Position numbers and translations under genes: made by a program
Virus record (IMG/VR): IMGVR_UViG_3300028361_000120
Span: 1 to 24,456 of that record
From: a virus
Direction: 5' to 3' (one strand)
DNA: 24,456 nucleotides
The notes under the pieces: generated by a model
The model's database searches: none
Told to the model about the DNA's origin: nothing
What the model saw: the letters and a program-made list of their open reading frames with translations, nothing else
Shown here: positions 1 to 24,456 of the stretch, one piece after another
How the letters are laid out: each line of letters starts with the position of its first letter
Numbering within the stretch: position 1 is the stretch's first letter

Positions 1-228
1 AATGACAAGAATCTTTACCTTATCTCCTTCATCCCAGTCATTAGTGACACCCTCAACAGAGATACCATTAAGCCATCGGTCTCCCTTTTGGAACTCGTCA
101 CCATTGATGTCTGTTAGTGTGTCTTCTTCTGGGGCGATACCTAGACTCTCGAAGCTGTATTCTTTACCAGTCTTCTTACTGATACCTTCTCGTAGTTGTC
201 GGTTTACCTTTGCAATTGTTACAATCAT
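1..228 (-). CDS. hypothetical protein, 3' part outside the window
   Basis: An open reading frame starts at the ATG at 228-226 and runs off the left edge of the window, giving 76 residues with no stop. It begins MIVTIAKVNRQLREG and ends in a stretch rich in Asp, Glu, Gly and Lys (NDWDEGDKVKILVI). The pattern of short beta-prone segments and a GDKVKILV stretch would suit a small beta-barrel such as an OB fold, but I cannot assign a family. It lies 3 bp downstream of the primase zinc-finger gene on the same strand, so it is probably the next gene of the replication operon. The start is preceded by the A/T-rich string ATATAAATT, like other starts here. Function is unknown; a role in DNA replication is inferred only from position. 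Confidence 0.7.
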   Translation of the reverse strand, partial: MIVTIAKVNRQLREGISKKTGKEYSFESLGIAPEEDTLTDINGDEFQKGDRWLNGISVEGVTNDWDEGDKVKILVI

Positions 229-231
229 AAT

Positions 232-480
232 TTATATATATACTTTTAATTCTTCTACTGCTTCTTCAAACGTTGCTCCTAGCTTCATTATAAAATCTAT
301 AGTATTACCTTTGGCTGGACACCCATAGCATTTGAATCCCCCTGTTGGAAACAGGTTACAACTCGCTGTGTTTTCTGCATGAAAGGGACAAAGTATTTTT
401 ACTTTCCTATTGAGCCTAGTGTCACCCACTAGCTTATGAATAGGTACTTCTCTACACCTTATTATCAGTTGGTCATCCAT
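232..480 (-). CDS. CHC2-type primase zinc-binding domain as a separate protein
   Basis: This 82-residue protein consists almost only of a DnaG/T7-gp4-type zinc ribbon. The ligand pattern is visible as CPFH (C31, H34) followed by CYGC (C51, C54), and the adjoining GNTIDFIMKLG and FEEAVEEL segments are typical of CHC2 zinc-finger domains of primases. In the family this domain recognises the primer start site on template DNA and is usually fused to the TOPRIM primase core. Here it is separate and lies 1 bp after the stop of the TOPRIM-helicase gene, so the two probably form one primase-helicase in trans. No SD is seen; the start follows TACTAAT. Family assignment is secure; cooperation with the neighbour is inferred. 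Confidence 0.88.
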   Translation of the reverse strand: MDDQLIIRCREVPIHKLVGDTRLNRKVKILCPFHAENTASCNLFPTGGFKCYGCPAKGNTIDFIMKLGATFEEAVEELKVYI

Positions 481-481
481 A

Positions 482-1924
482 TTAGTAATCGTCTTCTGGG
501 TCGTAAGCTTCCCCTATAACTCCAGTGTCTACGTTGATTCTATAAAATGCTTTACGCATAGGGCCCTTGTTTTTCTGCACGTCAACCTCTATCCCATTGA
601 GCTCCTCATTAGGGTAGAGCATGACAGCTATCTCGCTGTCCTGTTCCAACGAGCTAGAGCCCTTAAGGTTCTTGATGGTTGGTCTAGTACCAGCTTGTAC
701 TGCACCTCGGTTGATGTGTGAAATAACTATAACTATCACACCATTCTGTTCGGCACAGTTCTTTAGCTCGTGCATCTTCTCAGAGATGAGTGCTTCCTTA
801 TTCGCCGCCCCTCGGATGAGGTAGTCCATGTGGTCGATGATAACCAGCCGTACACCAAAGAGTCTTTTGGCTCGTATGATTGTCTTCTCCAAGTCACGGA
901 CTGTGGGCTTAGACATGTAGATAGGTAGCTTTGAGAAGTCAATCGCCGCTTTCCCCCACTCTTCTTTAGAAGTAAACTGCATTGCTTCCTGAGTCTTAGC
1001 CAAAAGAATCTGTAGCATCCTCCGTCCTAGAGAATATACACCACGTTCAATTGGTAAGAATAAAGTAGGGATGCCCTGCTCTGCAAAATCCTTGACCATG
1101 TTCAAAGAGTGTGTTGACTTACCTGAGTTAGTTTCTCCTGAGATAACCACAAGGTTGTCCCGTTCCAACTTAACTCCAGGGAGTAAACGTGTCTCCAAGT
1201 ACTCCATCGGGTCTGTTAAGATGTTGTCAATGACATCACCCAACCCAGAGAACTCAGACTTATACAAGAACGGTGACTCTATCAGTAACTGCCTGACCTC
1301 ATCATCCGTATGTTTCTGTATGTATTCGTTGGCATCTTTGAAACCCTCAGGGTAGAGCACATTCTTGCACTTGTCTAACCCGATTCGTTGTGCCAACTCC
1401 TTCGCTGATGTTTGTCCTGCATCGTCGTTGTCGTAAGCAATATAAATTGTTCTTAGTTTGTCAAGGGATTCAATCCAAGTTCCATAGGAGTTAGCACCAG
1501 ACCCAGGGGAAATTACATTCTTAATCCCTGATTGCCACAAACTCATACAGTCAAACTCTCCTTCTGCAATTGCTATTGCGTTCTTAGACTTTGCTATTTC
1601 AAACGACTGGTCGTTAAACAGCCATTGTTCAGCGTTAGGTTCACTTGTGTATCGTATATCCTTAGGGTAAAGGAACCGATACTTAATGTTGATAAGCCCT
1701 CCGTCTTTGTAGTGGGGTATACTCACAGCTTTCTTCTGTGAATCATAACCTAGGTGGAAATGATTGATAGTTTCTTCTGTGAACCCCCGTTCTTTTGTGA
1801 GATAATCCCAAGCAGGGCTACCTCGTAGTTTGTTAATCATCACCTCAACCTTCTTAGGGTCTGGCTTTGTATAATCTACTTTGAGATTTTGCTGTAACGA
1901 TTGTATCTTACTTGTTAAGTCCAT
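482..1924 (-). CDS. TOPRIM primase / DnaB-family replicative helicase
   Basis: The 480-residue protein has a primase core followed by a RecA-like helicase, as in T7 gp4 but without the N-terminal zinc ribbon. The TOPRIM part shows the catalytic Glu in EGEFD (E121) and the acidic motif YDNDD (D165-D168). The helicase part shows Walker A GETNSGKST (263-271), Walker B VIIDHMDY (362-369, D364), a sensor-like stretch VISHINRG and the KGSSSLEQDSE motif near 421-431 typical of DnaB/gp4 helicases. It would unwind DNA at the fork and synthesise RNA primers. The missing zinc domain is the product of the next gene (232-480). The ATG start at 1924 has no SD. Family is clear; division of labour between the two proteins is inferred. 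Confidence 0.92.
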   Translation of the reverse strand: MDLTSKIQSLQQNLKVDYTKPDPKKVEVMINKLRGSPAWDYLTKERGFTEETINHFHLGYDSQKKAVSIPHYKDGGLINIKYRFLYPKDIRYTSEPNAEQWLFNDQSFEIAKSKNAIAIAEGEFDCMSLWQSGIKNVISPGSGANSYGTWIESLDKLRTIYIAYDNDDAGQTSAKELAQRIGLDKCKNVLYPEGFKDANEYIQKHTDDEVRQLLIESPFLYKSEFSGLGDVIDNILTDPMEYLETRLLPGVKLERDNLVVISGETNSGKSTHSLNMVKDFAEQGIPTLFLPIERGVYSLGRRMLQILLAKTQEAMQFTSKEEWGKAAIDFSKLPIYMSKPTVRDLEKTIIRAKRLFGVRLVIIDHMDYLIRGAANKEALISEKMHELKNCAEQNGVIVIVISHINRGAVQAGTRPTIKNLKGSSSLEQDSEIAVMLYPNEELNGIEVDVQKNKGPMRKAFYRINVDTGVIGEAYDPEDDY

Positions 1925-1991
1925 TGGTACATTGTATCCTATTAAACTAATAAACCTCGTGGCGGTGCCATTCTAGGCTTCTCAGAGCCTT

Positions 1992-2843
1992 CTAGAACTC
2001 AACACCACTACCCACATCCATCACTTCAAGACCTAGTTCTTCCCACATTCTGATAACTTTTGGACGGTCATCAATAACCAGGGTAACATTCATGTCTTTA
2101 AGATAGGTGTTGTAGATTTGTTCCTTAACAATAGTGTCATCACGGGTGTCTCCCTTACGTCTCATGAACATCATGAACGGTGATGACAGTGGAACGTTCT
2201 TACGTAGCCACTCTTTTGTTACTTGTTTGTAATCGTCTGGTCGGGCGGTCACAAAGATAATCTTCTTACCTTGTGCTTCAAGTTCTTGGAGATGACCGTA
2301 CACCTCTTCACGTACTGTGTCCTTATCCATCTCACTAAAGAATCCTTGCCAGTCCTTAGTCTCTCCCTTCACATAGTGTAGTCTATGTTTGATATCAGCA
2401 ATTGTGCCGTCAATATCACAGACCACAACATCTCCCTCTACTTTCTTTAGACCATACTGAATGGCCATGTGGTTGATAACGTCAGCACCAACACTCTTGT
2501 CTCGCTGACTGTCTCTTAGTATACACGTTTCTACGTCTGTGTCAACCTCTTTGATAACAAACTCTACCATATTTTCTTTGGCAACTTCTCTCCACATCAC
2601 CTCGTTCTTAGGATTTATGTTGCAGTCATCCACTACAACATGAGGTTTACCTGAGGCAAATAAGAAGCTTACTATTTTCTTCTCTAGTGCTACTACTATC
2701 TTCTCGTTCTTAGGGGAGTACTCACCGTAGTTAAGCATTTCTCTGAGTAGGTCACGGTTGACCCTTGGTATACCTAGCTCCTTAGCTACTGTGCTCTTCC
2801 CTGATGCTGGTAATCCCTTCATCATTACTAACTGTCTGTTCAT
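1992..2843 (-). CDS. T4 Pnkp-like polynucleotide kinase / 3'-phosphatase
   Basis: The 283-residue protein has the domain order of phage T4 polynucleotide kinase-phosphatase (about 300 residues). An N-terminal P-loop kinase has GLPASGKST at 10-18, and a C-terminal HAD phosphatase has VVCDIDGTIAD (nucleophile and acid D143 and D145), then VTARPDDY and VIDDRP. Such enzymes remove 3' or cyclic phosphates and phosphorylate 5'-OH ends so that cleaved RNA can be religated, classically tRNA cut by host anticodon nucleases. The partner ligase is directly upstream. The reading frame overlaps the 3' end of the ligase gene by 62 bp, and the P-loop is encoded within that overlap. Starting at the second Met (MMKGLP) would shorten the overlap but keep the P-loop in it. 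Confidence 0.92.
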   Translation of the reverse strand: MNRQLVMMKGLPASGKSTVAKELGIPRVNRDLLREMLNYGEYSPKNEKIVVALEKKIVSFLFASGKPHVVVDDCNINPKNEVMWREVAKENMVEFVIKEVDTDVETCILRDSQRDKSVGADVINHMAIQYGLKKVEGDVVVCDIDGTIADIKHRLHYVKGETKDWQGFFSEMDKDTVREEVYGHLQELEAQGKKIIFVTARPDDYKQVTKEWLRKNVPLSSPFMMFMRRKGDTRDDTIVKEQIYNTYLKDMNVTLVIDDRPKVIRMWEELGLEVMDVGSGVEF

Positions 2844-3771
2844 ATGTATCTGCTACGCTTATAGTTCCTAGTAAAATATCTTTATAGATTTGAATTGCTT
2901 TCTTGTGTGAAAGATTACACAACCTCTTGAAGTCAAGGGCTGGTACTTTCTTAGCAATAGCCCATATCTCCTCTGTCAACATGTCGTGGTAGGCAGTGTT
3001 GATGATACGTGGTATGTGTTCAAGGTCTAGCTTCTTCTCCTCTAATGGTTGCAACTTCTGCATTATCTTCTGCACCCGTGCTAGTGTCATAAACTTATTG
3101 ACCACCCACATTTCATGGTATGTATCACTGTGCTTATTGTTACCACCGAATGTGATACCGTTGTTCTCTTTGAAATTCTGAGTTACAATTTTAGCATACG
3201 TGTTGTCACCGAACTTGTCAATGAACTCCTCGTTCTTTAAGACGATACCTTCACCCTCTACACCAATGGTTGACTTACCAACGAACTCCATCAGTTGTTC
3301 TTCAGTTGGATTAGTAATCATACCGTGGTAGTTAGGTGTTCTAATTCCATAGTGCTTAGCGTAATCTCTCACATCATACTTTGGCATACAATCTTCTTTA
3401 TCTTTGTCTGTAATTAGTGAAATGTCAAACAGATAGAAGTGTTTAAAGTTTGTTTCAGTGTAGTGTATTGTGTGTTTAACAAGCCACTCACCATAAAGTC
3501 TTAGTCTTGGGCGTTCAGTCAACAGGGCTTTGATACCCTCATGTCCTGCTACATACTCAAGGAAACCATTGAAGTAATTGTTACCCTCTACTGGATTCAT
3601 TACGTCACTACACAGTGTGTTGTTACGTGAACCAATAGCAATCTTACCATCCTCTATCCATATCTGGGCATTAGCACCGTCAATCTTTTCCTCTACGTGT
3701 ACATCACCTGACAATATACCATCGGTCTCCTCCTTTCCTAGACGATGTACCTTAGGGTATCGTTTAAACAT
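2782..3771 (-). CDS. Rnl2-family RNA ligase
   Basis: The 329-residue protein is close in length to T4 Rnl2 (334). It carries the nucleotidyltransferase signature EEKIDGANAQ, with K29 as the expected AMP-accepting lysine. Other visible ligase motifs are GSRNN (near 48-52), LYGEWL (motif III region), EGIVLKNEE (motif IV) and YAKIVTQNFKE (motif V). The family seals 3'-OH/5'-phosphate nicks in duplex RNA. With the overlapping downstream Pnkp-like gene it forms an RNA-repair unit. The last 20 codons overlap the kinase gene in another frame. The ATG at 3771 is preceded by AATAATCCAGT with no SD. Rnl2 rather than DNA ligase is chosen from the KIDGAN motif and length. Confidence 0.9.
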   Translation of the reverse strand: MFKRYPKVHRLGKEETDGILSGDVHVEEKIDGANAQIWIEDGKIAIGSRNNTLCSDVMNPVEGNNYFNGFLEYVAGHEGIKALLTERPRLRLYGEWLVKHTIHYTETNFKHFYLFDISLITDKDKEDCMPKYDVRDYAKHYGIRTPNYHGMITNPTEEQLMEFVGKSTIGVEGEGIVLKNEEFIDKFGDNTYAKIVTQNFKENNGITFGGNNKHSDTYHEMWVVNKFMTLARVQKIMQKLQPLEEKKLDLEHIPRIINTAYHDMLTEEIWAIAKKVPALDFKRLCNLSHKKAIQIYKDILLGTISVADTYEQTVSNDEGITSIREEHSS

Positions 3772-3777
3772 ACTGGA

Positions 3778-4056
3778 TTATTTCTTAGTCTTAGTAATCT
3801 TACGGTACCCTGATACTTGCTCTTCCACATACTCTACCTTAAGAAACTCTTCCAGCTTACTGAGTCGGAACTCAACGCCATCGGTGTATTCTATAAGGTC
3901 TGCGATTAGTTTTGCTTGAGCACGTTGATTACCAAGGACTGACTTATGGCCGTCAGACAAACTAGCGAATGTTTCCTTTAGCTTACTGTTGATTGTTGTG
4001 TCTATCATAGACTGCACCTGTGGGTTGATTGTGTTCTTCTTATTCATTCCAAACAT
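3778..4056 (-). CDS. hypothetical protein, 92 aa
   Basis: A 92-residue protein that I do not recognise. It starts MFGMNKKNTINPQVQ, is mostly helix-prone (SMIDTTINSKLKETFASL, then VEFRLSKLEEFLKVEYVEE), and ends in the basic tail KITKTKK. It lies between the ATP-grasp gene (1 bp after its stop) and the RNA ligase gene (6 bp before its start), so it is cotranscribed with both. The start follows TTAATTAACTAAT, a typical A/T-rich start here. The charged helical character could suit a small accessory or coiled-coil protein, but the sequence shows no function. Confidence 0.75.
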   Translation of the reverse strand: MFGMNKKNTINPQVQSMIDTTINSKLKETFASLSDGHKSVLGNQRAQAKLIADLIEYTDGVEFRLSKLEEFLKVEYVEEQVSGYRKITKTKK

Positions 4057-4057
4057 A

Positions 4058-4954
4058 TTAGTTAATTAAATTATTAAAGGCAGTGGTGTATGCGTCTACT
4101 GAGTCCGTGTTCCCTAGACCAGGGGCACTGTTAACCTCTAGTACAAACACCTCTTTCTCCTGATTCATAATGATATCTACTGCTCCAAAGTCTAGCTTCA
4201 ACGCTTCGATAGCGTCAATTGCTAACTCCTCTATACGTTCTAGTCGCTTAAGATTACCTGTTCGGTAAATCCAATTGGACTCTAGGTTACGAACGTCTGC
4301 TTCCTCTCCCTCTATTGTCTCCACCTCACCATCATCGTCAAGTCGGCGGGACTTCTTCTGGTATAAAATAACTTCTCCTCTTAACACATGAACACGGTAC
4401 TCTCCCCTGTTTTCAACACCTTTGGTATACAGCGGTGCATCTGGGACTTCCACTTGTTCTACGAGTTCCAACTCACCTAGGTGGCCAAGAACTTCTTCTG
4501 ATAAATCATCATACCCGTGGCCAGCAAGTGTGCCAGCGATATCTGTGAGTACAGCAACATGCTCATGCTCAGTCATATCGACTGGCTTAATCACCTCGAT
4601 ACCCTCACCGCTGTGGCCCGTCAGTTTGTTTCTAACAAAAACGGTAGCACCTTCTTCAATCCAAGTTTGTGCTGTGTGCCTGTCCTCTGTAAAGTCTACA
4701 ATTGGGACTGCATTTTCATATAACTCTTGAAAGGTCATCAACTTATTGGAAGCTACTGCTACTGCTTCTGGTTGATTGAGCATAGGGACTCCAGCCATTC
4801 TCTCTGTACGACGTGAGTTACCCCAGTTAATAACGGTATGCCCTGCTCGATAGCGGTACCTTGAGTTCTCTGTCTTAATAATAACAGCATCAAGGCCAGC
4901 TTTTAAAATGCGGGCTGATTGTGAACCTACTTTATACGGATAGATTTTAAACAT
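4058..4954 (-). CDS. ATP-grasp ligase (RimK/YheCD-like)
   Basis: The 298-residue product begins MFKIYPYKVGSQSARIL. An in-frame TTG at 5047 is possible in principle, but it lies inside the -35 box of the - strand promoter at 5019-5047, so the ATG at 4954 is chosen. ATP-grasp features visible are the glycine-rich loop VRNKLTGHSGEGIEV (108-121), the central EYRVHVLRGEVILYQKK (185-201) and the Mg-binding C-terminal motif DFGAVD (D260) with VLEVNSAPGL (E273, N275). The family uses ATP to form an acyl-phosphate and ligate it to an amine, often making peptide bonds. It is part of a cluster with an amidotransferase, two COOH-NH2 ligase-type proteins and a cyclotransferase, which points to synthesis of a peptide or amide tag. 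The substrate is unknown. Confidence 0.88.
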   Translation of the reverse strand: MFKIYPYKVGSQSARILKAGLDAVIIKTENSRYRYRAGHTVINWGNSRRTERMAGVPMLNQPEAVAVASNKLMTFQELYENAVPIVDFTEDRHTAQTWIEEGATVFVRNKLTGHSGEGIEVIKPVDMTEHEHVAVLTDIAGTLAGHGYDDLSEEVLGHLGELELVEQVEVPDAPLYTKGVENRGEYRVHVLRGEVILYQKKSRRLDDDGEVETIEGEEADVRNLESNWIYRTGNLKRLERIEELAIDAIEALKLDFGAVDIIMNQEKEVFVLEVNSAPGLGNTDSVDAYTTAFNNLIN

Positions 4955-5018
4955 AATTAGTTTCTTAGTGTGTAATAGACGAGGATAAGCATTGTTAGTA
5001 AAAATATAAGCTCCATCT

Positions 5019-5047
5019 ATTGTATCATACTTGACCTTAAAAGTCAA
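5019..5047 (-). promoter_or_regulatory. sigma70-type promoter for the ATP-grasp gene
   Basis: Read on the - strand, TTGACT (5047-5042) is followed by a 17-bp spacer and TACAAT (5024-5019), with an extended -10 TGA directly before it. Transcription would begin near 5012, giving a leader of about 58 nt to the ATG at 4954. It rules out the longer TTG-initiated reading frame of the ATP-grasp gene. Confidence 0.75.
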
Positions 5048-5108
5048 GCTTTTAATTTATAAACTTTAACCTAGTTATAGGCCAGTTAGAGTCAAGGTGA
5101 CAGGGGGC

Positions 5109-5137
5109 TTGACAAAAATACAATAGTATGATATACT
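5109..5137 (+). promoter_or_regulatory. strong sigma70-type promoter driving a non-coding transcript
   Basis: TTGACA (5109-5114), a 17-bp spacer and TATACT (5132-5137) with an extended -10 TGA. It points away from the ATP-grasp promoter and into about 390 bp with no + strand gene. Its spacer is identical at 14 of 17 positions to the spacer of the late promoter at 13312-13340, including the block AATAGTATG, so the two are probably copies of one phage promoter type. Confidence 0.82.
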
Positions 5138-5143
5138 AGTATT

Positions 5144-5510
5144 CTGTCCTTTGATTAGGAATAGGGACGAAATTATCGGGGGCGTAGAATCTACTACATA
5201 ATCTGTGAGACACCACAACCCCAAGTCTTATCTACCTGCTTGTTAGGGTAGACTAGGCACCGCCATGTTCTTCGGAACGGAAAGCGTAGACCTTGAGTGA
5301 TATTACTATACTCATACTGTTCGGATGGCCGATAGCAGTAGCGTCTACCTAACAAGAAGTGTTCACTGGTAACTAAACATCATACCGACTAGAATAACTT
5401 GTGTCCTGAATCATAGTAATCTCATAATAGTGGTACTAATTAACCTTCACCTCATCTCTGATGAGGAAAGAAGTGTATCTAATAATCTTACATAACCCGA
5501 CTAGAATAAC
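5144..5510 (+). ncRNA. candidate structured non-coding RNA (boundaries approximate)
   Basis: No gene lies between 4955 and 5536, but a strong + strand promoter ends at 5137. The predicted RNA has a 14-bp helix with one bulged G, between CTTGTTAGGGTAGAC (5239-5253) and GTCTACCTAACAAG (5343-5356). It encloses three hairpins: GTTC-TTCG-GAAC (5267-5278, a stable UUCG tetraloop), TGAGT/ACTCA (5294-5298 with 5310-5314) and CTG..TCGG-ATGG-CCGA..CAG (5317-5338). A local alternative pairs TCTACC (5231-5236) with the same GGTAGA, so a switch between two folds is possible. A further hairpin CCTCATC-TCT-GATGAGG lies at 5450-5466. No intrinsic terminator is evident, so the 3' end is uncertain. I recognise no known RNA family. 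Confidence 0.7.
5385..5510 (+). repeat. pair of 14-bp direct repeats
   Basis: CCGACTAGAATAAC occurs at 5385-5398 and again at 5497-5510, 112 bp apart, both preceded by a CATA-containing stretch. They flank the 3' part of the candidate non-coding RNA, including the CCTCATC hairpin. They may be protein-binding sites or remains of a duplication. Confidence 0.8.
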
Positions 5511-5536
5511 CTATAGCATATAGTAAGGGTATCTTA

Positions 5537-5860
5537 TTATACAACTATCATATCATACTTCTTAATAATATCATCTACATTCAAGGTGTTAGCAGAGACA
5601 CATACCTCACCCTTAGGTGTATCCTTCCAGTCATTCTCTGGTTTATGATAGTGTCTCCTCTCATCTTGATTGAGGTGTCTCTTCTTCATTGTTTCTTTAA
5701 CCAAGTCTTTCTTTTCTTTTTGTCCTTGTTCTTGCATCTCAGCTCGCTGTTGATGTCGTAACAATTGTTCTTCTCTGAAATTGTGCACAACTGCCCCCCA
5801 GTCATTATTCATATTCCCCAGTCCTACATCAGGCATTTGTATATCATCATTAGGATTCAT
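5537..5860 (-). CDS. hypothetical polar protein, 107 aa
   Basis: I start this gene at the ATG at 5860-5858, which lies just inside the end of the amidotransferase gene (stop at 5852-5850), the usual translational-coupling arrangement. A longer version starting at 5926 would overlap the upstream gene by 77 bp and is less likely. The product begins MNPNDDIQMPDVGLGN, has a central Gln/Glu/Lys/Arg/His-rich segment (LLRHQQRAEMQEQGQKEKK) and ends TLNVDDIIKKYDMIVV. It is very polar and probably partly disordered. I do not recognise it. Its place directly after the amidotransferase makes it a candidate substrate or adaptor of the peptide-ligation cluster, which is inference only. Confidence 0.72.
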   Translation of the reverse strand: MNPNDDIQMPDVGLGNMNNDWGAVVHNFREEQLLRHQQRAEMQEQGQKEKKDLVKETMKKRHLNQDERRHYHKPENDWKDTPKGEVCVSANTLNVDDIIKKYDMIVV

Positions 5861-7184
5861 ATCTGTTTGCGTTAGCGTATGTGTTATTAAAGTCCTCCAT
5901 CGCTTCACACAGTTCAAGCATCTCAACTACATCATCGGGTGAACAGTTCAACTTAGAGATTGATTCCTCTATGGTGTGCTGTTCAGCTATTAGCTCATTA
6001 TCTTTGTTAGAGTAATTCTTTTCCAATAACATACCGATGTCATGAGAGTTACTAAGAATATCCCTTTGTGTTGAGAGCTTTGCGTGCTTGGTGCACAGGT
6101 CTTCTAGTATTCCTCTAACCTTTTCTTGTGCATCAAGTTCGTCCTGCTCATTCTGTCTCTGTCCGAAACCCATAAAGTTTTGCTTAGGTGGTTCCTCTGG
6201 GCACAGTCTCTTACTGTCTAAGGGTTGTCGTTCGTCTTGATACTTAAGATACTTCTTAGGTACATAGTACATTACCTTATCAATGTTCACAGATTCAAAG
6301 GCGTTCATTGGAATCGTTTTAGCATAAGCTTCAGAGTAGGTGTAGTATCTATTCTCAAGACTTGCATAGTCCTGACGAATTAGCTCTTGTCTCTCTGGTG
6401 TGTAAGTCGTACGAACAACAGGCTTTACATCCATAGCTTCATCTACAGGGAAGTCCTGTTGATACAGTTGAGGGTCTCCGATATCATAACTGTAGATTTT
6501 CATAGCACTGATGGAATCACCATGCTCAGAAGCAAGGCCGTGGTACTTGCGTGTCTTAACAGTAGTCAATGGTCGTCCTTGGTTGCGACCATAGTAGGTC
6601 GATACAACTTGGTCTGTCCCCTTTAGTAGCCTGACAGCAATGAAAGCTATAGGCCCTGTGGTCTCCAGCTTATCTAGCTTGTCGTCAAGGTGACGAGCCA
6701 TCTCAATAGCAAGACACTCAGAGTCATTGAACTTACCAGCTCTTACTGATACGACTTCTTCTTTACCGTCAGTGTGCACATTGATAGTCTGCACCTCATA
6801 CTCTGACTTGTACTTATACCCCAGCTTCCCATGAGCAACGTTCATGGTGTGTTGATTATGAATCTTACCGTTGTGCATAAGAATGTAATCAAACTCTAGC
6901 TCTGCATGACTGACCCGCATAGGGTGAGTAGTATTTAGAGTGTTTTCTGTTGAGGTAGGGAACCTATGATGAAACAGAATGTTGGATGCTTGTTCCTCCT
7001 TTAGGTAGTCAAGCATCGTTGCTTCATCCTTTGAACGCTTGATACCTAATAACATACCCTTATCATCTATCGCTAAGTAACCGTACCCAGCCTTACCTCG
7101 GTGGTCTTGCTTCTTGTAAAGCTTTATTACCTGTTGGCCAACAGGCTTACCTTTCTTCGACCATATTGCTATTAGTCCGCACAT
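5850..7184 (-). CDS. class II (Ntn-type) glutamine amidotransferase
   Basis: The 444-residue protein starts MCGLIAIWSK, placing the catalytic Cys at position 2 after Met removal, as in all class II GATases. Further hallmarks are HHRFPTSTEN (72-81, glutamine-binding Arg74), LMHNGKIHN (oxyanion hole N105-G106) and DSECLA. These domains hydrolyse glutamine and deliver ammonia to a linked acceptor site. The last 190 or so residues follow no synthase domain that I recognise and contain helical, charged segments, so the ammonia or glutamine acceptor reaction is not known. It sits 3 bp downstream of an amidoligase gene, and such GATases occur with ATP-grasp and COOH-NH2 ligases in phage clusters of the phiEco32 type. 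Transfer of an amide or glutamine to a peptide is inferred. Confidence 0.88.
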   Translation of the reverse strand: MCGLIAIWSKKGKPVGQQVIKLYKKQDHRGKAGYGYLAIDDKGMLLGIKRSKDEATMLDYLKEEQASNILFHHRFPTSTENTLNTTHPMRVSHAELEFDYILMHNGKIHNQHTMNVAHGKLGYKYKSEYEVQTINVHTDGKEEVVSVRAGKFNDSECLAIEMARHLDDKLDKLETTGPIAFIAVRLLKGTDQVVSTYYGRNQGRPLTTVKTRKYHGLASEHGDSISAMKIYSYDIGDPQLYQQDFPVDEAMDVKPVVRTTYTPERQELIRQDYASLENRYYTYSEAYAKTIPMNAFESVNIDKVMYYVPKKYLKYQDERQPLDSKRLCPEEPPKQNFMGFGQRQNEQDELDAQEKVRGILEDLCTKHAKLSTQRDILSNSHDIGMLLEKNYSNKDNELIAEQHTIEESISKLNCSPDDVVEMLELCEAMEDFNNTYANANRYES

Positions 7185-7187
7185 AGT

Positions 7188-8192
7188 TTATTTAATTTTA
7201 GTATTAGAATAGTAACCGAATAATCTCTTGACATAATCCTGTAGAAGCTGGTCATCTAAGATAGCAAGGAATTCTTGTGGTGTTCCTTTCATAGACTTCA
7301 AGTCATTAAACTCCATGACCTCAAGTTTATCTGCTATCGTTTGGTGTAGCCGTAGCCACAGTAGCACCTTACTGGCATCTACTGTTCCACCATGTGACCG
7401 TATCTCCAGTGTGCCATGCTTATGCCAGTAACAGTGTAAGTTTACGTTGTGATAACGTGAGTTACAGTAGTCACCACCTGGCTGGCGGCCTTTGTACCAT
7501 ACACTCTTGATATCGTCTTCTGTTTTACAGTTGGCAATATCTGCCAGCTCATAGGAATTACCAAGAGGTATAGAGTACATGTTGCCGTACCTGCGTGACT
7601 TAGATACAATGTTCTCCATAACGTCAGAAAACAGAGTGTAAAAGTAAAATGAATTTTGCAACCATTTAAATCGGTCTGGTCTTTCTAACCAGTAGTAAGT
7701 GTAGTTGAGTCGTGGCTTTCTTTCTAATTGTACCTTAGAGTAGTAGTTAATGTTCTCTATCTTAGTTCTTACGACACCATCTATACCCTGCAATGTACGG
7801 TTGCTTGAAACTATCTCTAGTATTGTAGCTGTGCTAACCTCCTTCTTAATCCTGTTCGACACAGCGATAACCTTTATGTCTAACTTTGGTGCAATCCTCG
7901 ATGAGCGTAGATTACCACCCTCTTTCTTGCCGTCTAAGTGTATGTGCATAGAAGTCTTTGTGCTTTCTGTTGATGCACCTCCACTGAACAGTATTCCACA
8001 TGCCCTCTTAACTTCTGCTTCACCTCCAGCACCTTGCAGTGGCTCTGAGACATATTCTCCAGCGTACCTAAGCGGTCGCAACGAACCATCGTGTATAATT
8101 TTAAGCTCTCCTTTTAATTTATTTAGTTGCTTCTCTGTTTCGGTAGAGAACTCTATCTCTAGTCCAAACCTTCGTTCTGATTGTAGAAACAT
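7188..8192 (-). CDS. amidoligase (COOH-NH2 ligase, glutamine synthetase-like fold)
   Basis: The 334-residue protein matches the Amidoligase_2 type. It has an N-terminal FGLEIEF (9-15), then TSMHIHLDG (80-88, H83 and H85), and a C-terminal HGTLEIRSHGGTVD (259-272) followed by a Trp-containing helix SKVLLWLRLHQ. In the family these acidic and His residues bind ATP and Mg within a glutamine synthetase-like core, and the enzyme joins a carboxylate to an amine. It lies 4 bp downstream of a second, different COOH-NH2 ligase, so two ligation steps may be carried out in succession. The start follows GATAATATT. Family is well supported; the substrate is unknown. Confidence 0.85.
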   Translation of the reverse strand: MFLQSERRFGLEIEFSTETEKQLNKLKGELKIIHDGSLRPLRYAGEYVSEPLQGAGGEAEVKRACGILFSGGASTESTKTSMHIHLDGKKEGGNLRSSRIAPKLDIKVIAVSNRIKKEVSTATILEIVSSNRTLQGIDGVVRTKIENINYYSKVQLERKPRLNYTYYWLERPDRFKWLQNSFYFYTLFSDVMENIVSKSRRYGNMYSIPLGNSYELADIANCKTEDDIKSVWYKGRQPGGDYCNSRYHNVNLHCYWHKHGTLEIRSHGGTVDASKVLLWLRLHQTIADKLEVMEFNDLKSMKGTPQEFLAILDDQLLQDYVKRLFGYYSNTKIK

Positions 8193-8196
8193 AATA

Positions 8197-9174
8197 TTAT
8201 CTGCGTGCTATGAATCTCTCGTAACCCTCTGGTATTCTGTTCTCCACAGCAGACCAGTGTTTGACAATTCCTGCATCAGTTCTGGCAAAACTAGCCATTG
8301 GATTTTTTGATGTCAACCACCGTCTTGAGGCTTCAAGGTTTGTGGCATTTATTCCGTTAGTCCCCAAAGGATTCTGGTCTTTGATAAACTGTTCAAGAAT
8401 TGTGTAGTTCTCAAGTGCCAGCTCATAGTTGTTGGTGTTGATTGCCTTGCGAACTTTTCGCATGTCGAATCTTTTGATTAGTTCAGCAGAGTAACCTTGC
8501 AACTCAATGTCCATAGCATGTCTACCTAGTTGTGATACTAATGACCAAAGAACATAATGTCGTAGCCAGAAGTTACTAGGAACACGGTACTCTATACCGT
8601 ATGGCTTGACTCGGTACTCACCAGCTCGACCATAGTTTTTCCTGCGTGTAACATTCAAGGGGTCGCGGTCAATCAATACACAAGTGTTACCAAGTACTAT
8701 GTCCATAACCTGAATTAGTCGGTCATAGTTTTCTGGCTGTACTTTATTACTGGAATAGCCAAGAGCAAAGTGTATATGACCAGCACCTGCTCGGAACCTC
8801 TCTCGTAGACCAGTGACCCTCTTAGGGTTTTTCTCTTGAGCACTTTCAGTGGGACTACAACCGAAACGCTTGTCAACATTTGGTGTACCTTTCCAAAGCT
8901 CGTCATGTATGACATGGCCGAGTCCGAAATTCAATTCACACTCTGATGCTTTAGCATAGCGATTAGCAATCCCAATACACTTGGCAATCTGATAAGCTGC
9001 TGACTGTCTACAATTCTCAGGTTTAGGGTGTAGCTCCAATTGGAAACCATCTCTTGTAACAAACTCGCTTTCCTTTGGTACTACCTCTGAACTAGGTACA
9101 ACCTTACCGTCTCTTGTAAAGAACAACTCAGGGTCTGAGCCTAAGGACTTGAAACTTCTAAATGATAGTCTCAT
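8197..9174 (-). CDS. phiEco32-like COOH-NH2 ligase type 2
   Basis: The 325-residue protein has the pattern of the phage COOH-NH2 ligase family: GSDPELFF (12-19), FQLELHPKP (44-52), AGAGHIHFALG (129-139) and RAGEYRVKPYGIEYRVPSNFW (about 183-203). These correspond to the conserved Glu, His and Arg residues of the glutamine synthetase-like active site. In phage clusters of this kind the protein occurs with an ATP-grasp enzyme, a GATase and a second amidoligase, as here, and is predicted to add amino acids to a peptide or protein carboxylate. The gene follows a 280-bp intergenic region that holds a candidate structured RNA. The start at 9174 follows TATAAATTT with no SD. Confidence 0.85.
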   Translation of the reverse strand: MRLSFRSFKSLGSDPELFFTRDGKVVPSSEVVPKESEFVTRDGFQLELHPKPENCRQSAAYQIAKCIGIANRYAKASECELNFGLGHVIHDELWKGTPNVDKRFGCSPTESAQEKNPKRVTGLRERFRAGAGHIHFALGYSSNKVQPENYDRLIQVMDIVLGNTCVLIDRDPLNVTRRKNYGRAGEYRVKPYGIEYRVPSNFWLRHYVLWSLVSQLGRHAMDIELQGYSAELIKRFDMRKVRKAINTNNYELALENYTILEQFIKDQNPLGTNGINATNLEASRRWLTSKNPMASFARTDAGIVKHWSAVENRIPEGYERFIARR

Positions 9175-9198
9175 AAATTTATAAATTATATAATAACA

Positions 9199-9445
9199 TA
9201 CGTCTACTCCTACTTCCGTTACTTACTTGACTTTAATGTAGCATTTTCTGTTAGCGAAGTCAAGTCTTTACAGGACTTGAGACTACACATCAACACTTTG
9301 CACCTCGAAGATTCGCTGTTGATAAGTCAAGCCGTTCTCTGCCCGTGAAAAATCATGGCTTGATACTTGGACAATGCTTAATCTAGTAAAGAGCTCCTTA
9401 GAATAGTCCCCTCAGCATATCACTACAGAAGTATGAGTAGACGTA
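9199..9445. ncRNA. candidate structured RNA between the GGCT and COOH-NH2 ligase genes
   Basis: The 283-bp gap between two - strand genes is closed by an inverted repeat of 18 bp with one mismatch (9199-9216 with 9428-9445; core ACGTCTACTC / GAGTAGACGT). Inside are ATCAACA/TGTTGAT (9289-9295 with 9317-9323), TCAAGCC/GGCTTGA (9327-9333 with 9357-9363) and two mutually exclusive helices sharing one strand: ACTTGACTT/AAGTCAAGT (9225-9233 with 9257-9265) and CAAGTC/GACTTG (9261-9266 with 9274-9279). The result is a multibranched RNA of about 247 nt with a possible switch. The flanking genes imply - strand transcription as a leader or intercistronic element, but the pairing does not decide the strand. 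I recognise no known riboswitch or ribozyme class. Confidence 0.65.
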
Positions 9446-9457
9446 CGTTAATAAATC

Positions 9458-9811
9458 TTAATAACTGTTAATAATTGGTCGGTGTTTCTTACAATGCTCC
9501 TTCAATCTTTCACCTGCAAAGTATACACATGCTTCTATGACAGCATCATCATGAACAGAGAAAAATAGTTTCTCTTCAAAATATCCTGCCCCGATTTCCA
9601 TGTTGTAAATTCTTTGATACTCTTCTTCACTTACATGATACAACTCTACATCATGCGTCTTGCCTTTTTTGTTTTGAACTAACGCTGGGTAGGCTCCCAT
9701 AGAATACAAGTCACCAACTACTGTACTTTTGTCAAGCATTACAGCTTCACTAATCATACCATGATTGTACTTGTCTTTTTTTAAGCTACCGTAAACTGCT
9801 ATAATTTTCAT
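9458..9811 (-). CDS. gamma-glutamylcyclotransferase-like (GGCT/AIG2 fold) protein
   Basis: The 117-residue protein begins MKIIAVYGSLKKDKYNH, where YGSL (7-10) is the substrate-binding motif of GGCT-like proteins. The catalytic acid is probably E72 in IYNMEIGAGYFEE, the usual place in this family. GAYPALV and VELYHVSEEEYQRIY are also typical. Family members cleave gamma-glutamyl-amine bonds by cyclising the glutamyl group to 5-oxoproline. Next to amidoligases, a GGCT enzyme could remove or trim a gamma-glutamyl tag, giving the cluster both making and editing activities; this is inferred. It lies 1 bp downstream of the next upstream gene and starts after CCCATTTTAAA with no SD. Confidence 0.85.
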   Translation of the reverse strand: MKIIAVYGSLKKDKYNHGMISEAVMLDKSTVVGDLYSMGAYPALVQNKKGKTHDVELYHVSEEEYQRIYNMEIGAGYFEEKLFFSVHDDAVIEACVYFAGERLKEHCKKHRPIINSY

Positions 9812-9812
9812 T

Positions 9813-10184
9813 TTAAAATGGGATTCTTTTTAATTTATAAGCGGGGTCTACAAATTTCTGGTACCAGTCGGTCATTGCTTGGTGGTCTGGTGTTAATACT
9901 ACCACACACAACTGATTACCGCCAGTGCCACCCCAACCACCGTGGTTGATATTTCTGTTTGCTTTAGTTCTCATAACAGAACCAAGTTTCAGTTCTCGTA
10001 TGAGGGCAATAAACTCTTTGCATTTGTACGAAGCATTATCTTCTACAAATGTCATAACAACATATGTGTGTGCACTAGCTTCTCTCCTGCCGATAATATA
10101 CTTTTTCAGAACCTCTATTGCTTCTCCTTTTACACCCTCTGCAAATCTAAGGCCACAGCACATTGTGCTCATTCCAATATTCAT
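9813..10184 (-). CDS. hypothetical protein, 123 aa
   Basis: I do not recognise this 123-residue protein. It starts MNIGMSTMCCGLRFAEGVKG, has alternating helix and strand-like stretches (HTYVVMTFVED, QLCVVVLTPDHQAMTDWYQKF) and a Gly-rich segment NHGGWGGTGGNQ near 80-91. The layout suggests a small alpha/beta protein. It is coupled to the GGCT-like gene (1-bp gap) and follows the 50-codon gene by 15 bp, so it probably belongs to the same transcription unit. The start follows AATATTAGAGT. The Gly/Asn/His-rich loop could bind a ligand, but nothing shows a reaction. Confidence 0.75.
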   Translation of the reverse strand: MNIGMSTMCCGLRFAEGVKGEAIEVLKKYIIGRREASAHTYVVMTFVEDNASYKCKEFIALIRELKLGSVMRTKANRNINHGGWGGTGGNQLCVVVLTPDHQAMTDWYQKFVDPAYKLKRIPF

Positions 10185-10199
10185 ACTCTAATATTTTGT

Positions 10200-10352
10200 T
10201 TAGTTCTCAAGAACCCAGAAGCTACAACCGTTTCGCAAATGAGCTACTACGTGTTTGTTTCTAAGTTCATAACTAACTACCTCAGCTCGACCAACCAAAG
10301 TTCTGATAAGTGCTACAACTTCTCGTGACGGCTCATGGTTTACTGTTTTCAT
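10200..10352 (-). CDS. small hypothetical protein, 50 aa
   Basis: A 50-codon gene fills the gap between two longer genes. Its ATG (10352-10350) lies 20 bp inside the end of the upstream gene, whose stop is the TGA at 10335-10333, and it ends with TAA at 10202-10200. The product starts MKTVNHEPSREVVALIR and ends GCSFWVLEN, and reads as a compact alpha/beta mini-protein (REVVALIRTLVGRAEVVSYEL, then strand-like HVVAHLRNGCSFWVLE). Overlapping coupling and normal amino-acid composition support it as real. No family is recognised. Confidence 0.6.
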   Translation of the reverse strand: MKTVNHEPSREVVALIRTLVGRAEVVSYELRNKHVVAHLRNGCSFWVLEN

Positions 10353-10743
10353 CAAGTGCAAAATTAAACGATACTGTTAATCCTTCTTTTGTTACTTTAT
10401 GTCCACAAACCCAGTTTATACCTAGTTCAGGCCATATTATACCTACAGTTACCAGTGTACTAACTAGAATTTCCTCAAGCTCTTCTTCTTTATGTAACTC
10501 AGCTTTAATCTGTAGCTGTACATTGTTTTCTTTACCTAGTCCTACATCATCATACGATTCGCGGTCAGCCTTTTTTACGTCTGCCCAATAACCTGTACAA
10601 TCTATAACAGTACACCCGCCTACCAGCCTGCTGACAGCACTTGCTACGTTTTCTATGGCTAGGTGCTTACTATTAAAGTTTTTATCCGAACTACCTATGT
10701 CCAGACTGTACATTACTTGGCTACGTTGGTGTGTTTTTATCAT
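10333..10743 (-). CDS. hypothetical protein, 136 aa
   Basis: I do not recognise this protein. It begins MIKTHQRSQVMYSLDIGSSD; a start at the internal Met11 is also possible, but the first ATG follows GATTATCAT and is kept. Middle segments CTVIDCTGYWADVKK and VQLQIKAELHKEEELEEILVSTLVTVGIIW alternate strand and helix, as in a ferredoxin-like or similar small alpha/beta fold. This is the only gene in the window ending with TGA; reading through it would add 22 codons, but the overlapping start of the 50-codon gene argues that TGA is a true stop. It lies in the run of small unknown genes upstream of the GGCT-like gene. Confidence 0.75.
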   Translation of the reverse strand: MIKTHQRSQVMYSLDIGSSDKNFNSKHLAIENVASAVSRLVGGCTVIDCTGYWADVKKADRESYDDVGLGKENNVQLQIKAELHKEEELEEILVSTLVTVGIIWPELGINWVCGHKVTKEGLTVSFNFALDENSKP

Positions 10744-10780
10744 ATGATAATCTTACACTACTTCACTGATAAATGCAACC

Positions 10781-11089
10781 CTAAGACCCCACTACTACAC
10801 CCGACTTTGTCCGAGTCATAGAAAAGAACGTTTTTCGCTTGTGGCTATCGTAGAATCGCAACGTTTTGTCGCTGTTCACCTTAGTAATAAAAGCATACCG
10901 ATACTTTTGGCCTAGTTCCCGAAACTCACCAATAATCTGTTTGATAGTGTACCCCGTCATTTTTCCTTCTGGTTGTTTGCCGTTGTTAGAATAATACAGA
11001 ACATAACAAAGCGACTTTGTTTTAGACTGGCGTTCAGACAAGTTCGCATTTGCGTTTGCTAGTGCATTTTCTAAGTTAAAATGTGACAT
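10781..11089 (-). CDS. hypothetical protein, 102 aa
   Basis: First gene of the - strand run below the 1.1-kb non-coding region. The 102-residue product starts MSHFNLENALANANANL, then has SLCYVLYYSNNGKQPEGKM, a helix TIKQIIGEFRELGQKY, and strand-like YAFITKVNSDKTLRFYDSHKRK. The basic C-terminal half and the LRFYDSHKRKTFF segment could contact nucleic acid, but I recognise no family. The ATG at 11089 follows AAACTAAATTAAG. A - strand structured leader candidate lies directly upstream (11124-11259), so it may control this gene and those after it. Confidence 0.72.
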   Translation of the reverse strand: MSHFNLENALANANANLSERQSKTKSLCYVLYYSNNGKQPEGKMTGYTIKQIIGEFRELGQKYRYAFITKVNSDKTLRFYDSHKRKTFFSMTRTKSGVVVGS

Positions 11090-11113
11090 CTTAATTTAGT
11101 TTAATTTATAATA

Positions 11114-11129
11114 CGTGTATATATACACG
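11114..11129. repeat. 16-bp perfect palindrome, operator-like
   Basis: CGTGTATATATACACG is its own reverse complement and lies 25 bp upstream of the 102-codon gene. Related half-sites (AAACGTGTA, AACGTATA, ACACGTATA) recur on both strands at 11251-11259, 11321-11329 and within a second near-palindrome TATACGTAAACGTATA at 11436-11451. The group looks like binding sites for a dimeric regulator or replication initiator. Confidence 0.5.
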
Positions 11130-11259
11130 TTTAAACATAGGATAGTTATTTATTTTATTGTCTTATATTGACCATTCTACTTATAGCAGGAGTCATATAT
11201 ATATTTGTATTACTGGCTTTTCACTGTAAAGCCTAAACATTCCTATGCTTAAACGTGTA
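11124..11259 (-). ncRNA. candidate structured leader RNA with a 19-bp closing helix
   Basis: TACACGTTTAAACATAGGA (11124-11142) and TCCTATGCTTAAACGTGTA (11241-11259) are an inverted repeat matching at 18 of 19 positions, 98 bp apart. On the + strand the odd position would be an A-C mismatch; on the - strand it becomes a G-U wobble, so a - strand RNA forms all 19 pairs. Inside, the - strand RNA has GGCTTT..AAAGCC (hairpin with 7-nt loop) and a TGAC/GTCA stem flanked by TATA stretches. It lies just upstream of the first - strand gene, suggesting a regulatory leader or an independent small RNA. No family is recognised. Confidence 0.6.
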
Positions 11260-11301
11260 GGCGATTCACAGAATCACCCATACGTTTTGTTGTACTAATT
11301 G

Positions 11302-11624
11302 TTTTTTTGTTACCTTTTAACACGTATACAGTACCCGTGAGAGCCTGTAGTTTCTATGACATGCTACTCATGTATCAATACTAACAGTTAGTTTTTTTTG
11401 TTAGTTTATTATTTTTACTTGTAAGATAATAAATGTATACGTAAACGTATAGCGAACCGCATTTGCTACCTGTTAGGGTAGCTAGTGTTTATGTTCACCT
11501 GCACTATCGCTGGTCACGTCACAATGTAAGCATTATGCAATAGTGTCGCTGGCGGGTAGTAAAGTATTATTATCAATTGTATTTAAATACAAACAGTTTA
11601 ATAATAAACTAACTTTTTTTGTTA
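11302..11624. repeat. three copies of a T7-8-GTTA element
   Basis: TTTTTTTGTTA occurs at 11302-11312, 11392-11403 (eight T) and 11614-11624. Each is preceded closely by an ACTAA-type sequence (ACTAATTG, ACTAACAGTTAG, AACTAAC). On the + strand two of the three follow a weak A/T-rich hairpin and could act as terminators; on the - strand they read TAAC-A7-8-TTAGT-like. Confidence 0.55.
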
Positions 11625-12186
11625 CATTCTACTCAGTTTGGTGTCCCTTTATATTCTAGCCTACAAAGCTACAGAATATATTACCGTGGTGTAAATATGC
11701 CTATTCTTTTTATGTATGATTTTATAAATTACCGTACTCACAATATAACAACGGTTATAATATTTCGCTTTATGCCTTAGAAACTGTTTACATGTAACCC
11801 ACTTAGTAGGCCGTTACTTTATAGTATCGCGTAGCTAGTAGGCTACGATGTCTATATTTTACTTTTTGCGCTCAGTCTCGTATCCCTTTAAGGGTGTAGC
11901 CTATACGGCTACTGTACGATTCTTTTTTATTTTCAATTGTCGTGTGATAGAATCAGTACCTTGCTTAAAGCGTGGTTTTCACCGTTACTGATTCGTATCT
12001 GTAAACATCTTATCATAGTTTTTTCTTCTCGTAACTATGCATGATGCCTTTTTTATGGTCTAATTTTTAAAGTGTTGAAATTCACTAGCGTATTGTACTT
12101 TGTACCGTACACCATAGTATTTGCAACGTATTGCATATACTAGGTATAAACTACTTTTGGCGGTCGTTCGTTTCTGCTATGTCACT

Positions 12187-12214
12187 ATACTATCATACTC
12201 TCATTTATGTGCAA
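12187..12214 (-). promoter_or_regulatory. possible promoter reading into the gene-free region
   Basis: On the - strand TTGCAC (12214-12209), a 16-bp spacer and TAGTAT (12192-12187) with an extended -10 TGA. The match is weaker than for the other promoters. If real, transcripts would start near 12180 and cross the structured region towards the operon at 11.1 kb. Confidence 0.35.
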
Positions 12215-12226
12215 CTATGCAAAGTC

Positions 12227-12553
12227 TTAAATCTGTGTTATAAGTGCATTTGCTTCGAGCAGGGCTTCAATACGTGACGTTTGATATATAGTTTCCTGTT
12301 TTTCTGCTACTATTTCTAGCGTTCGCATCTCTACCCAAATGATTGTCAAGCACTTATAGTCACACGCTACAGTCTTCGATTCTACTCGTTCCACTGTTAT
12401 GCTGTTATCGTACGTTGGTAGCACTATCATATGACTGTACTCACGCCATAGTATGACGGTAACCAGTGCCAGTATGATAATCACCAACGGGTTTCTATAT
12501 GTCCAGCTTCCTCTCACTGTTTCAATGTACTTTTTTGCTTTGCTCATGGTCAT
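12227..12553 (-). CDS. small single-pass membrane protein, 108 aa
   Basis: The product starts MTMSKAKKYIETVRGSW (initiation at either Met is possible), followed by one strongly hydrophobic segment NPLVIIILALVTVILW at about 21-36. The basic N-terminus suggests it stays in the cytoplasm and the C-terminal 70 residues lie outside. The tail holds two Cys (ACDYKC) and a helix-prone, charged end (EIVAEKQETIYQTSRIEALLEANALI). Isolated small membrane proteins in phages are often host-takeover, superinfection-exclusion or lysis-accessory proteins, but nothing here decides between these. It lies in an isolated - strand pair with the 38-codon gene behind a candidate promoter at 12930-12958. Confidence 0.65.
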   Translation of the reverse strand: MTMSKAKKYIETVRGSWTYRNPLVIIILALVTVILWREYSHMIVLPTYDNSITVERVESKTVACDYKCLTIIWVEMRTLEIVAEKQETIYQTSRIEALLEANALITQI

Positions 12554-12648
12554 GTTTGATTATTTGATAACCGTTCATAGCCCTGCCGACTATCTTACAG
12601 GATACTTTTTTATAAGTCAAGCCTGTAGTATTTGGCGGTCATTGCTCC

Positions 12649-12765
12649 TTATCCCCTAGAGAGAGTGTAAAACATATCAACGTATTGCATCATTGTTATA
12701 TCTCCTCTCTCCAGTGCTTTATCCAGTCCCTGTACTAGCCTGCTGTTCAGTGTCTCGTTACTCAT
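12649..12765 (-). CDS. small hypothetical protein, 38 aa
   Basis: A 38-codon gene from the ATG at 12765-12763 to TAA at 12651-12649. The product MSNETLNSRLVQGLDKALER followed by GDITMMQYVDMFYTLSRG reads as two short amphipathic helices. The start follows AAATATATAC, the A/T-rich context of other starts here. It is the first gene after the - strand promoter candidate at 12930-12958 and lies 95 bp before the membrane-protein gene. I do not recognise it; the sensible amphipathic sequence and good start context support it, but short length keeps confidence moderate. Confidence 0.5.
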   Translation of the reverse strand: MSNETLNSRLVQGLDKALERGDITMMQYVDMFYTLSRG

Positions 12766-12929
12766 GTATATATTTGTTATTTGTTATAGATAGTCTCTGC
12801 TATCACTCCTACACCTTACGCTATAACCTTATGATTGTACATGGTAGTTATCCACAGTTGAATACACCTTATATATATGTAATCAATCAGTGTAGCTCAT
12901 TACCTCTATAGTATATACCCATCTCCCTC

Positions 12930-12958
12930 ACTACACCATAAAAGAAATAACTTGTCAA
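12930..12958 (-). promoter_or_regulatory. candidate promoter for the small - strand gene pair
   Basis: On the - strand TTGACA (12958-12953), a 17-bp spacer and TGTAGT (12935-12930, 4 of 6 matches to TATAAT) with an extended -10 TGG. Transcription would start near 12923 and give a leader of about 160 nt to the 38-codon gene. Two further - strand TTGACA boxes, at 13005-13000 and 13061-13056, lack a good -10. Confidence 0.55.
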
Positions 12959-13311
12959 GTTTATACTGCCCCATATAGAATGCAACGAATAACTGCATCT
13001 GTCAACATTGACTACCACAGATTGTGTGTCATAATTAGGCCATGATTTCTCGTCATGTCAAGGACGGGGGGGTACGGGGGTAACGTCGTGGAATATGTAT
13101 ATAACTACCCCTAACAAATTTTGTATGATTTAACGATTTTTGAATCTAACATGTGGGGGATACAGTCTAACTGTGGGGGATACATAAAAACTACATGTGG
13201 TATAGGTAAATGTATAGCTCTGTAAGGCCACACAGTCAATCCTAAGAGGTGTTGGGAACAAACAGGTACAATGTATCCAGATGCCCTTACCGCCCGCTTA
13301 AAATCTGCCTA
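12959..13311. promoter_or_regulatory. divergent intergenic control region
   Basis: No gene is seen here. It contains two G runs (13066-13072 and 13076-13080), a CATGA/TCATG inverted repeat at about 13041-13056, and two direct repeats of TGTGGGGGATACA at 13152-13164 and 13172-13184. The repeats are exactly 20 bp apart, about two helical turns, and a partial third copy (ACATGTGG) follows at 13193. Their place 130-160 bp upstream of the late promoter suggests binding sites for a regulator of late transcription. Confidence 0.5.
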
Positions 13312-13340
13312 TTGACAAGAATATAATAGTATGTTATAAT
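13312..13340 (+). promoter_or_regulatory. late promoter for the terminase-structural operon
   Basis: TTGACA (13312-13317), a 17-bp spacer and a perfect TATAAT (13335-13340) with extended -10 TGT. The likely start near 13347 leaves a leader of about 65 nt before the small terminase ATG. The spacer matches that of the promoter at 5109-5137 at 14 of 17 positions, beyond what -35/-10 conservation explains. Confidence 0.88.
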
Positions 13341-13411
13341 GTTTAGACTTAAAATAGATAATAAGTAAAACAAGTAGTTCACTACAAATTAGATTAAGAA
13401 ACCATAATCAT

Positions 13412-13921
13412 ATGGAGAACAAAACTAGGGAGAAGGAGGCAAAGCCTCGGCGTAAGCCAGTTCCTATCATAATTCCCAACGCAGAGAGCCTCACACCTGA
13501 GGAACTTTCCAAAGCAAAGCATGCTGAGAAGATGCGGAGGTACATGGCAAGGAAGAGAGGAGAAGAGAGAGGAGAGGTAGAAGAAGTAGACCCTGGACAG
13601 ACCAAGAAGACCAAGCAGGAGATAATGAAGCTTGACACCAACGAGATGATAGCATTAGCTAAGGATACAAGGAATGTGTCCCTTCAAGTGCTAAACATGA
13701 AACTCTTGGAGCTAAGTCAGGACCCAGTAGCACTATCGAAGATAAACTTGGCCACACTTGCAACAACCTTTGGTATTATGTATGACAAGGGTCAGTTGAT
13801 GGATGGACTAGCCACATCGAACATAGCTATACATGCAAAGATAGATTTAACCATGTCATCAGAACAAGCGATGTCTGAATTAGATAAGATGCGTGAATCT
13901 TATACAGAGGAGAATAAGTAA
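13412..13921 (+). CDS. probable terminase small subunit
   Basis: The 169-residue protein lies 5 bp upstream of the large terminase and is the first gene of the late operon, the usual place of the small subunit that recognises phage DNA for packaging. Its N-terminal 60 residues are very basic (REKEAKPRRKPVP, AEKMRRYMARKRGEERG), as expected for DNA contact. The middle and end are helical (NEMIALAKDTRNVSLQVLNMKL, SSEQAMSELDKMRESYTEENK), as in oligomerising small terminases. I do not see a specific family motif, so the call rests on position, size and composition. The ATG at 13412 follows ACCATAATCAT with no SD. Confidence 0.7.
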   Translation: MENKTREKEAKPRRKPVPIIIPNAESLTPEELSKAKHAEKMRRYMARKRGEERGEVEEVDPGQTKKTKQEIMKLDTNEMIALAKDTRNVSLQVLNMKLLELSQDPVALSKINLATLATTFGIMYDKGQLMDGLATSNIAIHAKIDLTMSSEQAMSELDKMRESYTEENK

Positions 13922-13926
13922 ACCAT

Positions 13927-15558
13927 ATGGAAGAGAAAGAGAAAATAGATTTGGACGTAGATAGCATCTCGGAGTTTGAACGCAGAAAGCAATTGTATCT
14001 AGACTGGTTAAATGAACCAGACCAGAAGGTAAGGTTGCTAGAACGTGCAGAGTACAACAAGATTGCTATAGAGCAGCCGATGGCTCAAGGTTTGATATAC
14101 AAGTCTTGCAAGAACCTGGAGTCACCAGCCGACGGATGCATTTTCTTTATTGAAAACTTCTGTTGGACATTCGACCCTCGAAGCAAAAATAAATTCTTAC
14201 CTGTGGTACTCTTTGATTATCAGAAGGATGCAATCAGATATATCATAGACCACATGGATAGAGGAGTAGACTTTCTAGTAGAGAAGTCTCGTGACATGGG
14301 TGTGTCATGGATGCTAGTCTATGTGTTCCTATGGTATTGGACTTTCCATGATGGTATCAACTTGCTCATGGGTTCTTACAAGGAAAAGCTTGTAGACGAT
14401 GGAGTCAACCAAGATGCTTTGTTTGGTAAGATAGAGTTCACACTTAAGAACTTGCCCAAGTGGTTAATGCCAAGAGGGTTCTCTTACAGAAAGCACAGAC
14501 TTAAGCTGAAACTAATTAACCCAGAGAACAACAACATTATATCAGGAGATACAATGAACCCAAACTTCGGACGAGGTTCCCGTAAGACAGCCATCTTCTA
14601 CGATGAGCTAGGATTCTGGGACACCGCTAAAGAGTCATGGGAATCAGGTGGACAGACGACATCATGTCGTATAGCCAACAGTACTCCCAATGGTAGAGAC
14701 TTCTTTTGGATGCTAAGGTCAGGGACAATCAATGTTCTTTCATTGTTATGGAAGCTACATCCGCTTAAGGACCAGACTTGGTATGACTTTGAGAAGACTC
14801 GTAACACAGAAGAGAACATGGCCCAGGAGATTGACCTCAGTTATGAGAAGTCTCTAGCTGGTAAGGTTTACCTAGAGTGGCAGCCTGAAGTAGGTCACTA
14901 TGAATACAACGAGAGGTATCCTCTCTATGTAGGATGTGACTGGGGAAGAGAAGATGGAACAGCAATCATATGGTCACAGTTGGTAGACGGAAAGCTACGG
15001 ATAGTAGATACTTTTTATAAGACTGGAGAGACCATTGACTTCTTTGTTCCGTTCTTCACAGGCATAGTTCCTTCAGATGAATACCGATACAACAAAAAGG
15101 AGATAGAGAAGATTGAATCACACAGAGGCTGGAAGCGTGGTACAGTGTACGGCGACCCAGCAGGAAGAAATCAATCATCAGTAACAAACCAAACTGTGTT
15201 CTCTATCCTAAAAGAAAATGGCATCTACGTGAACTGGAAAGACAACTGGAAAGTATTTGCAACAAGAAAGACAGCAGTCAAGATGAGAGTAAGACAAGGT
15301 GTTGAGCTAAACAAGAACCCAGACAATGAATACTTTAGTATGTGTATAGAACAGGCCGCTTACCCAAAGGTAAGACACAATGGTATGGATGCTGTGAAAA
15401 CAGTAACTCCTAATCATGACTGGACATCACACCACAGGTCAGCACTGGAGTATCTGTGTTTAGGGATGGAAGAAATCCGAGGAGCAAGAGCAATTGTCAA
15501 AGATAAGTTTACTAAGAATGGAAAAACATTTAACCCATACATCCGAAGACGAGGCTAG
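13927..15558 (+). CDS. terminase large subunit (ATPase-nuclease)
   Basis: The 543-residue protein has both domains of a TerL packaging motor. The ATPase has a Walker A-like EKSRDMGVSW (119-128), Walker B AIFYDELGFW (222-231) with the catalytic Glu, and a coupling motif NSTPNGRDFFW (251-261). The RNase H-like nuclease has YVGCDWGREDGTAIIW (334-349, metal-binding D338), GTVYGDPAGRN (406-415, D410) and a C-terminal acidic/His segment DWTSHHRSALEYL. It binds the portal, pumps DNA into the prohead and cuts the concatemer. The gene is complete and its 3' end overlaps the next gene by 41 bp. The start follows AGTAAACCAT. Confidence 0.95.
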   Translation: MEEKEKIDLDVDSISEFERRKQLYLDWLNEPDQKVRLLERAEYNKIAIEQPMAQGLIYKSCKNLESPADGCIFFIENFCWTFDPRSKNKFLPVVLFDYQKDAIRYIIDHMDRGVDFLVEKSRDMGVSWMLVYVFLWYWTFHDGINLLMGSYKEKLVDDGVNQDALFGKIEFTLKNLPKWLMPRGFSYRKHRLKLKLINPENNNIISGDTMNPNFGRGSRKTAIFYDELGFWDTAKESWESGGQTTSCRIANSTPNGRDFFWMLRSGTINVLSLLWKLHPLKDQTWYDFEKTRNTEENMAQEIDLSYEKSLAGKVYLEWQPEVGHYEYNERYPLYVGCDWGREDGTAIIWSQLVDGKLRIVDTFYKTGETIDFFVPFFTGIVPSDEYRYNKKEIEKIESHRGWKRGTVYGDPAGRNQSSVTNQTVFSILKENGIYVNWKDNWKVFATRKTAVKMRVRQGVELNKNPDNEYFSMCIEQAAYPKVRHNGMDAVKTVTPNHDWTSHHRSALEYLCLGMEEIRGARAIVKDKFTKNGKTFNPYIRRRG

Positions 15559-15937
15559 TATCCCCTTTCAAAATGAGGGAAGCTACTGGTTCCGAAGGAT
15601 GGTGAGAGACTTACATAAAAAGTCTAAGCACTTTAAGATACGAAGAATTCGAGATGGATTCTTCCGCATCTATTGGAAGGAAGCATACGTCCACGAGATG
15701 TATAAGGAGATGCCGCACAGGGGGTATGTGTGGTACACTGAATCACCATACAGGGAATCACTCAAGCTTATGCAAGAGAATGAACAGGATGGAGAGATTC
15801 AAAGGAAGATAAAGAATTTCGTAGAGGGGTATACCGAAGCATCAAAAGCAATTATGATTCGAGTGTATCAATTTAAAAATGATAAAGAACACTACAAGCT
15901 TGCAAAAGAAATGTATCAGCAAGTAGTAATTAAATAA
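15518..15937 (+). CDS. hypothetical protein between terminase and portal
   Basis: I choose the ATG at 15518, giving 139 residues that overlap the terminase end by 41 bp; a TTG at 15494 or the ATG at 15599 are alternatives. The protein is rich in Lys, Arg, Tyr, Trp and Phe (GSYWFRRMVRDLHKKSKHFKIRRIRDGFFRIYWKEAYVHEMY) and ends in helical, charged sequence. The YVHEMYKEMPHRGYVWYTESPY stretch is distinctive, but I know no family for it. Its place between TerL and portal is compatible with a small packaging or head-completion factor. Function unknown. Confidence 0.7.
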   Translation: MEKHLTHTSEDEASIPFQNEGSYWFRRMVRDLHKKSKHFKIRRIRDGFFRIYWKEAYVHEMYKEMPHRGYVWYTESPYRESLKLMQENEQDGEIQRKIKNFVEGYTEASKAIMIRVYQFKNDKEHYKLAKEMYQQVVIK

Positions 15938-15949
15938 TAACAAGTAGTT

Positions 15950-17908
15950 ATGAGACCAGACAAGAAACCCCCAATTAAGATTTACGAATTACTTTATCCT
16001 GATGGAGAAGTATTCAAACCCTCTGATAAAGAAATGGAGGTTGTAACAAAACACCTAGAACTCTTTCGGAATTCACAGCAAGAAAGAGACAGAAGCTTTG
16101 CATACTTTGACGGGATGACTCTCGTTGAAATGATTGACGACTCAGTAGAAAGATTCAACTCTAATCTTTATCTACGTGATGGAATGGAAGATTGGCAGGC
16201 AGGATTCAATGATGGATTCATCCGAACCAAGGTCCTCACTATCGCAGGTAAGATTGTTGAACAGCTACCTATCGCCTCAGGTATCCCACGAGGAGAGGAA
16301 GATACACTTCGAGCTCAGATTATAACTGACCTCTACCAGTACACAGAAGAACAAGACGACTATGAAAACTTCATGTCAATGTTTATTCTAGAGCTTGTAG
16401 TTAAGGGAACAGCCATTGGAGTAGAAGACATCGAGTATAAAAAGAAAAAGATTCGTGTAGTGAAAGGACACGGCGACAACATGACAGTTACTGAAAAGAC
16501 TATCAAGACCACAAGCTTCTATGCTGAGCTGGTTCCTCTTGAGGAATACTACCCAGCGTCAGTTGGAATCATGGGTGTAGCTAAGCAGCCTTACAGTCAC
16601 AGACGAAAGATAATGCCACTGTCAGAGTTCAAACAAAAGTATGGACACTACAAGAAATCAGAACTAGTAGATGGGAAGTCTGGTTTGACAACAAGCTCAG
16701 GTACTATCCCTTACTACATGGACTTCATTTCCTCAGAATGTGGAGAGGGTTCAGTAGAAGTAATCTGGTTCTATGACCCAGAGAATGATGAGTTCATTAT
16801 GACAGCAAACGGTATTTGGATTAACCCATTGGGTTCTAATGAAGAAGTACAGCCTCTACCTTGGAACCACAAGGAGATGCCTTTCTTCTCAGCTATCAAT
16901 GAGCCACTAGGTGTATTCTTCTATGGGAAGTCAACACCAAACCGATTGAGTTCTATGTCAGATGTACTTAACGTACTACAGAACATGATGATGGACCAGT
17001 CATTCCTTTCAATCTTCACCCCTCTTTTGACAGCAGGGTTCGATGGATTTGAAGATGACTACCTAACACCAGGACGAAGAACTTCAATTGACACAGGAGG
17101 ACTAGCACTGAGCAGTGCCGTAATGCCGCTACAGTTCCCAACACCTAGTGGATTCCACCAGTACATCCTAGAGTACACACGACGTATCATGGAGGAAGCT
17201 TCAGTAGATAACGTATCGAGTGGACAAGCAGGAGGAGGGGCAGACAGAACAACTGCCTTTGAAATCCAGCAAGCAGCAGCAGGAGTTGCAGCAATCCTAA
17301 CTACAGTAGCACGTTACGTGAACACAGCTATTAAAAGAAAAGCTAATCTTCGGATTAAGAATATCTTACAGTTTGGATTCCAACCTAACGCTACAATTAT
17401 TCCAGGTGTACTAGCAGACACAGATGTTAAGAAACCATTTGCGACATTCTCTTTTGCTGGAACTAAACTAAGTGAAGGTAAGAGAGGAACAAGAGTATTA
17501 GAGCTTTACCGTTCTGAAGATGTTCTTCCAACAAGAGAGGACTCAGAGGCTCGGTCAATAGTCTCTACTCTTGAGAAGGGAACAGACGTTGAAATTACAG
17601 CTATCTCTCCTGAGTACATTAGAAACGGAGTCGATTACGATATCATCCTAGCACTAGACCCAAAGAGAGAACGGTCATCAATGGCTGAACAAGGAATGCT
17701 ACTACAGCAAATCCAAACTCTAAGTGCGGTAGGAGGAGAACGTGTCAACCTAGATGAACCACTAACTAAGTTAGCAATCTCAATGGGACTAGACCCTTCT
17801 AAGATTATTAGAGAAGAACAACCCCAAGCTCCTGAAGGACAAGCCCCAGGACCACAAGGTGCAGCAGCTCAAGCTATGGGACAAGCTCAACAGCAAATGG
17901 CTCAGTAG
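15950..17908 (+). CDS. portal protein
   Basis: The 652-residue protein directly follows the packaging genes and has the size and features of phage portals: an N-terminal helical stretch, a clip/stem-like middle, the segment GKSTPNRLSSMSDVLNVLQNM typical of portal stem regions, a helical region with a TTAFEIQQAAAGVAAILTTV stretch, and a Gln/Pro/Ala-rich end (QAPEGQAPGPQGAAAQ). Portals form the dodecameric channel for DNA at one vertex and bind the terminase. No single catalytic motif exists to prove it; the call rests on position, length and these patterns. The start follows AACAAGTAGTT with no SD. Confidence 0.88.
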   Translation: MRPDKKPPIKIYELLYPDGEVFKPSDKEMEVVTKHLELFRNSQQERDRSFAYFDGMTLVEMIDDSVERFNSNLYLRDGMEDWQAGFNDGFIRTKVLTIAGKIVEQLPIASGIPRGEEDTLRAQIITDLYQYTEEQDDYENFMSMFILELVVKGTAIGVEDIEYKKKKIRVVKGHGDNMTVTEKTIKTTSFYAELVPLEEYYPASVGIMGVAKQPYSHRRKIMPLSEFKQKYGHYKKSELVDGKSGLTTSSGTIPYYMDFISSECGEGSVEVIWFYDPENDEFIMTANGIWINPLGSNEEVQPLPWNHKEMPFFSAINEPLGVFFYGKSTPNRLSSMSDVLNVLQNMMMDQSFLSIFTPLLTAGFDGFEDDYLTPGRRTSIDTGGLALSSAVMPLQFPTPSGFHQYILEYTRRIMEEASVDNVSSGQAGGGADRTTAFEIQQAAAGVAAILTTVARYVNTAIKRKANLRIKNILQFGFQPNATIIPGVLADTDVKKPFATFSFAGTKLSEGKRGTRVLELYRSEDVLPTREDSEARSIVSTLEKGTDVEITAISPEYIRNGVDYDIILALDPKRERSSMAEQGMLLQQIQTLSAVGGERVNLDEPLTKLAISMGLDPSKIIREEQPQAPEGQAPGPQGAAAQAMGQAQQQMAQ

Positions 17909-17920
17909 TAATGAATTAAT

Positions 17921-18199
17921 ATGATTAAAACAATTGATAAGATACTGAACAAGTTCGGTTACTATAACGCAGATATCCCTGGGGGGTCAACTGTAAAGAA
18001 GTCAGACCTCATGGACATGGTAGAGACTTACGGTAAGTCTTCACTGTTCAAACAAATAAACCTAGACCTGAAGGAGCAAGACAAGACTCTGTACTTCCAA
18101 GCATCCTCTGATAAAGAAAGAGATATGATTCGTGGAGCAAGTGCAAGGTCAAGTTACTTTATATCACTAATAGAAAAATCAAATGACAAACGAAAATAA
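17921..18199 (+). CDS. hypothetical protein, 92 aa
   Basis: A 92-residue protein of unknown family lies 12 bp after the portal gene. It starts MIKTIDKILNKFGYYN, has IPGGSTVKKSDLMDMVETYG and ends ISLIEKSNDKRK. It is a mixed helical protein without membrane segment or metal motif. The last 17 bases overlap the 41-codon gene that follows, so translation is probably coupled. Small genes after portals often encode head-assembly accessory proteins, but no specific role is shown. Confidence 0.75.
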   Translation: MIKTIDKILNKFGYYNADIPGGSTVKKSDLMDMVETYGKSSLFKQINLDLKEQDKTLYFQASSDKERDMIRGASARSSYFISLIEKSNDKRK

Positions 18200-18308
18200 A
18201 GAAGATACTACAGAAGAAGAATTTAAAGACCCATTTGAAAATAACGATGCTGCCGTTAGCGAAGATGCCAAAGCAGCACCAGGGATTTGTGAGTCATGCG
18301 AAGGTTAA
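18183..18308 (+). CDS. 41-aa acidic protein ending in CESCEG, resembling an RNR large-subunit tail
   Basis: The gene runs from ATG at 18183 to TAA at 18308 and ends one base before the R2 ATG at 18309. The product MTNENKEDTTEEEFKDPFEN is followed by an Ala/Asp-rich linker and the terminus APGICESCEG. It is very acidic and probably disordered. Large subunits of class I ribonucleotide reductase carry a mobile C-terminal tail with two Cys near the end that pass electrons from thioredoxin or glutaredoxin to the active site; the final CxxC in an acidic linker next to the R2 gene resembles such a tail encoded separately. This is inference; a metal-binding or redox mini-protein is the alternative. 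Confidence 0.6.
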   Translation: MTNENKEDTTEEEFKDPFENNDAAVSEDAKAAPGICESCEG

Positions 18309-19286
18309 ATGTCCTCAATCTTTGAAAAAAGAATTAAGCTAAAGCCCTATGAATATCCTGACTTGCCTGCTTACGCAGATGCAATCAGACACTCGTATTG
18401 GGTCCACACTGAATTCAACTACACATCAGACATACAAGACTTCCACACCAGAACAACACAAGCAGAAAAGACTGCTATCACAAGAACTATGCTTGCTATC
18501 TCTCAGATAGAAGTAGCTGTTAAAAACTTTTGGGGAGAAGTTTATTACAAAATGCCGAAGCCTGAGATAGGTGCAGTTGGAACAACCTTTGCCGAGTCGG
18601 AGGTTAGACACGCAGATGCATACGCACACTTGATAGAAATACTAGGACTTAACAGTGAGTTCGATGCTATCAATGAAGTGCCTGCGATTAAAGGGAGAGT
18701 AGAATACTTAGAAGAAACTAACAGACTAGCAAGGACAGATTCAAACGAGGACTACATAAAGTCTATCGTTTTGTTTTCTATTTTTGTTGAGCATGTATCT
18801 TTGTTCTCACAGTTTCTAATAATGATGGGGTTCAACAGATACAAGAACATGTTCAAAGGTATTAGTAACGCTGTTGAGGCCACATCAAAAGAAGAACAAC
18901 TCCACGGTATGTTTGGGATAGAACTAGTAAACTTAATCAAGAAAGAAAAGCCTGAATGGTTTACTAAAGAAACCCAAGAAGACATGTTGGCTGCTTGCCA
19001 CAAAGCATTTAAAGCAGAGTCAAATATTATTGATTGGATTCTAGAAGATGGAGAACTAGACTTCTTAAGCAAGGAAGAAATCCTAGAGTTTATTAAAGAT
19101 AGGTTTAACCGTTCGGCAATAGCTTTAGACTTTCCTCAGCCTTTTGGAATCGACCAAAAACTAATAGAAAAAACAGACTGGTTTGAAACAGAAGTGCTGA
19201 CAACTAAGCATACAGATTTCTTTTACAAGCGTAGTACTAACTACAGTAAGAAGAAAAAACCTGTAACAGCAGAAGACCTGTTTTAG
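18309..19286 (+). CDS. class I ribonucleotide reductase small (R2) subunit
   Basis: The 325-residue protein has the diiron-carboxylate ligands of R2: E98 and H101 in SEVRHADAY, E161 in FVEHVSLF and E196-x-x-H199 in KEEQLHG. Y105 is at the radical-Tyr position (four residues after H101). The first-helix ligand, normally Asp, is probably E68 in SQIEVAVKNFW. The C-terminus ends VTAEDLF, resembling the tail by which R2 docks on the large subunit. R2 generates the radical for reduction of ribonucleotides to deoxyribonucleotides. No large subunit lies in the window; it must be elsewhere in the phage or come from the host. Its place inside the structural operon is unusual. Start has no SD. Confidence 0.92.
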   Translation: MSSIFEKRIKLKPYEYPDLPAYADAIRHSYWVHTEFNYTSDIQDFHTRTTQAEKTAITRTMLAISQIEVAVKNFWGEVYYKMPKPEIGAVGTTFAESEVRHADAYAHLIEILGLNSEFDAINEVPAIKGRVEYLEETNRLARTDSNEDYIKSIVLFSIFVEHVSLFSQFLIMMGFNRYKNMFKGISNAVEATSKEEQLHGMFGIELVNLIKKEKPEWFTKETQEDMLAACHKAFKAESNIIDWILEDGELDFLSKEEILEFIKDRFNRSAIALDFPQPFGIDQKLIEKTDWFETEVLTTKHTDFFYKRSTNYSKKKKPVTAEDLF

Positions 19287-19303
19287 AAAAAACAGTTTTG
19301 CTA

Positions 19304-19331
19304 TTGACAACATTTAATTAGATGTTATAAT
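19304..19331 (+). promoter_or_regulatory. sigma70-type promoter for the scaffold-capsid genes
   Basis: TTGACA (19304-19309), a 16-bp spacer and TATAAT (19326-19331) with extended -10 TGT lie 17 bp after the R2 stop. Transcription would begin near 19338 and give a leader of about 250 nt before the scaffold ATG. It would give head-protein genes an extra transcript independent of the terminase promoter. Confidence 0.82.
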
Positions 19332-19337
19332 ATACCC

Positions 19338-19587
19338 TGTACTGCGACCCTCGGCAGTGCAACCCAACTCCTCGTGAGTAGGGTGATGTACCCAAAAAGA
19401 ATTTCCCTATTCCAAACTCTGGGTATGTCACCTTGCTTATGAGATAGACACGTGTCTATTCTAATAACGCAAGCGTATACTTTTGTATATGCTAGGAGGA
19501 AACTCCCTCGCCATACTGGACTCGACCAGTCGTGGGCATTGCCACGTAAATAAGTGTATTACCATAAGGGGGCGAGACACAAATGAA
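19338..19587 (+). ncRNA. structured leader or non-coding RNA upstream of the scaffold gene
   Basis: The 250 nt after the promoter are packed with helices. GGTGATGTACCC (19382-19393) pairs with GGGTATGTCACC (19421-19432) over 12 pairs including two G-U wobbles that exist only on the + strand. GCGTATAC-TTTT-GTATATGC forms a hairpin at 19473-19492 (one G-U). GGAG-GAAA-CTCC at 19495-19506 is a GNRA-capped hairpin that hides the only AGGAGG in the leader. CTCGCC (19507-19512) pairs with GGCGAG (19571-19576) and encloses two hairpins, ACTGG/CCAGT (19515-19530) and CGTGG/CCACG (19531-19546), a three-way junction. It could be a cis-regulator or a separate RNA. I recognise no known class. Confidence 0.68.
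19444..19459. repeat. 16-bp perfect palindrome in the scaffold leader
   Basis: ATAGACACGTGTCTAT is perfectly self-complementary, centred on CACGTG, and lies about 110 bp after the promoter. It may be a DNA operator or part of an RNA hairpin in the leader. Confidence 0.55.
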
Positions 19588-20217
19588 ATGACAGACGAGC
19601 AAATAAAAACTTTACAAGAAGCGGTAGCAAATTCTGAAGCCAAGCTATTAGAACAAACTGAAGCAACTCGAGTTGCTTTAGAGGAATCTCTAAAGCATAA
19701 GACTAGCCTCGACAGGAATGTTGAAGAGCTTATCGAAGAGCGAAAGAAAAAGCAAGAAGCAATTGAGAAGTTAAAATTATCAAACGGAGAGACAGACATT
19801 AATGATGTTATAGAACAAGCTTTCAAAACACGTAAAGAGGAGACACGCACAGCAGACTTCAAGTCTGCACTAGATGAATTCAAGGTATCAAAACCTGAGT
19901 TCCAATCTGATGCTGCGGGATTAGTCTTTGGTAGATTTGAAACTGGACTTAAACGATTTAATTTCTCAGACGTAGAAACTAAAGAACAAATGAAGACTCG
20001 ACTTGAGGAAGCCTATAGGTTCCTTTCTCCCAAAGGAGATGACAAAGAAGAGGACAGCTACACAGGTAGCCCTTCAGGAGGAAACCCAGTACCGCAATAT
20101 AATGCACAACAAACACTAGATGAAAAGACAGTGTTAGAAAATACTGGGATGGATGCAGAAAGATACAAAGCCCTCCGTGGTAAGTATGGTGATGCGTTCT
20201 CTGGTTTAGGTCTGTAA
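19588..20217 (+). CDS. probable capsid scaffold protein
   Basis: The 209-residue product starts at the ATG at 19588 (MTDEQIKTLQEAVANSE). The reading frame is open further upstream, but that part lies in the structured leader and has only a TTG start. The first 80 residues are a predicted coiled coil (ALEESLKHKTSLDRNVEELI, EERKKKQEAIEKLKLS), followed by a charged helical domain and a flexible Gly/Ser/Pro/Gln-rich end. This composition, with position two genes before the major capsid protein, fits a scaffolding protein that guides prohead assembly. A final segment (MDAERYKALRGKYGDAFSGLGL) could bind the capsid. The role is inferred from position and composition. Confidence 0.72.
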   Translation: MTDEQIKTLQEAVANSEAKLLEQTEATRVALEESLKHKTSLDRNVEELIEERKKKQEAIEKLKLSNGETDINDVIEQAFKTRKEETRTADFKSALDEFKVSKPEFQSDAAGLVFGRFETGLKRFNFSDVETKEQMKTRLEEAYRFLSPKGDDKEEDSYTGSPSGGNPVPQYNAQQTLDEKTVLENTGMDAERYKALRGKYGDAFSGLGL

Positions 20218-20240
20218 TTCTCTATAAAGAAAGAATTAAA

Positions 20241-20747
20241 ATGATTCAAAAAACAGGAACACTTGGTAATGCAGGAGGTCCTCTATTGCTAGAACGAATT
20301 CTTACTGACTCACTAGTAGTTGCAGTAGGAGATTCTGTTCAGACAACCGCAGGTTTCCTTGCACTAGGAACAGCAGGTTCAGCAGTGCTTGGACACATCG
20401 AGTCCCTAATCGGAAAAGATGGACTGACACCAGTAAAAGATGGCTCATACCTTGGAAACATTGGTGAAGCATACACAGCAGCAGCAACAAACGAAACAGT
20501 GGCGAAGATTAGTGCCCGAGTAGACATTGACCCACGGTCTCTATACTCAGCAGAACTAGACGCTAATATCGGAACTACAGCAGCGTCGGCATTGACAGGA
20601 AGTCACTTCGACCTATTGGACAAAGATACGCTTGACGAATCTACAGCTTCAGCAACAACTGGGCAATATTACTCTCATGGAGTAGACCGAGCAAAGACAG
20701 CTAATGTCATTGTGAACATTATAGAATCAGAAGTATTTGGAGCTTAA
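20241..20747 (+). CDS. probable capsid decoration (cement) protein
   Basis: The 168-residue protein begins MIQKTGTLGNAGGPLLLERI and is rich in Ala, Thr, Gly and Ser with predicted beta strands (SLVVAVGDSVQTTAGFLALG, GSYLGNIGEAYTAAATNETV). It has no membrane segment or catalytic motif. Location between scaffold and major capsid gene and its small beta-rich make-up suit a head decoration or fiber-like protein binding the outer capsid. The exact fold is not recognisable. The gene lies 23 bp after the scaffold stop; its start follows AAAGAATTAAA. Confidence 0.6.
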   Translation: MIQKTGTLGNAGGPLLLERILTDSLVVAVGDSVQTTAGFLALGTAGSAVLGHIESLIGKDGLTPVKDGSYLGNIGEAYTAAATNETVAKISARVDIDPRSLYSAELDANIGTTAASALTGSHFDLLDKDTLDESTASATTGQYYSHGVDRAKTANVIVNIIESEVFGA

Positions 20748-20774
20748 TTAACAACCCAACTTAAATAACTTAAT

Positions 20775-21746
20775 ATGATTGAATCACGAAGTAAGTGGGG
20801 TGAATTGGTTAAAGGTGTAGGAATCGAAATCTTGGAAGTAATCGACCAAGGTACAGAACTATACATTCCAGGAATCTCTGCCCTATTAAAAACAGAAAGT
20901 TCTGACTCAGCTCAGAAAACTTTCACAGGTAAAGTATCAGAAAACACAATCAAACGAAAGGATGAGGGTGAATCAACTGATGAACTAAACCGATACAAGA
21001 CATACGTTACGTCTGTCGACTTTACAGCATACGCTGGAAAGATTGAAGTTACACGAGAAAACATTATGGACCGTGACTTCGGAGCACAACTTGATGAAGC
21101 TATGGATATTGGTAAGGCTTCTAACTTCTCGCAAGATGAAGCTGGAGTACAACTATTCAACGGTGGATTTGATACCCGAAAGGAAAACATCAAAGGCTAC
21201 AGCTACAACTACTACAATGACACCAAGCCTACATTTAGTGTAGGTCACCCGTCAGTAGTACCAGGTCAGTCTGCACAAAGTAATGCACACGGTAACGGTG
21301 CGGTACTATCAGAGCCTAACGTAGAAACAGCTCGACTGGCTCTACGTAAGCAAACAACTGATGCAGGTGGACCATTGACAATGGGAGGAATGGAATCGCT
21401 TGCGCTTCCACTTGCCCTTGACAAGCTAGGTCGTCAAATCACAGAGTCTACATTGATTAGCGGTTCAGAGAACAACGACATCAACGTATACCAAGGAACA
21501 ATCGGAATGACTACAAGTATTCTTTTCGATGGAATCCACGGTGGTTCTGACACAGCTTGGTTCATGTTTGTTCCAGGTGCTACCAAATTTATCCACGACA
21601 CACGGGAAGCTATGCAACCTTGGACTGAAGTAGATGAAGATAAGAAAACATTGACTGTAGGTATCTACGGACGATGGGGTAACTACACAAAAGACTGGAG
21701 ACGAGCATGGGGCTCAAAGGGTGACGGTGCTTCTTACACCGCGTAA
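20775..21746 (+). CDS. major capsid protein, HK97-like
   Basis: The 323-residue protein has the length and layout of a major head protein: an extended start (MIESRSKWGELVKGVGIEIL), a mixed alpha/beta middle, a central helix region (ITRENIMDRDFGAQLDEAMD-like stretch near 90-115) and a GGMESLALPLALDKLGRQ helix, and a beta-rich end (TLTVGIYGRWGNYTKDWRRAW). The segment TRENIMDRDF resembles the Mu gpT/HK97-fold family. It would form the icosahedral shell. The gene sits at the expected place after scaffold and decoration genes and is followed by a stable hairpin, as often seen near highly expressed capsid genes. Fold is inferred from pattern. Confidence 0.85.
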   Translation: MIESRSKWGELVKGVGIEILEVIDQGTELYIPGISALLKTESSDSAQKTFTGKVSENTIKRKDEGESTDELNRYKTYVTSVDFTAYAGKIEVTRENIMDRDFGAQLDEAMDIGKASNFSQDEAGVQLFNGGFDTRKENIKGYSYNYYNDTKPTFSVGHPSVVPGQSAQSNAHGNGAVLSEPNVETARLALRKQTTDAGGPLTMGGMESLALPLALDKLGRQITESTLISGSENNDINVYQGTIGMTTSILFDGIHGGSDTAWFMFVPGATKFIHDTREAMQPWTEVDEDKKTLTVGIYGRWGNYTKDWRRAWGSKGDGASYTA

Positions 21747-21756
21747 CCTACTAGTT

Positions 21757-21792
21757 GTTACACTCAGGAGCTTATGGCTCTTGAGATGTGAC
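21757..21792 (+). promoter_or_regulatory. stable hairpin after the major capsid gene
   Basis: CTCAGGAGC-TTATG-GCTCTTGAG (21763-21785) forms nine pairs with one G-U wobble, and GTTAC/GTGAC (21757-21761 with 21788-21792) extends the stem across a small internal loop. No T run follows, so it is not a standard terminator. It may protect the 3' end of capsid mRNA from decay or partly reduce downstream transcription. Confidence 0.6.
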
Positions 21793-21825
21793 CATTAGGG
21801 CACAATTAATAATTGCAATTTTAAT

Positions 21826-22062
21826 ATGAACTACCTAAATTTAAGTAACCCTATTGTCGAGGATGTGACAAATTGTTATAAGGGAGAGAACTACACAATC
21901 AAAGCAAATTCAAAAGAGTCATACCCTGCTGATGTTGCCAACTGGTTTGTATCTGTCTACCCGTTTATGTCTTGCTCAGAAGTTGAGAAGATTACACCCA
22001 AGAAAGTAAAAGAAGAAGTGGAGGAGAAGGTAAAAGAAGTAAGTCCTAAGACTAAGAAATAA
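21826..22062 (+). CDS. hypothetical protein, 78 aa
   Basis: The 78-residue product starts MNYLNLSNPIVEDVTNCYKG. About 55 residues of mixed sequence are followed by a strongly charged Lys/Glu/Val repeat tail (KITPKKVKEEVEEKVKEVSP). The tail could be a short helix or disordered connector. It lies 79 bp after the capsid stop, past the hairpin, and 2 bp before the next gene. A minor head or head-tail connecting role is possible from position. The start follows GCAATTTTAAT. Confidence 0.7.
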   Translation: MNYLNLSNPIVEDVTNCYKGENYTIKANSKESYPADVANWFVSVYPFMSCSEVEKITPKKVKEEVEEKVKEVSPKTKK

Positions 22063-22064
22063 TT

Positions 22065-22460
22065 ATGAATGGATACCGAAACCAACCGACAATACAAGCG
22101 TTCACTGACAAAGCACTAACATCAAGTTATGCAGATAGTGCGTTTGAATTTATTGTAGCAGGTGCAGAGAAAGTCTCTCTTGACATCTCTTATGCAATGG
22201 GTGCGTCAGAGTCAGCTAACACTCTTAAGTTTAAACTAGAGCATTCTTCAGACGACGGAGTAACATGGCACAGTCTTGTCATTGACTCAACTGGAGCGAC
22301 CTCAGTCCTTACTCCACGAGTGTGGGACATCGTAGGAACAAACGCCCTGAATGTTCTTATCAACATCGGCTACTTAAAAATGAGACTGTCAATGATTGAA
22401 ACAGGAGTAGCAACCAACGCAGGAACAGTAAGTGTGGCAATCACACCATCTGGAATATAA
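22065..22460 (+). CDS. beta-rich structural protein, 131 aa
   Basis: A 131-residue protein starts MNGYRNQPTIQAFTDKALTS. The remainder alternates strand-like segments (SAFEFIVAGAEKVSLDISYAMG, NTLKFKLEHSSDDGVTWHSL, VAITPSGI), consistent with a beta-sandwich such as seen in phage neck, tail or decoration proteins. The SSDDGVTWHSL piece recalls turns of sandwich domains in virion proteins. No family is firm. It lies in the head-to-tail zone of the late operon, so a virion component is likely. Confidence 0.65.
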   Translation: MNGYRNQPTIQAFTDKALTSSYADSAFEFIVAGAEKVSLDISYAMGASESANTLKFKLEHSSDDGVTWHSLVIDSTGATSVLTPRVWDIVGTNALNVLINIGYLKMRLSMIETGVATNAGTVSVAITPSGI

Positions 22461-22474
22461 TTTAATATAGAAAT

Positions 22475-23206
22475 ATGAAGAACCCAACAATACTGAAAGG
22501 TGAGTTGAGTCTTCTTCGGGCAGATAAATCAGCAGTGATTGCGGAATTACGTAAGACAAGTAAATTAATTAAAGAAGGAAGGGAAGAAGTTAATGAACTA
22601 TATCTAGAACGTAAAGGAGCAAAAGCTGATATACTTGAAGAAATGGCACGACTTGATGAAATCACGAGTCGTGCTGTTTTTGTAAGAGAAGAGCTAAAGG
22701 TCTTAACCCAAGACCTTAAGAATAGGGTAGCTCAAAGTGATGTGTTTGACCAGAAGAGCTCACAGGAAAAGAGGTTACACCTTGGACGTATCAAAGAACT
22801 GAATCAAGAGCAAGAAGATTCTGTTAGAGAAATTAGTAGACTAAAGCATTTGTTCGATAAGAACTCGCTTACCTTTAACTCCCTTGAGTCTGAAAGAGAG
22901 GCAAAGCTAAAGGATATTTTATTTACACTAGAACGAAAAGAAAAAGAACTTGTTCTTCTAACAGACAAGCTGGAAACAAAGAAGGAAGAGGAAAAGAAAG
23001 TTACTAAAGACAGGCTCAAGCGTGAGGACAAGATTCGATTAAGAGAAAAGAATCTGGACGGCAGAGAAATTTCTATTGGTAAAAGAGAAGAGGACTTAAT
23101 CACAATGTCTAAAGACATGACTATTATGTATGGTAGACTAAAAGAACTATACAGTAAAGCAGACTCAAAAGTTAACCTAGATAGATTAATCATACAAGCA
23201 TTATAA
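22475..23206 (+). CDS. long coiled-coil protein, 243 aa
   Basis: Nearly the whole protein is a predicted coiled coil: heptad-like charged helices run from KGELSLLRADKSAVIAELRK through ERKEKELVLLTDKLETKKEE to REKNLDGREISIGKREEDLI. There is little else apart from a short start MKNPTILKG and an end VNLDRLIIQAL. It is too short for a classic tape-measure protein unless the tail is short, and it lacks hydrophobic segments. It sits just before the tail-fibre gene, so it could be a fibre stalk, a tail-assembly chaperone or a spacer. Function is not shown by the sequence. Confidence 0.7.
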   Translation: MKNPTILKGELSLLRADKSAVIAELRKTSKLIKEGREEVNELYLERKGAKADILEEMARLDEITSRAVFVREELKVLTQDLKNRVAQSDVFDQKSSQEKRLHLGRIKELNQEQEDSVREISRLKHLFDKNSLTFNSLESEREAKLKDILFTLERKEKELVLLTDKLETKKEEEKKVTKDRLKREDKIRLREKNLDGREISIGKREEDLITMSKDMTIMYGRLKELYSKADSKVNLDRLIIQAL

Positions 23207-23207
23207 T

Positions 23208-24456
23208 ATGGCATTTCCTTTTAACATAACAAACCCAGGGATTTGGATTGAGGGAATCCTCACAGCAGGAGAAAGACTTTTTACTACAAATCTTGTCGGA
23301 CTCGACTATGAAGAGGGTGATATACTCTACTCCAACTCAAGTGGAGAATTGATATTACTTAAGGCAGGAACTAACGATGAGGTACTTACTCTTGTCTCAG
23401 GCATCCCATCATGGGAAGCTTCAGCAGGAGGAGGAAGTGGGGGCCATACAATAGAAGACGAAGGTGTGGTACTAACACAAAGAACAACAATGAACTTTGT
23501 GGGCTCAGGAGTAACAGTTACAGACGCTGGTTCTAAGACCGTAGTTACCATTTCAAGTAGCACTGGACTTCTTCCATCCAACAACCTGTCTGACCTGGTG
23601 AACGCAGGAACAGCACGAACCAACCTAGGTCTAGGTACAGCCGCACAATCAGCCACAGGTGCTTTTGCCACCGCAGCCCAAGGTGCCAAAGCAGACTCAG
23701 CTCAACAGCCACCAAGTGAAGGTGCCTTTGTAAACGGTGACAAGACAAAACTTAATGCCTTTAGTGAAGCTAACCAAACAGCTAACAACGCAAAAAATAC
23801 TTACCCATCAGGCGATGCTACTAAGGTAGGACACATCACTGTCACTCAGGCGGTCAACTTAGATACAATGGAAAGTAACATCGCAACTAACAACGCCAAA
23901 GTTACAAACGCTACTCACACTGGCGAAGTAACTGGTTCAGGTGCTCTTACGATTGCCAACAACGCAGTCATAGCCGCTAGAATAGCCGATAACGCTGTTA
24001 CTAACTCTAAGATTGCAGGAGCAGGGACTCGTGACGCTACTACGTTCTATCGTGGAGATGGCACTTTCGCCGCTCCCCCAACAGGCGGAACAGTTGACGT
24101 ACTCACTAATGTAGCTACAGCTAGAATTATTGGACGAAATACAGCAGGTACAGGTGACTCAGAAGAGCTTACAGCAGCTCAAGCACGCACACTTCTCAAC
24201 GTAGCCAATGGAGCTACAGCCAACAGCACTGACGCAACTCTACTTGCTCGTGCCAACCACACAGGTACACAGCTAGCTTCAACTATCTCAGACTTTGCAG
24301 CTACCGTAAGAGCTACTGTACTAACTGGACTCTCTACTGCTAGTAGTGCTGCTGTAGCAGCGGGGGATACTATCCTAGTGGCGATTGGTAAGCTACAGGC
24401 TCAGGTAAATCTAAAGTCCAACTCAGCTTCACCTACGTTCACAGGGACTGTAGTTT
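23208..24456 (+). CDS. tail-fibre-like protein, 3' part outside the window
   Basis: The reading frame starts at ATG 23208 (MAFPFNITNPGIWIEGILTA) and is open to the end of the window, 416 codons. The N-terminal part has the segment GDILYSNSSGELILL...GIPSWEA, common in phage tail fibres. It is followed by low-complexity repeats such as NLGLGTAAQSAT, LNAFSEANQTANNAK and IANNAVIAARIADNAVTNSKI, typical of beta-helical or trimeric fibre shafts. High Ala/Thr/Asn/Gly and no Cys so far fit a fibre. It would bind the host surface at its missing C-terminal end. The start follows CATTATAAT. The partial state prevents any claim on receptor specificity. Confidence 0.85.
   Translation, partial: MAFPFNITNPGIWIEGILTAGERLFTTNLVGLDYEEGDILYSNSSGELILLKAGTNDEVLTLVSGIPSWEASAGGGSGGHTIEDEGVVLTQRTTMNFVGSGVTVTDAGSKTVVTISSSTGLLPSNNLSDLVNAGTARTNLGLGTAAQSATGAFATAAQGAKADSAQQPPSEGAFVNGDKTKLNAFSEANQTANNAKNTYPSGDATKVGHITVTQAVNLDTMESNIATNNAKVTNATHTGEVTGSGALTIANNAVIAARIADNAVTNSKIAGAGTRDATTFYRGDGTFAAPPTGGTVDVLTNVATARIIGRNTAGTGDSEELTAAQARTLLNVANGATANSTDATLLARANHTGTQLASTISDFAATVRATVLTGLSTASSAAVAAGDTILVAIGKLQAQVNLKSNSASPTFTGTVV

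Follow-up and report, generated by a model that had tools for sequence, protein, structure and literature searches.

A strong promoter that faces a leftward operon, with no gene ahead of it, raises the question of what is transcribed from it and what the product may do. The locus lies in a virus record of 24,456 bases (the window), whose left part is read on the − strand and encodes a primase/helicase, Pnkp, an RNA ligase, an ATP-grasp protein, a glutamine amidotransferase, two amidoligases and a GGACT protein. The + strand encodes the terminase, portal, ribonucleotide reductase small chain and capsid, the portal and capsid being labelled on the basis of position and conservation.

Relatives were sought with the capsid, which gave five records, and with an ATP-grasp alignment, which gave five records of at least 50 % identity and many distant ones besides. 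L108, found via ATP-grasp, is a short phage piece within a bacterial MAG contig (REAV01000024.1). This contig appears chimeric, as the phage DNA stops inside the ATP-grasp gene (L108 ~1085) and bacterial genes come next, so the host label of L108 is unreliable. A Pfam search with the small gene to the right of the locus gave no match.

Table 1. Positions of the features described in this work (window coordinates unless a record is named)
Feature	Position	Strand	Remarks
ATP-grasp gene (RimK-like)	4058..4954	−	left neighbour of the RNA; start codon 4954 from aligned starts of four homologues
Divergent promoter TTGACT-17-TACAAT	5019..5047	−	serves ATP-grasp and the genes after it; present too in G002, G005, G006
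Promoter TTGACA-17-TATACT, extended −10 (GTATGATATACT)	5109..5137	+	11/12; TG precedes the −10
Type A noncoding RNA	5144..5515	+	conserved extent; ~370-400 nt
Pseudoknot I	5172..5222	+	Pa 5172-5176/5198-5202 interleaved with Pb 5179-5182/5219-5222; Pa invariant
Hairpin P3	5227..5257	+	5227-5236 with 5247-5257; C5253 bulged; 10-nt loop; re-formed in G002
Pseudoknot II	5239..5356	+	P3 loop 5239-5247 with 5348-5356; 9/9 pairs in G002, 3 double changes
Hairpin GUUC-UUCG-GAAC	5265..5276	+	invariant, window and G002
Helix P4	5286..5348	+	5286-5291 with 5343-5348; encloses P5 and P6; 5/6 pairs kept in G002, one lost
Hairpin P5	5294..5314	+	5294-5298 with 5310-5314; 11-nt loop; 3/5 pairs double-changed in G002
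Pseudoknot III	5302..5420	+	P5 loop 5302-5309 with 5413-5420; 8/8 pairs kept, one double change
Hairpin P6	5317..5338	+	5317-5319/5336-5338 and 5321-5324/5329-5332; one double change
Direct repeat, copy 1 (CCGACUAGAAUAAC)	5385..5398	+	read directly
Hairpin P7 (3' domain)	5445..5473	+	5445-5448/5470-5473 and 5450-5456/5460-5466; one double change, flanks invariant
Direct repeat, copy 2 (CCGACUAGAAUAAC)	5497..5510	+	read directly
Small gene, KRHL...WK...GE	5537..5857	−	right neighbour, tail to tail with the RNA; kept in G002, G004, G005, G006
Type B RNA	L030 (G004) 4420-4812	−	pseudoknotted, own covariation
Type B RNA	L032 (G006) 4569-4758	−	pseudoknotted, own covariation
Type B RNA	L108 127-342	−	pseudoknotted, own covariation
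Stem-borne gap element	L250 2371-2500; L249 2350-2488; also L255, L256, L257, L259, L260

The promoter and the stretch in front of it

The + strand promoter is the top sigma-70-type site of the 3000-8000 scanned. It agrees at 16/17 positions with a phage-wide consensus, TTGACA with TATGATATAAT. Each genome has 2-5 copies of this consensus, which lie ahead of the terminase genes, at the RNA locus and, on the opposite strand, ahead of ATP-grasp. The sites at the same locus in G002, G004, G005 and G006 match at 16-17/17, and the promoter is retained in each relative with a readable site (five genomes including the window). The near-consensus promoter pointed out in an earlier, sequence-only reading was thus confirmed, and + strand transcription is expected to start at about 5144. 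Matches to Pseudomonas and Pelagibacter phages were confined to the promoter stretch and were set aside as relatives of the RNA; in the one Pseudomonas record inspected the matched stretch is a promoter that serves a unit of tRNA and structural genes.

The stretch after the promoter, taken earlier to be gene-free on the + strand, proved to be so: 5138-5540 contains no + strand ORF of 50 aa or more. A cis-regulatory leader or riboswitch was rejected, since no + strand gene lies on the RNA or closely after it. Both flanking genes are read from the − strand and the next strong + unit is near 13.3 kb.

Conservation and extent of the type A RNA

A homologue of the RNA of the window, designated type A, was found in G002 (22.9 kb) at 80 % identity in the search, with an E value of 4e-98. 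When aligned, the two RNAs are 81.5 % identical over 368 positions, in comparison to 70.4 % for the adjoining ATP-grasp gene, 64.8 % for the amidotransferase gene and 67.1 % for the end of the small gene; the RNA ligase and terminase genes reach 78.7 and 77.4 %, respectively. Two long stretches, 5183-5221 and 5258-5285, are invariant. The end at 5510 given in the sequence-only reading fell a little short of the conserved RNA, which goes to about 5515. The 3' end could perhaps reach ~5560; a terminator was looked for and not found. The 3' domain also carries a 14-nt direct repeat, both copies of which are altered identically in G002 (CCAGCCAGAATA).

Fold of the type A RNA

The structure was curated by hand on the sequences of the window and G002. 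Among its 71 pairs 59 are the same in both, 10 are double-changed, 1 is changed on one side and 1 is broken. All three pseudoknots have the H-type order. In pseudoknot I, which holds small hairpins in its interior (5184-5194 and the 5204-5217 region), Pb contains one compensatory pair, G5179-C5222 being replaced by A-U in G002. Pseudoknots II and III are built alike: from a hairpin loop of 10-11 nt, with 2-3 nt left free on the 5' side, 8-9 nt pair with a strand ~100 nt downstream and abut the 3' strand of the hairpin. The hairpins themselves are maintained by replacement, P3 being formed in G002 at the same place from other letters (CUUAUGUC/GACAUAAG) and the P5 stem changing from UGAGU/ACUCA to CAGGU/ACCUG. 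One alignment gap beside 5348 was set by hand, as the aligner otherwise divides the 3' strand.

A 14-bp long-range helix (5239-5253 with 5343-5356) had been proposed from the window alone. Its outer part, about 9 of the 14 bp, is conserved and is the helix of pseudoknot II, whereas the inner part (5248-5253 with 5343-5347) is not kept in G002, and 5343-5348 fits 5286-5291 better. The long-range helix and a local one (5231-5236/5247-5252) had also been read as two exclusive folds, but they share only G5247 and the remaining pairs coexist as an H-type pseudoknot. The predicted UUCG-tetraloop hairpin is present in both genomes.

Covariation and folding energy

The earlier reading was open to refutation by a lack of covariation among homologues; the test was run and covariation was found. 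The helix 5239-5247/5348-5356 had been named beforehand from one sequence, and among control helices from coding DNA with as many hit pairs only 5/7885 match its 9/9 pairs and 3 double changes. The minimum-energy fold, which is blind to pseudoknots, gave a modest compensatory excess (0.20 versus 0.098 +/- 0.046). A column-shuffle significance of 1/300 was dropped as too lenient after coding controls and is not used, since generic counts are just as high in coding windows from both genomes.

A chance structure in a variable intergenic region would be in line with the ordinary folding energy of 5144-5540 (z = −0.63) and with the generic compensatory-pair count, by which the RNA region cannot be separated from coding DNA of the same genomes. 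Such an origin is nevertheless extremely improbable in view of the named helix, the conservation of both RNA types above their neighbours and the separate covariation of type B (see below). The support for a structured RNA comes from conservation and covariation and not from folding energy. For type A, known from two genomes only, comparison of the sequences makes a structured RNA well supported.

Probable exchange of the RNA between related phages

In otherwise collinear genomes, all of which retain the amidoligase operon, the content of the locus varies between type A, an unrelated-looking type B and no RNA. Type B is carried by G004, G006 and L108, likewise upstream of ATP-grasp. Types A and B have the same promoter at their 5' ends. 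In G005 (L029, ~4700-4830, − strand) the promoter is kept and the RNA is absent; ~50 nt with a short hairpin (AGAGTCTAAGACTCT) are followed by the antisense of the small gene. Since relatives may have this RNA, another knotted one or none at a single place, the RNA looks like an exchangeable gene.

The type B cores of G004 and G006 are 77.2 % identical, in comparison to 65-66 % for ATP-grasp, the amidotransferase and the small gene. In L108 similarity to G004 ends after 216 nt, so the 3' part is variable. In the named structure 96 % of cells are paired across the three sequences and 8 pairs show double changes. Shifting the partner by 1-3 columns lowered these figures to at most 47 % and 1 double change, a control that favours the structure because it was drawn from those same sequences. 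A 37-codon frame in the type B RNA of G004 was rejected as a gene, being interrupted in L032 and L108. In the space from its RNA promoter to ATP-grasp (363-761, +), L108 also has a gene for a 132-aa protein that contains sigma-70 region 4 (Pfam PF04545, E 3e-15); no relative of it was found in the other genomes.

Homology between the sequences of types A and B is borderline at best, as 25/500 shuffles score equally high. Covariance models of type B (R1) and type A (R2) found neither the other RNA nor anything in G005, and gave no matches in some 60-90 more distant ATP-grasp phage loci. The best R2 match outside type A (L145, E 0.036) falls within a coding sequence and was attributed to chance. 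When viral contigs were scanned for patterns of the type A, type B and shared cores, only the known genomes were recovered, along with chance matches in coding DNA that were judged by eye, blastn or model R2.

Comparison with known RNA classes

Rfam searches at gathering and permissive thresholds gave nothing relevant for either RNA type. ARAGORN found no tRNA or tmRNA in the window or in nine relative loci. ROOL is ~580 nt long, and tmRNA has ~350-400 nt and several pseudoknots. The RNA of the window resembles tmRNA in size and in its several pseudoknots, but the tRNA-like domain and the tag frame are absent (ARAGORN, Rfam) and this assignment was rejected.

ROOL and GOLLD are ornate, pseudoknotted RNAs of phages and prophages with no known protein partner or function; GOLLD often exceeds 800 nt, and both are often, though not universally, near tRNA islands (PMC12286853). 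The likeness to the RNA of the window lies in the phage-encoded, pseudoknotted structure with no task assigned. Membership was rejected, as ROOL and GOLLD are much longer, no Rfam covariance model matched and no tRNA island adjoins the locus.

A ribozyme or intron-like RNA, able to process itself or to act as a catalyst, could be suspected from the compact core with its multiple pseudoknots and long invariant stretches. It is very improbable, as Rfam ribozyme and intron models, group I intron included, gave no match when E values were allowed to reach 10 for the window region and 5 for the loci of two relatives, and there is no exon to splice. With their own promoter, conserved structure and no conserved ORF, as expected of independent noncoding RNA genes, types A and B are two undescribed structured phage RNA families.

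Possible role of the RNA

Judged from the sequences compared, 5144 to ~5515 is probably a gene for a free-standing, trans-acting structured noncoding RNA that is exchangeable between phages. It would be transcribed from a strong host-type promoter alongside the divergent ATP-grasp promoter and, with its body held by three H-type pseudoknots, would fold with no further input. The RNA may act in trans through its shape, with which it would bind or sequester a protein or RNA of the host (or of the phage). The presence of type A, type B or no RNA in collinear genomes suggests an accessory, exchangeable element, and the A/B exchange and the loss in G005 favour a role in host interaction over a housekeeping one. 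Counted against this explanation are the small numbers of genomes (two for type A, three for type B), the ordinary energy, the missing terminator and the promoter without RNA in G005.

The promoter of G005, kept ahead of only ~50 nt and a hairpin, would suit a convergent transcription unit, in which + strand transcription or its product limits read-through from the leftward operon (small gene, amidotransferase, amidoligases) into the separately promoted ATP-grasp operon and the structure is secondary. The promoter faces the operon and the RNA lies tail to tail with the small gene, as such a unit would have it. We regard this as unlikely, since it needs neither three compensating pseudoknots nor conservation above the coding neighbours, and two RNA types would be pointless variety.

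The trans-acting RNA might also be a partner of the adjoining ligase enzymes, which is possible because their operon is kept in all these genomes. A tie to the Pnkp and Rnl2-type ligase pair, suggested in the sequence-only reading, is unsupported, since type B RNAs occur in genomes without the pair and G005 has the pair without RNA. The pair lies at 1992-3771 of the window and occurs also in G002 and G005; no homologues were found in G004 and G006, the remaining operon of which is collinear. On the whole, the promoter-driven, conserved and structured + strand RNA of that reading held, whereas its exclusive folds and the repair link did not.

The RNAs are small enough for easy synthesis, probing and deletion. 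That knotted RNAs of unrelated appearance replace each other behind a single promoter, in one gap of the operon, offers a natural experiment on the purpose of such phage RNAs, which for ROOL and GOLLD is still an open question.

The same gap in LUZ24-like phages

LUZ24-like Pseudomonas phages have a peptide-ligation gene order similar to that of the window (PMC3890496). In these phages, UFV-P2 and tf, an unannotated stem-borne element with a variable apical part was observed between the small gene and ATP-grasp. The LUZ24-type and tf elements match neither models R1 and R2 nor Rfam. The LUZ24-like element shares with the RNA of the window the gap of the same amidoligase operon, structure and variability from phage to phage, but it is ~120 nt on a long stem and no opposing promoter was recognised.

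The element in Bruynoghevirus, UFV-P2 and tf would fit a functional RNA of the − strand, with the operon transcript folding in the gap that separates the small gene from ATP-grasp, and covariation by itself barely distinguishes the strands. For the window this is improbable: both RNA types begin exactly at the consensus + promoter, the promoter of the − strand comes after the element (5047), and the pairs themselves fit the + strand. In type A a C-G pair closes the tetraloop, giving C(UUCG)G, and the curated pairs include one G-U and no A-C; in type B two G-U pairs are kept in 3/3 sequences.

More speculatively, and with a rather low probability, the gap could be a cross-genus cassette site in which rapidly exchanged RNAs (A, B, LUZ24-like stems, none) share one job. 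If so, the RNAs might, for example, work against a host target that varies, or they might be the partner of the peptide-ligating enzymes. Among individual phages, EPa87 has the gap element without the variable top, and the element of Ab22 shows possible kissing loops, CCCAUG/CAUGGG.

Follow-up and report, generated by a model that had tools for sequence, protein, structure and literature searches.

What does a long, highly ordered RNA do between a promoter and the first gene of a phage head operon? The question is raised by the virus record IMGVR_UViG_3300028361_000120, of which positions 1–24,456 (24,456 nucleotides in all, here called the window) were analysed, and in which an earlier note had described a structured leader at 19338–19587 behind a strong promoter. 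The promoter lies at 19304–19331 on the plus strand: TTGACA, a 16-nt spacer and TATAAT, with TG ahead of the −10 box, agree with the sigma-70-type consensus at all 12 of 12 positions, which bears out the description, and the start site is placed by consensus alone. In sequence comparisons, the leaders of relatives are preceded by the same kind of promoter. Downstream, the open reading frame that starts at the ATG at 19588 (19588–20217, plus strand; 209 amino acids) comes first in the head cassette and is probably a scaffold gene, judging by the size and composition of its product and its position before the capsid gene; the protein matched no family, and no RNA-binding or other domain was recognised in it. 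A gene encoding 168 amino acids and then the major capsid gene, at 20775, follow. The capsid and portal proteins of the window bear a weak likeness to P22/Mu-like families.

Upstream of the leader, between the portal cassette and the head promoter, lies the gene for the ribonucleotide reductase small subunit (NrdB; 18309–19286). It precedes the leader in the window and in relatives L001–L005 and is missing there in L131 and L139. Because it is present in some members and absent from others, it looks like a movable cargo gene; and because the upstream gene differs among members, the leader RNA belongs to, and travels with, the scaffold gene. The early region of the window, on the minus strand (482–11089), encodes a primase–helicase, an RNA ligase family protein and a weakly glutamine amidotransferase-like protein.

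The plus strand of 19338–19587 has a minimum free energy of −98.1 kcal/mol, compared with −62.1 ± 4.4 kcal/mol for shuffled sequences (z = −8.21; 0 of 200 shuffles were as good), whereas the minus strand gives a z of −2.95. The ordered fold is thus real, strand-biased and beyond chance; it is also conserved among relatives and unusually long for a head operon, in keeping with the earlier description of a long and ordered leader. In the predicted plus-strand fold, a 5′-terminal hairpin of 7–8 bp with a loop ending in CCCUCG (P1, 19338–19361) is followed by a long hairpin (P2, 19371–19443), by small variable hairpins (19444–19493), by a GGAG-GAAA-CUCC hairpin (P3, 19495–19506) and by a three-way junction (19507–19576). 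A 12-pair helix noticed earlier proved to be part of P2, which has 24 pairs in the window.

To place this leader among its relatives, viral contigs were searched with the capsid protein and a stepwise-widened profile, which returned 5 relatives and then 9, 56 and 80 loci, many of which are overlapping pieces of the same contigs. About 50 related phage contigs, with capsids down to approximately 36% identity, share the leader layout. Among isolated phages there was no nucleotide or capsid match, and no credible counterpart of the 3′ part of the leader was found in pelagiphage HTVC027P, roseophage CRP-901 or a spring podovirus, the capsids of which are remotely similar to that of a distant member. 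A genome collection scanned with the large terminase and with an RNA pattern gave no match; a DNA pattern scan (CTCGACC..GGCATTGC) returned mostly chance matches, and its result was set aside. Some capsid genes of relatives are interrupted: that of L245 by a group I intron (6688–6863; Rfam RF00028) with an open reading frame after the intron, and those of L143 (around 2264–2984) and L296 (around 3395–4000) by inserted reading frames that, by eye, resemble LAGLIDADG homing endonucleases; the latter two insertions had no intron match in Rfam.

Conservation is uneven along the leader. In the near clade (9 sequences; capsids 72–80% identical), the whole leader structure is kept, and 22 of 45 consensus pairs show two-sided changes. 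The P1 stem covaries in this clade and its loop keeps CCCUC, whereas the hairpin was not found in distant relatives; two-sided changes occur at many pairs of P2 among the 9 leaders, and most distant leaders have a long hairpin at the same position. In the distant relatives, the apical loop of this long 5′ hairpin is often GGUCGAU or a close variant (L217, L235, L237, L240, L249, L250 and L252), and may be a protein or tertiary contact site. A UUUU-loop hairpin pointed out in the earlier note is indeed present at 19472–19493, but is not general among relatives, the small hairpins of this region being missing or different in L002, L003 and L139. Similarly, the GNRA hairpin carrying AGGAGG exists as P3, but outside the nearest relatives (L001, L002 and L005), which alone keep its sequence, a different small hairpin occupies this place. 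All three of these hairpins, P1 (loop CCCUCG), the UUUU-loop hairpin and P3 (AGGAGG/GAAA), are thus features of the clade or of the window.

The part of the leader that is shared most widely is the junction. It had been described as a closed three-way junction ending 11 nt before the start codon; the position is correct, but comparison with relatives shows it to be, at the level of sequence, a nested double pseudoknot closed by a stem and adjoining the scaffold start codon. In the closing stem, the 5′ strand CUCGCC (19507–19512) pairs with GGCGAG (19571–19576) and is kept in 9 of 9 near leaders, with one G–C pair replaced by A–U in three of them. Inside it stand two tandem 5-bp hairpins: H1 (19515–19530), with the loop ACUCGA, and H2 (19531–19546), with the loop GCAUUG. 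An A-rich linker and a proximal element, GUGU (19554–19557), follow at 19547–19557 (columns 45–55 of alignment A5, described below), and a distal element, GGG (19568–19570), lies together with the 3′ strand of the closing stem at 19566–19576. The CAU of the H2 loop (19537–19539) pairs with the GUG of the proximal element and the CUC of the H1 loop (19521–19523) with the distal GGG. Nearly all of around 40 distant leaders (capsids 37–51% identical to that of the window) share this layout: two tandem hairpins of 4–6 bp, each with a loop of some 6 nt, and then, in order, an A-rich linker, the proximal and distal G-triplet elements and the start codon. The loop helices are short (3–4 bp), and many contain a U–G pair. 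A switch is possible in the near clade: GGGGG at 19568–19572 is a potential partner of the P1 loop (CCCUC), which would then compete with the H1 loop.

Partner sequences change together: CUC or CCC occurs with GGG, CAU or CAC with GUG, and CCU with AGG, and in L243 an ACUCC is paired with GGAGU. Under the nested rule, which joins the H2 loop to the proximal element and the H1 loop to the distal one, the 3-bp register is satisfied by 36 of 38 leaders for H1–distal and by 33 of 38 for H2–proximal, values reached by 0 of 20,000 shuffles. The element table was curated by hand with the pattern known, although no element was picked to suit a loop: the first two G-triplets behind the A-runs were used, in that order. 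Because the sequences are related and the tables hand-read, shuffle figures here and below are not strict probabilities. The swapped pairing (H1 loop with the proximal element, H2 loop with the distal one) was rejected, scoring 18 of 38 and 18 of 38, which is the chance level. L249 and L250 assign GUG and GGG to the two elements in the opposite way to L223, L225 and L242, and each element is matched by its own loop. Exceptions are L231, L234, L253 and L256, which do not form the full set of three pairs in the fixed register, and L217, which pairs only in a shifted register. The case for the predicted pseudoknot pairing rests chiefly on pair types having been swapped independently.

In a MAFFT alignment of 36 sequences (A5), 13 pairs were scored, covering the two hairpin stems and the H2–proximal helix. 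Paired cells amounted to 94.4%, compared with 72.6% after shuffling and less than 47% in slid controls, and 102 cells carried two-sided changes, compared with 32 after shuffling. The H1 stem is 97.8% paired and the H2 stem 94.4%, each with two-sided changes at four of five pairs, and all three pairs of the H2–proximal pseudoknot show such changes. A covariance model, R1, was built from the 36 sequences of A5 and run on capsid relatives that were found later. Ten new loci carried a match to the module at the scaffold start (E < 0.001), and the matches in L296 and L323 were weak. A hold-out set of 13 leaders outside the training of R1—including L230, fetched earlier but outside the model—was then read by eye, and the predicted register held for both the H1–distal and the H2–proximal pairing in all 13 (shuffle P = 0.0026 and 0.0001, compared with 0.20 and 0.21 for the swapped controls), with pair types that include UCCU/AGGA in L280 and GCAU/GUGC in L324. 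The earlier note had staked its reading on whether the helices are conserved in related phages; they are, with compensatory changes.

Covariance searches found the module in 52 of 57 sources, several of which are overlapping pieces of one contig, once in each and at the scaffold start. When whole records were searched, the site was present in 19 of 20 and a second credible site in none. The most remote capsid relatives, L325–L335, gave no module match above chance.

This pattern bears on what the leader may be for. The 5′ hairpins, which in most relatives are very stable and stand at the predicted 5′ end of the transcript, would suit a leader that mainly stabilises or processes the mRNA by shielding it from RNase, with the double pseudoknot as part of that arrangement. 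We regard this as improbable as the main role: it leaves unexplained why conservation is strongest in the pseudoknot module rather than in the 5′ hairpins, and why the module always abuts the start codon. Compact pseudoknots near start codons are common in riboswitches, and the loops and A-rich linkers here are conserved, so the module might be imagined to bind a small molecule and gate translation of the head genes. Yet the loop sequences change freely provided that they still pair, which leaves no invariant binding core; no riboswitch in Rfam matched, and it is hard to see what a scaffold gene would gain from sensing a metabolite. This makes a riboswitch very unlikely.

The start codon itself requires a closer look, as the distal element lies 2–25 nt (median, 10.5 nt; 34 leaders) before the scaffold ATG. 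Shine–Dalgarno (SD)-like tetramers at −20 to −4 precede 9.4% of 384 long open reading frames in the window and the contigs of relatives, compared with 21% in an in-gene control, and strong SD sites precede 2.3%, compared with 8%. SD sites are therefore depleted at the gene starts of these phages, where the context is A-rich with A at −3 and T at −1; although the promoter is sigma-70-like, such starts point to a host that does not rely on SD sites. The earlier proposal that P3 sequesters an AGGAGG consequently fails, as the hairpin is not conserved and these phages do without SD sites. Nor does the distal element act as such a site: it is GGG, GUG or AGG and changes with its loop, it is sometimes only 2–3 nt from the ATG, too near for an SD site, and in several members it is GUG, which argues that it is kept for pairing and not for anti-SD complementarity.

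A start without an SD site also opens the main rival to repression, in which the double pseudoknot acts positively: it would bring the ribosome to this mRNA or position it there, through protein S1 or in the manner of a bacterial internal ribosome entry site (IRES), so that the head operon is strongly translated. The reported binding of S1 to pseudoknots and to AU-rich enhancer sites (PMC10931766) makes this rival realistic; the module ends right at the start codon, and the gene behind it has a perfect promoter and has to be strongly expressed. Against it, initiation is usually reduced by stable structure directly before a start, and some distal elements are just 2–3 nt from the ATG. The capsid gene, the product of which is needed in more copies, lacks such an element, and none comparable was found at the capsid gene starts that we examined. 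The conservation would be accounted for just as well by activation, and we hold a positive element to be a tentative but serious alternative. Its more specific form, in which an IRES-like RNA shape rather than an SD sequence drives strong translation of the head operon, is less probable still.

We lean slightly towards the view that the leader is a cis-acting translation-control element of the head-gene mRNA, in which a phage protein, with the scaffold protein as leading candidate, stabilises the fold and lowers scaffold translation. In the scheme that follows, we infer three things: that the RNA acts on translation, that folding switches translation off, and which ligand is involved. Transcription would start at the promoter at approximately 19304–19331, and stable hairpins, which probably protect the mRNA as well, would form at the 5′ end. 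The nested double pseudoknot would occupy the last 70 nt, with the H2 loop paired to the proximal element, the H1 loop to the distal one and the stem closing both. As the structured RNA begins 2–25 nt upstream of the start codon, the 30S subunit should fail to place that codon normally; as the loop helices have only 3–4 bp, the fold alone should be marginally stable. A fold that should hinder the 30S subunit and yet is held by such weak helices would be well suited to act as a switch, which a phage protein most likely stabilises. As free phage protein—the scaffold being the leading candidate—accumulates, it would bind and stabilise the fold, and scaffold translation would fall. Control of head-protein translation, suggested in the earlier note, is supported as likely by a structure conserved with compensatory changes, and its regulatory role is the inferred part.

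Known systems offer precedents for such control. The scaffolding protein of phage P22 limits its own synthesis post-transcriptionally; the logic would be the same if the scaffold product here limits its own synthesis after transcription, and we know of no RNA operator of this shape in P22. What marks a pseudoknot translational operator, a pseudoknot with compensatory changes beside a start codon, is found in these leaders. The uS4 operator of the Escherichia coli alpha operon is a complex pseudoknot that includes the translation start region and exerts conformational control of initiation (PMC10931766). Like that operator (rpsM start; Rfam Alpha_RBS), the module is a complex pseudoknot at the start of the first gene of an assembly operon; unlike it, it belongs to a head gene of SD-less phages and has two tandem hexaloop hairpins, and there is no sequence or model match between them. 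The gene 32 leader of phage T4 likewise contains a pseudoknot in a phage mRNA leader, which controls translation of its own gene (PMC3014915), but that is one pseudoknot 67 nt upstream of the start, compared with two nested ones ending 2–25 nt away here, and product and sequence are unrelated. The uS15 (rpsO) operators of E. coli and mycobacteria have a pseudoknot at the start codon or immediately before it, for autogenous repression (PMC10931766). They share this location with the module, but are single pseudoknots, and no Rfam match connects them to it. It is these pseudoknot precedents, together with the autoregulation of the P22 scaffold, that lead us to favour autogenous control by the scaffold protein.

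The leader resembles the phi29 packaging RNA (pRNA) in being a structured phage RNA of similar size near head genes, and size, this position and a junction are all that spoke for the separate packaging RNA that the earlier note had raised. Architecture and motor differ: the packaging ATPase of the window is a classical large terminase (TerL) of 543 amino acids with tblastn matches in unrelated tailed phages, not a small phi29-type enzyme. The module is in cis with the scaffold start codon in every member, and there is no terminator-like site on the plus strand between the leader RNA and the gene. A search of the window against Rfam 15, pRNA model included, gave no match at the gathering score or at E values up to 10 that would assign the leader to a known family. 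A phi29-type role is thus exceedingly improbable. At E values up to 10, the leaders of the window and of L223 drew only chance matches of the microRNA, small nucleolar RNA and small RNA type, with no Alpha_RBS among them, and ten relatives searched at the gathering score yielded only a tRNA. A tRNA gene lies within the scaffold leader region of L214 (4754–4824), upstream of the double pseudoknot.

No description of this motif was found in the open papers that were searched. As far as Rfam 15 and those papers show, the RNA family has not been described before, whereas its functional class is a known one. A conserved two-hairpin fold that pairs near the start codon and is absent from the RNA-family database probably controls the timing of head-protein production. 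Throughout a wide range of uncultivated, SD-less phages, the strongly covarying nested double pseudoknot stays with the scaffold gene, and the family model of this RNA marks both these phages and their head operon. It makes testable how the balance of scaffold and capsid is set at the RNA level in phages, and how initiation is controlled on mRNAs that lack SD sites.
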